Source: Bacteroidota bacterium (GTDB lineage Bacteria > Bacteroidota > Bacteroidia > Flavobacteriales_E > Vicingaceae). From it: a stretch of DNA of 64,000 bases. Position 1 is the stretch's first letter. Every line of letters starts with the position of its first letter. Made by a program: the position numbers and the translations under genes. The stretch lies in NCBI GenBank assembly GCA_013112545.1, contig JABFGJ010000007.1:1-64000 (forward strand), in the 5' to 3' direction. This document shows, piece after piece, positions 1 to 64,000 of the stretch. Below the pieces are notes generated by a model. That model saw nothing but the letters and a program-made list of their open reading frames with translations, made no database searches and was not told the origin of the DNA.

Positions 1-43
1 GTTCGGGAGAGTATGCCTGTCTAGCCTAGGCTGATCATCGCCA
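1..43 (+). rRNA. rrf: 3' end of a 5S rRNA gene (cut by window start)
   Basis: The window opens with a GGGAGAGTA loop-E-type motif and ends in ATCATCGCC, the usual 3' end of bacterial 5S rRNA, followed by a hairpin and T-run. About 20 extra bases lie between GGGAGAGTA and ATCATCGCC compared with a standard 5S. Only the last third of the molecule is in the window, so an rRNA operon probably ends here. The extra bases are shared with the second copy at 235-277. Confidence 0.6.
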
Positions 44-53
44 TTTTTTTAAG

Positions 54-83
54 CTCGTAGTTTAAGTACTACGAGGTTTTTTT
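54..83 (+). terminator. Rho-independent terminator of the 5S copy
   Basis: Stem CTCGTAGT / ACTACGAG with a short TTAAGT-type loop is followed by a run of seven T. It is duplicated almost exactly at 286-316. Confidence 0.8.
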
Positions 84-132
84 ATGCTCTCTTTTTTGAT
101 TTATTTATTTTGTTAAGTCAGACAATAATAAT

Positions 133-277
133 AAGTATTAATTGCATTGAAATTCACTCTATCCATTAAGAACAGCGAAGTTAATCCGCCGCGGCGGAGC
201 AGACCATGTCCGCTAATGCGGATGGTACTAGGTATTCGGGAGAGTATGCCTGTCTAGCCTAGGCTGATCATCGCCAT
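133..277 (+). pseudogene. 5S rRNA-like sequence with degenerate 5' part
   Basis: The stretch CCATTAAGAACAGCGAAG (163-180) matches the loop B/C core of 5S rRNA. GATGGTACT and GGGAGAGTA match loop E, and the 3' end is the same as the copy at 1-43. The first about 30 bases do not pair with the 3' strand, so helix I cannot form. About 23 bases including a perfect GC-rich palindrome (185-198) sit between GAAGTTAA and the next 5S-like segment. It reads as a decayed or rearranged duplicate of the 5S gene with its terminator. A functional but aberrant 5S is the alternative. Confidence 0.5.
185..198. repeat. GC-rich palindrome TCCGCCGCGGCGGA
   Basis: Perfect 14-bp palindrome lying inside the 5S-like sequence where normal 5S has no such insertion. 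A related imperfect copy is at 12677-12692, also in non-coding DNA, so it may be a small dispersed palindromic element of this genome. Confidence 0.5.
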
Positions 278-285
278 TTTTTTAA

Positions 286-316
286 CCTCGTAGTTTAAGT
301 ACTACGAGGTTTTTTT
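286..316 (+). terminator. Rho-independent terminator (second copy)
   Basis: Stem CCTCGTAGT / ACTACGAGG (9 bp) with loop TTAAGT, then seven T. It closes the second 5S-like copy. Confidence 0.8.
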
Positions 317-609
317 ATGCCCTTTACGATTTAGTCAAACTGCGATGGACGATACCAAAAAGTGAGTCTGATGATTGATGAAGAGCTTATCTATATGTTA
401 TTTACGATTGTTATAACAACAAACTTCTAATGAATAAAAATAAAGGACTATCAAACTTAACATTCGATAAAACAATCTTTGCTAGCAATCATTGTTTACT
501 TCATTGGAGAAGGAGAGTTAGTTCAAATGCATTTTTAAGAACTATATTTCTCTTAAAACATTTTATTAAATAAGTTCACTCTTTACAAGAGTGCTTTTAG
601 CAATGTTTA

Positions 610-1347
610 TCAAGCTTGTACCTTTTTTAATTGGATGATATTAAGCCGATTTAAGATACGCATAATGAAAAAAGTAGGGTCAAATTCGTGCCAACGAACA
701 CCACCAAAGTTTGGGTTTCCGCTTCTTTTATGGTGGTTATTATGATAAGATTCTCCGAGCATTAAAAAATCGAATGGCAAGAAATTTTTAGAAGTGTCTT
801 TAACTTCAAAATTAACATAACCATATATATGAGCAAACCAATTGATAATTGCACCATGAATCGGAGCCATTAAAAATGCTATTGGAAGAAATAACCATTG
901 CCACCAAGCCGTTGCAAAAAAGAAAAAGAAGGCAGTGTAAGCTGCGCCCCACAATACTCGAGATAACATAGAACTAGCAAAAGTGTCGAAGCTTTTCCAT
1001 TGAGGAACGTTGATTAAAAACTTATCTTCTATTTGCACTTTCATTTTATTAATGTCTTGATACACATTTTTAGTTTTTAGCATCATATTGAAGAGTGTTT
1101 TATCATACTTTGGTGAGTGAACATCTTTCTCAGTATCTGCATAAGCATGGTGCATTCGGTGCATAATACCATAACCATATGCACTTAAATAGCTGCTTCC
1201 TTGAAATATCCAGGTTAAAATATAGGTGATTTTTTCTGCTCTATCAGACATTGTATAAGTTTGATGTGCAGCGTAACGATGTAAGAAAAAAGTTTGAAAA
1301 AACAAACCGCCGTACCATAGTACGAAAATGAAAATAAGTATAGCCAT
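610..1347 (-). CDS. Acyl-CoA desaturase / fatty-acid desaturase
   Basis: Membrane di-iron desaturase of 245 aa, expected to introduce a double bond into acyl chains at the inner membrane. The three histidine boxes of the stearoyl-CoA desaturase family are visible: HRYAAH near residue 24, HRMHH near 63 and HNNHH near 203. Hydrophobic segments at residues 2-20 and about 135-165 fit membrane hairpins. At 245 aa it is at the short end of the bacterial family but has all metal-ligand boxes. ATG start; it stands alone, with about 290 bp of empty DNA downstream and a PIG-L lipoprotein gene upstream on the same strand. Substrate and double-bond position cannot be read from the sequence. Confidence 0.9.
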   Translation of the reverse strand: MAILIFIFVLWYGGLFFQTFFLHRYAAHQTYTMSDRAEKITYILTWIFQGSSYLSAYGYGIMHRMHHAYADTEKDVHSPKYDKTLFNMMLKTKNVYQDINKMKVQIEDKFLINVPQWKSFDTFASSMLSRVLWGAAYTAFFFFFATAWWQWLFLPIAFLMAPIHGAIINWFAHIYGYVNFEVKDTSKNFLPFDFLMLGESYHNNHHKRSGNPNFGGVRWHEFDPTFFIMRILNRLNIIQLKKVQA

Positions 1348-1401
1348 AGATTAGTTATAAGTAGGCTGCGAAGTTCCTTATTAATAACTTATAAATGCAA
1401 T

Positions 1402-2289
1402 TTATTCATTGAATTTAATCACTCGAAAAAATTCGCGATCAAAAATTGAGAAATATTCCTCGGCGGAGTATTCTTCAAATGCAGGAATAAAAAAACTCAT
1501 AGTTTTTCTTTCTCTTTCGTTATAAGAAAGTAGAAAGTTCATTTTAGCTTCTGCTTCAGCTACAATATTTATTTCTACTGAAGGAGTAGGCATACCATCA
1601 GTTTTGTATGCTTTCTGCGCATTTACCCATCCATTTCCATCAAAACCCCAAGACTTCATTCGCTCTGAATGCCGATGCATGATGCTTGTTTCCATGTGGT
1701 CGGTAAAAACACTTTGATATATCGCTTTTGGATGTATAATGCTATCAATGGCTAGATCTAACACACTTTGGCTAACTAATACATGTTCAGGATGCCCGTA
1801 ACCGCCAATTTCATTATCTAATGTAAAAATCACTGTTGGTTTGAATGCTAATATTTTAACCTTTAGTTCTTGTTTTAATTCTTCAATTTTAAAGATTTTT
1901 TCAAATTCATTTTTTGGAAATGCTTCAAACAATAGTTTTTCTGGATTAGGGTTGCGATAAATTGACTCTGAAGTTAGACTCATAAATGAAACAGAGTCTA
2001 AAATATATGTGCAAGCTCTTTGATGTGCTGTATTTCTCGACTCTCCTTTATCTAAACTAAAGGTTTGGATTTTCCATCCCTTTTTGTTGAGCATTGAAAT
2101 AGTGCCAGTCATGGCGCACATATAATCATCGTGTGCAATAATTACTAAAGCCCTCTTTTCTTTAATTTGACTTAAAAAAGTATCTTCTGGATAGCTTTCT
2201 ATAGCAGCGTATTGCTTCACTTCTTCTCGTTGACATGCCCACGAAAACAAAACAAAAAATATAATCGGAATTAATTTATATTGGTTCAT
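1402..2289 (-). CDS. PIG-L/LmbE-family deacetylase lipoprotein
   Basis: 295 aa from the chosen ATG. The longer frame (to 2340) adds 17 residues ahead of a clear lipoprotein signal, so the inner start is preferred: MNQYKLIPIIFFVLF followed by a lipobox ending in Cys (SWAC). The PIG-L fold is indicated by AHDD (family AHPDD, zinc-binding and catalytic Asp) and by GHPEHV in the second half, which supplies the third zinc ligand. The family removes acetyl groups from GlcNAc-type sugars; the substrate here is unknown. The signal predicts a protein anchored outside the inner membrane, which is unusual for cytosolic PIG-L enzymes but common in Bacteroidota. Confidence 0.85.
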   Translation of the reverse strand: MNQYKLIPIIFFVLFSWACQREEVKQYAAIESYPEDTFLSQIKEKRALVIIAHDDYMCAMTGTISMLNKKGWKIQTFSLDKGESRNTAHQRACTYILDSVSFMSLTSESIYRNPNPEKLLFEAFPKNEFEKIFKIEELKQELKVKILAFKPTVIFTLDNEIGGYGHPEHVLVSQSVLDLAIDSIIHPKAIYQSVFTDHMETSIMHRHSERMKSWGFDGNGWVNAQKAYKTDGMPTPSVEINIVAEAEAKMNFLLSYNERERKTMSFFIPAFEEYSAEEYFSIFDREFFRVIKFNE

Positions 2290-2358
2290 CTTTTTTAGCA
2301 AAAGTATAAGCAGTATGTAGTTAATTGATAATCCAAACAATAGAAAGTCTGACCATTT

Positions 2359-3264
2359 TCAAAGGTTTGCCTTATTTCTATATGCTTTCGGCGAAATTCC
2401 TTCATGATTTTTAAAAAACCGGCTGAAATGTGTAGGCTCTCTAAATCCTAATTGAAAGGCAATTTCTTTTGAATTTAAATGTGTATTCTTCAATAGTGAT
2501 CTGGCAGCAGCTACCGTTCTTTTTTGAATCCAATCATTTACGGTTTTCCCACTTTTACTCTTAATTACAGTATTAAAATAATTGGGGTGTAAGTTTAGTT
2601 TTGAAGCATAATCTTGAACATTTAGTGGTTTGTATTCTTGTTTTGAATCATTAACTTTTTTGAATTCTTGTTCTAAAAATTTTTTGAACTTAGTTATGAT
2701 TAGAGATTCGTTATTAATGAAGTAATCTTGATTTTTCCATGCTTTTTCTTTGCATTTTAAAAGTAATGTAATAAACAAATTGCTAATGATTTTTGCTGTC
2801 ATTTCAGTATGCTCTTGAAATTCAGCGAAAAGTGCTAAATAGATTCTTTCGAACGATTCAAACTCTTTAGTATTAAGTGTAGAAGGAGGAATAACCTCTG
2901 CTAATAAAAATGGGAACTCATCAAAAATGGTGTGGTATATATTTTCTCTTAAAAAATTTTCTGAAAAAGTAATCAAGTAGGCATTTTCACAGGTGTCTAT
3001 TCTAAATGATTTAATATGTCCTGGATTTGTAAAATATATGGTGTTTGGTTTTACTACAAACTCTTGGTCATCTACCGTGTAAATTCCTGAGCCGTTTTTA
3101 ATAAAGACAAAAGAAAAATAATTTGACCTAAATATTCCTGAATGGAAAGGGAATTTTTTGTGAATTTGGGATAAAGAATGAATTGTAAAATCCATCCTTT
3201 GGGTCAATGGTAAGCTAAATGACTTGTAAAGGTCAGAAATAGTGTCATGTGTATTTACTTTCAA
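2359..3264 (-). CDS. AraC-family transcriptional regulator
   Basis: 301 aa. An N-terminal cupin-like ligand/dimer domain (about residues 30-130, with FSFVFIKNGSGIYTVDD and FTNPGH) is followed by a C-terminal double helix-turn-helix (about 200-297) ending in the AraC signature GFREPTHFSRFFKNHEGISPKAYR. The frame opens with TTG at 3264: an in-frame stop lies three codons upstream and the next Met is residue 24, inside the conserved N-terminal region, so TTG is probably the true start. Target genes are unknown; no neighbour is divergent. Confidence 0.88.
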   Translation of the reverse strand: MKVNTHDTISDLYKSFSLPLTQRMDFTIHSLSQIHKKFPFHSGIFRSNYFSFVFIKNGSGIYTVDDQEFVVKPNTIYFTNPGHIKSFRIDTCENAYLITFSENFLRENIYHTIFDEFPFLLAEVIPPSTLNTKEFESFERIYLALFAEFQEHTEMTAKIISNLFITLLLKCKEKAWKNQDYFINNESLIITKFKKFLEQEFKKVNDSKQEYKPLNVQDYASKLNLHPNYFNTVIKSKSGKTVNDWIQKRTVAAARSLLKNTHLNSKEIAFQLGFREPTHFSRFFKNHEGISPKAYRNKANL

Positions 3265-3358
3265 ATTTTAAAGTTTTATTTGAAAGGAAATTTAATGTTT
3301 TTATAGGTGATTTTAAGTTTTATCTAAAATACAACTAAAAGGAGATAATAAAGACTTA

Positions 3359-3658
3359 CTAATTGATATGAGGTGCAATTATAGAGGCCAATTGCTGTGC
3401 AGGAATTACCCCAGACTGTTGCCATTTTATTTCTCCATTTTTAAATAAAATAAGCGTAGGAACACCACGGACTTGATATTTTTGAGCAACAGCAGGATTT
3501 TTATCTACATCCACCTTAATGATTTTAGCTTTTCCATGAACCAAGCCAGCTAAATCTTTTAAAATAGGTGCCATGGCTTTGCAAGGGCCGCACCATTCTG
3601 CGAAAAAATCAACCAAAACTGGAGTTTCACTATTTATGAGTTCATTAAATTTTGACAT
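3359..3658 (-). CDS. trxA: Thioredoxin
   Basis: 99-aa single-domain thioredoxin. The redox site WCGPC is at residues 22-26, with the cis-Pro motif GVPT near residue 75. No signal peptide, so a cytosolic disulfide reductase working with thioredoxin reductase. ATG start. A TAATTTTG promoter element lies 24 bp upstream. A four-copy 11-bp repeat sits between this gene and the DUF2130 gene further upstream. Confidence 0.95.
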
Positions 3659-3681
3659 GCTCTTTTCATTTTAATTATTAA

Positions 3682-3689
3682 CAAAATTA
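3682..3689 (-). promoter_or_regulatory. Promoter -7 element of thioredoxin gene
   Basis: TAATTTTG on the minus strand matches the Bacteroidota -7 consensus TAnnTTTG. No convincing -33 TTG is seen. Confidence 0.45.
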
Positions 3690-3741
3690 AGCTTAACTGA
3701 ATACTAATGTGTAACCTACATCACATACCTTATCTTAATTC

Positions 3742-3785
3742 GCACTTTAAAAGCACTTTAAAAGCACTTTAAAAGCACTTTATAA
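3742..3785. repeat. Four tandem copies of an 11-bp unit (GCACTTTAAAA)
   Basis: The unit GCACTTTAAAA is repeated perfectly three times (3742-3774); a fourth copy differs only in its last bases. It lies between the end of the DUF2130 gene and the thioredoxin promoter. Spacing of one helical turn per unit could suit a regulator array, but slippage alone could also make it. Confidence 0.85.
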
Positions 3786-3812
3786 CATTGAAATTTAGAA
3801 GAGTAGAAAAAC

Positions 3813-5093
3813 TTATTCTAATTCTAAACGATTTTGCTCATCCTCTGATTCTCCAGGTAATTCTAACGCTTTTACAGATTGAATTGCATTTCCTGCAATT
3901 CCTTTTATTGAGCTATGCATTTCGATAGTGTTTAAAATTACTTTATCTAATTGCTTTTCACGTTGTTTCCATATCCGTTGGAATGATCGTTTTTCACTAT
4001 CTAAGTCATTTTTCATTTGAGTAAAGCCTTCTACAATAGCTTCAACCTGCATTCTAAATGTGTTGCTTGTTAAAAAATCATAGAGCATAGTCATCTTATC
4101 TCCTTTGTTTTCTTGCGAACCTACAGCTATGTTTACTTGTATAATTGATTCACGTAATACTGCGCAAAGTCCTTTAAACTCCTCGAAATTACAAATCCAA
4201 ATTCCATCTTTCAAACCCATTCTTTCCATGTCAGATGGCATTACCTCAGTAACTAGAACCCCTATATTTGCAGACCTTTCTCTAATGTCTGCTTTAAATT
4301 TTTCGATCCAAGTTGGTTGAAAATCTTTGGTTCTTTTACTTTCATAATAGATGGAACCGCAGTTTTGAATTGTTCTTGTATTTACAATTTGAAGACAATC
4401 GCCGCCACGAGCTCCTTTTTTTATCTCATCAATGGTGTCTAATGGGAACTGAGAGGTAAGCCATTCTTCGATTGCTAGTTCTTGTACTTCCCCTTGTAAT
4501 TGCATAGAGCCCTGCTCTTGCTTGCGTTTCATTTCTTCGGTTAGTTTTTTTTGGTCTTCCAATTGCTTTTGCATTTCTTTAAAACGCAATTCATTTTTTT
4601 CTTCTTCAGCTTTCCTGATTCTTTCTCTTTCAGTTAAAAGGGTTTCATTTAATTTTTTCTCTGCTTCTGCTTGAGCAGCTTCTTTTAATTCTCCTTTTTC
4701 GCGTTTCAATTTTTCAATTTCAGCTTTAGAGCGATTAAGTTCTTTTACTTGTTCTGACTTTTCATTTAATTCTTTTTGCAATGCTGAAAATTGATCAGCC
4801 TGCTCTTCTATCAGCTTGCTTCGGAGTTTTTCTTCTACTTGTTTTCGCTCTTCCCTTAATTGCTTTTCTAATCGCTCTTGAAAAAGTTCATTCTCTTGTT
4901 TTTTCTTGCGTTCAAAATCAAGTTTTTCCTGCTTTAGCTTTTCCTCCTCAGCCTCATATTTCTTTTTCTCTATGGCAATTTGAGCTTGGTATTTTTGCTT
5001 GATTTCATCTTCTAACTGGTGAGCTAAGATATCTTGAACATCGATGCTTGTTCCACAATTAGGACAACTGATTTGATTTTTATCACTTTTCAT
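3813..5093 (-). CDS. DUF2130 coiled-coil protein with nuclease-like domain
   Basis: 426 aa from the ATG at 5093; the longer frame to 5132 adds a poor N-terminus. Residues 8-16 contain a CPNCG zinc-knuckle half. About 30-210 is a highly charged coiled coil rich in E, K, Q and R. The C-terminal half is the DUF2130 domain. Within it GGDCLQ and YYESKRTKDF resemble the D...ExK core of restriction-endonuclease-like folds, so a role with DNA is possible but unproven. A functional assignment does not exist for the family. No operon partner; about 210 bp separate it from the response regulator upstream. Confidence 0.8.
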   Translation of the reverse strand: MKSDKNQISCPNCGTSIDVQDILAHQLEDEIKQKYQAQIAIEKKKYEAEEEKLKQEKLDFERKKKQENELFQERLEKQLREERKQVEEKLRSKLIEEQADQFSALQKELNEKSEQVKELNRSKAEIEKLKREKGELKEAAQAEAEKKLNETLLTERERIRKAEEEKNELRFKEMQKQLEDQKKLTEEMKRKQEQGSMQLQGEVQELAIEEWLTSQFPLDTIDEIKKGARGGDCLQIVNTRTIQNCGSIYYESKRTKDFQPTWIEKFKADIRERSANIGVLVTEVMPSDMERMGLKDGIWICNFEEFKGLCAVLRESIIQVNIAVGSQENKGDKMTMLYDFLTSNTFRMQVEAIVEGFTQMKNDLDSEKRSFQRIWKQREKQLDKVILNTIEMHSSIKGIAGNAIQSVKALELPGESEDEQNRLELE

Positions 5094-5306
5094 AAAAAAT
5101 AATTTTGTTAAAATTACAAGATTACTTTGCAATTAAAAAGTATCTTGATATTCAAAGCGTTTTATTTGTGAATAGTCTAGCGTCAGTAGGTTTATCTAGT
5201 TTACTTTTTGTCCATAAATGTTTGCTTTTTTTCTGAATACGCATTGAATTGATATATCGAGATTATATATACTAGTTAATTGAATTTAGCAGACTTTACA
5301 ATAACC

Positions 5307-6473
5307 CTACTTAGGTGTTACATACATTTCAACGTCTTGTTCACTAATTTCATTGCCACCTAAAATTATTAAACGCTCTACTACATTTCTAAGTTCTCTG
5401 ATATTACCTGTCCAATTATAATTGCAGAGTGCTTTTAATGCTGCAACAGAAATTGTTTTTAGTGGACTACCTTGTTCTACACATACTCGATTTAGAAAGA
5501 AATCGACCAAAGCAGGAATATCATCTCTTCGGTCGTTTAAAGCAGGAACATGAATTAAAATAACGCTTAATCGATGGTATAAATCTTCTCTAAAATTACC
5601 CTCGTTAATTTCTTTGCGAAGATCTTTATTGGTTGCAGCTATCACCCGAACATTGATTTTGATGTCTTTTTCACCACCTACACGAGTAATCTTATTCTCT
5701 TGTAAAGCACGCAAGACCTTTGCTTGTGCAGAAGCACTCATGTCGCCTATTTCATCTAAGAAAATGGTTCCGCCTTGAGCTTGTTCAAATTTTCCTTTTT
5801 TCTCTTTTACGGCCGATGTAAATGCGCCTTTTTCATGACCAAATAGTTCGCTTTCAATTAATTCACTTGGAATTGCAGCACAGTTTACTTCTATAAATGG
5901 CTTCGTTTTTCGATTCGAATTTTGGTGCAAATTTCTAGCGACTAATTCTTTCCCAGTTCCATTACCTCCGGTGATTAAAACACGAGCATCAGTTGGAGCA
6001 ACCTTTTCAATCATGTCTTTTACTTTCTCAATTCCTTCACTTTCGCCAATGATATCATTGAGTTTGCTTTTATATACTTTCTTTTTTAGCTCCTTTGTTT
6101 CTTCCACTAGTTCATTTCGCTCTAGTGCATTTCTTACAGTAACAAGCAAACGATTTAAGTCTAGAGGTTTTGCGATATAGTCAAACGCTCCAATTTTTAT
6201 TGCTTCAACCGCAGTTTCAATGTTACCATGCCCCGAAATCATTACAATAGGAGATTCGTAATGAATATCTTGTAGTTTTTGTAATAACTCTATGCCATCT
6301 ATTTTGGGCATTTTAATGTCGCAGAGAATTAAATCAAATTTCCCACTTTGAGCTTTTGCAAAACCTTCTTCACCATCTTCAGCTGTTTCAACTTTAAATT
6401 TTTCGAATTCAAGGATTTCTTGCAATGTTGACCTAATCGGTCTTTCGTCGTCTATGATTAAAATTTTTGCCAT
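5307..6473 (-). CDS. NtrC-like sigma-54 response regulator without Fis HTH
   Basis: 388 aa from the ATG at 6473 (a TTG three bases earlier is not needed). Receiver domain at 1-120 with acidic pocket D8-D9, phospho-acceptor D52 and the K of the AKPL motif. AAA+ sigma-54 interaction domain at about 140-375: Walker A is GGNGTGKE, Walker B is GGTIFLDEIGD, followed by an arginine-rich sensor region and RNVVERL. The sigma-54 contact loop reads GAFTSA instead of GAFTGA. The protein stops at the end of the AAA+ domain, so the C-terminal Fis DNA-binding domain of NtrC (60-80 aa) is absent. It would have to act from solution or through a partner. It follows the ABC permease gene by 3 bp and is surely cotranscribed; no histidine kinase is nearby. 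Confidence 0.9.
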   Translation of the reverse strand: MAKILIIDDERPIRSTLQEILEFEKFKVETAEDGEEGFAKAQSGKFDLILCDIKMPKIDGIELLQKLQDIHYESPIVMISGHGNIETAVEAIKIGAFDYIAKPLDLNRLLVTVRNALERNELVEETKELKKKVYKSKLNDIIGESEGIEKVKDMIEKVAPTDARVLITGGNGTGKELVARNLHQNSNRKTKPFIEVNCAAIPSELIESELFGHEKGAFTSAVKEKKGKFEQAQGGTIFLDEIGDMSASAQAKVLRALQENKITRVGGEKDIKINVRVIAATNKDLRKEINEGNFREDLYHRLSVILIHVPALNDRRDDIPALVDFFLNRVCVEQGSPLKTISVAALKALCNYNWTGNIRELRNVVERLIILGGNEISEQDVEMYVTPK

Positions 6474-6476
6474 CAA

Positions 6477-7811
6477 TTATCCTTTATAAAAAAGCCACTT
6501 GCCAATTTCTTTGAAATTTATTTTTTTACCATACATTAATATACCTGTTCGATAAATTTTTCCGGCCATCATGGTAGAGCTAATAAAAGTGGCCACTAAA
6601 ATAACCATCGATAAGGCAACCTCCCAACCAGCAACACCAAAAGGTATTCTAACCATCATAACTATGGGCGAAGTAAAAGGAATAATTGAAGCCCAGAAAG
6701 CAAGTGAACCATCGGGGTTGTCCATCACAACTTGTGCTATAACTATTGAAACAATTAAAGGCATAGTAACTGGCATCATAAACTGCTGGGTGTCGGTTTC
6801 GTTGTCAACCGCTGAGCCAATGGCGGCAAATAAAGAGCCGTAAAATAAATATCCTCCTAGGAAGTAGAATATAAAACAGCCAATAACCAGAGGGAAATTG
6901 ATTAAGGAAAGTTTATAATTTAATTCTGCGAAGATGTTTTTTTCGCTTTTCACGACATCATTATCTCCTTTTTCTGGATTAAACTCCTCTAATTGTTTGA
7001 CTTGTTCAGTTTTTACATCTCTAATTTCATCACTAAATGCTGATTGTGCGATGGTGACAAATGCGGTTGAAAGTACGATCCATAAAGCAACCTGAGTTAA
7101 AGCAACTAAAGCAATCCCAATAATTTTCCCCATCATTAACTCAAAAGGTTTAACTGATGATATAATTACTTCAATTATTCGATTGGTTTTTTCTTCTATA
7201 ACTCCTCGCATAACTTGTACGCCAAATAGGAAAATGAAAAAATAGATAAACATGGCCAAAACCAGACCAACGCCTGTAGCTAGGCTATCAGCAGACTCTT
7301 CCGATTTCCCGTCTTCGGTAATTTTATTAGACACAATTCTAACTTTTGGCCGCAAACCAGAAATTTGATCAACGCTTAGGTTGTATAGATCTTCTAATTT
7401 TTTATTTTCTATGGTTTTAGCAATTTGCTCTTCCATGTATCGGATAGAACTTCCTTTTGGTTTGTCTTTATAAAAAATTTGAGCCGTTTGTGGTAAAGAG
7501 ACGATGACCTTTGGAATATGCAATACGGCAGTGTAATCTCCTTTATTATTTAAGTCATTTTGGGCATCTTTTAAACTTCTAAACGTATGCTCAAAGCTAA
7601 CTTCTTCTGTATTTTTTAATTCGTTGATGAATAAACCAGACTCATCAATAACCTCTACCAATTGAGAATCCTCTTCGTTAGTTGCTAGCCAAGCAGGAAC
7701 TATCATAAGTGCCGCAATTAAAAGTGGGCCAACAATACTCATGATTAAGAACGATTTTTTCTTAACTCGAACTAAGTACTCTCTTTGTATAATTAAACTA
7801 ATCTTACTCAT
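6477..7811 (-). CDS. ABC-2 type exporter permease (NatB-like)
   Basis: 444-aa membrane subunit. One N-terminal transmembrane helix (about 20-42) is followed by a large extracytoplasmic loop to about residue 180, then five or six helices in the C-terminal half, the usual ABC-2/NatB layout. VIEEKTNRIIEVIISSVKPFELMMGKI is the conserved cytoplasmic coupling region. It is encoded 4 bp after its ATPase gene and 3 bp before an NtrC-like regulator. NatAB relatives export Na+ or small compounds; the substrate here is unknown. Confidence 0.88.
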   Translation of the reverse strand: MSKISLIIQREYLVRVKKKSFLIMSIVGPLLIAALMIVPAWLATNEEDSQLVEVIDESGLFINELKNTEEVSFEHTFRSLKDAQNDLNNKGDYTAVLHIPKVIVSLPQTAQIFYKDKPKGSSIRYMEEQIAKTIENKKLEDLYNLSVDQISGLRPKVRIVSNKITEDGKSEESADSLATGVGLVLAMFIYFFIFLFGVQVMRGVIEEKTNRIIEVIISSVKPFELMMGKIIGIALVALTQVALWIVLSTAFVTIAQSAFSDEIRDVKTEQVKQLEEFNPEKGDNDVVKSEKNIFAELNYKLSLINFPLVIGCFIFYFLGGYLFYGSLFAAIGSAVDNETDTQQFMMPVTMPLIVSIVIAQVVMDNPDGSLAFWASIIPFTSPIVMMVRIPFGVAGWEVALSMVILVATFISSTMMAGKIYRTGILMYGKKINFKEIGKWLFYKG

Positions 7812-7815
7812 AATC

Positions 7816-8742
7816 CTATTTGTTTGAAGTTGCTTCTACTTGTTTAATAAAAATATCACTCATGCTTGGTATTATTTCTTCTAGCCCAAACACTTCTACT
7901 TCTGATACGATTGCTTTCAATAAATCATTAGGCGATTTATGTTCCAATAATCGAACTCTGGCTTTTTTGTATTCGTTATTTTCATTAGAATCGATCAGTT
8001 CACAACCTGTCCATAATGCGTTTGTAAAACCAATCATGTTGCCTTTAAAAGTTACTTCGTAAATTCCTTCTTTAAAATCTTGTTGAATTTGTTTAACAGG
8101 TCCACTCAGAATTTTTTTTGAATTGTTAATTAAGGCAATGTGTTCACAAATTTCTTCAACAGAGCCCATGTTGTGAGTAGATAAAATAATGCTTGAACCT
8201 TCATCTTTTAAACGCAAGATTTCGGATTGTATTAACTTGGCATTTATCGGATCGAAACCACTAAATGGTTCATCTAGTATGAGCAGTTTAGGGTCATGTA
8301 AAACAGTAATAATAAATTGTACTTTTTGTGCCATTCCTTTCGAAAGTTCTTCCACCTTTTTATTCCACCAAGGTGTAATTTCAAATTTTTCAAACCAAAT
8401 TTTCAATTTTGCTTTAGCATCTTTCTTGCTCATTCCCTTTAATTGAGCCAAATACAAAGCTTGTTCGCCGACTTCCATTTTTTTATACAAACCTCTTTCT
8501 TCGGGTAAATATCCAATCATGGAGATGTGTTTTTGAGCTAGTGGTTCTCCATTTAATAGTATTGTTCCTGAGTCGGGTGCAGTAATTTGATTGATAATTC
8601 GAATAAATGAAGTTTTTCCAGCTCCATTAGGTCCAAGCAATCCATATATACAACCCTTTGGAACCTCTATGCTAACTCCATCTAATGCCCTATGACTGGC
8701 ATATTGTTTTACAATGTTTTCTGCTACTAAAATTGAATCCAT
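7816..8742 (-). CDS. ABC exporter ATP-binding subunit (NatA-like)
   Basis: 308 aa. The nucleotide-binding domain occupies about 1-220: Walker A GPNGAGKT near residue 38, signature LSKGMAQ near 138, Walker B LLILDEPF near 158 and switch His in STHN near 192. A C-terminal extension of about 85 aa matches DUF4162-type tails of NatA-like proteins. It drives the permease encoded 4 bp downstream. A TATATTTG element lies about 20 bp upstream (8763-8770, minus), back to back with the promoter region of the Omp28-like gene. Confidence 0.92.
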   Translation of the reverse strand: MDSILVAENIVKQYASHRALDGVSIEVPKGCIYGLLGPNGAGKTSFIRIINQITAPDSGTILLNGEPLAQKHISMIGYLPEERGLYKKMEVGEQALYLAQLKGMSKKDAKAKLKIWFEKFEITPWWNKKVEELSKGMAQKVQFIITVLHDPKLLILDEPFSGFDPINAKLIQSEILRLKDEGSSIILSTHNMGSVEEICEHIALINNSKKILSGPVKQIQQDFKEGIYEVTFKGNMIGFTNALWTGCELIDSNENNEYKKARVRLLEHKSPNDLLKAIVSEVEVFGLEEIIPSMSDIFIKQVEATSNK

Positions 8743-8762
8743 ATCTCTATTTACAGTTTTTA

Positions 8763-8770
8763 CAAATATA
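8763..8770 (-). promoter_or_regulatory. Promoter -7 element of the ABC/regulator operon
   Basis: TATATTTG (minus strand) matches TAnnTTTG, 20 bp before the ATG of the ATPase gene. The -33 box is not convincing. Confidence 0.4.
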
Positions 8771-8840
8771 GTTGCTGCAACTGAATCTATTTCTGTTTTA
8801 TTTTATGAACGGTATAAAATGAATTATAAACTTGGATGCT

Positions 8841-8848
8841 TAAATTTG
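8841..8848 (+). promoter_or_regulatory. Promoter -7 element of first Omp28-like gene
   Basis: TAAATTTG, 17 bp before the ATG at 8866, matches TAnnTTTG. Confidence 0.4.
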
Positions 8849-8865
8849 AATCAAAATAAATAAAA

Positions 8866-10341
8866 ATGAATAAAAAACTTACAATTTCTATTTTAAGTGG
8901 TGTTCTACTATTCTTAGCGCCAAGTGTAAAAGCACAAAACCCTGATGCCGCCGTAATAGACATTCCTATGAATGATGTATATGCTGCAGGCATTCCAAAA
9001 GACGTAAATGTGATTTTTAAAAATGCTGGTACAGCATCTTTTAATGGCATAACAATAAATTGGAGTGATGATGGAGGCACAACTGTAAATGCCTACCCAT
9101 TGAATGGGTTTCCTTTTGCAGCGGGTGGTTCTCCATTAACATTATCTCATAATGTGAAAATCACTTTTACGAACCCTGGAACTTACACTGAACTGATGGT
9201 GTGGACAAGTATGCCTGGAGGAATAACTGATGTAAATACATCAAATGACACTATGCGCAAACAGATTTTTGTAAACAATGGTATTTCAGTTACGCGAAAC
9301 GTGCTTATTGAAGAATTTACAACCGCCCCTTGTGGTTTTTGCCCAGAAGGTGCTTACTTTTTAGAAAACATATTAAATGCTAATCCAAGCGTTATAGGTG
9401 TTGGTATTCATGCTGGCTTTGGGACAGATGCAATGACAATTCCAGAGCATTCTATTTTAGCAAGTGCATTTACCTCAAGTGCACCTTCTGCAGCTATAGA
9501 TCGCACAAAATTTGTTGGCGAACAAAAAGTCGCAATAAGCAGATCCATTTGGGGTTCGCGGACAAATTTAAGAAAGACAGTGATTTCACCGCTTGGCATT
9601 CAAATAAATGGAACTTATAATTCAACAACAAGAACAGCTACAGTAACTGTTAATGCAAATTTTGCAGATTTTGCATTGCCAGGAGATATACGACTTGGAT
9701 TATATGTAGTTGAAGATAGTGTTATTGGTTCAGGTTCAGGTTACAATCAAAGAAATTACTTTAATACTGGTTCTTCAAGTCATCCTTATTATGGAAAAGG
9801 CGATCCAATTATCAATTATCCACACAGGCATGTGGTAAGAGCTGTATATCCTATTAATAACCCTTGGGGAGATAATGCTGTTATTCCTCAAAGCCCACAA
9901 ATGAATGCTAGCTACTCTAAGACTTATACTTTTCAAGTTAGCAATAACTGGGATAGTGATAAAATATCTTTTGTCGCATTTGCAGCCTATTATGGCTCTT
10001 CTGTAGAAGAAAGACAAATAATAAATGCTGCTGAAGTTAAAATGAATGAAATGGCAACTGGTTTGGAAAAAACTCTTTCTGAAAATACAGAGATAGCTGT
10101 TTTTCCTAATCCAGCTTCTGAATATACTTATATAAAATTAAACCTTAATTCTGCTGAATTCGTTGAAATTGAATTGCTTGATTTAACAGGGAAATTGGTA
10201 TTGTCAAAAAACTTTGGAGTTTTAGGCAAAGGGGCTCAAACTTTGAATATTGATATAAATGGTTTCAAATCTGGGATTTACTTTTTTAGAATTGGAATCG
10301 GACAGCAAAAAATAATGAAAAAAATATCAGTTTTAAAATAA
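8866..10341 (+). CDS. Omp28-like T9SS-sorted surface protein
   Basis: 491 aa. Signal peptide at 1-23 (KLTISILSGVLLFLAPSVKA). An N-terminal Ig-like stretch at about 30-140 is followed by an Omp28-like domain with a thioredoxin-type CGFCP motif near residue 157, and by a C-terminal T9SS type A sorting domain (about 405-491, FPNPASEYTYIKL through KKISVLK). It should cross the inner membrane by Sec and the outer membrane by T9SS, then be anchored or released. Function of the family is unknown. It is the first of two tandem paralogues, separated by 53 bp without a terminator, so the pair is probably cotranscribed. Confidence 0.88.
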   Translation: MNKKLTISILSGVLLFLAPSVKAQNPDAAVIDIPMNDVYAAGIPKDVNVIFKNAGTASFNGITINWSDDGGTTVNAYPLNGFPFAAGGSPLTLSHNVKITFTNPGTYTELMVWTSMPGGITDVNTSNDTMRKQIFVNNGISVTRNVLIEEFTTAPCGFCPEGAYFLENILNANPSVIGVGIHAGFGTDAMTIPEHSILASAFTSSAPSAAIDRTKFVGEQKVAISRSIWGSRTNLRKTVISPLGIQINGTYNSTTRTATVTVNANFADFALPGDIRLGLYVVEDSVIGSGSGYNQRNYFNTGSSSHPYYGKGDPIINYPHRHVVRAVYPINNPWGDNAVIPQSPQMNASYSKTYTFQVSNNWDSDKISFVAFAAYYGSSVEERQIINAAEVKMNEMATGLEKTLSENTEIAVFPNPASEYTYIKLNLNSAEFVEIELLDLTGKLVLSKNFGVLGKGAQTLNIDINGFKSGIYFFRIGIGQQKIMKKISVLK

Positions 10342-10394
10342 TTAGAATTTACAAATAATTACTTTTATGCTTTACTAATCTAATCTTTAATAAT

Positions 10395-12518
10395 ATGAAA
10401 AAAATAATTACTTCTTTAGTATTGTTATTGGGCTTGGGTTTTTCTTCTCAAGCACAGTATTACTACAATACGTATAATCCAGCAGGAATGAATCCTGGAG
10501 GATTAAATCAAGATCCAGAGCAACCCTTTGGTGCTACTGGTGTCACAGCTGCTGATGGATACACATCCATTATTGCTAATGGAACGACAACTTTGTCTTG
10601 GTCTCCAGTACAAACAATTCCATTTCCTTTTAGTTTTAATGGCACACCTGTTACACAATACAAGGTGTCAAATTCTGGAGTTCTGACTTTTACAACTACG
10701 GCTACAGCAGTTCCACCAAATGCAAATACTACAATTCCTTCAGCGTCTATTCCTGATAATTCAGTAATGGTATGGGGTTTAGAGCAGTTTGCAGGAAATG
10801 ATGGTGTCATTAATAAAACACATGGAACTGCCCCAAACAGACAGCATTGGATTAATTTCGCTTCTTTTTCTGCTCCAGGTGCTTCAGGATCACAATGGAC
10901 ATATTGGGGAATCGTATTGGAAGAAACGACTAACAATATTTATATCGCAGATTTAAGAACCTATCTAACTCCATTAACACTAACTTTAGGTATTCAAATC
11001 AATTCGACTACAGCTTATTCAATAACAGGCGCTCCAAATACGCCTTCATATGTAACTAATGGCGGAAGCGCTTCCGACCCAACTGATAATGTTTATTATG
11101 AGTTTATTCAAGGTAATAGACCTGCAAATGATGCTAAGTTAGTTTCAACCAACATTGGTTCTGCTGCTGCTGCTGGAACTCCTTTTAACATTACTGGAAC
11201 AATTCAAAATGCTGGTTCGGCAACAATAAATACCCTTGTATTAAATTGGTCTATTGATAATGGAGTGACAGTTAATTCATCGACTTTATCGGGTTTAAAC
11301 CTAGCACCATTGGCTACTGCTAATTTTAGTCATACGATTCCTTGGAGTCCAAGTAACCCTGGAAATTTTACAGACATTAAAGTTTGGACTTCTTTTGTTT
11401 CCCCAACAGTGGATGGAAATCCTTTAAATGATACTTTAAGCTATAACGTATTTGTAAACACTGGTGTTAGTGTGCAACGAAAAGCCGTATTAGAGGAATT
11501 TACAACAGCTGTGTGTCAATTTTGTCCAGACGGGGCAGTAGTAGTAGAGCAGGTTTTAGCTGCCAATCCAAATGTTATTGGAATTGGTGTTCATTCATGT
11601 TTTAATACTGATGCCATGACTAACTCAGCATCATCTGGTTTATGTAATGTTTTAGGAAATAACAGTGCACCTACAGCGATGATAGATCGAATTGTTTACC
11701 CTGGAGAAACTTCTGCAGCAGTAAGTAGAACCACTTGGATGGCTAGAGCTAACGCAAGAGCTGCAGAAGGCTCACCTGTTGGAGTAACTATTAGTGGAAC
11801 TTATAATCCAACAACTAGAGCAACTTCTGTAACAATTAATTCTAATTTCGTAGATTATCCTTTGCCAGGTAATTTGAATTTAACTTTATCGATATTAGAA
11901 GATAGTGTTACTGGAACTGGAAATGGATATAATCAACAAAATGCTTACAATACTCAAACAGGTCACCCTTATGCTGGAAAAGGAAACCCAATTATTGGTT
12001 ATATTCATAGACATGTATTAAGAGCCAATTTTCCAAATACTTTTGGAGATGCATCTGTATTCCCAAGTACTGTAGCGATTAACACACCTTACTCTAAAAC
12101 ATATAATTTTAATATGCCTACCGCATGGGATGCATCAAAAATTTCTTTTGTTGCTATGGTAAACTATGCTGGACCAGGTGTAGAGAATTATCAGATATTA
12201 AATGCTGAAGAGATGCATATAGGAGATTTTAGCACTGGAATAGAAAAGCAAATTTCTTCTATTCAGTCTTTAGAATTATCTCCAAATCCTACGGCTGATT
12301 ACTCTTACTTAAGGTTTAACTTAAAAGAAAATGCAAATGTACTTGTTTCAGTTTATGATATAACAGGTAAACTAATTCAAGAAAACAAAATGGGAACTTT
12401 ATCTAAAGGAAAACATCAAGCAATTATAGATGCAACTACTTTAGAAAATGGATTTTATTTAGTGAATTTGAAAGTAGGTGAAGAACATATTACCAAGAAA
12501 GTTTCTGTGATACATTAA
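10395..12518 (+). CDS. Omp28-like T9SS-sorted surface protein, longer paralogue
   Basis: 707 aa. Signal peptide at 1-20 (LVLLLGLGFSSQAQ). It carries an extra N-terminal domain of about 200 residues absent from its neighbour. From about residue 245 it parallels the upstream protein: an Ig-like domain, then EEFTTAVCQFCPDG with a CxxC pair (CQFC), then SYSKTYNF-type strands, and a T9SS type A sorting domain at about 620-707. Tandem duplication of the shared portion is likely. A strong terminator follows 22 bp after the stop. Confidence 0.88.
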   Translation: MKKIITSLVLLLGLGFSSQAQYYYNTYNPAGMNPGGLNQDPEQPFGATGVTAADGYTSIIANGTTTLSWSPVQTIPFPFSFNGTPVTQYKVSNSGVLTFTTTATAVPPNANTTIPSASIPDNSVMVWGLEQFAGNDGVINKTHGTAPNRQHWINFASFSAPGASGSQWTYWGIVLEETTNNIYIADLRTYLTPLTLTLGIQINSTTAYSITGAPNTPSYVTNGGSASDPTDNVYYEFIQGNRPANDAKLVSTNIGSAAAAGTPFNITGTIQNAGSATINTLVLNWSIDNGVTVNSSTLSGLNLAPLATANFSHTIPWSPSNPGNFTDIKVWTSFVSPTVDGNPLNDTLSYNVFVNTGVSVQRKAVLEEFTTAVCQFCPDGAVVVEQVLAANPNVIGIGVHSCFNTDAMTNSASSGLCNVLGNNSAPTAMIDRIVYPGETSAAVSRTTWMARANARAAEGSPVGVTISGTYNPTTRATSVTINSNFVDYPLPGNLNLTLSILEDSVTGTGNGYNQQNAYNTQTGHPYAGKGNPIIGYIHRHVLRANFPNTFGDASVFPSTVAINTPYSKTYNFNMPTAWDASKISFVAMVNYAGPGVENYQILNAEEMHIGDFSTGIEKQISSIQSLELSPNPTADYSYLRFNLKENANVLVSVYDITGKLIQENKMGTLSKGKHQAIIDATTLENGFYLVNLKVGEEHITKKVSVIH

Positions 12519-12540
12519 TTTCACAAACGGAATTTTAAAA

Positions 12541-12580
12541 GCCTCTACTAGCAATGTTGCTAGTAGAGGCTTTTCTTTTT
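12541..12580 (+). terminator. Strong Rho-independent terminator of the Omp28-like pair
   Basis: Perfect 14-bp stem (GCCTCTACTAGCAA and its complement) with a 2-base loop, followed by a T-rich tract. Preceding A-run makes it partly bidirectional. Confidence 0.93.
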
Positions 12581-12669
12581 TAAGGACATGAGTTTTATTC
12601 CGATTAAAATCTAAAATGAGCCAATTTTTTTTTTAAGCTATATAAACTAAACCTCTTTCGAATTAGCTT

Positions 12670-12697
12670 GGTAAATATCCGCCGCGGTGGATTTACC
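12670..12697. repeat. Imperfect GC-rich palindrome related to 185-198
   Basis: Core TCCGCCGCGGTGGA differs from the palindrome at 185-198 by one base, and is flanked by GGTAAAT / ATTTACC arms. It lies in the non-coding gap between the Omp28-like pair and the ydcF-like gene. Confidence 0.5.
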
Positions 12698-12768
12698 CCT
12701 TATAAGCTTTAAAAGAGTGTTTTTTGTTTAATGCTTTTAGCTCATTTTAATGTTTTATTGGTAAAGCA

Positions 12769-13530
12769 TTAAATATATCCTGCTATTTTGTAACTAACTA
12801 TGCCCAACCATTCATGAATTAGATCATACCAGTTTTGAAGAGTTTTTGCATTTGGAATGAATAAGGTGTCTGGAGTCAATTCTCGATTGTATGAAACTTG
12901 GTCAACAGGGAAAGTATCGAAATTAACACCTTGCTTTTTAAAGCATAGTGCAGAACGATACATGTGAGTTGAAGAAGTTGATAGTAAAATTTTACTTTCA
13001 ATACCCAAATCACTTAGCAATTCTGCCGAGAACTTTGCATTTTCATAAGTATTTCTAGATTTTACTTCAATTAAAATGTCTTCCTTTTTAACACCAATTT
13101 TTACCAAATAGCTCTGTAGAATTGTAGCCTCTTCTTCTTCTCCATACACCCTACCAGTTCCACCTGAGATCAGTATTTTTTTGACTTGCCCTTTAAAATA
13201 CAAAGGCAGTACATTTAAAAAACGATCTGAGTTAGCTTGAAATTCTACTAACTTATGTTTCCGATCCATAGAAACGATACCACCTAAAACCACCGCGACT
13301 TCATACTCTGTATTAAATGTTCGCATATTTACAGGCTCAGCTTCCCAAAGGCTTGTTACTTCATGAAAGATCGCTTTATTCGAAAAAAAGTAAAGGACAA
13401 TTAATCCAATTAAGAAACTCTTTTTCTTACGCTTAGGATTTTTAGTAAAAAATGAAAAGACGAGTATAATAAAGACCCAAACAATTGGTTGGCAAAAGAA
13501 TCCAAGAATTTTTGAAATATAGAAAAACAT
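12769..13530 (-). CDS. YdcF/SanA/ElyC-family (DUF218) membrane protein
   Basis: 253 aa. Two N-terminal hydrophobic segments (about 5-25 and 35-52) are followed by a DUF218 domain with VVLGG near residue 82, ILISGGTGR near 117 and a conserved SRNTYENA block near 158. Family members affect envelope integrity and lipid-carrier metabolism in E. coli (ElyC, SanA); the biochemical activity is not settled. The gene starts 2 bp after the stop of hemG, so it is the third gene of the haem operon. Confidence 0.85.
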   Translation of the reverse strand: MFFYISKILGFFCQPIVWVFIILVFSFFTKNPKRKKKSFLIGLIVLYFFSNKAIFHEVTSLWEAEPVNMRTFNTEYEVAVVLGGIVSMDRKHKLVEFQANSDRFLNVLPLYFKGQVKKILISGGTGRVYGEEEEATILQSYLVKIGVKKEDILIEVKSRNTYENAKFSAELLSDLGIESKILLSTSSTHMYRSALCFKKQGVNFDTFPVDQVSYNRELTPDTLFIPNAKTLQNWYDLIHEWLGIVSYKIAGYI

Positions 13531-13532
13531 GT

Positions 13533-14891
13533 TTACAGATTAAAAGAATTAGCAAATTTAATTCCATTGGCAATGCAATCGCTAACAGATATACCATCCC
13601 TAAAGTTGCCTAAAATATGAAATCCATTATGTTCTAATTCGAACTTTTCGATTGCTGCTACAATTTTTTTATGTCCCATTTCATATTGTGGGATTCCTTG
13701 ATTCCATTGATAAAAATGTTCGAATTCTGGTTCATTTTTAGATTGGAATAAATCGTTTATAGCTTGTTTTACAGTAGTTTGGATTTTTGATACTGTCCAA
13801 TTAGCAAAGTCCTCTTGTTTGTAACCACCACTGATTACAGTAATTAATTCTTTATCAGCTGGAGCAGTGTGAGGAAAAAATTTGCTGTTAAATAAAACTC
13901 CTAGAAATGGTGCAGTTTCTACTTTGCGGCTTAAAATTCCAAATGCTTTTTCTGGTGTTGTAATATCATTTTTTTGGTACCCAAAATGACAGATAATGGC
14001 GGGTACATAATGAATTTGATTTAAAGCATTTGTTAGGTCAGAATTCCAAGTTATGAGGTTTGTTAAATGATGAACAGGAAGGGTAGAAATAAGCTTTTCA
14101 ACTTTCACACTACATTCTTCACCCTCTTTAGTATAATTAATTTGGTAGCCTTGTCCTAATTTTATTATTTGCAGGACTTTCGAATTGTAGCTGATTTCTG
14201 AACTCATTTCTTCTGCCATTCTAAGCGGTAGGCGTTGAAGACCATCTTTAAAAATAAAAATCTTTTGCTTTGGAATATTAGATGCTTCATTTTCTGCTTT
14301 TTTGGCTTTTATGGTTTTAATCATTCCCTTGATTATACTACCATGATTTTGTTCTGCTTCTTTTAATATTTTAAGCGTATAATCCATCGTCATTTTCTCA
14401 GGATCTCCTGCATAAATGCCAGTTACAAAAGGATAGACAAAGTTTTCATAAATTTCATTTCCGAGCCTCCTTCGAGTGAAGTCTGCAAGGCTTTCTTCTA
14501 ATTTGCCGTCAAGTGGTTTTTTAAATGGCTCACCTAAAACTTTAAATATGGATCTTAGGCCAATAAGTTTGCTCGAAAATAGACTTCCAGGGCTTGAAGG
14601 CAAGGCTTCCATTTTTCCATTACATAGAATAAATCTCTTTTTAACAGCAAGCTCGTCAGGTTGAATTATCTCTTGATTTAGATTTAGTTCATCAAGTAAA
14701 GATTTAATCTCAGGATTGTTGATAAGAACAGTATTTGGTCCCAGCTCAAATGTATAGCCTTTTTGTTTTCTTGATTTAATTTTTCCGCCAACTTCGTTAT
14801 CAGCTTCAAGCAAAATGAATTTCTTTCCAGCTTTTTTAAGCGTGTAGGCTATACTCAGTCCACTAATTCCACCACCTAAAATTGCAATCAT
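13533..14891 (-). CDS. hemG: Protoporphyrinogen oxidase (HemY/HemG type, FAD)
   Basis: 452 aa. Oxidises protoporphyrinogen IX to protoporphyrin IX with FAD and oxygen. The N-terminal dinucleotide-binding motif GGGISGLSIAYTL is followed by LLEADNEVGGKIKS, typical of the amine-oxidase/HemY family. VYPFVTGIYAGDP near residue 150 is a HemY hallmark, and the C-terminal GNFRDGISVSDCIANG is the second FAD-contact region. Start ATG overlaps the hemN stop by 4 bp (ATGA), which points to translational coupling. Length is normal for the family. Confidence 0.93.
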   Translation of the reverse strand: MIAILGGGISGLSIAYTLKKAGKKFILLEADNEVGGKIKSRKQKGYTFELGPNTVLINNPEIKSLLDELNLNQEIIQPDELAVKKRFILCNGKMEALPSSPGSLFSSKLIGLRSIFKVLGEPFKKPLDGKLEESLADFTRRRLGNEIYENFVYPFVTGIYAGDPEKMTMDYTLKILKEAEQNHGSIIKGMIKTIKAKKAENEASNIPKQKIFIFKDGLQRLPLRMAEEMSSEISYNSKVLQIIKLGQGYQINYTKEGEECSVKVEKLISTLPVHHLTNLITWNSDLTNALNQIHYVPAIICHFGYQKNDITTPEKAFGILSRKVETAPFLGVLFNSKFFPHTAPADKELITVISGGYKQEDFANWTVSKIQTTVKQAINDLFQSKNEPEFEHFYQWNQGIPQYEMGHKKIVAAIEKFELEHNGFHILGNFRDGISVSDCIANGIKFANSFNL

Positions 14892-16249
14892 ATTGTCATC
14901 GAAAATAATTGGGTAGAGGGCTTGTTTCGCATTAATTTAGCATCAAAAGCCATACAGATGTTACGGACAAATGGCTTACCTTTTTCTGTCACTGTCAATC
15001 GATTATGACTTATCTCAATAAAGCCATCTGCCTCAATTTCATGAAGTCTAGGCAAAGCATCTAGCACCGATTGGTGCTGTTTGTCTTTAGAATTCCATTC
15101 AGTTTCATAATGGCACATGATGTCTAAGATGTGTTTTCGAATTATTAAATCTTCATCATTTAGTTCATGGCCTTTAAAGATTGGAATTTTATTTAAGTCC
15201 AATACTTCATAATACTCTTCAACTGTTTTAACGTTTTGTGCAAAAGCATACCATGAGTCACTAATACTAGAAACGCCAAGCCCAACCATTAATTGAGTTT
15301 TAGAAGCGGTGTACCCCATGAAGTTTCGATGTAGCATCTTTTGCTTCATAGCCTGATACATGGAATCATGCTCAAGCGCAAAATGATCCATCCCTATTTC
15401 TTTATAGCCAGCCTTTAAAAGCAACTCATAACCTGTCTCATATAATGTGCGTTTTTCATCAGCACTAGGTAAATCATTCTCATCAAATCCTCTTTGGCCA
15501 TTGCCTTTTATCCAAGGAACATGAGCATAACTGTAAAACGCAATACGTTCGGGCATCAGTTCTTTTACTTTTTCTATAGTATGAGCCACACTATCAATGG
15601 TTTGATGAGGCAAGCCATAAACTAAATCAAAACTAATTGAATCATAGCCTGTTGATCTACTGTCTTCAGTTACTCTTTTGACATTTGCAAAAGGTTGAAT
15701 TCGATTAATGGTTTTTTGAACTTTAAAATCTAAGTCTTGAACTCCGTAACTAGCTCTTTCAAAACCATGTTTATTCATTATCTCTAAATGAGCCTTTGTA
15801 GTATTATTGGGGTGCCCTTCGAAGCTATACGAATGATTCTTAGGTATGATTCCCTTAGAAAGAATTCCTTCTAACAACAAGTTTAAACTCTCGGGCTTAA
15901 AAAATGTTGGCGTACCTCCACCCAAATGCAATTCGCGAATTATTGGCTTTTCCTCAAACAATTCGAGGTATAAATCCCATTCTTTTAAAACAGCATTAAT
16001 GTAGGGATTCTCAACATTATGGTTTTTTGTTATTCTTTTATTGCAACCACAAAAAGTACACAAACTCTCGCAAAAGGGTAGGTGTATATAAAGGCTAATC
16101 CCTTCATCTTGATTGCTTTCACGATAAGATTTTTTAACGGATTCGATCCACGAATTGTATTGTATTCCCGCTTCATCCCAATAAGGAACAGTTGGATAAG
16201 AAGTGTATCGAGGCCCGGGAATATTGTATTTTGAAATTAAACTTTGCAC
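14888..16249 (-). CDS. hemN: Oxygen-independent coproporphyrinogen III oxidase
   Basis: 453-aa radical SAM enzyme that decarboxylates two propionates of coproporphyrinogen III without oxygen. The [4Fe-4S] motif is C60-x3-C64-x2-C67 followed by GC (CESLCTFCGC), as in E. coli HemN. KYNIPGPRYTSYPT at residues 7-20 is the family's N-terminal signature, and fixes the start as the GTG at 16249; no ATG is available. A TAATTTTG element ends 4 nt before this GTG, implying a leaderless message. First gene of the hemN-hemG-ydcF operon. Having an anaerobic HemN with an aerobic HemG suggests growth over a range of oxygen. Confidence 0.95.
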   Translation of the reverse strand: MQSLISKYNIPGPRYTSYPTVPYWDEAGIQYNSWIESVKKSYRESNQDEGISLYIHLPFCESLCTFCGCNKRITKNHNVENPYINAVLKEWDLYLELFEEKPIIRELHLGGGTPTFFKPESLNLLLEGILSKGIIPKNHSYSFEGHPNNTTKAHLEIMNKHGFERASYGVQDLDFKVQKTINRIQPFANVKRVTEDSRSTGYDSISFDLVYGLPHQTIDSVAHTIEKVKELMPERIAFYSYAHVPWIKGNGQRGFDENDLPSADEKRTLYETGYELLLKAGYKEIGMDHFALEHDSMYQAMKQKMLHRNFMGYTASKTQLMVGLGVSSISDSWYAFAQNVKTVEEYYEVLDLNKIPIFKGHELNDEDLIIRKHILDIMCHYETEWNSKDKQHQSVLDALPRLHEIEADGFIEISHNRLTVTEKGKPFVRNICMAFDAKLMRNKPSTQLFSMTI

Positions 16250-16253
16250 CGTT

Positions 16254-16261
16254 CAAAATTA
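16254..16261 (-). promoter_or_regulatory. hemN promoter -7 element adjoining the start codon
   Basis: TAATTTTG on the minus strand; its last G is 4 nt from the GTG start at 16249. Transcription should begin at or within a base or two of the start codon. Confidence 0.55.
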
Positions 16262-16326
16262 GTAAGTTTAAAGTTCGTAAACTATTCCAAACTAATATTT
16301 ATACCTGCAAAAAAAAGGGATGTGTT

Positions 16327-16701
16327 ATGAAAAAAATAGAATTAGAAAAATGCATTATTTCTATACAAGATAATGGAATTATAAAATTAGAAACGAAAGA
16401 AAATGTAAGCATGAACCAGGAGGATTTAATGCTGATTGAACGATTTTATCAAGAAAAATTGAAGATAGAATCTGGATTGTTTTTAATTGTATTTTCTAAA
16501 AATCTAAAGGGTGATTTTAACGCTAAAAAGCATTTTGTGAGTTTTAATGATAAAAAGATTAAACGGGCAGAAGCAATAGTGATGCGAGAAGTTTCTCATC
16601 AAGTAGAATCAAATTATTTCTTAAAGAATAAGATGGCAGAATACCCCATTAAAGTATTCGACAATGAAAAAGATGCTGAAACTTGGTTGCTGTTACACTA
16701 G
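16327..16701 (+). CDS. Small STAS-like protein of unknown function
   Basis: 124 aa from the ATG at 16327; the open frame extends upstream but without support and across the hemN promoter. Soluble, no signal peptide. A central LFLIVFSKNLKG strand, alternating helices and a C-terminal KVFDNEKDAETWLL helix resemble STAS/SpoIIAA-like proteins of Bacteroidota, where the last motif (DxxxAxxWL) is typical. No specific function known. It is divergent from hemN and convergent with the aminotransferase, whose stop codon overlaps its own by 4 bp. Confidence 0.7.
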   Translation: MKKIELEKCIISIQDNGIIKLETKENVSMNQEDLMLIERFYQEKLKIESGLFLIVFSKNLKGDFNAKKHFVSFNDKKIKRAEAIVMREVSHQVESNYFLKNKMAEYPIKVFDNEKDAETWLLLH

Positions 16702-17891
16702 CGTTTATTATAAGCCTTTAATCCTTCTTCTAAGCATTTTACAGCTCTTTTTAATTTTTCTTTTTCTAGCACATAAGCCAACCTTACTTCTTGTGTCCCT
16801 TCACCTTTAGTTGAGTAGAAACCACTTAAAGGAGCCATCATAACCGTTTCGCCATTGAATTCAAAAGATTCTAGCATCCATTGGCAAAAATGATCGGTGT
16901 TTTCTACTGGTAATTTTGCAACAGCATAAAATGCACCTCCAGGTTTAGGACAATAAACACCTTCAATAGCATTGAGTCCATCGACTAATATATTTCTTCG
17001 TTGAACGTATTCTTCACTAACTTCTTCAAAATAGTTATGAGGTGTATTCAAAGCTGCTTCGGCTGCTATTTGACCAAGAGATGGGGGACTTAATCTAGCT
17101 TGGCCTAATTTTAAAACCGTAGTCATTACTTCTTTATTACGGCTTACTAATGCTCCAATTCTTACACCACACATGCTGTAACGCTTCGAAACTGAGTCAA
17201 CAACAATTGCATTTTGCTCAATTCCTGAAAGGTTTAAAATTGAGTGATGAGTTTTGCCATCGTAACAAAATTCACGATAAACTTCATCGGCAAAAAGATA
17301 TAAGTCATGTTTTAAAACAATGGCTTTCAATTGCTCTAATTCTTCTTTAGAATATAAATATCCTGTTGGATTACCAGGGTTACAAATTAATATGCCTTTG
17401 GTTTTTGCAGTAATTTTCTTTTCAAACTCTTCAATGGCAGGCAAGGCAAAGCCATTTTCTATGCTAGAATTTATTGGAATTACCCGAACGCCACAAGTTT
17501 CAGCAAATCCGTTGTAATTAGCATAAAATGGTTCTGGTATTATTACTTCATCTCCAGGATTAAAACAGGCTGTAAAACCAAAAAGTAAGGCTTCTGATCC
17601 TCCAGTTGTAACCATGATATTTTCATGGGTAAATCCTTGACTTATTCCATTATAATAATTAGCCAACCCTTTACGATAAGATTCATTTCCTGCAGAATGA
17701 CTGTATTCGATTACCTTCATATCAATGTTTCGGATAGCATCCATTGCACCTTCAGGTGTTTTTATGTCTGGTTGTCCAATGTTGAGGTGAATCACTGATT
17801 TTCCTTGTGCTTTTGCTTTTTCTGCAAAAGGAACTAATTTTCTTATAGGAGATTCTGGCATCTGATGGCCGCGTACTGAAATCTTAGGCAT
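16698..17891 (-). CDS. PLP-dependent class I/II aminotransferase
   Basis: 397 aa, cytosolic fold-type I aminotransferase close to aspartate/aromatic aminotransferases. Visible motifs: LNIGQPDIKTPE near residue 38, the cofactor-stacking and Asn motif ICNPGNPTGY near 170, and the Schiff-base lysine in VDSVSKRYSMCGVRIG around residue 234, with the substrate-binding Arg in EVRLAYV near 370. Length and motif spacing are normal. ATG start. The amino-acid specificity is not readable; annotation as aspC-like is inference. Confidence 0.92.
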   Translation of the reverse strand: MPKISVRGHQMPESPIRKLVPFAEKAKAQGKSVIHLNIGQPDIKTPEGAMDAIRNIDMKVIEYSHSAGNESYRKGLANYYNGISQGFTHENIMVTTGGSEALLFGFTACFNPGDEVIIPEPFYANYNGFAETCGVRVIPINSSIENGFALPAIEEFEKKITAKTKGILICNPGNPTGYLYSKEELEQLKAIVLKHDLYLFADEVYREFCYDGKTHHSILNLSGIEQNAIVVDSVSKRYSMCGVRIGALVSRNKEVMTTVLKLGQARLSPPSLGQIAAEAALNTPHNYFEEVSEEYVQRRNILVDGLNAIEGVYCPKPGGAFYAVAKLPVENTDHFCQWMLESFEFNGETVMMAPLSGFYSTKGEGTQEVRLAYVLEKEKLKRAVKCLEEGLKAYNKR

Positions 17892-17943
17892 AGCTATTTA
17901 TTTAAGAGTGCAAAAGTGAGACATAAAACTCAAATATAAAAGC

Positions 17944-17980
17944 AAAAAAAACTCCCATTTCGAGTTATCAAAATGGGAGT
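17944..17980 (-). terminator. Terminator of the DUF1573 gene
   Basis: Perfect 10-bp stem ACTCCCATTT / AAATGGGAGT with a 10-base loop. On the minus strand it is followed by a run of T (A-run 17944-17950 on plus). Confidence 0.88.
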
Positions 17981-18000
17981 AAAAATGAAATTTTTAATGA

Positions 18001-18447
18001 TTAATTGGCTACTGGAGCTCCCATAGACTCTTCTTTTACGGGAGTTGTTTTCTTTTCTACAACGTTTCCTTTAATTCTCAAAACAGTAGAAGGTTCAGAG
18101 GCATTTGAAGAAACAGTTACAGATTTGTTAATTGGCCCTAATCTGTTTGTAGCGTATTTTACTTTAATCTCGCCAGATTCACCTGGGTTGATTGGCGCTT
18201 TTGGCCAAGAAGGAACAGTACAACCACATGAACCTTTGGCATTAGAAATAATTAATGGAGCAGTACCTGTGTTTGTAAATTTAAAAACTCTTAGTCCATC
18301 GGCATTTTGTGGAATAGTTCCGTAATCAATTACTTCTGATTCAAAAGTTATTTCAGCACCATTTGCTGATTGAACTTGCGTTTCTTGAGCATTTATTGCA
18401 CCAAAAGCTAAAAAGAATATACTTAATGTAGTAGCTAATTTTTTCAT
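18001..18447 (-). CDS. DUF1573 secreted protein
   Basis: 148 aa. Signal peptide at 1-20 ending INAQ. One DUF1573 (ASH/MSP-like beta-sandwich) domain with the diagnostic YGTIPQNADGLRVFKFTNTG and NAKGSCGCTVPSWP. The CGC pair and sandwich fold are typical of small periplasmic or surface Bacteroidota proteins with no proven function. Monocistronic: it has its own terminator downstream and the sucD terminator upstream. Confidence 0.85.
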   Translation of the reverse strand: MKKLATTLSIFFLAFGAINAQETQVQSANGAEITFESEVIDYGTIPQNADGLRVFKFTNTGTAPLIISNAKGSCGCTVPSWPKAPINPGESGEIKVKYATNRLGPINKSVTVSSNASEPSTVLRIKGNVVEKKTTPVKEESMGAPVAN

Positions 18448-18551
18448 ATTAAATTGTTTTATTGTTAATCAGCTCAAAAATAGGCATGTTTTTGTTTTTT
18501 TATTTCGATTAACAAATCTTTAACATGTTATTGATTGCAGAATTTTCGATC

Positions 18552-18585
18552 AAAAAAAAGGCCTAAGTTTTTCACTTAAGCCCTT
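18552..18585 (-). terminator. sucD terminator
   Basis: On the minus strand a stem GGGCTTAAGT / ACTTAGGCCT (with a wobble) and a short A-rich loop precede a run of eight T. Confidence 0.8.
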
Positions 18586-18605
18586 TAATGTATTATAAAG
18601 TCTTA

Positions 18606-19484
18606 TTAAACGTGTGTTGCCATTAGTTCGGCCATTGTTTTTCCAATAACAGCAGGAGATTCAACAACAGAAATACCACAAGCACGCATAATTTTCATTT
18701 TAGCTTCTGCAGTATCGTCAGCACCACCTACTATAGCACCTGCATGACCCATGGTTCTTCCAGCTGGCGCAGTTTGTCCCGCAATAAAACCAACTACTGG
18801 TTTAGTTCCATTTTCTTTAATCCAGTTTGCAGCATCTGCTTCCATAGAACCTCCAATCTCACCTATCATTACTATGCCGTGAGTCTCAGGGTCGTTCATT
18901 AATAACTCTACCGCCTCTTTAGTCGTTGTTCCAATAATTGGATCACCACCAATTCCAATAGCAGTTGAAATACCTAATCCAGCTTTCACAACTTGGTCAG
19001 CAGCTTCATAAGTTAATGTTCCAGACTTAGAAACAATTCCAATGTTTCCTTTTTTGAAAACAAAACCTGGCATAATTCCAACTTTAGCTTCTTCTGGCGT
19101 AATTACACCAGGGCAGTTAGGGCCAATTAAACGGCAATCTCTTCCCGATATGTAGTTTTTTACCATAATCATATCTTTAGTAGGAATTCCTTCAGTAATA
19201 CAAATGATTACTTTAATGCCTGCTTCGGCAGCTTCCATAATGGCGTCTGCAGCAAATGCTGGTGGAACAAAAATGATGGAAACATTTGCTCCAGCTTTTG
19301 TTACTGCCTCAGAAACTGTATTAAAAACAGGCTTATCTAAATGGGTTTGTCCACCTTTTCCTGGAGTTACTCCACCTACTACGTTTGTACCGTATTCTAT
19401 CATTTGGCCGGCATGAAAAGTACCTTCGCTACCTGTAAAACCTTGAACAATTACTTTTGAATCTTTATTAACTAATACACTCAT
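18606..19484 (-). CDS. sucD: Succinyl-CoA ligase (ADP-forming) alpha subunit
   Basis: 292 aa, TCA-cycle enzyme interconverting succinyl-CoA and succinate with nucleotide phosphorylation. CoA-binding Rossmann motif [13 protein letters not shown] at the N-terminus, [10 protein letters not shown] near residue 122, and the phospho-histidine loop [11 protein letters not shown] near residue 245. Full family length. The beta subunit (sucC) is not adjacent, as is common in Bacteroidota. Promoter TTG-N20-TAATTTTG lies upstream (19517-19547), with a leader of about 28 nt. Confidence 0.97.
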
Positions 19485-19516
19485 CTATTTGTGTTTTTAT
19501 TTAAAAAATTGGAGCT

Positions 19517-19547
19517 CAAAATTATACTTTTAGAATTGGGCGTGCAA
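19517..19547 (-). promoter_or_regulatory. sucD promoter (TTG-N20-TAATTTTG)
   Basis: On the minus strand TTG at 19547-19545 and TAATTTTG at 19524-19517 match the Bacteroidota -33/-7 pair with 20-bp spacing. Confidence 0.6.
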
Positions 19548-19618
19548 GACATATAATACAATTTTGATTTTTTAATTTTGATAGACTTTTTTTATAATTG
19601 GAAGCATTAAAAAAATTC

Positions 19619-20896
19619 TCAATACCCATATTTTTCTTGCCAAAGTGCTTTTAATCGTTTTCGCAATTCGTTTTCTCTAGCATTTTCACCCGGCTCATAA
19701 AAGGTTGTTCCTTGAATAGCTTCTGGTAAATAATTTTGATTGAAAAAATTATTAGGAAAATCGTGAGCATACTTGTATTCTTTGCCATATCCAATTTCCT
19801 TCATCAGTTTGGTAGGGGCATTCCTCAAAGCCAAAGGAACATTCAAATTGCCACTTTTTCGAACTTCTTCTTGCGCTCGATTAATGGCCATGTATGCCGC
19901 ATTACTTTTTGGTGATGAAGCCAAATAGGTTACACATTGCGAAAGAATTATTCGAGATTCTGGCCAACCGATAACATTAACTGCCTGAAAACAATTGTTG
20001 GCCATTACAATAGCTGTCGGGTTTGCATTCCCTATGTCTTCAGAAGCTAAAATCAATAATCGACGTGCAATAAATTTGGGATCTTCGCCACCTTCTATCA
20101 TTCTTGCTAGCCAATAAACTCCCGCATTGGGATCGCTGCCCCGAATCGATTTGATAAAAGCTGAAATTATATCGTAATGCTGCTCACCGTCTTTATCGTA
20201 TTTGGCAATGTTTTGCTGTGCGATTTGCTTAACATTTTCATCGGTAATGACAACTTTTTCTGAGGCTTGATTGCTGATTACCAAGTCCAATAAATTCAGT
20301 AGTTTCCGAGCATCACCACCAGATAATTGCAACAGCGCATGAAATTCTTTTAACTGGACTTTCTTTTTAGATAAAACTTCATCTTGCTTTAAAGCGTGAT
20401 GTACCAAACCTAAGAGTTCTTCTTTATTCAGAGGTTCTAAAGTATATACTTGACAGCGACTCAATAAAGCGGAAATAACTTCAAAAGAGGGGTTTTCAGT
20501 GGTTGCCCCAATCAAAGTAATTGTTCCATCTTCTACTGCACCTAAAAGGGAATCCTGTTGCGATTTGCTAAAACGATGAATTTCATCGATAAACAAAATG
20601 GGGTTTTGACTTGCAAAAAATTGTTGCTTTTTAGCATTTTGAATAATCTCTCTAACATCTTTTACACCTGAGTTAATAGCACTCAAGGTAAAAAAAGGTC
20701 GATCAGTCGTATTGGCTATAATATTGGCTAAGGTTGTTTTACCTATTCCGGGGCTACCCCACAAAATCATTGAAGGAACCATGCCTTTCTCAATTAATTT
20801 TCGGAGTGCTGTTCCTTCTCCCACCAAGTGTTTTTGCCCAACATATTCATCCAAGTTTTTTGGGCGCATTCGCTCTGCTAAAGGTTTGTTACTCAT
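19619..20896 (-). CDS. rarA: Replication-associated recombination protein A (RarA/MgsA AAA+ ATPase)
   Basis: 425 aa. AAA+ clamp-loader-like ATPase that acts at stalled replication forks. N-terminal [19 protein letters not shown] is the family hallmark. Walker A GSPGIGKT near residue 48, Walker B FIDEIHRF near 102, sensor 1 GATTENPSF near 132, and the tetramerisation/C-terminal region with [13 protein letters not shown] near 265. Complete. Its start overlaps the end of acpH by 8 bp, so the two are cotranscribed from a point upstream of acpH. Confidence 0.95.
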
Positions 20897-21476
20897 ATGC
20901 TTTTGTCCATGTATTAGCGTATTCTATTAATTGTGGGAAAAATTCCTCAAACTCTTTTTCATATAATATAAAATCATGTTGTAAGTCGCTAGTAGCTTCT
21001 TCCATTCTAGATACAAATGTAGCTCTTCGCGATAAACCATTTAAAGCTTTTTGCATTCCTTCTATAGTTGAATAATGGAAAAGCCAGTCGAAACGAGTCA
21101 TGTGTTCGAACATCAGTTTTGCCGATTTTGGAAACAATGGCTCTTTTGCCAATAAAGCTCGATAGACCGATTGGGTAAAAGTTTCTAATGGAATTGGAGA
21201 GTAATTCGCCCAGTTTTTTGCCAACACATGGTCGTAAAACATATCCACTAAAACAGCAGCATATTTACGGTATTTGGGATATAATCGCTCTTTACTTTTT
21301 TGGACAATTGGATGCTCGTCGGTGAATTGGTCTATTCCACGGTGCATCATGATTCCCTTTTGAATTTCTGGTGAAAATGTATTTATCTTTTTTCCTTTCA
21401 CGTGATCTGCAATGTAATTACCCACCATTAAATTCAAGTCGGATTGAGAAAGAAAAAGATGCGCTAAATGATTCAT
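20889..21476 (-). CDS. acpH: Acyl carrier protein phosphodiesterase family protein
   Basis: 195 aa, cytosolic. MNHLAHLFLS...LMVGNYIADHVKG is the AcpH N-terminal signature, with metal-ligand residues in GNYIADH and MMHRGIDQFTDEHP (HxxxDxxTDxHP, HD-like). AcpH removes the phosphopantetheine arm from ACP in E. coli. It precedes rarA with an 8-bp overlap, and its promoter region is shared divergently with mnmE. Confidence 0.85.
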   Translation of the reverse strand: MNHLAHLFLSQSDLNLMVGNYIADHVKGKKINTFSPEIQKGIMMHRGIDQFTDEHPIVQKSKERLYPKYRKYAAVLVDMFYDHVLAKNWANYSPIPLETFTQSVYRALLAKEPLFPKSAKLMFEHMTRFDWLFHYSTIEGMQKALNGLSRRATFVSRMEEATSDLQHDFILYEKEFEEFFPQLIEYANTWTKAYE

Positions 21477-21608
21477 CAGATTAATAATTCTAGAATTGTG
21501 AAATTACTATTTATACTTAGGAGTTTGAGTTTAGATAGTTCGTAGAAGGGAGTATTAGGAGTTATTGTTAATGTTGTTTAGATATGAGTCATATTTCTTA
21601 ATTTATTA

Positions 21609-21638
21609 TTGAACATTGGGTATTGAAGTTTACTTTTG
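21609..21638 (+). promoter_or_regulatory. mnmE promoter (TTG-N19-TACTTTTG)
   Basis: TTG at 21609-21611 and TACTTTTG at 21631-21638 match the Bacteroidota consensus with 19-bp spacing. The -7 box ends 4 nt before the first ATG (21643), so the mRNA is likely leaderless. Confidence 0.6.
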
Positions 21639-21642
21639 CAGC

Positions 21643-23046
21643 ATGATGCATCATAACGATACTATTTGTGCTTTATCTACTCCACAAGGATCTGGAGCAA
21701 TAGGAGTAATCCGAATTAGTGGCCCTGAAGCCATCAACATGGTTCATTTCTTATTTGAGGGTAGAAATTTAGAAATCCAAAAAGGGCAGAGTTTGCATTT
21801 TGGAAAATTTGTTGATGATAACGAAATCATAGATGAGGTTTTGGTCAGTTTATTTAAAGCTCCAAATTCTTATACCGGAGAAGACATTGTTGAAATTTCT
21901 TGTCACGGATCATCATATATTCTTACTAGAGTTTTAAATGCTCTTATCAATAGGGGGGCAAGGTTAGCTAAACCAGGCGAGTTCACGATGCGAGCATTCA
22001 GTAATGGCAAAATGGATTTAGCACAAGCCGAAGCAGTGGCGGATTTAATAGCTTCTGAAAGCAAGGCGGCACATCACTTGGCTTTAAATCAAATGCGAGG
22101 AGGTTTTTCTGAAAAAATCAATCAATTGCGTGAAGAATTAATTCATTTCACTTCATTAATTGAATTAGAACTAGATTTTAGTGAAGAAGACGTTGAGTTT
22201 GCCGATCGAGATGATTTAAAAGCATTAGTCAACCATTTAATAGAAGTTATTAATGGCTTAATAGATTCATTTTCTACTGGTAATGCCTTGAAAAACGGAA
22301 TTCCTGTAGCTATAATTGGTCAGCCCAATGTAGGGAAATCAACTTTATTGAATGCCCTGTTGAATGAAGACAAAGCCATTGTTTCTGAAATAGCAGGAAC
22401 AACAAGAGATAGCATAGAAGATGAGGTGAAAATAGGTGGAGTAAGTTTTCGATTCATCGATACAGCAGGAATTCGAGAAACAGAAGACATTGTAGAAAAC
22501 ATAGGCATTAAACGAACTTATCAAATGCTAGACAAGGCAACTGTAATCCTTTACTTGGTTGATATTGTTGAAGATTCTGCTACCATGATTAGTGAAAGTG
22601 TACTTGCCATTCAAAAGCGGATAGAAGCATCTGATAAAACCTTGATTTTATTAGCCAATAAAATCGATAAGCTTCAAGTTTCAGAGCATGTAATACCAAA
22701 AGCATTAAATGATAAAATTCCAGAAGGAATTAAAACCATTTTTCTAAGCACAGGGCAAAAACAAAATATACAAGGATTAGAAGCTGCTTTAAAAGCATTG
22801 GCTGAGGAAAAGTTAAAAGGTGCCAACGAGGTACTAGTTTCCAATGCAAGACATTACGAAGCTTTGAAAAAAGCAGGCGAAGCCCTTCAGCGAGTAGCAG
22901 ATGGCTTAGAGCAAAACATTACTGGTGATTTTTTAGCGATGGACATCCGACAAAGTTTGTTTTATCTAGGAGAAATTACAGGAACAATCGAAATTGACCG
23001 CGATATTTTGGGTTCGATATTTTCGAAATTTTGTATCGGAAAGTAA
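21643..23046 (+). CDS. mnmE: tRNA uridine-5-carboxymethylaminomethyl modification GTPase
   Basis: 467 aa from ATG 21643 (the frame opens earlier, but that part covers the promoter). With MnmG it modifies U34 of tRNAs. N-terminal folate-binding domain begins DTICALSTPQGSGAIGVIRISG. The G domain holds G1 GQPNVGKST near residue 227, G3 DTAG near 274 and G4 NKID near 343. The last residues are the invariant C-terminal FCIGK, whose Cys is catalytic-site linked. All landmarks are present. Divergent from acpH. Confidence 0.97.
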   Translation: MMHHNDTICALSTPQGSGAIGVIRISGPEAINMVHFLFEGRNLEIQKGQSLHFGKFVDDNEIIDEVLVSLFKAPNSYTGEDIVEISCHGSSYILTRVLNALINRGARLAKPGEFTMRAFSNGKMDLAQAEAVADLIASESKAAHHLALNQMRGGFSEKINQLREELIHFTSLIELELDFSEEDVEFADRDDLKALVNHLIEVINGLIDSFSTGNALKNGIPVAIIGQPNVGKSTLLNALLNEDKAIVSEIAGTTRDSIEDEVKIGGVSFRFIDTAGIRETEDIVENIGIKRTYQMLDKATVILYLVDIVEDSATMISESVLAIQKRIEASDKTLILLANKIDKLQVSEHVIPKALNDKIPEGIKTIFLSTGQKQNIQGLEAALKALAEEKLKGANEVLVSNARHYEALKKAGEALQRVADGLEQNITGDFLAMDIRQSLFYLGEITGTIEIDRDILGSIFSKFCIGK

Positions 23047-23205
23047 ATGTAAGTCTCATTTTTTGGTTTAAAAACTATATAAAGTGAATTCTAGGGAAAC
23101 AAGCTCAAACATTTGGAATTGGGTGATATTATAAACTTTAAATAATTATTTCGGACTGGCATATCCAATTAAATAATAGTAATATTGTCGAGAATAAAAG
23201 ATAAT

Positions 23206-23640
23206 ATGCTTTCCAAATCTTGTCAGTACGCCATACGAATATTAATGTTTATTTGTTCTAAAAGCAAACAAGTAGAACGTGTTCGTTTATTAGAAATTTC
23301 TCATGCCATTGCTTCTCCACCGGCGTTTACATCTAAAATCTTACAACAATTGGTTGCTGCCAAGCTAATTTGTTCTCAAAAAGGAGCAAATGGAGGTTTT
23401 AAAATTGCTGAAGTGGATTGCAGTCAAATAACTCTTGGGCAGATTATAGAAACAATTGAAGGTAAGTCGCTTACTGCCAATTGCTTTTTAGGCTTATCTC
23501 AATGCAGCGATAACAATCCTTGCCCTGTTCATCATTTATATTATCCGATAAAGTCAGAATTGAATTCAACTTTAATGAATATAAATCTAAATGAAATCCT
23601 TTCTGACCCCAAACTCATTAATATCAACCTAAAAACGTAA
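23206..23640 (+). CDS. Rrf2-family transcriptional regulator
   Basis: 144 aa from ATG 23206 (a TTG 21 bp earlier is less likely). The N-terminal winged helix MLSKSCQYAIRILMFI...KILQQLVAAKLICSQKGANGGF is typical of Rrf2. Near residues 90-105 it has three cysteines arranged Cys-x6-Cys-x5-Cys (CFLGLSQC then CPVHH), the place where IscR and NsrR bind an Fe-S cluster. So it is probably a cluster-based sensor of NO, oxygen or Fe-S status. No Fe-S or NO-response gene is adjacent; about 185 bp follow before the convergent CBS gene. Confidence 0.9.
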   Translation: MLSKSCQYAIRILMFICSKSKQVERVRLLEISHAIASPPAFTSKILQQLVAAKLICSQKGANGGFKIAEVDCSQITLGQIIETIEGKSLTANCFLGLSQCSDNNPCPVHHLYYPIKSELNSTLMNINLNEILSDPKLININLKT

Positions 23641-23825
23641 AAGAGTTATCCTAGCATCACTATACTTGGGCAGTGCTAAGTGCAAACTCTAATGCTCAGT
23701 ATATTCTTCTACACTCTACAAAAAAAACACTCGCTTTTGTTATCTTACTATTCGGCAACTTTTTTGCCATGGTCGATTTACCTTCCAATATCCATCGGAA
23801 TCTACATTGTAAAATTTAATTGATA

Positions 23826-24287
23826 TTATTTATTAAAATCTTCTATGGCCTTCATTACATCGCGTTGACTAATTTGACCAACTAATTTACCATTGTCTAT
23901 GACAGGAAAACGCCTAATTCTTTGTTCAAGGAATTCTATAGCTGCTTCTAAAATGGAGTTGTTTGGCTTTAATGTTTTTACTTCTTTAACCATGTGTTCT
24001 CTTACAAGCCCATTTAAAGTAGGGTGGTTGTTGTACTTACCTTTGACAATTTGTTTCAAACAATCTCCTTCGGAAATTATTCCAACCAATTTATTATTAG
24101 AATCAACAACTGGCCCTCCAGAAATACCTTTGTATATTAAAATGTTTACAACTTCATCAATTGTTTGCTCCGGACTAAATGTTATTAATTGAGTGGTCAT
24201 GTAATCTTTAACCATTGCTTGCTCGGGTATTTGATTGTCATCTTTTGTTCGAGCACCTGTATAACTTTTTACCATAATTTTTTTCAT
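23826..24287 (-). CDS. Tandem CBS-domain protein
   Basis: 153 aa. Two CBS domains (about 27-80 and 92-150) with the usual VKDYMTTQLITFSPEQTIDEVVNIL opening and GGPVVD...LVGIISEGD and FPVIDNGKLVGQISQRD motifs, which form one Bateman module able to bind adenosyl ligands. No effector domain is attached. An in-frame ATG 12 bases downstream is an alternative start. Role unknown, possibly an energy-state sensor acting on a partner protein. Confidence 0.85.
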   Translation of the reverse strand: MKKIMVKSYTGARTKDDNQIPEQAMVKDYMTTQLITFSPEQTIDEVVNILIYKGISGGPVVDSNNKLVGIISEGDCLKQIVKGKYNNHPTLNGLVREHMVKEVKTLKPNNSILEAAIEFLEQRIRRFPVIDNGKLVGQISQRDVMKAIEDFNK

Positions 24288-24616
24288 TTAAATTACAAAT
24301 TTAAAATGAGAAAAAAAAAGTGTTTCTTTAATCGATGTTCAAATCTTAATTGGGAATTCAGAATTGCTAAAATTAAAACATACAAGACAGATGTATAGAT
24401 GTATAGCGAGTTTTATGGTAAAAACCAATATACACGTTTTTATTTCAACAGAAATTTTTGTTGATTACACCTAAATTACAGGCATTCTGAAATCTTTAGA
24501 AAAAATATACACAGGCTTTAAGTTAATTGCTTTACAGAATCGATTTTGAGGGCCAATATATTTAGGCAATCAATATGTATAGATTATTCAGTTTTAAGGC
24601 TATTGCAAATTTAGTG
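24288..24616. other. Intergenic gap without recognisable features
   Basis: 329 bp of A+T-rich DNA between the starts/ends of two minus-strand genes. No open frame of note, no tRNA, no clear terminator hairpin. It holds only a short direct repeat (AGATGTAT twice, near 24392-24408). Confidence 0.6.
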
Positions 24617-26068
24617 TTATTCATTTTTTTTAATCAACTTTTCTACTTGCTCTAGATCGATGTCTCTTCCTTGCATCAAATCTTCTATGCTATATTCTAG
24701 TTTATAATCAGGCATCAAGCCTCGATTGTCTAAAGGGTTTTTTATGCCGTGGTCTAAGTGATAGTAGGGTAGGTTTATTCTAATTTTTGTTTCAGGTAAG
24801 GTGAGATTGTATAACAACAAAGCGTTTGACCCTGATTTTCCACCTCCAGTTTCCTCACCAATAAAAATGGCATTGCTTCCATTGCTCAATTGAGCTGCGG
24901 TATAACTGCTTAATGAAAATGAATTTCCATTGATGAATACATAGAGTTGACCGTCGAAGTGGTTCTTTTTTCTTGGTTTATAGCTTAATACGTAATTTCT
25001 TCTGGGGTCGTTTTTATCCTTATCTGGTATTAAATTAAAAAGGGATTTGGTCATTTTACTAAAAAAATCCATTGCTAGATAAGCTTGTTTTTTAACTTTC
25101 CCCTTATCTCGTGAAAATGTAAAATTAAATTGTTGAGGCATCAAATACCTTAAAAGATTATTCCCATGTGGAAAATATCCGCCACCATTATCTCTAAGGT
25201 CAATGATTAGATTATTAACGGACTTTGCTTTTAGTTCTTTAAAAACTGACTTGTAAAATTTGTTATATCCTTTGGAATCAAAACTGTTGATGTCCAACAA
25301 GGCCGTATTATTTAAGTTTGAAAAATACTTGAGCTCAGCAAAACTGCTTTTAGGTCCAAGACTAAATTTGCTCGTGTCAATTGTTGATGTTTTGGCTTTT
25401 TGCTTTTTAAATTTTCCTCCTTCTATTATCACACTATCTTTGTTGCCATTGTGTTGATAAAGTACAGTATAATGATCTTTTCGTCCGTATAGGAAAAGGA
25501 AATAAGTTGAAAAATAACGTTCAACTTTACGATTATCGTAAGATTCTGAAAAGCCATCTCGCTCTTGTATGGCTTTCATATCAGCAACAATTTTACTTGT
25601 AGTAATTTGATTGATGGATAAAATTTCTACTCCTTTTGCCAAAGCAGAGTCAACACCCAAGTATTCTTTGACATAAACTTTATCGTTCACATAGAATACA
25701 TTAAATGTGAGTAGTTTAGAGTCGTTTTTTTGCAAAGCATACCAATCTTCTGATGGCCTAGCCACCGTATGCCCGCAATGTATGTTTCTAATGTATTGTC
25801 GAACTAAAACATGAAAAGCTTCTAAGGTCAAGCCATCTTTAAATTTCTTTTGAATGTTAATTTTGATAGCATTCAAACTATCTTCAGAAATGTAGGCATA
25901 AACGTCAGGATGAATGTTGACAAGTTCAGAACATAGAATATTAAAGTCATGTTCTAATTGGGCCGCAGTAAAAACTTGATTGCCCTTATTGCTTGTTTCT
26001 TGTGAGAATCCTACTATAAAGCTAAAACATAGTAGGGAAATTAGTATGAGTTTAATATAGAATGTCAT
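24617..26068 (-). CDS. S41-family (C-terminal processing type) peptidase
   Basis: 483 aa from the ATG at 26068, which puts a clean signal peptide (FYIKLILISLLCFSFIVGFS) at the N-terminus; ATG 26092 is possible. The peptidase core is C-terminal: NLIIDLRDNGGGYFPHG near residue 290, then NGNSFSLSSYTAAQL, where Ser of the S-L-S-S block is the expected nucleophile, and GEETGGGKSG. No PDZ domain is obvious, unlike CtpA. Probably a periplasmic or envelope-exposed serine protease. Monocistronic. Confidence 0.87.
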   Translation of the reverse strand: MTFYIKLILISLLCFSFIVGFSQETSNKGNQVFTAAQLEHDFNILCSELVNIHPDVYAYISEDSLNAIKINIQKKFKDGLTLEAFHVLVRQYIRNIHCGHTVARPSEDWYALQKNDSKLLTFNVFYVNDKVYVKEYLGVDSALAKGVEILSINQITTSKIVADMKAIQERDGFSESYDNRKVERYFSTYFLFLYGRKDHYTVLYQHNGNKDSVIIEGGKFKKQKAKTSTIDTSKFSLGPKSSFAELKYFSNLNNTALLDINSFDSKGYNKFYKSVFKELKAKSVNNLIIDLRDNGGGYFPHGNNLLRYLMPQQFNFTFSRDKGKVKKQAYLAMDFFSKMTKSLFNLIPDKDKNDPRRNYVLSYKPRKKNHFDGQLYVFINGNSFSLSSYTAAQLSNGSNAIFIGEETGGGKSGSNALLLYNLTLPETKIRINLPYYHLDHGIKNPLDNRGLMPDYKLEYSIEDLMQGRDIDLEQVEKLIKKNE

Positions 26069-26363
26069 TGTTAAAAAAGGGATAGATTTCATGAATGAAT
26101 TTTCTAAACTTGTCAAGTTTTATTAAGGTAAATATATGTTTTGCTTTGCAGATTATTAAAATCAAACATTTAAATGATCCTTGTTTTTTAACTGTGTTAT
26201 ATAGCTTATCGGGATTAGACACATTTGGCTTGAGATGATTAGTTTTTATTCAAATAAATATTTTACGAGAGATTCAAAATTCATTTTTCATTATGATATT
26301 ATACAACATAACTTTCTTTTAAAGTGTCTAAATTATCTTAACCAAATTAGAACTTTGAATAAT

Positions 26364-26371
26364 TATATTTG
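26364..26371 (+). promoter_or_regulatory. Promoter -7 element of TonB receptor gene
   Basis: TATATTTG, 18 bp before ATG 26390. A standard -33 box is not seen. Confidence 0.45.
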
Positions 26372-26389
26372 CCCCCTCAAAAATTTACT

Positions 26390-28726
26390 ATGCGTTTTAT
26401 AAAAATACTTTTTGTTTCTCTATTATTTTTTTCTGCAAGCCAAGCCATTTTAGCTCAGTCTGGAAATGTTAGAGGATTTGTTTATTTAGAAAAAACTGGT
26501 GAACCAGCTATCTATACAAATGTATATTTACAAGGTACAACTTACGGAACAACAACCGATGATAATGGATATTTTAATTTATCAAAAATTCCAACTGGTA
26601 AATACAAACTAATTGCTTCAAGCATTGGCTATGAACCAGCAGTTGTGGAAATAGAATTGGTTAAAAATAACCAGATTGTTGATGAAAAATTATTCCTTGC
26701 TGAATCAGCTGTAAAATTAGATGTAGTAACGATTTCTGCTGATAAAGTAGAAATGCAAACCTCAGTAAAAATGTCTGTAGTTAAGTTAACACCTAAAGAC
26801 ATTAAAAAAATGCCTTCCATTGGAGGAGATCCAGATTTGGCTCAATATTTACAAGTCTTACCTGGTGTTGTTTTTACTGGAGATCAAGGTGGACAATTGT
26901 ATATTCGTGGAGGCTCACCTATCCAAAATAAGGTGTTATTAGACGGAATGATTATTTACAACCCTTTTCATTCCATTGGGTTGTTTTCTGTTTTTGATAC
27001 TGATATTTTAAGAACTGCTGATGTTTATACCGGAGGCTTCTCAGCGGAATATGGTGGTCGAATTTCATCCATTATGGACATAAAAACGAAAGACGGAAAC
27101 AAATTAAAAACTACTGGAAAAGTTTCTGCAAACACATTTGGTTCTAAATTGCTCTTAGAAGGGCCATTGAAAAAACCAACTACTCCAGGAGGCGGTAGTA
27201 AATCTTATATTTTCTCAGCCAAAACTTCTTACTTAGATCAAACATCTAAAAGCATTTATTCTTATGTGAGCGAAGATGGTTTACCATATAACTATACTGA
27301 TTTATATGGCAAAATCTCTTTAAATGGCAGCAATGGAAGCAAAGTGAATTTCTTCGGTTTTAACTTTAAAGACAAAGTGAATTATCCAAAAGTTGCTGGT
27401 TTTGAATGGAATCAATTTGGCGGCGGAACCAACTTTGTATTGATTCCTGCTCGTTCAACTGTGTTGATAGACGGAACTATTGCATATTCAAATTATGAAA
27501 CTAGCGCCATAGAAAATGAAACCACTGCAGCAGTAAAAGAGCGTACGAGTATTATTAATGGATTTAATGCTGCTATGAATTTTACCAATTTTAATGGAGA
27601 TAATGAATCGAAATTTGGCTTTGAAATTTTAGGATTTAAAACAAATTTTAACTTCATGAATTCAGTGAACCAAAAAATTTCACAAGTAGAGAATACAACA
27701 GAAATTGCAGGTTACCTTCAGTATAAATACAATATTGGTAAATTGGTGTTGGAGCCTAGCTTTAGAATGCATTATTACGCATCTTTAGCCACTTTTTCTC
27801 CCGAACCTCGCCTTGGGTTTAAATATAATGTAACTGACAAAGTTCGTTTAAAAGGAGCCGGCGGATTATATTCTCAAAATCTATTGAGTGCCACTTCCGA
27901 TCGTGATGTAGTTAACTTGTTTTATGGCTTTTTATCGGGGCCTGATAATTTACAAGATAAATTTAAAGAGCAAGATGGAACAGTTACAACACTTAAAGAT
28001 AAATTGCAAAAAGCTAGGCATGCTATCTTTGGTATAGAGTTCGACATTACCAAAAATATTTTATTAAATGTTGAAGGCTATTACAAGCATTTTAATCAAT
28101 TAACCAATGTGAACAGAAACAAGCTTTACGAAGACAATACGGACAACAAAGACATTGCTGATGAATTGAAAAAAGATTATATCGTTGAAAAAGGAGATGC
28201 ATATGGAGTTGATATGTCAGTGAAATACACAAAAAAGCAAACAAGTATTTGGTTTGTTTATTCCATATCTAAGGTAGAACGTTGGGATGGCACACAAGCC
28301 TATTATCCTTTGTTTGATAGACGACACAATGTAAACTTCGTAGCTTCTAAAAGTTTTGGAGAAGATCATTTGTGGACAGTTGATGCGCGGTGGAACATCG
28401 GTTCAGGATTTCCTTTAACCCAAACAACGGGATTTTATGAAAACCTTGATTTGAGTGGGTCTATAAACCAAGACTATACAACAGTAAACGGTGATTTAGG
28501 CATACGATATGGTTCATTAAACGGAGGCCGATTGCCTTTTTATCATCGCTTTGATGTCTCCGTTACTAAAAAGTTTGTCTTGTCTGAAAACTCCATACTT
28601 GAAGCAAGTGCAAGTGTTACTAATGTTTATAATCGCGATAATATCTTCTATGTCAATCGAGTAACGAGTGAAAGGGTAAATCAATTACCCATACTTCCAA
28701 GCATAGGACTTAATCTAACTTTTTAA
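26390..28726 (+). CDS. TonB-dependent outer-membrane receptor with carboxypeptidase-regulatory-like domain
   Basis: 778 aa from ATG 26390. Signal peptide (FIKILFVSLLFFSASQAILA), then a CarboxypepD_reg-like beta-sandwich at about 25-115 (GNVRGFVYLEKTGEPAIYTNVYLQ), then a plug at about 120-240 with LPGVVFTGDQGGQLYIRGG and GGFSAEYGGRISSIMD, then a 22-strand-type barrel ending in aromatic LNLTF. This is the usual SusC-like/FecA-like Bacteroidota layout, but no SusD partner follows; pyrG comes next. Substrate unknown (siderophore, vitamin or oligomer). Confidence 0.92.
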   Translation: MRFIKILFVSLLFFSASQAILAQSGNVRGFVYLEKTGEPAIYTNVYLQGTTYGTTTDDNGYFNLSKIPTGKYKLIASSIGYEPAVVEIELVKNNQIVDEKLFLAESAVKLDVVTISADKVEMQTSVKMSVVKLTPKDIKKMPSIGGDPDLAQYLQVLPGVVFTGDQGGQLYIRGGSPIQNKVLLDGMIIYNPFHSIGLFSVFDTDILRTADVYTGGFSAEYGGRISSIMDIKTKDGNKLKTTGKVSANTFGSKLLLEGPLKKPTTPGGGSKSYIFSAKTSYLDQTSKSIYSYVSEDGLPYNYTDLYGKISLNGSNGSKVNFFGFNFKDKVNYPKVAGFEWNQFGGGTNFVLIPARSTVLIDGTIAYSNYETSAIENETTAAVKERTSIINGFNAAMNFTNFNGDNESKFGFEILGFKTNFNFMNSVNQKISQVENTTEIAGYLQYKYNIGKLVLEPSFRMHYYASLATFSPEPRLGFKYNVTDKVRLKGAGGLYSQNLLSATSDRDVVNLFYGFLSGPDNLQDKFKEQDGTVTTLKDKLQKARHAIFGIEFDITKNILLNVEGYYKHFNQLTNVNRNKLYEDNTDNKDIADELKKDYIVEKGDAYGVDMSVKYTKKQTSIWFVYSISKVERWDGTQAYYPLFDRRHNVNFVASKSFGEDHLWTVDARWNIGSGFPLTQTTGFYENLDLSGSINQDYTTVNGDLGIRYGSLNGGRLPFYHRFDVSVTKKFVLSENSILEASASVTNVYNRDNIFYVNRVTSERVNQLPILPSIGLNLTF

Positions 28727-28771
28727 AAATATTAATCAAGGATTAAAGTTTTTTAGGTAGGGCTTTTATCT

Positions 28772-28779
28772 TAATTTTG
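28772..28779 (+). promoter_or_regulatory. pyrG promoter -7 element
   Basis: TAATTTTG matches TAnnTTTG, giving a leader of about 30 nt to the pyrG ATG. Confidence 0.5.
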
Positions 28780-28795
28780 CGGACAGTTTAAATAA

Positions 28796-30421
<1,626 letters not shown>

Positions 30422-30443
30422 TAGCAGGAAAGAAGAAACAGGA

Positions 30444-32357
30444 ATGGATAAAAATACACTAGTTGGCTTACTATTAATTGGAGCAATTTTTATAGGATTT
30501 AGTTATTTAAATGCGCCAAGTGAAGCGGAAATTGAAGCGGCTAAAAAAAGACAAGACTCAATAGCATTTGTTCAAAATCAAAAAGCAGCTGAGGAAATAA
30601 AGCAAGAAGTTGAACAAACAAATTCAGAAGAAGTAAAAATTGAAAGCCCAGTTTACACTGAATTAACAGGTAATGATTCTATATTATCGATAGAAAAAGA
30701 TAAGATTTACGGCGCTTTCGCAAGTTCCGCTCAAAAGGAAGGCAAGCACATTGTAGTAGAAACGGATAAATTTCGTTTAACCTTTAATACCCTTGGTGGA
30801 AAAATAGAAAAAGTTGAATTGTTGGATTATCTGACTTATGAAGGCAAGCAATTGGTTTTATTTGATTCTACCTCTCAATTTAACCTAAACTTCTTTACCA
30901 AAGACAGTAAGAATATTTATACCGACGAATTGGTTTTTGATACAGATGCTCAAGACATTAAAATTACTGGCTCTGACAGCAAAAGTATTTCGTTTAAATT
31001 AAATGCTGGAGCAGGTAGATACTTAGAATATAACTATCAAATTAAAGGAGATGATTATCAATTGAAATTTGATGTTAATCTAGTTGGCATGAACCAAGTG
31101 CTGGACAACAGAACTGGGGAGATGTATTTAAACTGGTCGGTGAATGCACCTAATCAAGAAAAAAGTTTAAAAAGCCAACATGAAGTAACTACGATATTTT
31201 ACATGTATAAAGGCGATGAGGTTGATGATTTAACAGCAACTAGCGATGAAAAAGAAGAGTATGAAGCTTCGATTAAATGGGTTTCTTTAAAGCAGCAGTT
31301 TTTTAATTCAGCAATAATAGCCGATGACTTCTTCAGCAAATCACGTGCATTTGCACAAACTGAAACGGATGAAACGTCAAGCGATTATGTAAAACGAATG
31401 ACAACGGCTTTAACCATTCCTGTTGTTGGTACTGAGATTGAAAGTTTTGGCATGTCACTTTATCTAGGACCAAACGATTATGATTTACTGACTACCTATG
31501 AAAATGGATTGCATGACATCATCAACCTTGGTTGGGGCATTTTTGGTTGGGTAAATAAGTATGCTGTAATTCCAGTTTTTGATTTCTTAGATGGCTTTGA
31601 CATGAATTATGGAATCATAATCTTGATTCTAACTATTTTATTAAAACTTGTTTTATCTCCTATAACTTACAAAACATATTTATCTGGTGCTAAAATGCGG
31701 GTTTTAAAGCCAGAAATAAACGAGTTGAACGAGAAGTATAAAGATGATGCAATGAAAAAGCAACAAGCCATGATGAGCTTGTATAAACAAACCGGAGTAA
31801 ATCCATTGAGTGGATGTATTCCGATGTTGATTCAGATGCCAATCTTAATTGCCATGTTTCGATTTTTTCCAGCTTCTATACAGTTGAGGCAAGAGAGTTT
31901 TCTCTGGGCAGATGATTTGTCTTCTTACGATTCCATCTTTAATTTTCCAGAAGGATTTTCTATCCCATTTTATGGAGATCACGTGAGTTTATTTACCATT
32001 CTAATGGCTATTTCATTAGCTTTTTATACTAAAATGAACAGCTCAATGACCATGGGTGCGGCAAGTGAAGGACCAATGGCTCAGCAAATGAAAATCATGA
32101 CTTACTTGATGCCTGTGATGATGTTGTTTTTCTTTAACAGTTATTCAGCAGGCTTGAGTTATTATTATTTCCTAGCCAACGTTATTTCTATGGGTCAAAC
32201 CTTGCTAATTCGCAAGATGTTTATAAATGAAGATGCCATTCGTGCGAAAATAGAAACCAATAAAAAACGGCCACAAGCCAAGAAAAAATCTGGTTTCCAA
32301 AAACGATTAGAAGAAATGGCAAAACAAAAAGGGTATCAAGCTCCCAAAAAGAAATAA
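30444..32357 (+). CDS. yidC: Membrane protein insertase YidC
   Basis: 637 aa. N-terminal transmembrane anchor at about 5-24, a large periplasmic beta-domain at about 30-370, and the conserved insertase core from about 385 (YGIIILILTILLKLVLSPITYKTYLSGAKM, then NPLSGCIPMLIQMPILIAMF), with a basic lysine-rich tail (RPQAKKKSGFQKRL). Inserts proteins into the inner membrane with or without Sec. Length fits Bacteroidota YidC. Immediately downstream of pyrG. Confidence 0.97.
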   Translation: MDKNTLVGLLLIGAIFIGFSYLNAPSEAEIEAAKKRQDSIAFVQNQKAAEEIKQEVEQTNSEEVKIESPVYTELTGNDSILSIEKDKIYGAFASSAQKEGKHIVVETDKFRLTFNTLGGKIEKVELLDYLTYEGKQLVLFDSTSQFNLNFFTKDSKNIYTDELVFDTDAQDIKITGSDSKSISFKLNAGAGRYLEYNYQIKGDDYQLKFDVNLVGMNQVLDNRTGEMYLNWSVNAPNQEKSLKSQHEVTTIFYMYKGDEVDDLTATSDEKEEYEASIKWVSLKQQFFNSAIIADDFFSKSRAFAQTETDETSSDYVKRMTTALTIPVVGTEIESFGMSLYLGPNDYDLLTTYENGLHDIINLGWGIFGWVNKYAVIPVFDFLDGFDMNYGIIILILTILLKLVLSPITYKTYLSGAKMRVLKPEINELNEKYKDDAMKKQQAMMSLYKQTGVNPLSGCIPMLIQMPILIAMFRFFPASIQLRQESFLWADDLSSYDSIFNFPEGFSIPFYGDHVSLFTILMAISLAFYTKMNSSMTMGAASEGPMAQQMKIMTYLMPVMMLFFFNSYSAGLSYYYFLANVISMGQTLLIRKMFINEDAIRAKIETNKKRPQAKKKSGFQKRLEEMAKQKGYQAPKKK

Positions 32358-32416
32358 TGAATAGCATTGATTTTCGTTTGGCTGATTAATTGCAATTCCA
32401 ATACAAAACAAAAACT

Positions 32417-33010
32417 ATGAAAAAGCTATTTTACCTTTCATTTATTGCACTAATCAGTTTGGCTGCTTGCAAATCTAAAAAAGAAGCGGCAGAAAAGGCA
32501 GAACCAAAATTTAAAGAAGAAGCTGTTCAAAAAGTAAAAGCAGATGATTCTACGATTTTAGAAGAAGAAGCAACAACAGAAACCCAGAGTGATTTATTAG
32601 CTAAAAAAGAATTGGCAAAATTGCCAGATTCTTTAATTGCAAGAATACAACGCACTGCTTGTTTTGGCCGCTGTCCTATTTATACAGCAAGCATTTATAA
32701 AAGCGGCTATGTAGAATATTTAGGTCAAAGATGGGTGAAGCGCGAGGGGCTATTTAGTTCGCACATGAATCAAGAGCAAATTGATTTATTGCTGAATAGA
32801 GCTAAAGAAATTGGTTTTATGAACCTAAAAAATAGCTACGATTCAGAAAACATTACAGACTTGCCTTCTACCATTATATCGCTTAGAATAAAGGACCAAG
32901 CAAAAATAATTGTCAATCGCTATCAAGCACCTGAAAATTTAATCTTGTTTCAACAATATTTTGATGAATTGCTGGATGAATTGGAGTATAAGGTGATTAC
33001 TAAGGATTGA
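32417..33010 (+). CDS. DUF6438-like lipoprotein
   Basis: 197 aa from ATG 32417. The signal peptide KKLFYLSFIALISLAAC ends in a lipobox Cys. A charged linker (about 20-75) is followed by a compact domain with RIQRTACFGRCPIYTASIY and GYVEYLGQRWV, which I recognise as DUF6438-like. The invariant CxxxC (CFGRC) could form a disulfide. Function unknown. It follows yidC by 59 bp on the same strand. Confidence 0.75.
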   Translation: MKKLFYLSFIALISLAACKSKKEAAEKAEPKFKEEAVQKVKADDSTILEEEATTETQSDLLAKKELAKLPDSLIARIQRTACFGRCPIYTASIYKSGYVEYLGQRWVKREGLFSSHMNQEQIDLLLNRAKEIGFMNLKNSYDSENITDLPSTIISLRIKDQAKIIVNRYQAPENLILFQQYFDELLDELEYKVITKD

Positions 33011-33205
33011 TCTAAGAGTAACAGCCGATTGTTTTAAATCGGAGTAGTTTAATTGGGATTTGTAGTTATTGTCATTTTCCCAAATTTATCCGGCTAGCTT
33101 ATCTTTTTTATAGACTAAACCTTTTTTCATTTCATTCTATATTTAACTTGTTAGGTTTAGTTCCTTTCGTTTGTGAAAATTGGTTAATAGTGTTTATAAG
33201 TAATT

Positions 33206-35989
33206 CTAAAACCGAGCAACAGGAATAAACACTTCAAAAAACTGATTGTTTTTAAAGTATTCTTCGCCTTCTACAATAAAGCCATATCGCAAACCAATTG
33301 TTGCAGGAAAGGCGTTAAATAAATTTAAATCAAAGATAAACTCAGCTCCACTAGTATTGACTCCGTAATTCTTTTGGTACACATTTAGGATGGTATAATC
33401 GTAAAATAAATTCATACGAATACGATAGAGATACACCAAACCTAAAGCTCCTCTATCGGGATAAAACAAAGGGAGATGATAATTAAAACCCACTCTTGAA
33501 ACTCGATCTTGATACAATACTGAAATTCCTCTAGCATAGTTAAAATTATCTTCGAAATTGTAATTCGAATGATTGTTTTTGCTTTGGAAATCTGCATCTA
33601 AAATGAAACTATGGTTTTGGAAAATTCCAGGTAAAGCAATTGAATTTTTTAGGTTTATTTGGCTTAATTCATTTTCGTCTATGCTTGATTCATAGTTTAG
33701 GTTGAAATAGAAACCTAAATGAGTAAAAATATTCTTTTTGGCTTTTAATCGTTTTATTTCAAATTTATAACCCATATTTATAGCCTGAATTTGAAGGTTA
33801 GCAAGAGACTCCTTGTCAAAATTGACTTTACTAAATTGATATCCCGCTCCTATGTTTAATTTTTTGGTGTAACTTCTACTCGAAAAATTAAATGGAATTT
33901 GAACTTGACTAAAAAAATCATTTTCAACCCAATATAACTTTTCGCTTCTAGTTGTTAAAGCACTTCTTCTTGTTGAAGAAAACCCAAAATCAAAAATAGG
34001 GTAGAATTGAGCATATGTCATTCTTGCAAAGTATCCCATACCGTTTTCATTGGTATTATAAGTAGTTCCAAAGCTAGAAGATAAGGTGCCGAGTACATCA
34101 TCAGAATAAATGGCAAACTCATAATTGGGATCGTTAAATTGAGCAGACCAAGAATGTAAATTGAGTAAATGTTTGGCCTTGTGGTACTTTTTCCCCAGCA
34201 AACTGTCAGAATTGTTAAATGCAGGAATCGTGTTTTGCTCCGAAAAACTGGTTTTTATTACATGTTTTAAAGGTTCAATTTTATACGCATTTTGAGTAAT
34301 GGTATCGAGGTTTAACTTTGACAAAAAACTCCCATTTAATTGATAATTCTGAAAGAAAAGTTCATTGCTTTTTTGATTATAAACCGCTTGGTATTGGCTT
34401 GTTTTTCCGCTCGTGATTTGGCTTAGAGTTTTGGTTTTTAAATCATAGCAATAAAGATGATCAATTCCATCATAACTCGCAGAATAATAGATTTTTTCTT
34501 TAGAAAATGTGGGAATCCCATACTGATGAAAAGTCCAAGGTAAAAGATGCTCGTAATGATTGGTTTTTATATTATAAATAGAAAGATTTGTTTGTCCCAA
34601 AGTGTCTCTTAAACCAACAAGAATACAACTGTCATTCAATTGTTTTGGGAATGTGAAATAATAATTTTCCTGATTCGGAAATTGTTGGATTACATCGCCA
34701 TCTCGGTTATATATGATTAAGTGAGCTCTATGCGATTTTTGAATTTTTACAGCAATTATTCTTTTTCCATCATTGATAAACTGAGGGCTAAAAATTCGTT
34801 TACCTACGGTTAGTCGCCTGGTTTTACCTGTTTTAAAATCATAAATTACAAGGTCGTTATAGTCTTCTAAACTCCAACGCGGATGAACATACTTGGCAGC
34901 ATATAATATTTCTTGATTATATACATCAAAATAATTGCTCAAGCGAATTGCTAAAAAATGCTTGTTTTGGATTTCTAGATTAGAATCTAGTTCATAAATA
35001 TAATTGGTTCTGTCAAAAGAACTATAATGGATGTATTGCAAGCCACTTTTTTCATCGAGTGCAAAATTGCTAAACGTAGCATTTGCTCTAATTTCTTTTT
35101 TAGATTTTGGAATTAAATCAGGGTATATGATGTTGGGTAGTTCGCTAGGTAATTGGTTGGCATAGTCAGTCATGCTTGCAGTATAAAACCGTTTTACCTT
35201 TAAACCTGAATTGCGTTTTAATGCTCTTGAAAAAGGGTAGAGCAGACCTTTCAGCTGAGAAGTTTGTTTTAGAACTGTTGGCCAAAAATTTTCACCATAA
35301 TTATCCCTACCGTATTTCACCATTAAATAACCCAAAGGATAATGATTGGGTACTACATCTTTTAAGGAGCCGTTTCTCGCTTTTTGATACGAGTAAAAAG
35401 TATTTTTAAACGCTAATTCTCGATATCCGTTTAAAAAAGCAGGGACTCTTCCTCTTCCTTGTTGAGTATATTCCGTTTCTGCACGAACGGCATCTCCTTC
35501 TAAAAACCAATTGGGAGTAATAATTGTTTGGAGAGAACCCCAAGTTAACTCACCACCAATGAAAAAAGCTAATCTACTAATACCGTAAAGCGTATTGCTA
35601 AATTGCAATACATGTTGGTATTCATGTGTTGCTAATAAATACGGCCAATTCAAAGTGCCTAAAGTAAAATTATCGCTATTTGGTGTCAGATAAAACTCCG
35701 ATTTAAATGGTGCTAAACTCACAAATCCATTTGAAACGCTATTTTGAGAACGGAGGATTAATTTTATTTTTTTTCGCTTTGGGCCAATATTAACATGCTG
35801 TTTTTGCATGCGTAAAAGAATTCCTTGAACTTGAAATGCAATTTTTTCATTTTCAGGATTATAAATAATATTACTCCATTTGGATTCTGTAACTTTCCAT
35901 TGTAATTTTGGTGAAACTCCACCAAAGTTTTGCGCTTTTGTATTAAAGCAAAGCAAGAATAAAACTAAAAAGGGTAAAAACTTGTTCAT
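33206..35989 (-). CDS. Outer-membrane gluzincin-like peptidase with beta-propeller and C-terminal barrel
   Basis: 927 aa. Signal peptide at 1-19 (FLPFLVLFLLCFNTKAQ). N-terminal peptidase-MA-like region with HEYQH at 122-126 (HExxH zinc site) and a distal WFLEGDA near 164 that supplies the third ligand Glu. The middle (about 300-600) has repeated blades such as LTVGKRIFSPQFINDGKRIIAV and YSASYDGIDHLYCYDL, like a TolB/WD40 propeller. The last 300 residues are alternating beta strands ending in an aromatic F (VFIPVARF), consistent with an outer-membrane barrel. No characterised homologue is known to me; a surface-linked metalloprotease is inferred. Divergent from the peroxiredoxin gene with only 14 bp between starts. 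Confidence 0.75.
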   Translation of the reverse strand: MNKFLPFLVLFLLCFNTKAQNFGGVSPKLQWKVTESKWSNIIYNPENEKIAFQVQGILLRMQKQHVNIGPKRKKIKLILRSQNSVSNGFVSLAPFKSEFYLTPNSDNFTLGTLNWPYLLATHEYQHVLQFSNTLYGISRLAFFIGGELTWGSLQTIITPNWFLEGDAVRAETEYTQQGRGRVPAFLNGYRELAFKNTFYSYQKARNGSLKDVVPNHYPLGYLMVKYGRDNYGENFWPTVLKQTSQLKGLLYPFSRALKRNSGLKVKRFYTASMTDYANQLPSELPNIIYPDLIPKSKKEIRANATFSNFALDEKSGLQYIHYSSFDRTNYIYELDSNLEIQNKHFLAIRLSNYFDVYNQEILYAAKYVHPRWSLEDYNDLVIYDFKTGKTRRLTVGKRIFSPQFINDGKRIIAVKIQKSHRAHLIIYNRDGDVIQQFPNQENYYFTFPKQLNDSCILVGLRDTLGQTNLSIYNIKTNHYEHLLPWTFHQYGIPTFSKEKIYYSASYDGIDHLYCYDLKTKTLSQITSGKTSQYQAVYNQKSNELFFQNYQLNGSFLSKLNLDTITQNAYKIEPLKHVIKTSFSEQNTIPAFNNSDSLLGKKYHKAKHLLNLHSWSAQFNDPNYEFAIYSDDVLGTLSSSFGTTYNTNENGMGYFARMTYAQFYPIFDFGFSSTRRSALTTRSEKLYWVENDFFSQVQIPFNFSSRSYTKKLNIGAGYQFSKVNFDKESLANLQIQAINMGYKFEIKRLKAKKNIFTHLGFYFNLNYESSIDENELSQINLKNSIALPGIFQNHSFILDADFQSKNNHSNYNFEDNFNYARGISVLYQDRVSRVGFNYHLPLFYPDRGALGLVYLYRIRMNLFYDYTILNVYQKNYGVNTSGAEFIFDLNLFNAFPATIGLRYGFIVEGEEYFKNNQFFEVFIPVARF

Positions 35990-36003
35990 TTAATGAAATT
36001 ACA

Positions 36004-36465
36004 ATGATGCCTAAAAATACACTTTCTGTTGGAGATAAAATCCCATCTTTTGAATTGCTCAATCAGCATGGGGAATTAATCCGTATTAGCCCTGATGATG
36101 GATTAAAAAGGATTATTTATTTCTACCCTAAAGACAACACGAAAGTTTGCACAGAACAAGCCTGCTCTTTTGAAGAATGGCAGGAAGATTTTGCACAGAA
36201 AGGTTTTCAGGTTATAGGAATAAGCAGTGATAGCGTACATAAGCATGTTGATTTCTCTGAGAAATACAACTTGACTTATGAATTACTCAGCGATGTTGGA
36301 GGGAAAGTAAGAAAGCAATTTGGCGCAGCTAGCTTTTTTGGTTTGATTCCAATGCGCATCACTTTTGTTGTAGATGAAAGCGGTACAATTATCTACTTTT
36401 TTGATGCCCTAATGGAAGGGGAAGAACATGTCAATAAGGTGTTTGAATTTTTAAAAAAGGTTTAA
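36004..36465 (+). CDS. bcp: Peroxiredoxin (BCP/PrxQ type)
   Basis: 153 aa, cytosolic thiol peroxidase that reduces hydroperoxides at the expense of thioredoxin. Peroxidatic C49 and resolving C54 (KVCTEQACSF) are five residues apart, the PrxQ/BCP arrangement, and FYPKDNT is the conserved N-terminal catalytic loop. It starts ATG-ATG; either could be used. The start is 14 bp from that of the divergent outer-membrane protein gene and its stop abuts the end of the convergent trkA-like gene. Confidence 0.93.
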   Translation: MMPKNTLSVGDKIPSFELLNQHGELIRISPDDGLKRIIYFYPKDNTKVCTEQACSFEEWQEDFAQKGFQVIGISSDSVHKHVDFSEKYNLTYELLSDVGGKVRKQFGAASFFGLIPMRITFVVDESGTIIYFFDALMEGEEHVNKVFEFLKKV

Positions 36466-37152
36466 TTACTTATCGTTTAACAAGCGCTTAATATCTTTAT
36501 TATCTCCATAAATGACCATAATGTCGCCTTCTTCCAATAAGGTTCTTGGAGAAGCAACCCCTTGAACTTGTTTCACTCCTCGATTGATTCCGATTATGTT
36601 TTTTTCCTCTTTTCTTTTAATAGTCGTTAAAACAACTAGATTATGCGTTCTTCTAAAACCAATTTCTTGTAGGGTTTGCCCAAAGTATTTTGCTGGAACA
36701 CTAACTTCAACGATGCTGTATTGACCACTTAATTCAAAAGAATCAACAACTCCTTTCAAACACAATTTTTTAGCCCATCTTTCTGCGGTTTCTTCTTCGG
36801 GGTGAACAATTTCATCTATGCCCATAGCTTCCAACACATTTTCATGTAGCGGTGTGATGGCTCGGCTAATAAGGCGTTTTACATTTAAGTTTTTTAATAC
36901 TGCACTGGTCATAATGTTTGCCCCTTGATCTTCTCCTATGGCTACAATTACTACATCAGTGTCTTTCAATGGCAATCCTGACACAGTAAACTGATCGGTA
37001 GAATCTAGGCAAACGGTGTGTGATATCTTTTCTTTCAAAGCATCTACTTTACCCATATCATTATCTACTCCAATGACTTCGTTTCCTTGTTCCGTTAGTT
37101 TTTGACCCAATGATGAGCCAAAATTTCCTAAGCCAAAAATGATGTATTTCAT
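36466..37152 (-). CDS. TrkA/KtrA-like potassium transport regulatory subunit
   Basis: 228 aa. N-terminal RCK_N Rossmann domain with GLGNFGSSLGQKL and acidic VGVDND after the second strand (NAD/ATP site), followed by an RCK_C domain (about 135-228). A single RCK unit of this size is KtrA-like, forming an octameric gating ring on the membrane subunit. It lies 6 bp after the trkH-like gene, same operon. Confidence 0.93.
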   Translation of the reverse strand: MKYIIFGLGNFGSSLGQKLTEQGNEVIGVDNDMGKVDALKEKISHTVCLDSTDQFTVSGLPLKDTDVVIVAIGEDQGANIMTSAVLKNLNVKRLISRAITPLHENVLEAMGIDEIVHPEEETAERWAKKLCLKGVVDSFELSGQYSIVEVSVPAKYFGQTLQEIGFRRTHNLVVLTTIKRKEEKNIIGINRGVKQVQGVASPRTLLEEGDIMVIYGDNKDIKRLLNDK

Positions 37153-37158
37153 AATTCG

Positions 37159-38937
37159 TTAATTGATTAAAATCTCTTCTTTAGAATATCTATAATTCTT
37201 GTGTTTTACCTTTCTAATTATGGCTATCATGATAGTAAGCATACTAACTCTACCAATAAACATGATTGCTATAAGTACAAATTTACTTGCAACGCTCAAA
37301 CTACTGGTTATTCCCAGACTAAGTCCAACAGTGCTATAAGCTGAAAAACATTCAAAAGCGATGCTCAACAAATCTTTATCGCTATCAAACGAAGCGATCA
37401 GAAAGACTCCAGTACCTATAACAATTAAAGATAAGGAAATGATGGCATAAGATCGACGAACAGAAATGTCGGCAACTTCTCTTCTAAATATTTCTATGCG
37501 TTCTTTACCTCTAGCAATACTCCAAAAATTTAAAGTAGCAATGGCAAATGTATTTGTTTTAATACCACCTCCAGTAGATGCCGGAGAAGCACCTATCCAC
37601 ATGAGTAAGAAAAGGAGCATTATAGTAGAAAATTTTAGGTTTGCAAAATCAACTGTGTGAAAGCCTGCTGTTCTAGGTGTAGAAGCGGTAAATAAAGCTG
37701 TAACCATTTTTCCAAAGGAATTATGCACAGCAAGGCTATTTCCAAATTCGTTAAGATATATAATTATTGTAGAGCCAAAAAGCAACACTAAGGTTGTGAT
37801 TATTACAATACGAGAGTTTAAATTGATAACCCAAGGGATTACATGACCGGGTTTTTCTCGATTTGTGATTTTGGGAATAATTCGTTCAGAAAATAAATAT
37901 TTTAAGTATTTCAACAAATTAAAAACGATAGGGAAACCAAGCCCACCAATAACAAATAGGAAAATAATTATGAGCTGAAATGGATAATTGAAACGATAAG
38001 AAACATCGAATAAACCTTCAGATAAGGTAGAAAACCCTGCATTGCAAAAGGCTGAAATGGAGTGGAAGATAGAAAAGAAGAGTTGATCGAAAAAACTAGC
38101 ATGTTGTGTGTTTTCAATGTTCCAAAAGATTAAAATAGCACCAAAAATTTCAATACTTAAGGTGGTAATAATGATTTTTTTTAGCGTTCCAAACACTTCT
38201 CCCAACTTGTTAGAAGTGGTTATGTCTGATAAGATTAATTGGTTTTTGTAGGAAGTATCGCCTCTAAAAAAATAGCTAAAATAACTAGCAAAGGTCATGA
38301 TGCCCAATCCGCCAATTTGAATTAATACAATGATGATAAACTGACCAAAAAAAGTGAAGTAACTAGCCGTGTCAACCACAATCAATCCTGTTACACAGAC
38401 TGCACTAGTAGAAGTGAAGAAAGCATCTATGAAACTAATTTTTTCATAAGTTGCATTGGGCAACATCAACATTAAGCTTCCGATAAGTATAATGCCAAAG
38501 AAGCTAAGGATAAATAATTGAGCAGGGTTTAAATAGGTTTTGCTCCAATCTAATTTCAAACTGGACAATTCTCGAAAGAAAGCTAAAACTACAGCGGCAT
38601 AAAGCCATCCCGAGCTTGAAAATAAGTGAATTAACTTATAAATAACTGTGGTTTCGAACCTGCCGAGCAATACTAAAGTGAAAAATAATATGCTGAGAAA
38701 ATCAAAGATGATGACTTTAAATCTTGGTCTCACCTCTTTGAGTATAGCTCGAGCTATGGTGAATACAATTCCTGTTGAAAGGGTGGAGATGTAAACCCAG
38801 TCAAGCAATAACTCGATTTCATTTGTTTGTACAAATCCGAAGTCATATATAATAGCAATAATGGCTAAAATATTCAGCCTTATTGGCCCCTTCCTGAGCA
38901 GATATTTGATTATTTTATTCGAAGATATCGATTCCAA
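37159..38937 (-). CDS. TrkH/KtrB-like potassium uptake membrane subunit
   Basis: 592 aa. About ten or more hydrophobic helices; the four pore-loop repeats include TSTSAVCVTGLIVVDT, ISAFCNAGFSTL, TASTPRTAGFHTVDF and SAYSTVGLSLG, each with the selectivity-filter Gly. It has about 120-140 residues of extra N-terminal helices before the core compared with short KtrB. The frame starts with TTG at 38937: an in-frame stop lies 5 codons upstream and the next Met is around residue 150. It moves K+ with Na+ or H+; regulated by the RCK protein encoded downstream. Confidence 0.92.
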   Translation of the reverse strand: MESISSNKIIKYLLRKGPIRLNILAIIAIIYDFGFVQTNEIELLLDWVYISTLSTGIVFTIARAILKEVRPRFKVIIFDFLSILFFTLVLLGRFETTVIYKLIHLFSSSGWLYAAVVLAFFRELSSLKLDWSKTYLNPAQLFILSFFGIILIGSLMLMLPNATYEKISFIDAFFTSTSAVCVTGLIVVDTASYFTFFGQFIIIVLIQIGGLGIMTFASYFSYFFRGDTSYKNQLILSDITTSNKLGEVFGTLKKIIITTLSIEIFGAILIFWNIENTQHASFFDQLFFSIFHSISAFCNAGFSTLSEGLFDVSYRFNYPFQLIIIFLFVIGGLGFPIVFNLLKYLKYLFSERIIPKITNREKPGHVIPWVINLNSRIVIITTLVLLFGSTIIIYLNEFGNSLAVHNSFGKMVTALFTASTPRTAGFHTVDFANLKFSTIMLLFLLMWIGASPASTGGGIKTNTFAIATLNFWSIARGKERIEIFRREVADISVRRSYAIISLSLIVIGTGVFLIASFDSDKDLLSIAFECFSAYSTVGLSLGITSSLSVASKFVLIAIMFIGRVSMLTIMIAIIRKVKHKNYRYSKEEILIN

Positions 38938-39002
38938 TGCAAAGAATTATGAGGCAAATGTGAGCAATAAACTTTAGATGTGCCCAAATTTTTCTACACA
39001 AA

Positions 39003-39028
39003 AAAGCCCGACTATAAATCGGGCTTCA
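39003..39028 (-). terminator. Terminator of the yceI-like gene
   Basis: On the minus strand the stem AAGCCCGA / TCGGGCTT with a 7-base loop is followed by T residues. Confidence 0.85.
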
Positions 39029-39052
39029 ACGAACTAAGGATTTCAGTTAGAT

Positions 39053-39643
39053 TTACTTAGCTCCAACTTTAAACTTTACTGTAAATTCATCATATATCAT
39101 ACGGTCTCCAAGTCCTTCAAAAAACTGACCAGATCCATACTTAATGTCATATTTTGTACGATCTACAGTAGCTTCGCCAATGGCTACAAGTTTTCCATCT
39201 TCTTTTAATAGAGTTGTTGGAATCTCTATCGGGTGGGTTTTTCCTTTAATTGTTAAATCGCCCATAATTAAATGCTTGTTACCTTCAATTTGCTTTGAGT
39301 CGTTAATTTTTAAACTAGCACTTGGGAAATCTTTAACTCCAAAAAAATCATCTGACATTAAATGACCTAATAATTTTGCATTGGTACTTTTGTCTTTGAT
39401 ATCGGTAACAACAATTCCGTTCATATCAATGTGAATTATTCCACCAGTTATCATTCCATCCGTTTCTTCAATTTCTCCTTTTTCAATAGTAATAGTCCCA
39501 TCATGAGAGCCTGTTACTTTTTTTGCAAGCCACTCAACTGAGCTTACTTTCTGATCTACTTTGTAAACTTTCTTTTCGCCATTTGTGGCCATTGTTAAAA
39601 AGCTTATCGACATGGCGAGTATTGTTCCTGTAATTTTTTTCAT
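39053..39643 (-). CDS. YceI-family periplasmic protein
   Basis: 196 aa. Signal peptide at 1-19 ending MAT. YceI lipocalin-like barrel for polyisoprenoid binding: KVDQKVSSVEWLAKKVTGSHDGTI at the start, LMSDDFFGVKDFPSASLKI in the middle and GEATVDRTKYDIKYGSG near the end. Periplasmic; the physiological ligand is not known. Single gene with its own terminator; a TATATTTG element lies about 20 bp upstream (39663-39670). Confidence 0.93.
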   Translation of the reverse strand: MKKITGTILAMSISFLTMATNGEKKVYKVDQKVSSVEWLAKKVTGSHDGTITIEKGEIEETDGMITGGIIHIDMNGIVVTDIKDKSTNAKLLGHLMSDDFFGVKDFPSASLKINDSKQIEGNKHLIMGDLTIKGKTHPIEIPTTLLKEDGKLVAIGEATVDRTKYDIKYGSGQFFEGLGDRMIYDEFTVKFKVGAK

Positions 39644-39772
39644 AGTTTTAATTTAATAGTTACAAATATATGTATAGACATCTATTTATTTTAATATGTT
39701 TAAAATTTAACAGTATTTAACGAATTGTATCGAATCAAGTTTAAATTAGTAAACTGAATTGCTAAAATATAA

Positions 39773-40855
39773 ATGACTCACTTAGAATCTATTCGTAAAA
39801 TTATTCACGTAGATATGGATGCTTTTTTTGCATCTGTAGAACAATTAGATCGTCCTGAACTGAGGGGAAAACCAGTTGCAGTTGGTGGTTCTAGAGAGCG
39901 AGGAGTAGTGGCTGCTGCAAGTTATTTGGCTCGAAAATTTGGAGTTCATTCGGCATTGGCATCTAGCATAGCTGCAAGGCGTTGCCCTGATTTAATTTTT
40001 GTGTATCCTCGTTTTGATCGTTACAAGGAAGTCTCTAATCAAATCATGGATATTTTTAAGCGTTATACAGATTTAGTTGAACCGCTTTCTTTAGATGAGG
40101 CTTATTTAGATGTGACCTACAATAAAAAAGAATTGAAATCGGCAATCAAAGTAGCCATGATGATACGGCATGACATCAAATCTGAAATTGGCTTAACGGC
40201 TTCTGCAGGGGTTTCATTTAATAAGTTTTTAGCCAAAACAGCTTCCGATATTGATAAACCTGACGGTTTAAGCGTGATTTTACCAGATGATGCACTGACA
40301 TTTTTAAATGAGCTGAAGGTTGAAAAGTTTCATGGTATTGGAAAAGTTACAACCAAAAAAATGCACGAAATGGGATTGTTTAAGGGTTCAGATTTATTGA
40401 GTTTTGGAAAAGAAGCACTAATTCGGAATTTTGGAAAAGCTGGAAAGCATTATTTCAATATGGTATCGGCAAACGACCAACGAGTAGTGAGTGCAACTAG
40501 AATTCGCAAGTCAATAGGAGCAGAGAATACCTTTTCTGAAAATCTAACTGAATTGAGTCAATGGGAAAACGCCTTGGAAAACATATTGATAAGCTTAATA
40601 AAGCGCATAAGAAAAACCGGTAGAAAAGGAAAAACCATTACTTTAAAAATAAAGTATTTTGATTTTGAACAAAAAACGAGATCTAAATCATTAGCTCATT
40701 ATACAGATAAGGAAGACCTCATTTGGCAAACAACACTTGAACTGCTAAAGACACCTGAATACCCAGCAAAGGGCATAAGATTATTGGGCATTACGTTATC
40801 TAATCTTGATGTAGTGGAAATTAAGAAAACGGGTCAATTGACATTAGAATTTTAA
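39773..40855 (+). CDS. dinB: DNA polymerase IV (Y family)
   Basis: 360 aa. Translesion polymerase. Catalytic acidic residues in VDMDAFFASVEQ (about 15-26) and SLDEAYLDVT (about 103-112), little finger domain in the last 110 residues. No C-terminal beta-clamp tail is obvious beyond GQLTLEF, which itself resembles the clamp-binding consensus QLxLF. No LexA-type operator was recognised upstream. Confidence 0.95.
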   Translation: MTHLESIRKIIHVDMDAFFASVEQLDRPELRGKPVAVGGSRERGVVAAASYLARKFGVHSALASSIAARRCPDLIFVYPRFDRYKEVSNQIMDIFKRYTDLVEPLSLDEAYLDVTYNKKELKSAIKVAMMIRHDIKSEIGLTASAGVSFNKFLAKTASDIDKPDGLSVILPDDALTFLNELKVEKFHGIGKVTTKKMHEMGLFKGSDLLSFGKEALIRNFGKAGKHYFNMVSANDQRVVSATRIRKSIGAENTFSENLTELSQWENALENILISLIKRIRKTGRKGKTITLKIKYFDFEQKTRSKSLAHYTDKEDLIWQTTLELLKTPEYPAKGIRLLGITLSNLDVVEIKKTGQLTLEF

Positions 40856-40876
40856 ACTGCCTAAAAAAGAAAGCAA

Positions 40877-40912
40877 AAAAAATCCCTCAACAATAGTTGA
40901 AGGATTTTTTTA
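40877..40912. terminator. Bidirectional terminator between dinB and rplS
   Basis: Stem AATCC-TCAAC / GTTGA-GGATT (one mismatch) with A-run on the left and T-run on the right, placed between two convergent genes. Confidence 0.85.
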
Positions 40913-40928
40913 ATCTAATTTGTAACAC

Positions 40929-41285
40929 TTATTTTTTTACAAAAATTCTTTCTTTAATACGAGCAGATTTACCTGTTCTATCTCTCAAGTAGAAAATTCT
41001 AGCTCTTCTTACAGAACCACTCTTGATCACTTTTATGTGGTCAATTGCAGGTGATGTAACTGGAAAAACTCTTTCAACACCCATACCGCCAGAAACTTTT
41101 CTTACAGTAAATGTTTCATTAACACCTGTGTTTCTTCTTTGAATTACAGTTCCTTGAAAAATCTGAATTCTTTCTTTATTACCTTCCTTAATTTTATAAG
41201 CTACTGCTACAGTATCTCCTGCACCAAAATCAGGTAATTCTTTTGCTTCTATGAAGTCTTGCTCTACGAATTTTATTGCGTCCAT
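40929..41285 (-). CDS. rplS: Ribosomal protein bL19
   Basis: 118 aa, large-subunit protein at the 30S-50S interface. [23 protein letters not shown] and [19 protein letters not shown]...[14 protein letters not shown] are the family core. The gene lies downstream of trmD on the same strand, as in the conserved trmD-rplS order of many bacteria, but has its own promoter at 41321-41350. Confidence 0.98.
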
Positions 41286-41320
41286 TTTCTTAAAAATATA
41301 TCCTTTCCAAAAAGGGAAGG

Positions 41321-41350
41321 CAAAAGTAGTGTTTATTCTATAAAAAACAA
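41321..41350 (-). promoter_or_regulatory. rplS promoter (TTG-N19-TACTTTTG)
   Basis: On the minus strand TTG at 41350-41348 and TACTTTTG at 41328-41321, 19 bp apart. The leader of about 30 nt contains a partial CCTTCC/GGAAGG-type inverted repeat. Confidence 0.6.
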
Positions 41351-41354
41351 GTGC

Positions 41355-42041
41355 TTAATTTGAATATTTTTTATACAAATCTGGTCGCTTGTTTTTTGTG
41401 CGTTCTATGCTTTGTTCATGACGCCAAATGTCTATGGCTTTTAAATTTCCAGAGCGCAATAAATCAGGCACTTCCCAACCATTATATTCAGCTGGTCGAG
41501 TGTAAACTGGTGGTGCCAACAAATGATCTTGAAAAGAGTCTGACAATGCAGAAGTTTCATCATTAAGCACTCCGGGTATTAATCGAATGACTGCATCGGC
41601 AATTACTGCAGCAGCAAGTTCACCACCTGAAAGCACATAGTCACCTATAGAAATTTCTTTTGTTATAAGGTGCTCTCTGACCCGCTCGTCCACTCCTTTA
41701 TAATGGCCAGCCAATAAAATTAAGTTTTGCTTTAAAGATAAATTATTTGCCATCGCTTGCGAAAACTGATCGCCATCAGGGCTCATGTAAATCACTTCGT
41801 CATAATTTCGCTCAGCTTTTAAAGCTTTAATGCAGCGATCAATAGGTTCTATGCTTAAAACCATACCAGCACCACCGCCAAAAGCATAGTCGTCAACCGA
41901 TTTTTGTTTTTGTATGCTGTAATCTCTCAAATTATGAACAATAACCTCGGCCAAACCTTTTTCTTGTGCACGTTGAAGTATAGAAGCTGAAAATGGACCT
42001 TCGAGTAATTCGGGTACAACAGAAATGATGTCGATTCTCAT
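41355..42041 (-). CDS. trmD: tRNA (guanine-N1)-methyltransferase
   Basis: 228 aa from ATG 42041; the longer frame reaches across the divergent mltG promoter and adds no homology. SPOUT trefoil-knot enzyme that methylates G37 of tRNA with AdoMet. [13 protein letters not shown] start, [14 protein letters not shown], the knot loop [13 protein letters not shown] and [14 protein letters not shown] (AdoMet site) are all present. Confidence 0.96.
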
Positions 42042-42085
42042 AAAAGTAATTTTGTCAAAAATACTTGCTTTTTTAGAAAGAGATA

Positions 42086-42114
42086 TTGGGGGATAATCGC
42101 TTTTGTTACTTTTG
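42086..42114 (+). promoter_or_regulatory. mltG promoter (TTG-N18-TACTTTTG)
   Basis: TTG at 42086-42088 and TACTTTTG at 42107-42114, 18 bp apart, 16 bp before ATG 42131. Confidence 0.6.
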
Positions 42115-42130
42115 TTTTTTCGAAACTCGC

Positions 42131-43180
42131 ATGGCAAAAAAAAAGAAAAAAGGCTTAAAGATTGGTTTGTTGCTATTTGCAGTAGCTTTTATACTGTGTT
42201 TGGCCATCGTTTTTCAATATTATGGCAAAATTTATAAATCTGCTGTCACGCTTAAAAGTAAAACTGGTTTTTTATATGTTCATTCCGATTGGAATCGAAG
42301 TGATTTAGTCAATCATCTTTTCTCTGAAGGGATTTTGAAAGATACAACTTCCTTTGTATGGGTGGCTAATCAAAAAGAGTATAAAACCGTTAAGCCTGGG
42401 AAATATGAATTAAAATCAGGCATGAGCAATAATTCATTGGTGAACCTATTGCGTTCTGGCAAGCAAATACCTGTTCAAGTCACTTTTAATACCATACGCA
42501 AATACCGAGATTTGGCAGGAAAAATAGGAGCTCAGATTGAAGCCGACTCTGCTTCTTTGTATCAGTTGATTACGGATGAGAATACGGCAAGTAAATATGG
42601 ATTTAATCGAAAAACATTTTTAACGCTCTTTATCCCAAACACCTATGAGCTTTATTGGAACACCAGTGCCGAAGAGTTTGTGCAAAGAATGGCAGCCGAA
42701 TACAAACGCTTCTGGAATGAAGATCGCATTGCAAAAGCAAGAAAGCTCAATTTGAGTCAATCTGAAGTTTCTATTTTAGCCTCAATTGTGCAAGCTGAGC
42801 AAAGTCAATACCCTGATGAAAGGCCAAAAGTTGCCGGATTATACATCAATCGTTTGCAAAAAGGGATGCGCTTAGAGTCTGACCCAACCTTGGTTTATGC
42901 CATTGGCGATTTTAGTATCCGCAGGGTTTTGAATGTACATAAGGAAACAAATTCGAGATACAATACCTATAAGTTTGCCGGATTACCACCTGGGCCAATT
43001 TGTTTGCCCGAAATATCCTCAATTGATGCAGTATTAAACTATGAAAGGCACAATTTTATTTTCATGTGTGCTAAAGCAGATTTTTCTGGATATCACCATT
43101 TCTCAAAAACACTGAGACAGCATAACCAATATGCTAGTGAATACCGAAGAGAGTTGAATAAGCGGCGAATTATGAATTGA
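42131..43180 (+). CDS. mltG: Endolytic murein transglycosylase MltG
   Basis: 349 aa from ATG 42131. Basic cytosolic tip (AKKKKKG), one transmembrane helix (about 10-30), a LysM-like segment (about 45-110), and the YceG catalytic domain with [27 protein letters not shown] near residue 215. The Glu of QAEQ aligns with the E of the usual VEKET block; the preceding Glu is Gln here, which I believe is common in Bacteroidota. [10 protein letters not shown] follows. It cuts nascent peptidoglycan strands at the inner membrane. Confidence 0.93.
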
Positions 43181-43194
43181 AAACTTAATTCTAT

Positions 43195-43216
43195 TAGTAA
43201 ACAGATATGTTTACTA
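43195..43216. promoter_or_regulatory. Palindromic operator candidate upstream of the antitoxin gene
   Basis: Perfect 8-bp inverted repeat TAGTAAAC / GTTTACTA with a 6-bp spacer, ending 36 bp before the ATG of the HigA-like gene and next to two overlapping TAnnTTTG boxes (43220-43227 TAACTTTG, 43229-43236 TACCTTTG). Typical position for autoregulation by the helix-turn-helix antitoxin. Confidence 0.65.
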
Positions 43217-43252
43217 GTTTAACTTTGTTACCTTTGAATAAAATTCAAAAAC

Positions 43253-43759
43253 ATGCTTCCAAATTTAACTAAGATAAAAGGAGTACATCCAGGTGCTATT
43301 TTAAGAAGGGAAATAAAAAAACAAGGACTAAAATCATCTCAACTAGCTGAAAGGATAGATGAACATAAGCAAACGATAAGCGCTATTCTTAATAAAAGAA
43401 GAGCAATAAACCCTAAGCTTTCCATAAAATTAGCCAAGCAATTTAATGTAGATGAAGATTACTTTATGATGCTTCAAGCCAGTTTTGACGTAAAAAAAGC
43501 AGCTGAACTTGAAATTAAAAAAACTCCGAATATCAATAACTTTAGAAAAGCGATTTTTTGGGATACAACCATAGATAAAATCGATTGGAATAAGAATAAA
43601 AGAGCAGTTATTAAAAGAATTTTAGAACGAGGAAATGAAAATGAAATAAATGAAATAATTTCTTTTTATGGTAAAACAACGATTGCAAAAGAAGTAAAAA
43701 TGATTCGCAATAGCATTCTACCTTCACTTGAAAAAAACATACTAGACTATAACTTATAA
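43253..43759 (+). CDS. HigA-like antitoxin fused to an AbiEii-associated C-terminal domain
   Basis: 168 aa. Residues 8-75 are a HigA/XRE helix-turn-helix: GVHPGAILRREIKKQGLKSS, then SQLAERI...TISAILNKRRAI. After a linker, residues about 98-150 read FRKAIFWDTTIDKIDWNKNK and VIKRILERG. This matches the short LFWDxDxxKIDWxKN...VIERVLERG domain (DUF6922-like) often found as a separate small protein beside AbiEii toxins. So DNA-binding and toxin-partner modules seem joined in one chain. It is encoded 10 bp before the nucleotidyltransferase gene; probably the antitoxin and repressor of the pair. Confidence 0.78.
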   Translation: MLPNLTKIKGVHPGAILRREIKKQGLKSSQLAERIDEHKQTISAILNKRRAINPKLSIKLAKQFNVDEDYFMMLQASFDVKKAAELEIKKTPNINNFRKAIFWDTTIDKIDWNKNKRAVIKRILERGNENEINEIISFYGKTTIAKEVKMIRNSILPSLEKNILDYNL

Positions 43760-43769
43760 TAAAACAAAA

Positions 43770-44411
43770 ATGAGATTATACCTAGACACTGTTTCGGATT
43801 TACTTTTGGAAATCCTTAAAAAACTAATGACTATTGAAGCCTTTAATTCTTTTAGAATTGTTGGAGGTACTTCATTGAGTTTGCAGTTAGGTCATAGGGA
43901 ATCAGTTGATATCGATTTATTTACAGACTTGGAATATGGGAGTCTTGATTTTGAAGAACTAGAAAAGATTTTAATTGATACATTTCCTATTGTAGAATCT
44001 AATTATTTCGGTCCTGTAGGCTTTGGCAAACCATTTTTTATCGGCAATAGTAAAAATGATTTAATTAAACTAGACTTGTATTATACAGATCAATTCGTTT
44101 TTCCTTGTCTTGTAAAACAGAATATTCGTTTTTCAAGTATTGAAGAAGTTGCTGCAATGAAATTTGAAGTAATAACCCGAGGTGGGAGGAAGAAAGATTT
44201 TTGGGATGTTCATGAATTATTAGAAACTTATTCACTTGATGAGTTGATTAGTTTCTACTTAAAAAGGAATCCTTATGGAAGTTCTAAAGAAGAAGTTTTA
44301 AAGCAAATGGTTGATTTTTCTGTTGCAGAACACGATTTTACACCAAACTGTTTAAAAAACAAAGATTGGGAAATTATCAAGTTAGATATTGTAGAATTAG
44401 TTAAGGGTTGA
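43770..44411 (+). CDS. AbiEii/AbiGii-family nucleotidyltransferase toxin
   Basis: 213 aa. Nucleotidyltransferase (DUF1814-type) core: RIVGGTSLSLQLGHRESVDIDLF carries the GG-x-S helix-turn and the DxD metal pair, and LIKLDLYY supplies the third acidic residue. A later AAMKFEVITRGGRKKDFWDVHELL contains the K and KDFWD of the AbiEii family. AbiE toxins act by nucleotide transfer (tRNA for MenT relatives) and give phage abortive infection in Lactococcus. Partner is the HigA-like protein upstream, not an AbiEi. Confidence 0.85.
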   Translation: MRLYLDTVSDLLLEILKKLMTIEAFNSFRIVGGTSLSLQLGHRESVDIDLFTDLEYGSLDFEELEKILIDTFPIVESNYFGPVGFGKPFFIGNSKNDLIKLDLYYTDQFVFPCLVKQNIRFSSIEEVAAMKFEVITRGGRKKDFWDVHELLETYSLDELISFYLKRNPYGSSKEEVLKQMVDFSVAEHDFTPNCLKNKDWEIIKLDIVELVKG

Positions 44412-44495
44412 GCGTCTTATTAAATTTTAAATAGATTAATAATCCCAATCACATTTCTCTCCAAATGCAATTCAAATTCTTTTAGTTAAATTCTT

Positions 44496-44503
44496 TAATT
44501 TTG
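44496..44503 (+). promoter_or_regulatory. Phosphohexomutase promoter -7 element
   Basis: TAATTTTG, 23 bp before ATG 44527. Confidence 0.45.
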
Positions 44504-44526
44504 GCGACCTTAAAAAACAGATAGAT

Positions 44527-45936
44527 ATGTCGAAAATAAAGTTTGGAACAGATGGCTGGAGAGCCATAATCGCGAAAGATTACACGGTAGATAATGTAGC
44601 TAGAGTTTCTTCTGGAACAGCCATTTGGCTGAAAGCAAATTTTGAAAACCCTTCAGTTGTTATCGGTCACGATTGCCGATTTGCAGGTGAGTTGTTTGCA
44701 GAAACCGCCGCTAAAGTATTAGCTGATTCAGGTGTAAAAGTTTTTATAGCTAAAGGGCCAGTTTCAACTCCGATGGTATCTTTAGGGGCATTAAGACAAA
44801 AAGCTTCCTTGGGAGTTGTCATTACAGCTTCTCATAATCCACCGTCTTACAATGGTTTTAAACTAAAGGGTCACTTTGGTGGGCCACTTTTACCTCAAGA
44901 AGTTCAAGAAGTAGAAGATTTAATTCCCGATGAAAACACCTTTGATTTAGAGACAATCAATTTTGAAGAATTGGTAAGCAAAGGAAAAGTGGAATATGTT
45001 GATTTAGAAACCATGTATTTTGACCATGTAGAAGCCAACTTTGATATGGAAGCCATTCGCAATTCAAAAATGAATTTTGCATTTGATGCCATGTATGGAG
45101 CAGGTCAAGATGTAATGAGAAGATTAATGCCAGACATTGCATTTATGCATGCAGAGCATAACCCAGGTTTTGATGGACAAGCACCTGAGCCAATTCACCG
45201 AAACTTAATGGAGTTTTCAGAAATGATACAATTGTCGAATGGTGAAATCAATTGTGGTTTGGCAGTTGACGGCGATGCCGATCGTATCGGATTGTATAAC
45301 TCTAAAGGTGAATTTATAGATTCGCATCACATCATTTTGTTGTTGATTAAATACTTGGTAGAAGAAAAGAAAATGACAGGAAAAGTTGTTGCTGCCTTCT
45401 CTGTATCACCAAAGATTAAAAAATTATGTGATATTCTAGGTTTAGATATCAAAACAGTACAAATTGGGTTTAAGCATATAGCCGGTTATATGGTGAATGA
45501 AGATGTGTTGTTAGGCGGCGAAGAATCTGGAGGAATTGCAATCAAAGGTCACATTCCAGAAAGAGATGGAATTTGGATGGGCTTAACCATTTGGGAATAC
45601 ATGGTAAAATCTGGCAAATCATTAGAAGACTTAATTGACGAAGTGTATAAAATGGTAGGTTCATTTAAGTTTGAACGAATTGATTTGCACTTAAAAGAAG
45701 TAGATAAATTGAGAATCATGCAAAATTGTGCTGATGGGAAATACACTTCTTTTGGATCTTATAAAGTACAGAAAGTAGAAACCATAGATGGTTATAAATA
45801 CTATTTCGATAATGAAGAATGGGTGATGATACGCCCATCGGGAACAGAGCCAGTTTTAAGAACTTATGCTGAATCTGCAACTACAGCAGGAGCATTTAAA
45901 ATACTGAAAGAAGTGCATGAAGCATTTCAGAACTAA
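44527..45936 (+). CDS. Phosphoglucomutase/phosphomannomutase family protein
   Basis: 469 aa alpha-D-phosphohexomutase. All four family sites are visible: phospho-serine loop VITASHNPPSYNGFKLKG (about residue 99), metal loop DGDADRIG near 245, sugar loop GGEESGG near 325 and phosphate loop RPSGTEPVLRTYAE near 438. It is near the length of PGM/PMM (about 460) rather than GlmM. Cytosolic; substrate (Glc, Man or GlcN phosphate) not assignable. Followed by a terminator and then the restriction island. Confidence 0.93.
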   Translation: MSKIKFGTDGWRAIIAKDYTVDNVARVSSGTAIWLKANFENPSVVIGHDCRFAGELFAETAAKVLADSGVKVFIAKGPVSTPMVSLGALRQKASLGVVITASHNPPSYNGFKLKGHFGGPLLPQEVQEVEDLIPDENTFDLETINFEELVSKGKVEYVDLETMYFDHVEANFDMEAIRNSKMNFAFDAMYGAGQDVMRRLMPDIAFMHAEHNPGFDGQAPEPIHRNLMEFSEMIQLSNGEINCGLAVDGDADRIGLYNSKGEFIDSHHIILLLIKYLVEEKKMTGKVVAAFSVSPKIKKLCDILGLDIKTVQIGFKHIAGYMVNEDVLLGGEESGGIAIKGHIPERDGIWMGLTIWEYMVKSGKSLEDLIDEVYKMVGSFKFERIDLHLKEVDKLRIMQNCADGKYTSFGSYKVQKVETIDGYKYYFDNEEWVMIRPSGTEPVLRTYAESATTAGAFKILKEVHEAFQN

Positions 45937-45959
45937 GGATTACAAAAACAAAATAGTTG

Positions 45960-45992
45960 AAGCCTCACTTTTTTAAGTGGGGCTTTTATTTT
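45960..45992 (+). terminator. Terminator of the phosphohexomutase gene
   Basis: Stem AGCC-CACTT / AAGTG-GGCT with a T-rich loop, followed by TTTTATTTTT. Confidence 0.85.
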
Positions 45993-46033
45993 TGTTAAAC
46001 CCAAATTTATACTCATGTTGCAATAAATTAACA

Positions 46034-46043
46034 GTTAGGCATT
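46034..46043. repeat. Left boundary inverted repeat GTTAGGCATT
   Basis: Exact reverse complement of AATGCCTAAC at 54020-54029 on the other side of the restriction locus. The pair encloses all four island genes. Confidence 0.5.
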
Positions 46044-46257
46044 AAAAATCCGCTAGATACATTATATTTGGGAGCGAAATAAAACATTCTAACATAAGGT
46101 GAATAAACGTACCTTTCGCTTTATTCGGGTGTTGCATGCCATGCTGAAAAAGCCGACCGCACAAATAGCACATTTGGTTTTTGCCGACACACGGGCAAAC
46201 GCTGAAAAAACCAAAAGAGCTATTTTTTGCCAACGCTGACAAATAAGAAATTGAAGA
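46044..46257. other. Palindrome-rich left flank of the restriction island
   Basis: No gene. It contains a nested imperfect palindrome (46163-46225): AAATAGC pairs with GCTATTT (outer), TTTGGTTTTT (46173-46182) with AAAAACCAAA (46206-46215), and TTTGCC-like with GGCAAA inside. Base composition is unlike the chromosomal gaps around it. Similar TGCCAAC and CACGGGCA words recur in the right flank. Confidence 0.55.
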
Positions 46258-48786
46258 ATGAAAAATGAAGCTCATGCAAGAATTAAAATAAACCAACTGC
46301 TCGAAGAAGCGGGATGGAGATTCTTTGACAATGAGGAAGGAAAAGCAAACATTCTGCTTGAAAACCATGTGAAGATTTCCCAAAAGGAAATTGACGCTTG
46401 GGGAAACGACTATGAAAAGACAAAAAATGGTTCGCTTGACTTTCTGTTGGTTGATAGCAACAATAAACCGATTTGTGTTTTAGAAGCTAAAAAGGAAAGC
46501 CTTCATCCTCTTGTAGCCAAGGAACAAGCAAGAAAATACGCTAAGACAGTTGGTGCTCAATACGTGATTTTATCGAATGGAATCGTCCATTATTTTTGGG
46601 ATGTAACCAAAGGAAATCCGAAACCGATATACAAGTTTCCTTCACCAAACGAAATCGGTGCAATTAAAGCATGGAATCCTGACCGAAATGCTTTGGCAAG
46701 CGAAAAAGTAGCGATTGACTATATCGCTTCTATCCAAATGCCTGACTATGCAGAGCGACCTGAATGGCAAGGAAGCATTGAAGCAAGCAAAGATTTTATT
46801 TGGACAAACGGACTTAGATTTCTACGCCATTATCAATTAAGTGCCATTGAACATTTACAGAAAGCAGTTGCCTTTGGCAAAGACCGCTTTTTGTTTGAAA
46901 TGGCAACAGGAACGGGAAAAACCTTGACTGCTGCTGCTGTTATTCGATTATTCCTAAGAACTCAAAACGCAAGACGAGTTTTGTTTTTAGTTGACCGTTT
47001 GGAATTGGAAGACCAAGCTTGGAAAGCATTCACACAATATCTCAAACCTGATTACAGCACTTTTATTTACAAAGAACACCGAAGTGATTGGCACAAAGCA
47101 GATATAGTGGTCACTACCATTCAATCGCTGATGTTCAATGACAAATACCGCTACGATTTTTCGCCAACGGATTTTGACTTGATTATTTCGGACGAGAGCC
47201 ATCGCTCTATTTCAGGAAACGCAAGAGCCGTTTTTGAATATTTCCATGGCTACAAATTAGGCTTAACAGCCACACCAAGAGATTACTTAAAAGGCGTTGA
47301 CCCTGAAAAGGTAAAAGAAAACGACCCAAGAGAAATTGAACGAAGAATGTTGCGGGATACCTACTCAACCTTCGGTTGTGAAGGTGGCGACCCAACTTTT
47401 CGATATTCGCTTTTGGATGGAGTGAAAGACGGTTATCTCATCAATCCAAAAGTTTTAGATGCCCGAACTGAAATTACCACGCAACTGCTTTCTGATGAAG
47501 GATATGCAGTTGTTGTACCAACAGAAGAAGGAGAAGAAACAGAAACCTTTGTTTCCCGTGATTTTGAAAAGAAATTCTTTTCTGAAAAGACAAACAGTGT
47601 TTTTTGCCAGACCTTTTTAGAAAACGCCTTGCGTGACCCGATTACCAATGAAATTGGCAAGACTATCATTTTTGCGGTAAGCCAGAATCATGCTCGCAAG
47701 CTAACTGAAATGCTCAATGAATTTGCAGAGCAACTTTTCCCGAACAAATACAACTCTGATTTTGCGGTTCAGGTAACTTCTCAGGTTGGAGATGCTCAAC
47801 AAATGACTATCAACTTTACCAATAACAACCTGAGCGGAAAAACTACTTGGTTAGAAGGTTACAAATCGTGTAAGACAAGAGTTTGCGTTACGGTTGGCAT
47901 GATGACCACAGGTTATGATTGCCCTGATTTATTGAACATCTGCATGATGCGACCGATTTTTAGTCCAGCGGATTTTGTGCAGATAAAAGGAAGAGGCACA
48001 AGAAAAAACACTTTTGAATACACCTTCAAAAACGAACTGAACGAAGAAGAAACACAACGACACGAAAAGGAAATATTCAAACTTTTCGACTTCTTTGCCA
48101 ACTGCGAATATTTTGAAGAGAAATTCGACTATGATGAAAAACTCAAACTTCCTAAACCAAAGAAAGGAAGCGGTGAAGGTGGTGGCGGTGGTGTTGACCT
48201 TGACAAATACACCACTTTTCAACCTGACCCTTTACTGACTTTGAATGAACAACAAATCGGGTATGAAGGGATGAAGATTGACCGCATGTTGTTCAAGAAA
48301 TTTGAAGACCGCATCAAAATGGACGACATCATCAAGAAAAATGTGGAACTCGGAAATTGGGAACATGTTATCAGCCATATTCAGCAGGAGATTTTCGATA
48401 AACCCGAAGAATATTTCAATCTTGATAAACTGAGAAAGGCTGCCAAGATTGACCGCAAAGTTTCTATCCGTGAAGTGGTGGAGAAGGTTTTTGGTATCAT
48501 TCCAAAATTTAAATCAAAGGATGAATTGCTTGAAGAAGAATTCGACAAATTCATTTCCATTTATCCACCCGAAGAAGATGTGAATTTGAGAGCATTAAAA
48601 TACTTTTTCAAAGCCTACATTGTTGACCAAGACATTCGGAAAATCATTTCTTCTAAAGATTTCCATGCCTTGCAAACACACCCAACGCTTACCATTTCAC
48701 AATTCAAAGAAGTGGCAGCAAAATACCGTGAAGTAATTCCGGTTTACATTAAAGATTACGTGAACCTCGAAAGATTTGCCGCCTGA
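46258..48786 (+). CDS. hsdR: Type I restriction enzyme R subunit (EcoEI-like)
   Basis: 842 aa. N-terminal nuclease domain with D61 and E76-A-K78 (LDFLLVD...VLEAKKE), a PD-(D/E)xK core. SF2 translocase follows: Walker A ATGTGKT at 216-222, DESH box at 312-315, LTATP motif III near 337, and motif VI QIKGRGTRKN near 577. A Gly-rich linker (GSGEGGGGG near 637) precedes an EcoEI_R_C-type C-terminal domain. The length fits the EcoEI/type IB-like short HsdR. It cuts DNA after translocation with HsdM and HsdS. The stop overlaps the transposase ATG by one base (TGATG). Confidence 0.93.
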   Translation: MKNEAHARIKINQLLEEAGWRFFDNEEGKANILLENHVKISQKEIDAWGNDYEKTKNGSLDFLLVDSNNKPICVLEAKKESLHPLVAKEQARKYAKTVGAQYVILSNGIVHYFWDVTKGNPKPIYKFPSPNEIGAIKAWNPDRNALASEKVAIDYIASIQMPDYAERPEWQGSIEASKDFIWTNGLRFLRHYQLSAIEHLQKAVAFGKDRFLFEMATGTGKTLTAAAVIRLFLRTQNARRVLFLVDRLELEDQAWKAFTQYLKPDYSTFIYKEHRSDWHKADIVVTTIQSLMFNDKYRYDFSPTDFDLIISDESHRSISGNARAVFEYFHGYKLGLTATPRDYLKGVDPEKVKENDPREIERRMLRDTYSTFGCEGGDPTFRYSLLDGVKDGYLINPKVLDARTEITTQLLSDEGYAVVVPTEEGEETETFVSRDFEKKFFSEKTNSVFCQTFLENALRDPITNEIGKTIIFAVSQNHARKLTEMLNEFAEQLFPNKYNSDFAVQVTSQVGDAQQMTINFTNNNLSGKTTWLEGYKSCKTRVCVTVGMMTTGYDCPDLLNICMMRPIFSPADFVQIKGRGTRKNTFEYTFKNELNEEETQRHEKEIFKLFDFFANCEYFEEKFDYDEKLKLPKPKKGSGEGGGGGVDLDKYTTFQPDPLLTLNEQQIGYEGMKIDRMLFKKFEDRIKMDDIIKKNVELGNWEHVISHIQQEIFDKPEEYFNLDKLRKAAKIDRKVSIREVVEKVFGIIPKFKSKDELLEEEFDKFISIYPPEEDVNLRALKYFFKAYIVDQDIRKIISSKDFHALQTHPTLTISQFKEVAAKYREVIPVYIKDYVNLERFAA

Positions 48787-49376
48787 TGTCTGATAGGTTT
48801 CAAAATAAATACCGCATAGAATCAACCCGATTGAAAAATTGGGATTATGGATCGAATGCATCCTATTTTGTGACCATTTGCACCCAAAATCGCGAATGTT
48901 TTTTTGGTGATGTGGTGGGTGATAAAGACGCATTGCCATGTTTCTCTTTAACACCAATTGGGGTAATTGTGGAAACGGAATGGTTGAAAACATTCGAAAT
49001 GCGACCTGATATGAATTTGGAAATGGGTGAATTTGTGGTTATGCCAAATCATTTTCATGCAATAATTGGAATTGGGGAAAATGAATACAATACGAAACGG
49101 GATACGCATTTGGATACGCAACGTAGAGGCGCAATGCATTGCGCCTCTACCAACGATAATCCAAAAAACAAATTCGGACCCCAATCCAAAAATTTGGCAT
49201 CCATTATTAGGGGTTTTAAAATTGGGGTAACAAAAAATGCCCGATTGATAAATCCCGATTTCGCATGGCAACCACGATACCACGACCATGTTATCCGAAA
49301 TGATAAATCATTTCATAGAATTTCAGAATACATTATTAATAATCCCCGTAATTGGACAACAGACAAATTACGGTAA
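48786..49376 (+). CDS. REP-associated tyrosine transposase (RAYT, Y1 HUH family)
   Basis: 196 aa. Y1_Tnp/HUH fold: strand YFVTICTQNRECFFG, then the HUH metal motif in VVMPNHFHAIIGIG near residue 91, and a C-terminal helix with the expected catalytic Tyr in SEYIINNPRNW near residue 182. RAYTs are single-copy domesticated relatives of IS200/IS605 enzymes that mobilise REP palindromes. Residues about 114-122 (RRGAMHCAS) are encoded by a perfect 28-bp palindrome inside the gene, and a second REP-like palindrome follows the stop. Placed between hsdR and hsdMS and overlapping the hsdR stop, so translationally coupled. The frame is intact. Confidence 0.9.
   Translation: MSDRFQNKYRIESTRLKNWDYGSNASYFVTICTQNRECFFGDVVGDKDALPCFSLTPIGVIVETEWLKTFEMRPDMNLEMGEFVVMPNHFHAIIGIGENEYNTKRDTHLDTQRRGAMHCASTNDNPKNKFGPQSKNLASIIRGFKIGVTKNARLINPDFAWQPRYHDHVIRNDKSFHRISEYIINNPRNWTTDKLR
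49123..49150. repeat. Perfect 28-bp REP-like palindrome inside the transposase gene
   Basis: Arms GTAGAGGCGCAATG and CATTGCGCCTCTAC are exact complements with no loop. The core GCAATGCATTGC is like the REP elements often found with RAYT genes. It stays in frame. Confidence 0.9.
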
Positions 49377-49391
49377 AGACGCTGTAAAGAC

Positions 49392-49408
49392 GAAACGCAT
49401 TGCGTTTC
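49392..49408. repeat. Second REP-like palindrome before hsdMS
   Basis: GAAACGCATTGCGTTTC is a perfect 17-nt palindrome sharing the GCATTGC core of 49123-49150. Just before it AAAGACG is repeated. It sits in the 53-bp gap between the transposase stop and the hsdMS ATG. Confidence 0.75.
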
Positions 49409-49429
49409 CACAATAGATACAAAACAAAT

Positions 49430-52033
49430 ATGTTAGATACACAAACAAAGAAAAGAATAGATGACTGCCGAGATATTTTGGTAGGTAAACTACCTGACCC
49501 AAAGGCACAGATAGAGCAAATTACCATTGGTTTGATTTACAAGTTCATGGACGACATGGACAAAGAAGCCATTGAATTGGGCGGTTCGGCAAAGTTCTTT
49601 TCGGGTGGTTATGAAAAATACGCTTGGGACAAACTATTTGATACCAAAGTAACGGCTGCCGAAATGCTTCGTTTGTATTCCGAAGCCATTGAAAGCATGG
49701 AGAAAAACCCGAACATTCCGCAACTGTTTCGGGATATTTTCAATAATGCCTATTTGCCCTATCGTGATCCTGAAACGCTGAAACTGTTTTTGAAAACCAT
49801 TGGCGAATTTGAATACACCCACAGCGAAAAATTGGGTGATGCTTTTGAATACCTGCTTTCGGTGATGGGTTCGCAAGGAGATGCGGGACAGTTTAGAACA
49901 CCCAGACACGTTATTGACTTTTTGGTGGCGATTATTGACCCTGACAAAGGTGAAACCATTCTCGACCCTGCTTGCGGAACTGCGGGATTTTTGATTTCGG
50001 TTTACAAGCATATTCTGCTCAAGCATACCAAAGCCAACAAAGAAGGTTTGAATATTTACGAGTATAACAAACTCGAAAAAAAGCCTTTCAACAATTTAGG
50101 CGACCAACTCACCCCTGACGACCGCAAAAAGCTGATTCAGAATTTTGCAGGGTACGACATTTCGCCCGACATGGTTCGACTGAGCTTGGTGAATTTATAC
50201 CTGCATGGGTTCTCTGACCCACACATTAACGAATACGATACGCTAAGTAGCGAAGAACGTTGGAATGAAAACTTTGATGTGGTGTTGGCCAACCCACCAT
50301 TTATGAGTCCGAAAGGCGGCATACGGCCACACAAGAAATTTACCATTAACAGCAACCGCTCGGAAGTGCTGTTTGTGGACTACATAGCCGAACACTTAAA
50401 CCCCAAAGGCAAAGCAGGCATCATTGTGCCCGAAGGTGTGATTTTCCAAAGCGGAAAAGCTTACAAAGAACTGCGCAAAATGTTGGTGGACAATTATCTC
50501 TATGCCGTGGTGAGTTTGCCCGCAGGTGTGTTTAACCCATATAGTGGTGTAAAAACATCCATTTTATTGATGGACAAAGCTATTGCCAAGAAACACAAGG
50601 AAATCCTGTTTGTAAAAATTGCCAATGACGGCTACAATTTGGGGGCACAGCGAACAGCCGTAAAAGGCAGCCAATTGGAAGAGGCGATTGCGCTAACCCA
50701 TGAATTTGCAGCGACAGGAGAAATACCTGATTCATTGATTGCTCATACAGTTTTAAGAACTGAGATATCAGCAAGTGTCGATTACAATTTGAGTGGGGAT
50801 AGATATAAAATAACAATAGACAAGGAAAGCACTTTTGAGTGGAAAGAAATTGGAGAACTTGTTGACTTAATTAAAGACGGAGATTGGATTGAAAGTAAAG
50901 ACCAATCGGAATCGGGAATTAGATTAATTCAAACGGGAAACGTTGGTATTGGCGAGTATAAGGATAAAGATGATAAAGCCAGATTTATAGATGAAGATAC
51001 TTTCAAAAGGTTGAATTGCACAGAAATTTTTCCTAATGATGTTCTTGTTTCGAGATTGCCAGACCCTGTTGGCAGAGCCTGTCTTGTTCCAAACCTAAAT
51101 ATAAAAATGATTACCGCTGTTGATTGCTCAATTATTAGATTCAATCAAAAGAAAATACTTCCAAATCTATTTGTGTATTACACAAAGTCAGACAAGTATT
51201 ATGACTATATAGCGCCATATTTGACAGGCTCAAGTAGAAGCAGAATTAGTCGTAAGAACCTTGAAAAGGTAAAAATCCCCCTTCCCCCCTTATCCATTCA
51301 GGAAGAAATTGTAGCCGAAATAGAAGGCTACCAAAAAATAATAAATGGAGCCAAAGCGGTAGTGACCAACTACAAACCCAAAATAGACATTGACCCGGAT
51401 TGGGAGATGGTGGAGTTAAACTCAATTTGTGATGTTCGAGACGGAACACACGATTCACCAAAGTATGTTCAAGAGGGTGGCATTCCATTTATAACCCAGA
51501 AGAATATTACAAAAGAAGGCCTGTCTTTCGATAATGTGAATTATATCTCACAAGAAGACCATGAAAAAATCATCAAGCGTTCTAATGTTGAGTTTGGTGA
51601 CATCATTTTTTCAATGATAGGAGCCAACAGAGGTATGAGCTGCTTAATAGACGATAAAAGAGTTTTTAGCATCAAAAACGTTGGACTAATTAAACCACAA
51701 GGGAAAGCAGAACAAAAATTCATTCTTTATTATCTCCAATCTCAAAATGCTCAAACTTATGTAGCAAATGTTTCAGCAGGCGGAGCACAGTCTTTTGTAA
51801 GTCTTAAAAATCTTAGAGCCTTTCCAATACCGCTTCCAGATGCCGAAACTCAACTTCAAATCGTAGCACAAATTGAAAAAGAGCAGGCATTGGTCAATGC
51901 CAACAAGCAGCTTATTGAAATTTTTGAGCAGAAGATTAAGGATAGGATTGCAAAGGTTTGGGGCGTGGAAAAAGAGGAAGAAGAAAATTTAAGTATGGCT
52001 GCTGAGCCTTTGGTAGAATATGAAAAGGCTTAA
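49430..52033 (+). CDS. Fused type I methyltransferase-specificity protein (HsdM-HsdS)
   Basis: 867 aa from ATG 49430 (the TTG at 49400 lies in the REP-like palindrome). Residues 1-445 are an N6-adenine methylase: HsdM_N helical bundle, motif I DPACGTAGFL at 179-188, motif IV NPPF at 288-291. From about 468 it is an HsdS: first target-recognition domain (468-610), conserved spacer starting IPLPPLSIQEEIVAEIEGYQ (about 612-655), second target domain (658-797) and a C-terminal coiled spacer (IPLPDAETQLQIVAQIEKEQ). Thus one chain carries modification and a full bipartite specificity unit. Separate hsdM and hsdS are the norm in type I; fusion is more usual in type IIG/IIB. A marked rise in G+C is visible over 49430-50700. 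Confidence 0.88.
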   Translation: MLDTQTKKRIDDCRDILVGKLPDPKAQIEQITIGLIYKFMDDMDKEAIELGGSAKFFSGGYEKYAWDKLFDTKVTAAEMLRLYSEAIESMEKNPNIPQLFRDIFNNAYLPYRDPETLKLFLKTIGEFEYTHSEKLGDAFEYLLSVMGSQGDAGQFRTPRHVIDFLVAIIDPDKGETILDPACGTAGFLISVYKHILLKHTKANKEGLNIYEYNKLEKKPFNNLGDQLTPDDRKKLIQNFAGYDISPDMVRLSLVNLYLHGFSDPHINEYDTLSSEERWNENFDVVLANPPFMSPKGGIRPHKKFTINSNRSEVLFVDYIAEHLNPKGKAGIIVPEGVIFQSGKAYKELRKMLVDNYLYAVVSLPAGVFNPYSGVKTSILLMDKAIAKKHKEILFVKIANDGYNLGAQRTAVKGSQLEEAIALTHEFAATGEIPDSLIAHTVLRTEISASVDYNLSGDRYKITIDKESTFEWKEIGELVDLIKDGDWIESKDQSESGIRLIQTGNVGIGEYKDKDDKARFIDEDTFKRLNCTEIFPNDVLVSRLPDPVGRACLVPNLNIKMITAVDCSIIRFNQKKILPNLFVYYTKSDKYYDYIAPYLTGSSRSRISRKNLEKVKIPLPPLSIQEEIVAEIEGYQKIINGAKAVVTNYKPKIDIDPDWEMVELNSICDVRDGTHDSPKYVQEGGIPFITQKNITKEGLSFDNVNYISQEDHEKIIKRSNVEFGDIIFSMIGANRGMSCLIDDKRVFSIKNVGLIKPQGKAEQKFILYYLQSQNAQTYVANVSAGGAQSFVSLKNLRAFPIPLPDAETQLQIVAQIEKEQALVNANKQLIEIFEQKIKDRIAKVWGVEKEEEENLSMAAEPLVEYEKA

Positions 52034-52045
52034 AGCTGCAATTGA

Positions 52046-53806
52046 ATGAATATTAACCAAATAGAAATAACGAATGTAAAAGGTATGGGCAGTAAGTCTT
52101 TCAATCTCGATTTGCATCCCAACAAACCGAATATTCTTGTAGCACCTAATGGTTTTGGTAAAAGTTCCTTTGCCCTTGCTTTTGACCGCCTAAAAAGGGA
52201 TAAAATTGAGTTGGGTGACAAAGAGTACTACAACAAAATAACCACTAACAGACCTCAATTAAAAATCATACTTTCCAATGGCACAGAGTTAATCGCTGAC
52301 GATAATCAAAACACAATCAATGATATGTTCGATGTGGTTGTTATTAAAAACCAGACAGAACCAAAATCTGTTATTCAAACAATTCCAGGTCGTCCGCCTT
52401 TTACAAGAACAACTTTAGACATTGTCCGTACGACCTTGATTCAAACAATCCCACCAAAGGTCGATTTTGCTTACCACTCAGCAACTCTAAAGGCTAATTT
52501 TGGAACGAATGGAAATAAAATACTTACCAATATTTCCAGCTTATTCAATTCAGGTAAATTCATCAATACTGTTGAAAACAAAATTGATTTTTCAAGATTT
52601 GATCTTAAGGCTTTTAAAAGGCTAATAGAAACAGTTATTGAGCAAATTAATAATCGAGAAGGAACAGGGTATCAGATAAAAACATGGATTGAAGATGATC
52701 TGCTTGATGAGCTTAAAGTACATGAAGAATTTTCAAAATTTGCTTCGATAATTCAATCCTTCGGCTTTGAAGTTTTGAATGACGAAGTGGATTATTACTT
52801 AACCGCATGGCAGTTAATCACAGTTAGAAATGAAATGGGTGCTGACTTTAAAAAAGCTTGTAAATACCTTTACTTCTTAGATAAAAAGCAGCATTACACC
52901 GAGACAATAGCCAACTACAATCCTGTAAAGGAAAGATTCGATATTAAACCGAAGGCTGAAGGAAACAGCCTTGTGGTTAATTGGCCAAAGGCGCATGAAA
53001 TTTCAAATGGGCAAAGAGATATTTTGACCTTCATGGCTCTGCTTTTAAAGACCAAAAATAGCTTTAAAAAGAAAGATTGTATCCTTGTTATTGACGAAAT
53101 ATTCGACTACATGGATGATGCTAACCTGATAACTTTTCAATACTACATCTCAACCTTTATTGAAGAGATGAAAGGTCAGAAAAGGAGAATTTTTCCAATT
53201 CTACTCACACATTTAGACCCTTTGTTTTTTAATCATTTCTGCTTCAACGACAATAAAATTAAAGTTTGCTACATAAAGGACATCAAGGTAAAGTCCAATC
53301 AAAATATTCTGAATATTATTTACAACCGTGAAGATGAAACCATCAAAGACACTGTAGATGCACATTATTTTCACTTTCATCCAAACTCAGGAGAGATTGA
53401 TATAACAGAAGAATTCAAAGCTCTGAAACTGAACCCAGATTGGGGAACGCCTGAAAAATTCTTCAAAAAGATATTTAGAGAAGTGAGACGATATTTATTT
53501 GATGATGAAACATTCGACCCGCTTGCTATTTGTTTTGGAGTTAGAAATCGAATTGAACAATTGGTTTATGACAAAATTCCTGATGATGAAAACAAAAGGA
53601 AGTTTATAGAAGAAAATAACGGTACGAAAAACAAACTTCATTTTGCACAAAACATAGGAGTTCAGATACCTGATACTTATTTCTTATTGGGAATTATTTA
53701 CAATACTTCTTTGCATTTGTCACAGGGACAAGATATTTCAAAACCCCTTGGACTGAAATTAGAGAATGGAACTATTAAACAAATGATAATGAACTTGTGG
53801 AACTAA
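52046..53806 (+). CDS. AAA/ABC-type ATPase associated with the restriction locus
   Basis: 586 aa, no membrane segment. N-terminal KGMGSKSFNLDLHPNKPNILVAP leads into Walker A PNGFGKSS (34-41). An ABC-like signature ISNGQRDIL is at 319-327 and Walker B ILVIDEIFDYMDD follows with D350-E351, the head layout of SMC/RecF-type ATPases. The insert between Walker A and the signature is helical but too short and irregular for a long coiled coil or zinc hook. The C-terminal 200 residues match nothing I recognise. It starts 12 bp after hsdMS and ends the island, so it is in the same operon. A defence accessory or effector role is inferred only from position. Confidence 0.75.
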   Translation: MNINQIEITNVKGMGSKSFNLDLHPNKPNILVAPNGFGKSSFALAFDRLKRDKIELGDKEYYNKITTNRPQLKIILSNGTELIADDNQNTINDMFDVVVIKNQTEPKSVIQTIPGRPPFTRTTLDIVRTTLIQTIPPKVDFAYHSATLKANFGTNGNKILTNISSLFNSGKFINTVENKIDFSRFDLKAFKRLIETVIEQINNREGTGYQIKTWIEDDLLDELKVHEEFSKFASIIQSFGFEVLNDEVDYYLTAWQLITVRNEMGADFKKACKYLYFLDKKQHYTETIANYNPVKERFDIKPKAEGNSLVVNWPKAHEISNGQRDILTFMALLLKTKNSFKKKDCILVIDEIFDYMDDANLITFQYYISTFIEEMKGQKRRIFPILLTHLDPLFFNHFCFNDNKIKVCYIKDIKVKSNQNILNIIYNREDETIKDTVDAHYFHFHPNSGEIDITEEFKALKLNPDWGTPEKFFKKIFREVRRYLFDDETFDPLAICFGVRNRIEQLVYDKIPDDENKRKFIEENNGTKNKLHFAQNIGVQIPDTYFLLGIIYNTSLHLSQGQDISKPLGLKLENGTIKQMIMNLWN

Positions 53807-54050
53807 TAATGCCAACCCTTCGCATCCATACACATTGGCAAGTCGCTCAAACCAGCCGCATAAACCAAAACTTGCCAAAGAGTATGGCTGCCCAACCGCA
53901 CGGACGAAAAGAAAGCACGGGCATACAACAACGTGTATAAAACATTTGGCAGACAGTGGTTTATCGAGCGGCACAGCTCGTGTCAAAAGTAGTTGTAACT
54001 TGATAGATTTCCGCTTCGGAATGCCTAACGTTTCATACACGCAACCGTTA
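53807..54050. other. Palindrome-rich right flank of the restriction island
   Basis: No credible gene. TGCCAA (53810-53815) pairs with TTGGCA (53835-53840). TTGGCAAGT (53835-53843) pairs exactly with ACTTGCCAA (53870-53878). GTGTAT near 53935 is mirrored by ATACAC near 54034, and AATGCCTAAC...CGTTAGC closes the segment. It resembles repeated spacer DNA seen around mobile toxin and defence genes in Bacteroidota (recollection, not tested). Confidence 0.55.
54020..54029. repeat. Right boundary inverted repeat AATGCCTAAC
   Basis: Exact complement of 46034-46043. It is followed 17 bp later by GTTAGCAAAAAT, which also resembles the direct left sequence GTTAGGCATTAAAAAT. Confidence 0.5.
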
Positions 54051-54171
54051 GCAAAAATTCAAAAATGAAATTTTAAAAGCAAAATGAACTAAACAATAAA
54101 GAGGGGTTGGTAAAATTTACTTCTTACTTCTTTTACCCAGAAAACAACTAGAATCACTAATAAAATAACAC

Positions 54172-54885
54172 TTATTCTGGGCTCTCATCTTTAGTATCTA
54201 TCAGTTTGTTGATGGCATGTTGGATTTGAAAGTATAAAATACTTGTATCTTTTTGATGATCTGTAATTTGTATAACGTCTATAAAATTGCCACTAGAATC
54301 TACACTCGAGCCAATTTGCATAATTTGTTTGGCCAATCTCTTATAAATGTAATTTTCGGAATCTTTGCTACCCAAAGAAAAAATGGCATCATCGAAAGTG
54401 CCTGAGCCACTGATTGCCATCGCATCCATAATGCGGTTAAATTTATACTTATAAAAATTCGCACTATCTATTTGCTCGAGTTTAAAAAAGGCATAAGATT
54501 TTTGAAATAGAATCATCTGATTGTAAGGATGAAAGCTTAAAACCGAATCGCTAATTCGAATGGCTTCATCAAATTGGAATACACTTAGTTTCTTTTTAAT
54601 TCTATCTTCTTGGTTGATAACCTTGTAAGGAGTGTAGTTTTTATTCGAAGTATAATTTATCAATAAAGCTAAAATTTCGAAATCGCTTAAACTGCTGTCA
54701 TTTTTATCGAAGCGCTTTGCTAAGTTTTGATAAAATAGCGCATCAGTGCTGTCTTTTGTTCGCTTTAGTACAGACTCAAAATCCGTTTTATAATTGAAAA
54801 CCTGAGCCAAAGTAGTTGCAGGCAATATCAGTAAAATTGCTAATCCAGTTAAAAATAAATAAAGCTTTAAATGTTGATTTTTCAA
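54172..54885 (-). CDS. DUF4919-like secreted protein
   Basis: 237 aa. Signal peptide at about 1-27 (LYLFLTGLAILLILPATTLA). The body is alpha-helical and TPR-like, with IRISDSVLSFHPYNQMILFQKSYAFFKL and a FDDAIFSLGSKDSENYIYK motif that I associate with DUF4919. Start is TTG at 54885, overlapping the NhaC stop in TTGA; no ATG is available in the signal peptide. Translation is thus coupled to nhaC. Function unknown, perhaps an envelope partner of the antiporter. Confidence 0.65.
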   Translation of the reverse strand: MKNQHLKLYLFLTGLAILLILPATTLAQVFNYKTDFESVLKRTKDSTDALFYQNLAKRFDKNDSSLSDFEILALLINYTSNKNYTPYKVINQEDRIKKKLSVFQFDEAIRISDSVLSFHPYNQMILFQKSYAFFKLEQIDSANFYKYKFNRIMDAMAISGSGTFDDAIFSLGSKDSENYIYKRLAKQIMQIGSSVDSSGNFIDVIQITDHQKDTSILYFQIQHAINKLIDTKDESPE

Positions 54886-56789
54886 ATTATGTTAGAATCT
54901 GTACTTTTTCCTTTAAAATGAACGATTAAATATAAGACACTTATTCCAATTGGCATACAAATCCACAGTGGAATTCCAAAAGCTGATGGAATTGTACCGA
55001 AAACAATAGCTACCAAACCGACTGTAAGGGCATAAGGCATTTGTGTTCTTACATGGTCGATGTGATTGCAAGAACTAGCCAATGAACTAAGAATAGTAGT
55101 ATCTGAGATTGGTGAGCAATGATCTCCTAAAACTGCACCGGCTAATACACAAGAAACAACATTGTGAAAAATTGAAAGTGTTTCTAGATAGTCCATTCCA
55201 CTTGCGGTGCAAATTTCCCATGAGGCTGGAAGCATCAAGGGATAAAGTATTGCCATCGTTCCCCATGATGAGCCAGTGGAAAATGCAACAACAACTGCAA
55301 GCAAAAAAGTAATGGCTGGTATAAAATAAGGGCTGATGTTGTCAGAAAGTAAAGAAGTTAATAAATCAGCGGTGTGCATGTTTTCTATAACTCCTGCAAG
55401 CGACCAAGCCAACACTAATATGATGACAGCCGACAACATGGTTTTAAACCCTTGTATGGAAGTTTCAATGGCAGTTGATAGGGATAATATTTTTTGAAAA
55501 ATACTTAATGCAATTGCAGCAATTAATCCAGCTGCAGATGACCACAACAATGCTTGATAAGAGTCAGCGTTTCCTATGGTAGAGGATAATTTTCTCGTAA
55601 AAGAAAAGCTAGTGTCACTCCAAATGCTTGCATCCCAACCAGTATAAAGTAAACCCGAAATGGTGCCCACTACAACGATTAAAACAGGAATAACAGCATT
55701 GTAAGATTTTATTTTAATTCCTTTTTTGGCAGAAAACTCTTCGCTCAACTCATCTGATTCTTTTGCTGAGGTCGTTTGTATTTCGCCTTGCCTAGCTATT
55801 ATTTCAGCTGAATACATGGGGCCAAAATCTTTTTGTTTCCAGATAAGAATCAGCATAAAAATTAATGCTAAAATGGGATAAAATGAGTAAGCTAAAGAAT
55901 TGACAAATGTTGCGTAAACTCCTTCGTCTAACCCTACTATGGAAGAAATTCCACTTTCTATATAACCTAATTCGGCACCAATCCAAGTGGTTACAAATGC
56001 TATGGAAGCGACCGGAGCAGCTGTAGAATCTACCAAATAAGCTAATTTTTCTCTCGAAATTCGAAGCTTGTCAGTGATAGGTCGCATGGTATTCCCAACA
56101 ATTAAAGTATTGGCATAATCATCAAAGAAAATAGCAATGCCCAAAAACCAGGTTGCAAATTGACCAGATTGCGCATTTTTTGCATATTTAGAAATGCGAT
56201 TGACAACGCCCTGCATTCCACCATTTTTGGAAATCACACTGACCATTCCACCTATTAGTGTAGAAAAAATTATAATGGAAATATGCCCAGAATCATTGAT
56301 AGCACCTAAAATATATGTGTCTATCATGGCCATAAACCCATAGAGTATTCCCCACATTCCATGCGTATAGAGTTGTATAATTAGGGCTCCAACAAATATT
56401 CCGAGCAATAAAGAACTGACCACTTCGCGAATTAACAATGCTAAAACGATGGCCAGCAAAGGTGGAATAATTGACATCCAAAGGTGAATGGGATTTACTT
56501 CTTTTTCAAATAATTGATCGGCTATTGCTATTTGAAATATACCAGATTCTTTAAATTGACCTGTTATAATGGCCTTTCCTTGTTCAAATTCCAATTGAAT
56601 TTCTTCATTACCATTAAGTTTCGCAGGAACTGTTTTGCTTTCGAAAAAATCAGCGTTTACTATAATTTCATATTCTATTCCTTCAATTACAAAGTCTGGA
56701 AAATCTAGCTCAAAAGAGTTATACTCTTGCTCTTGAGAGTAGGTTATGCCTGAAAATAGTATTAAGAAAAGAAATAAAATGTTTTTCAA
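54882..56789 (-). CDS. nhaC: NhaC-family Na+/H+ antiporter with extracytoplasmic N-terminal domain
   Basis: 635 aa. A cleavable-looking signal (LFLFLILFSGITYS) and about 80 residues of beta-rich domain precede the transporter. The NhaC core has about 11-12 helices with FFDDYANTLIVGNTMRPITD, AFVTTWIGAELGY, FSTGSSWGTMAILYPLMLPA and LGDHCSPISDTTILSS, all family hallmarks. The N-terminal extracytoplasmic domain is absent in Bacillus NhaC (about 460 aa). TTG start at 56789, with no ATG in the signal region. Exchanges Na+ (or an organic acid pair) for H+. Confidence 0.9.
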   Translation of the reverse strand: MKNILFLFLILFSGITYSQEQEYNSFELDFPDFVIEGIEYEIIVNADFFESKTVPAKLNGNEEIQLEFEQGKAIITGQFKESGIFQIAIADQLFEKEVNPIHLWMSIIPPLLAIVLALLIREVVSSLLLGIFVGALIIQLYTHGMWGILYGFMAMIDTYILGAINDSGHISIIIFSTLIGGMVSVISKNGGMQGVVNRISKYAKNAQSGQFATWFLGIAIFFDDYANTLIVGNTMRPITDKLRISREKLAYLVDSTAAPVASIAFVTTWIGAELGYIESGISSIVGLDEGVYATFVNSLAYSFYPILALIFMLILIWKQKDFGPMYSAEIIARQGEIQTTSAKESDELSEEFSAKKGIKIKSYNAVIPVLIVVVGTISGLLYTGWDASIWSDTSFSFTRKLSSTIGNADSYQALLWSSAAGLIAAIALSIFQKILSLSTAIETSIQGFKTMLSAVIILVLAWSLAGVIENMHTADLLTSLLSDNISPYFIPAITFLLAVVVAFSTGSSWGTMAILYPLMLPASWEICTASGMDYLETLSIFHNVVSCVLAGAVLGDHCSPISDTTILSSLASSCNHIDHVRTQMPYALTVGLVAIVFGTIPSAFGIPLWICMPIGISVLYLIVHFKGKSTDSNII

Positions 56790-56872
56790 TTGGTATTTTT
56801 TCGGTTCGTAAATATATTAAAAGCCATCGGAATCTTTTAGCTGCAAAAGAGATAAAAACCTTTATTTGTAAA

Positions 56873-58066
56873 ATGAGAAAAGAAATTCTAATAATTGGCG
56901 GTGGTGCATCTGGTTTTTTTGCTGCAATTAATATCGCAGAAAGTCATCCAGATTATCAGGTAATTATATTAGAAAAAAGCAATCAGCTTTTGGCCAAAGT
57001 TAGAATTAGCGGAGGTGGCCGTTGCAATGTAACTCATGCTTGTTTTGAACCCAAAGACTTGAGTAAATTTTATCCTCGTGGGGAAAAAGAAATGTTGGGT
57101 GCATTTCATCGTTTTTCTACTGGCGATGTTATCGAATGGTTTGCCAAAAGAAATGTGGAGCTTAAAATCGAAGAGGATGGCAGAATGTTTCCAGTAAGTG
57201 ATCGTTCAGAAACCATTATCGATTGCTTTATGCAAGCAGTAAAAGATTTAGGTATTGAGGTTCGCTTGAAATCGAATGTTAAAGAAATTCAAAAAGAGAC
57301 TCGGTTTACTGTCATTTTAGACGATGATTCGAAATTAAATGCAGACCATGTTGTTGTTGCGGTTGGAGGTAATCCTAAATTGAGTCATTATAGTTTGATA
57401 AGCCAATTGGGACATCAAATTGAAAAACCAATTCCTTCGCTTTTTACATTTAATCTCCCCCAGTCTAAAAGCAATGAATTAATGGGATTGGCTTTGGATG
57501 CCGAAGTTCAAATATTGGGCACTAAGTATAGTGAATACGGCCCTGTGTTGTTTACTCACTGGGGTATGAGTGGACCAGCAATACTAAAACTTTCTGCAAG
57601 AGCTGCAATCGAATTATACCAAAAAAGCTATCAATTCAAATTTCAAATTAGCTGGTTAGAAAACACGGAGGACTTCCTTGCTGATGTGAGAAAAAACCAA
57701 GCAGCTAAAAAGTTAATCAACACTAAACCTGCTGAATTTCCCAATCGTTTTTGGCAATATTTATTAGATAGAGCTGAGGTATATTCAGGTAAAAATTGGG
57801 GTGATTTGTCTAAAAACGAGTTGGACAGAATTGAGAGTTGCCTAACAAAAGACATCTATGAGGCCAATGGCAAAACGACATTTAAAGAAGAGTTTGTAAC
57901 AGCTGGTGGCATAGATTTAAAAGAGATTAACATGAAAACCATGGAGAGCAAATTGGTAGATGGTTTGTTTTTTTGTGGCGAAGTAATGAATGTGGATGCT
58001 TTAACTGGTGGTTTTAATTTTCAGGCAGCATGGACGAGTGCTTGGCATGTAGCTCAAAACGTGTAA
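56873..58066 (+). CDS. HI0933/BaiN-family flavoprotein (NAD(P)/FAD oxidoreductase)
   Basis: 397 aa. FAD-binding GGGASGFFAAINIAE at the N-terminus, the family signature KVRISGGGRCNVTHA near residue 42, a second VAVGGNPKLS motif near 163 and C-terminal GGIDLKEINMKTMESKLVDGLFFCGEVMNVDALTGGFNFQAAW. Cytosolic; the family is abundant but its normal substrate is unclear (BaiN reduces bile-acid intermediates in clostridia). Divergent from nhaC. Confidence 0.9.
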   Translation: MRKEILIIGGGASGFFAAINIAESHPDYQVIILEKSNQLLAKVRISGGGRCNVTHACFEPKDLSKFYPRGEKEMLGAFHRFSTGDVIEWFAKRNVELKIEEDGRMFPVSDRSETIIDCFMQAVKDLGIEVRLKSNVKEIQKETRFTVILDDDSKLNADHVVVAVGGNPKLSHYSLISQLGHQIEKPIPSLFTFNLPQSKSNELMGLALDAEVQILGTKYSEYGPVLFTHWGMSGPAILKLSARAAIELYQKSYQFKFQISWLENTEDFLADVRKNQAAKKLINTKPAEFPNRFWQYLLDRAEVYSGKNWGDLSKNELDRIESCLTKDIYEANGKTTFKEEFVTAGGIDLKEINMKTMESKLVDGLFFCGEVMNVDALTGGFNFQAAWTSAWHVAQNV

Positions 58067-58100
58067 TGAGCTAATCCCTGACAAATCATTAGGTATTCCG

Positions 58101-58108
58101 TAATTTTG
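58101..58108 (+). promoter_or_regulatory. Promoter -7 element abutting the lipoprotein start
   Basis: TAATTTTG ends 6 nt before ATG 58115, again implying a leaderless or near-leaderless mRNA. Confidence 0.45.
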
Positions 58109-58114
58109 ATTTTT

Positions 58115-58543
58115 ATGAATTTAAGAATTTTCGCTACTTATTTAGTTGTTTTTATGCTTGCATTTACTTCCTGTAAATCAAGTAAAATAAGTGTAGCAGA
58201 TTCTAATTCTGAATTAAAAATTGAACAAGCCTACATTCAAAAAGAAGTGCCAGGATTGCCCAATATGCAAGCAAGGTTTTATTTAAATATAGTTTTTAAT
58301 GCCAAAAGTTTAGATGGGGTAAAGCTAGATAGCATTAAGATGACTGGAGCACAATATACTGTTTTATCGAAAGGTAATTTTTTGAATATAAGTTTAAATC
58401 AGATTCGGCTTGGAATTAAGCCACTTCCTAAAATAGACAAAAATGAACCCAACGGAGCGATACTTTATTTTCATAAAAACAACCAAGCATATTTTCAATT
58501 AATTAACGAAATTCTAATTAAAGAACCACTTTATTTACCTTAG
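58115..58543 (+). CDS. Small lipoprotein of unknown function
   Basis: 142 aa from ATG 58115. Signal peptide with lipobox (VVFMLAFTSC). The mature part is beta-rich (ARFYLNIVFNAKSLDGVKLDSIKM) and resembles no domain I can name. Ends 5 bp before the next gene, so likely cotranscribed with the large T9SS protein. Confidence 0.7.
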   Translation: MNLRIFATYLVVFMLAFTSCKSSKISVADSNSELKIEQAYIQKEVPGLPNMQARFYLNIVFNAKSLDGVKLDSIKMTGAQYTVLSKGNFLNISLNQIRLGIKPLPKIDKNEPNGAILYFHKNNQAYFQLINEILIKEPLYLP

Positions 58544-58548
58544 AGATA

Positions 58549-61500
58549 ATGAAAAAATTAATTTTAATTGCAATTATAATTATTTCGAAAAGCCTTGTTG
58601 CTCAAAGCGATAATGCTGATTTAAAAAGCTTGTATAAAGCGATGCAAAGCGACAATTCATATAATTTTTATGAAGTAGTTGAAGTAGCTGAACGCTATTT
58701 TAACAGCATTGATAAATATGCAAAAGGTTCAGGGTATAAACCCTATATGCGATGGAAAGAAGCAAATGAATACAAGTATTATCCAAGTGGGGATCGCAGT
58801 AAGGTTGACCCTTTATTTGTTGAAAAAGAATTTCAAACATTTTTAAAGAACAAGCAACAAAGCGGATTAAAAGCTAGTTCTACCTGGCTAAGTTTAGGGC
58901 CTTATACTATTGATAGCATTACAGGTCATTATTCAACTGGTTTAGGAAGAATGGAAGACCTTTATGTTTCTCCTTTGGATTCTAGCATTATCTATGTTAG
59001 CAGTAGGAGCGGAGGTTTTTGGAAAAGCAATGATGAGGGCCAAAGCTGGACGGTTACAACAGATTTTTTACCAGCTACTGGGGTAAATGTTTTTGCCGTT
59101 TCTCCCACCAATTCCGATTCGATTCTCATCAATGTTCAAAATGCTAGAAATACCACTTCGCATGGAATTTATAGAAGTACAGATGGAGGAAGCACCTGGT
59201 CATTAAGCAATTTCAATCCATCCAATATTTATCGCGGGGGCTTAGGTTCAGATTTTCAGATTTACGATATAAAATATCATCCTAGAATTAAAGATTTAAT
59301 TTTTGTAGGCACAAGTGAAGGCATATATCGCTCTACTGATAATTTACAATCGTGGGCAAAAACTCAAACTTCGCTCGACGTGACTCAAATCACATTTCAT
59401 CCGAGTAATGACAGCATAATTTATTTTTATGATACGTATTATTGGAGTAGCGACCACGATCGCATTTATCGATCTAGTGATTTAGGAGTTAGTTTTTCGG
59501 CTATAAATGGTATTGAAGGAAATAACAACCGAAGAAGTGTGAGGCTTTCTGTAAGCAATGATTGTGCTTCTTGCTTGTATTACGCCTCACAAAATGGGGT
59601 TTGGAAGTCTATCGACAATGGACAAACATTTCGTTTTTTATCAAACCCCAACGAATCCTGTGAGGCTTTTGCAGTGAATGATATAGATACTTCCGTTATG
59701 ATTTATGGCTATGTCGATTTAGAAGCAAGTTTAAATGGCGGAAAAACCTTTTCTAACAGAACGCGTTGGTCATTGGGAAATACAAATGGTAACAAAAGCA
59801 GCCATGCTACAAGCTTCGCTACAAGCACCAATTATATTCATGCCGACATGCGAAACGCAAAATGTGTGAATGGGGTTTTTTATGTTTCTACTGATGGTTT
59901 TGTTTGTAAAAGCGCAGACAATGGCAGCACATGGACAATTTTAACCCAAGGAGTTGGCACAAGAGAAGCGTATTGTTTAGGACTAAGTCAATCCAATCAC
60001 GAACGAACAATTTCAGGATCGCAAGATAATGGCTCTAGCATTAGAACAGAAAAAGGCTGGATAGAATACACAGGTGGCGATGGTATGGAGGGAATCATAC
60101 ATCCTTTAAATGACGATTGGATGATTTCGAGTTATCAATTTGGAAGTCGAACTAGAACAAGCAATGGAGGCTCTAATTTAAGTGGTGCAAATCCTATTGG
60201 AGTTTCGGGTGGTTATTGGGTTGCACCTTTAGCTTATGACCCAAACAATCACATGCGTTTTTATGATTTTAGAGATTCTATTTACCGAACTGATGATTTT
60301 GGCATAAGCCATACTTACATTGGACAACCCAACTTTTCTGGAGATATTCAAGTTGCTGCCATTGCTGAAAATAATTCCAACATTATTGTAGTTGCTAGAA
60401 ACGAATTTATCGAAAAGTCAACTGATGGAGGAGTAACTTTTACAAGCATAAAAGCTGGACTTCCCAGTTACAGCATCCGCGATATAAGTTTTAACCCGAA
60501 AGACGATGACAATATTTTTGTCGTATATGGTCGTTACCAAAATGATGGAAAAAAAGTTTATATGACCACGAACGGAGGTCAAACTTGGCAAAACATAACC
60601 TACAATCTGGGCAATATGCCAATTTCTTCAGTTGTGATAGACCATAGTAGTTCAAGCACTATTTATTTGGGTGCAGAAATAGGTGTATATACCAAACCTT
60701 TAAGTGGTAATTCTTGGAGCTTATACAACACTGGTTTGCCCAATATGGATGCTCGAGAATTGGAAATTAATTATGGTTCTAATACCATCCGAACAGCGAC
60801 TTGGGGTAGAGGATTATGGGAAGCTAGCCTTGTTGGAAGAGCCAATTATCCTTCAATTGTCTATACTCAAATTAGCGATAAGCCAACTGAAAGCACACCC
60901 AAAGAATCGGTAAATCAATTTGTAAGTTCGATTATTAACTACACCGGAACTTTAAGCTCCGTTTATTTAGCATGGTCAAAAGATACTGCTGTTTTTGGAA
61001 ATACAATTCCAATGACGAACACACAGGGCTCAGAATGGGTTTCCAGCCAAGCATTACCCAATTTTGTATCAGGTACTAGAATGTATTTTAAAGTGTTTGC
61101 GGTTGGAGCAAATCAAGATACGACAGAGACATATAAATTTATGTATGAAGTTAAAGACTTTAAACATTGCTTAGGCGTAGGGAATAATAGTTCAGGTAAT
61201 CTTTATATAAATAGGGTGAGTATTGAAAATATAAATAACTTTTCTGCTAACAATAGTTATACACTCTACAGTAATCCATTGTTAACCCTTTATAAAGATT
61301 CTACTTATTCTATTCAGGTGACTGCAAGCACAAGTTGGGGTTCCAATGATTTTGGAGCATGGATTGACTATAATGGCAATAAAGATTTTGAAGATCAAGA
61401 AAGGATATTTTTTAAACCCAACTCAGGAGCAGGTGTAATCAATAGTTTTACCGTTCCTTCAACTATTGCTGTTGGAGACACTGTTGCCATGCGTGTTCGA

Positions 61501-61851
61501 TTAAGCTATTGGAATGACCCTGAACCTTGCGGAAATGCCTTTGGAGAAGTGGAAGATTATTTGCTTGTGCTTAAAGATAATACAACCGAAATAGATGAAA
61601 ATGAAGTGGTGGGAGAGCATTTTAGATTTTATCCAAATCCAACAAATGGGCAGTTTACAATTGCTTTTAAAGAAGGAATTCAACACCAGCAAATTAAAAT
61701 TTATTCTACTCATGGGAAATTGTTACAGCAGAGCAATCAGGGAAAACAAAGCTTAGTGCAGTTTAATTTAGATTTGCCAGCAGGCACTTACTTTGTTTCG
61801 GTTGGTTCGGGAAAGCAAATACAAACCCTTCCTTTGGTGATTACCAAATAA
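58549..61851 (+). CDS. Large T9SS-sorted BNR/Asp-box protein with GEVED-like domain
   Basis: 1100 aa. Signal peptide at 1-19. From about residue 110 to 740 it has repeated Asp-box/BNR motifs (SNDEGQSWT, STDGGSTWS, SADNGSTWT, STDGGVTFT, TTNGGQTW), building one or two beta-propellers of the sortilin/sialidase type. Sialidase catalytic residues are not evident. About 900-1010 is GEVED-like (FGAWIDYNGNKDFEDQERIF, FGEVEDYLL). The last 75 residues are a T9SS type A sorting domain starting FRFYPNPTNGQF. A large surface or secreted adhesin/binding protein is likely. Confidence 0.85.
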   Translation: MKKLILIAIIIISKSLVAQSDNADLKSLYKAMQSDNSYNFYEVVEVAERYFNSIDKYAKGSGYKPYMRWKEANEYKYYPSGDRSKVDPLFVEKEFQTFLKNKQQSGLKASSTWLSLGPYTIDSITGHYSTGLGRMEDLYVSPLDSSIIYVSSRSGGFWKSNDEGQSWTVTTDFLPATGVNVFAVSPTNSDSILINVQNARNTTSHGIYRSTDGGSTWSLSNFNPSNIYRGGLGSDFQIYDIKYHPRIKDLIFVGTSEGIYRSTDNLQSWAKTQTSLDVTQITFHPSNDSIIYFYDTYYWSSDHDRIYRSSDLGVSFSAINGIEGNNNRRSVRLSVSNDCASCLYYASQNGVWKSIDNGQTFRFLSNPNESCEAFAVNDIDTSVMIYGYVDLEASLNGGKTFSNRTRWSLGNTNGNKSSHATSFATSTNYIHADMRNAKCVNGVFYVSTDGFVCKSADNGSTWTILTQGVGTREAYCLGLSQSNHERTISGSQDNGSSIRTEKGWIEYTGGDGMEGIIHPLNDDWMISSYQFGSRTRTSNGGSNLSGANPIGVSGGYWVAPLAYDPNNHMRFYDFRDSIYRTDDFGISHTYIGQPNFSGDIQVAAIAENNSNIIVVARNEFIEKSTDGGVTFTSIKAGLPSYSIRDISFNPKDDDNIFVVYGRYQNDGKKVYMTTNGGQTWQNITYNLGNMPISSVVIDHSSSSTIYLGAEIGVYTKPLSGNSWSLYNTGLPNMDARELEINYGSNTIRTATWGRGLWEASLVGRANYPSIVYTQISDKPTESTPKESVNQFVSSIINYTGTLSSVYLAWSKDTAVFGNTIPMTNTQGSEWVSSQALPNFVSGTRMYFKVFAVGANQDTTETYKFMYEVKDFKHCLGVGNNSSGNLYINRVSIENINNFSANNSYTLYSNPLLTLYKDSTYSIQVTASTSWGSNDFGAWIDYNGNKDFEDQERIFFKPNSGAGVINSFTVPSTIAVGDTVAMRVRLSYWNDPEPCGNAFGEVEDYLLVLKDNTTEIDENEVVGEHFRFYPNPTNGQFTIAFKEGIQHQQIKIYSTHGKLLQQSNQGKQSLVQFNLDLPAGTYFVSVGSGKQIQTLPLVITK

Positions 61852-61951
61852 AATAAGGATTGAATTTTAGTGTGCTATAAGTTAGTTGGTATTTACGAAT
61901 ACAATTGGAGTTTTTTTGAATGCACTCTGCAATCAGATTATTGAGATATCA

Positions 61952-63967
61952 CTATTTTCTCAATTTCTCCAATTCAAACATTTCATCTCGCAATCGTGCA
62001 GCTTCAATAAAGTCGAGTTCTTTGGCCGCTTGTTCCATTTCCTTTCGAGTGCGAAGAATGGCCTTTTCTACTTCGTCCTTTTTTAGGTATTTGTTGTTTC
62101 TTTCAGCAGCTATTGAGGTTTGCTCTTGATCCAACTCATATTTTCTAGGTGCATTCGATCCATCAGCTACTTTGGTTTGCTTCAATATGGAATCATGTTT
62201 TTTAATCAAAGCTTGTGGTTTTATGCCATGTTTGGTATTGTATGCAATCTGAATTTCTCTTCTTCGGTCTGTTTCATCCATGGTTTTTTGCATAGAGCCT
62301 GTAATTTTATCTGCATAAAAAATCACCAAACCATTGACGTTTCTCGCTGCTCTACCAGCTGTTTGTGTAAGTGAACGATGTGAACGTAAAAAACCTTCTT
62401 TGTCAGCGTCCATTACGGCAACAAGAGAAACTTCTGGTAAATCTAAACCCTCTCTTAATAAGTTGACCCCAACCAACACATCAAAAGTGCCTAAACGCAA
62501 ATCACGTAATATTTCTACACGTTCTAAGGTGTCAACATCCGAATGAATATACCTTGTTTTTATTGCGTTTTTAATGAAATACTTGGTCAATTCCTCAGCC
62601 ATTCGCTTTGTTAAAGTGGTCACAAGTATTCGTTCATTCTTATCTGTTCTTAAAGCAATTTCCTCCATCAAATCATCGATTTGATTTTGGGTAGGACGAA
62701 TTTCTATTACAGGATCTAATAATCCTGTAGGGCGAATAACTTGTTCTACAACAATGCCTTCTGACTCTCTTAATTCATAATCGGCAGGAGTTGCGCTGAC
62801 ATAAATCGCTTGATTTCGCAAGGATTCCCATTCGTCAAATTTTAATGGCCGATTGTCCATGGCTGCTGGCAAACGAAAACCGTATTCAACTAAATTAATT
62901 TTTCGAGCTCTATCGCCACCATACATGGCGTTTACCTGAGAAACCGTAACATGACTTTCATCAACCACTAATAAATAATCATCTGGAAAATAGTCGATTA
63001 AACAAAAGGGTCGAGTGCCTGGTTGGCGTGCATCAAAATAGCGAGAGTAATTCTCGATACCTGAACAATAGCCCAACTCTTTCATCATTTCTAAATCATA
63101 AAGTGTCCGTTCTTCTAGTCTTTTAGCTTCTAATGGTTTTCCAATTTCTTTGAAATATTCAACTTGTTTAACCATGTCTTGTTGAATTTCCCAAACGGCT
63201 TCATTCATTCGATCTTGAGTGGTCACAAAGATATTGGCTGGGTAGATGTTCAAATTGTCAAAACGCTCTATGGTATTTCCATTTAAAGGATCAAAAGAGC
63301 GAATGTCTTCGATTTCATCACCAAAAAAACTGATGCGATAAGCGATGTCAGCGTAAGCAGGGTATAAGTCAACGGTATCTCCTTTAACTCGAAAAGTTCC
63401 GCGTTTAAATTCGCCCATGGTTCTGGCATACAATGCACTGACAAATTGATGCAGTAACTTATTGCGACTGATTTTCTGAAATTTTGAAATTTTTGTAATG
63501 TTCTCTTTAAAATCTAAAGGATTGGAAATTCCATAAATACAAGAAACAGAAGAAACCACAATGACATCTCTTCTACCAGAAAGCAAAGCTGAAGTTGCGC
63601 TTAATCGTAATTTTTCAATTTCATCATTTATTCCTAAATCCTTTTCGATGTAAGTATCAGAACCTGGCATATAGGCTTCAGGTTGATAATAATCGTAATA
63701 AGAAACGAAATATTCGACTGCATTGTCGGGGAAAAACTGCTTAAACTCGCCATACAATTGAGCTGCTAAAGTCTTATTATGACTCAAGACCAAAGTCGGC
63801 CGCCCTGTTTCTTGAATTACATTTGCAATGGTAAATGTTTTACCTGAGCCGGTTACACCAAGCAGGGTTTGAGCGACAACTCCATCGTTTAATCCATCAA
63901 CCAATTGTTTTATGGCCTGTGGTTGGTCACCTGTTGGTTTATAATCCGAAACGAGTTTAAAATCCAT
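61952..63967 (-). CDS. uvrB: Excinuclease ABC subunit B
   Basis: 671 aa. Nucleotide-excision repair helicase. Walker A GVTGSGKT near residue 40, the beta-hairpin YYDYYQPEAYMPGSDTYIEK near 92, DESHVT near 338, motif VI QTAGRAARN near 537, and the C-terminal UVR domain FIEAARLRDEMFELEKL that binds UvrC. Complete and of normal length. A TAAATTTG element ends 4 nt before the ATG. It converges with the T9SS gene across about 100 bp with no clear terminator. Confidence 0.98.
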   Translation of the reverse strand: MDFKLVSDYKPTGDQPQAIKQLVDGLNDGVVAQTLLGVTGSGKTFTIANVIQETGRPTLVLSHNKTLAAQLYGEFKQFFPDNAVEYFVSYYDYYQPEAYMPGSDTYIEKDLGINDEIEKLRLSATSALLSGRRDVIVVSSVSCIYGISNPLDFKENITKISKFQKISRNKLLHQFVSALYARTMGEFKRGTFRVKGDTVDLYPAYADIAYRISFFGDEIEDIRSFDPLNGNTIERFDNLNIYPANIFVTTQDRMNEAVWEIQQDMVKQVEYFKEIGKPLEAKRLEERTLYDLEMMKELGYCSGIENYSRYFDARQPGTRPFCLIDYFPDDYLLVVDESHVTVSQVNAMYGGDRARKINLVEYGFRLPAAMDNRPLKFDEWESLRNQAIYVSATPADYELRESEGIVVEQVIRPTGLLDPVIEIRPTQNQIDDLMEEIALRTDKNERILVTTLTKRMAEELTKYFIKNAIKTRYIHSDVDTLERVEILRDLRLGTFDVLVGVNLLREGLDLPEVSLVAVMDADKEGFLRSHRSLTQTAGRAARNVNGLVIFYADKITGSMQKTMDETDRRREIQIAYNTKHGIKPQALIKKHDSILKQTKVADGSNAPRKYELDQEQTSIAAERNNKYLKKDEVEKAILRTRKEMEQAAKELDFIEAARLRDEMFELEKLRK

Positions 63968-63971
63968 GGGG

Positions 63972-63979
63972 CAAATTTA
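63972..63979 (-). promoter_or_regulatory. uvrB promoter -7 element adjoining the ATG
   Basis: TAAATTTG (minus strand) with only CCCC between its last G and the uvrB ATG. Implies a leaderless mRNA. Confidence 0.5.
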
Positions 63980-64000
63980 CACTTTGACTTGATTGCATAG

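Follow-up and report, generated by a model that had tools for sequence, protein, structure and literature searches.

A RAYT gene lies between hsdR and a fused hsdMS gene in the 64,000-nt stretch of Bacteroidota DNA analyzed here (the window), with its start codon overlapping the hsdR stop codon by one base. The question raised by this locus is whether such a gene was inserted at the stop codon by choice of target, is kept for a function within the operon, or is carried there as a passenger. The benefit of RAYTs to their hosts is unsettled, and discussion of these proteins centers mostly on their partnership with REP/REPIN repeats. A single-copy RAYT that lacks a REP population, is under purifying selection, and occurs repeatedly in type I operons presents a direct test case for a host role of RAYTs.

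The window RAYT and its operon

The features of the locus are collected in Table 1; W denotes the window and L followed by a number denotes a locus in a relative. By gene content, the operon encodes a type I restriction-modification system, as HsdR, HsdM, and HsdS domains are all detected by Pfam within it. The HsdR motor, N6 methylase, and specificity domains in a single operon are shared with type I operons that have an EcoAI-like HsdR and a fused HsdMS, whereas the window has, in addition, a fourth gene that is coupled and placed between R and MS, as well as the ATPase gene downstream. The initial annotation had described a one-base TGATG overlap, a distance of 53 bp from the RAYT stop to the hsdMS start, and an intact RAYT frame with HUH and Tyr motifs, all of which are borne out by the coordinates. 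An alternative in-frame hsdMS start, TTG at 49400, was chosen by the ORF caller, but relatives use the ATG (MLDTQTK). The hairpin in the 53-nt spacer, the ATPase gene, and a perfect palindrome within the RAYT gene had all been missed.

Table 1. Features of the hsdR-RAYT-hsdMS locus (positions in the 64,000-nt window)
Feature	Position	Strand	Evidence or remark
hsdR, type I restriction subunit (HSDR_N, ResIII/SWI2 motor)	46258..48786	+	Pfam; NCBIfam EcoAI/FtnUII R subunit, below cut-off
hsdR 3' tail, last ~55-58 nt, apparently co-imported with the RAYT; breakpoint about 48726-48729	48726..48783	+	Change-point test against L033 and L069
TGATG, one base common to hsdR stop and RAYT start	48784..48788	+	hsdR TGA 48784-48786, RAYT ATG 48786-48788; same TRATG in 8 relatives
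RAYT / TnpAREP subclass 2.4 gene (assigned), 196 aa	48786..49376	+	NF047646 57 bits, TnpArep 4ER8 profile match, motifs; stop codon 49374-49376
HUH motif H89-F90-H91	49050..49058	+	Sequence motifs
Double-foot REP palindrome GTAGAGGCGCAATGCATTGCGCCTCTAC, in frame within the RAYT gene	49123..49150	+	Sole genome copy
Catalytic Tyr182 codon (YIINNP)	49329..49331	+	Sequence motifs
Imperfect REP-like hairpin GAAACGCATTGCGTTTC, RAYT-hsdMS spacer	49392..49408	+	
hsdMS fusion (N6_Mtase and two Methylase_S stretches)	49430..52033	+	Pfam; ATG start
SMC/RecF-like ATPase gene, immediately 3' of hsdMS	52046..53806	+	Pfam PF02463, below gathering cut-off; counterpart in L033, 89%

Besides the HUH motif and Tyr182, the window RAYT contains the WQ pair (W161-Q162), and the HUH, WQ, and Tyr residues are invariant across 12 relatives; the HUH nuclease is predicted to be intact and is probably active. 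The motifs NHFH, WQ, and YIINNP fit those of TnpAREP subclass 2.4 (NH[IFV]H, WQ, and YIxNNP), which corresponds to group 4 of earlier work and has as its hallmark a REP placed within the gene without breaking the frame (PMC6006769). In the window, the 28-bp palindrome (GTAG...CTAC) lies in frame between the HUH and Tyr motifs, and the double-foot form of the REP and the low copy number are likewise shared with this subclass, which Bacteroidetes commonly carry. On the basis of these sequence features, we assign the window RAYT as a TnpAREP subclass 2.4 protein with an in-frame double-foot REP. Its score against NCBIfam NF047646 (REP-associated tyrosine transposase), 57 bits, does not reach the equivalog cut-off of 80. 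It differs from the published members in its fixed position within a type I operon (the terms "restriction" and "hsd" occur 0 times in PMC6006769) and in a genome without a dispersed REP family: it is the only RAYT there, and a search allowing up to 3 mismatches or using a degenerate pattern found no REP copy other than the internal one. Its flanks contain the one imperfect hairpin downstream and none upstream. The one solved protein hit by the RAYT family profile is TnpArep (4ER8), of the Y1 HUH transposase fold family to which IS200/IS605 transposases also belong. Unlike those elements, the window RAYT is present in single copy, has no paired ends at the gene, and carries its REP inside the gene, and RAYTs appear to be co-inherited with host genes in L033 and L069. 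In L077 (8888-9994), and similarly in L038, the RAYT gene has grown to 368 aa through twelve in-frame REP palindromes.

Upstream of the restriction operon, at 43253-44411, an HTH/DUF6922 gene is followed by an AbiEii-like nucleotidyltransferase gene, probably forming an AbiE-type toxin-antitoxin pair. More HsdM- and HsdS-like matches, without a RAYT, are found elsewhere in the same genome (G000:C6:79509-83982).

The hsdR-hsdMS slot and its turnover

A survey of 25 loci with closely related hsdR genes (77-100% identity) shows that the hsdR-hsdMS junction of this type I family is a slot, either empty or holding one of several small genes. Intact RAYTs occupy eight of these slots, seven of them independent as L038 and L077 are near-identical, and a RAYT fragment occupies one (L074). 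Eight more are empty, with hsdM starting 9-28 nt past hsdR (L042, L046, L048, L053, L055, L058, L062, and L071), and the remaining eight hold other genes: Y1 subclass-1.2-like (two, L045 and L056), GIY-YIG (three), AlbA/RecG-like (two), and one of no known family. The Y1 proteins are, like the RAYT, low-copy HUH proteins in the same slot, and their YIKNQKEHH motif fits subclass 1.2 of PMC6006769. In L047 (8997-10001), the slot gene of ~335 aa has no Pfam match, and an ORF of similar size lies at the same place in L097 and L036.

The RAYT start forms TRATG with the hsdR stop in 9/9 RAYT-bearing slots, one of them with a truncated RAYT, and in eight relatives the RAYT begins on the same hsdR stop as in the window. 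As a base rate, an ORF of at least 200 aa in these loci has a TRATG-coupled ORF of at least 100 aa after it in 15/521 cases (2.9%), a few of the 15 being RAYTs themselves. The overlap is not exclusive to RAYTs, as an AlbA-type slot gene in L054 likewise starts at TGATG. In L220 (4001-4200, reverse strand), hsdR is reduced to a short C-terminal remnant, and the TGATG overlap and the RAYT persist.

When slot occupants are placed on the hsdR and hsdM trees, they cluster no more than shuffled labels do, which indicates fast turnover. RAYTs found in the slot split into three separate groups on the RAYT phylogeny (W with L074; L051 with L077; L218/L033, L044, L069, and L110), and RAYTs of other contexts are interspersed among them. 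A single clade for the slot RAYTs is rejected by the AU test (p-AU 6e-14) and at least five changes are forced, ruling out one ancestral insertion followed by vertical descent of all of them. Synonymous divergence between L033 and L069 is similar for the RAYT (dS 0.61), hsdR (0.64), and hsdM (0.52), with a RAYT dN/dS of 0.18; as these values are equal in effect, they support inheritance of the RAYT together with hsdR and hsdM in this pair.

At hsdR and at hsdM, the window stands equally close to L033 and L069, but its RAYT belongs to another clade. In hsdR DNA compared with L033 and L069, respectively, mismatches number 16/55 and 20/58 beside the stop, against 19/335 and 21/332 farther off (permutation p<0.0005; one event, seen in two comparisons), and high identity returns at the hsdM start. 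The comparison of L033 with L069 shows no hsdR break near the stop. Indels misalign the hsdR sliding windows of L069, L051, and L058 past about 80-200 codons from the stop, and only 3' bins were used. These observations support an exchange, in the window lineage, of a cassette consisting of the last ~55 nt of hsdR, the RAYT, and the spacer, apparently by homologous recombination between restriction operons. Such a swap would produce the exact window junction without precise transposition. Type I operons have an exchangeable gene slot, one that would be swappable together with the hsdR tail.

The initial annotation had weighed insertion at the stop codon by target choice against the keeping of the RAYT for operon function. 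Under target choice, a single-stranded RAYT intermediate would insert beside the sequence made by the hsdR end and so give TRATG. The identical start nucleotide in three RAYT clades and the TRATG base rate of 2.9% speak for such a mechanism. We nevertheless consider it very unlikely: other operons place the RAYT after hsdS or hsdM and at other offsets, the nucleotides at the junction vary among slots (GCCTGA, GCATAA, and GCTTAA), the unrelated L054 gene also sits at TGATG, and there is no left-end REP. For the window copy, homologous exchange of a ready-made cassette of hsdR tail and RAYT explains the precision better. The first arrival of three RAYT clades at the identical nucleotide still needs either target choice or selection for coupling.

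Recurrence in type I operons across the class and phylum

The wider distribution was assessed in two samples: 100 RAYT loci obtained by a single search through 395 genomes belonging to the class, and the best 30 loci of a repeat search across the phylum with the RAYT of L170 as query, chosen from outside type I operons because a start from an operon-resident RAYT was to be avoided. Within 600 bp of a same-strand type I gene lie 19/100 RAYTs of the class sample (20/100 within 1.5 kb), and 12/30 of the best phylum loci are in type I operons, one of which, L345, had been counted before as L175; in both samples the ranking follows resemblance to the query, and these percentages are neither unbiased rates nor population frequencies. 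Controls scored by these models lie near type I genes in 1/90 cases when pooled (DDE transposases, 0/30; PDDEXK_3, 1/30; Y1 subclass-1.2-like proteins, 0/30), giving p values of 9e-8 for the phylum sample and 1e-5 for the class sample. These three control sets contradict a general enrichment of small mobile genes or of Y1 proteins as a whole, and the Y1 subclass 1.2 proteins differ from the RAYT in this respect. All 20 scanned neighbors are HsdR, HsdM, or HsdS by Pfam, with EcoR124, EcoEI, and HindI-like HsdR types among them. The tabulated operon RAYTs are co-directional with both neighbors in 19/19 cases, with a median of about 14 nt separating them from the upstream gene, whereas RAYTs elsewhere have a co-directional neighbor in 55/77 cases upstream and 42/76 downstream, with typical gaps above 100 nt.

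RAYTs of subclass 2.4 are thus recurrently built into type I operons whose HsdR subunits come from several families, co-oriented and nearly gapless. The literature searched, which did not extend to most subscription papers, contained no description of RAYTs within type I operons.

The arrangement is neither a unique event nor a simple random insertion. The initial annotation had held that relatives with hsdR directly coupled to hsdMS, together with RAYTs at many unrelated sites, would show simple insertion. Both the empty hsdR/hsdM junctions and the scattered RAYTs do exist; simple insertion does not follow from them in view of the enrichment, the co-orientation, and, in this slot, the constant start on the hsdR stop. 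An ordinary one-off insertion, in frame by chance and of no wider meaning, would accommodate the empty sites among close relatives and the RAYTs elsewhere in genomes. It is rejected as highly improbable by its recurrence, both in nine slots of the window operon family and in numerous further type I operons, by the orientation bias, and by the control rate.

Possible roles: passenger cassette or restriction partner

Our preferred explanation, which we place slightly on the probable side, is that the RAYT is a replaceable operon cassette, translationally coupled to judge from the overlaps, and mainly a passenger. Insertions would persist only where the balance of R to M stays undisturbed, and the same-strand, coupled junctions may arise because only insertions that spare this balance survive. 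Once inside the operon, the RAYT would be expressed along with the restriction genes, would be shielded by the cost of losing the restriction-modification system, and could spread horizontally together with the operon. A benefit of the RAYT to restriction may exist, but the data can be explained without one. The empty and differently filled slots, the truncated RAYT beside intact restriction genes in L074, and the RAYT outliving hsdR in L220 all favor a passenger. A plain passenger does not account for the enrichment of RAYT 2.4 when DDE transposases, PDDEXK_3, and Y1 subclass 1.2 proteins show none, nor for the repeated ATGA or TRATG overlaps with hsdR; the initial arrival of three clades at the same nucleotide is also left unexplained by the cassette.

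Alternatively, it is conceivable, if short of probable, that the RAYT acts as a type I restriction accessory, an HUH single-strand nuclease that is held at a fixed ratio to HsdR by coupling and either acts on DNA translocated or cut by HsdR or tunes HsdR output. The specificity of the enrichment for RAYT 2.4, in type I operons that represent several HsdR families, would be expected of such a role, as would the tight junctions: overlaps between RAYT and hsdR are frequently 1 or 4 nt, and among 16 operons in which the RAYT precedes hsdR, the RAYT stop and hsdR start overlap as ATGA in 8, and the gap is -14 to 0 nt in 13. The catalytic residues are retained and dN/dS is 0.10-0.20 among closer RAYT pairs, despite there being no other REP in the genome, and RAYT distances correlate, modestly, with those of the adjacent HsdR (r=0.36, p=0.002). 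Nearly related operons, however, lack the RAYT or have unrelated genes at the same place, L074 retains hsdR and hsdMS beside its truncated RAYT, and the L220 RAYT persists next to a dead hsdR remnant. Furthermore, most subclass 2.4 RAYTs sit outside type I operons, and their neighbors are not generally defense genes: the 139 neighbors of RAYTs outside restriction operons gave few PADLOC matches, which argues against a general association of RAYTs with defense genes. Nor do these RAYTs appear to be relics of dead operons, as an hsdR remnant was found only in L220.

We therefore lean towards a passenger over an accessory function. It seems to us rather doubtful that type I systems have, in RAYT 2.4, a fourth functional partner that recurs among them, a domesticated HUH single-strand nuclease recruited many times, translationally coupled to hsdR, and aiding or restraining the restriction complex; if true, RAYTs would have a role in the host that does not depend on REP elements.

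Some type I operons carry more elaborate arrangements. In L175 (2553-7717), tandem RAYTs lie between hsdM and hsdS, two of their ORFs being intact and the third broken, and in L226 and G113:C18:143095-144441 the operon has two extra genes in the order hsdM-RAYT-PDDEXK_3-hsdS.
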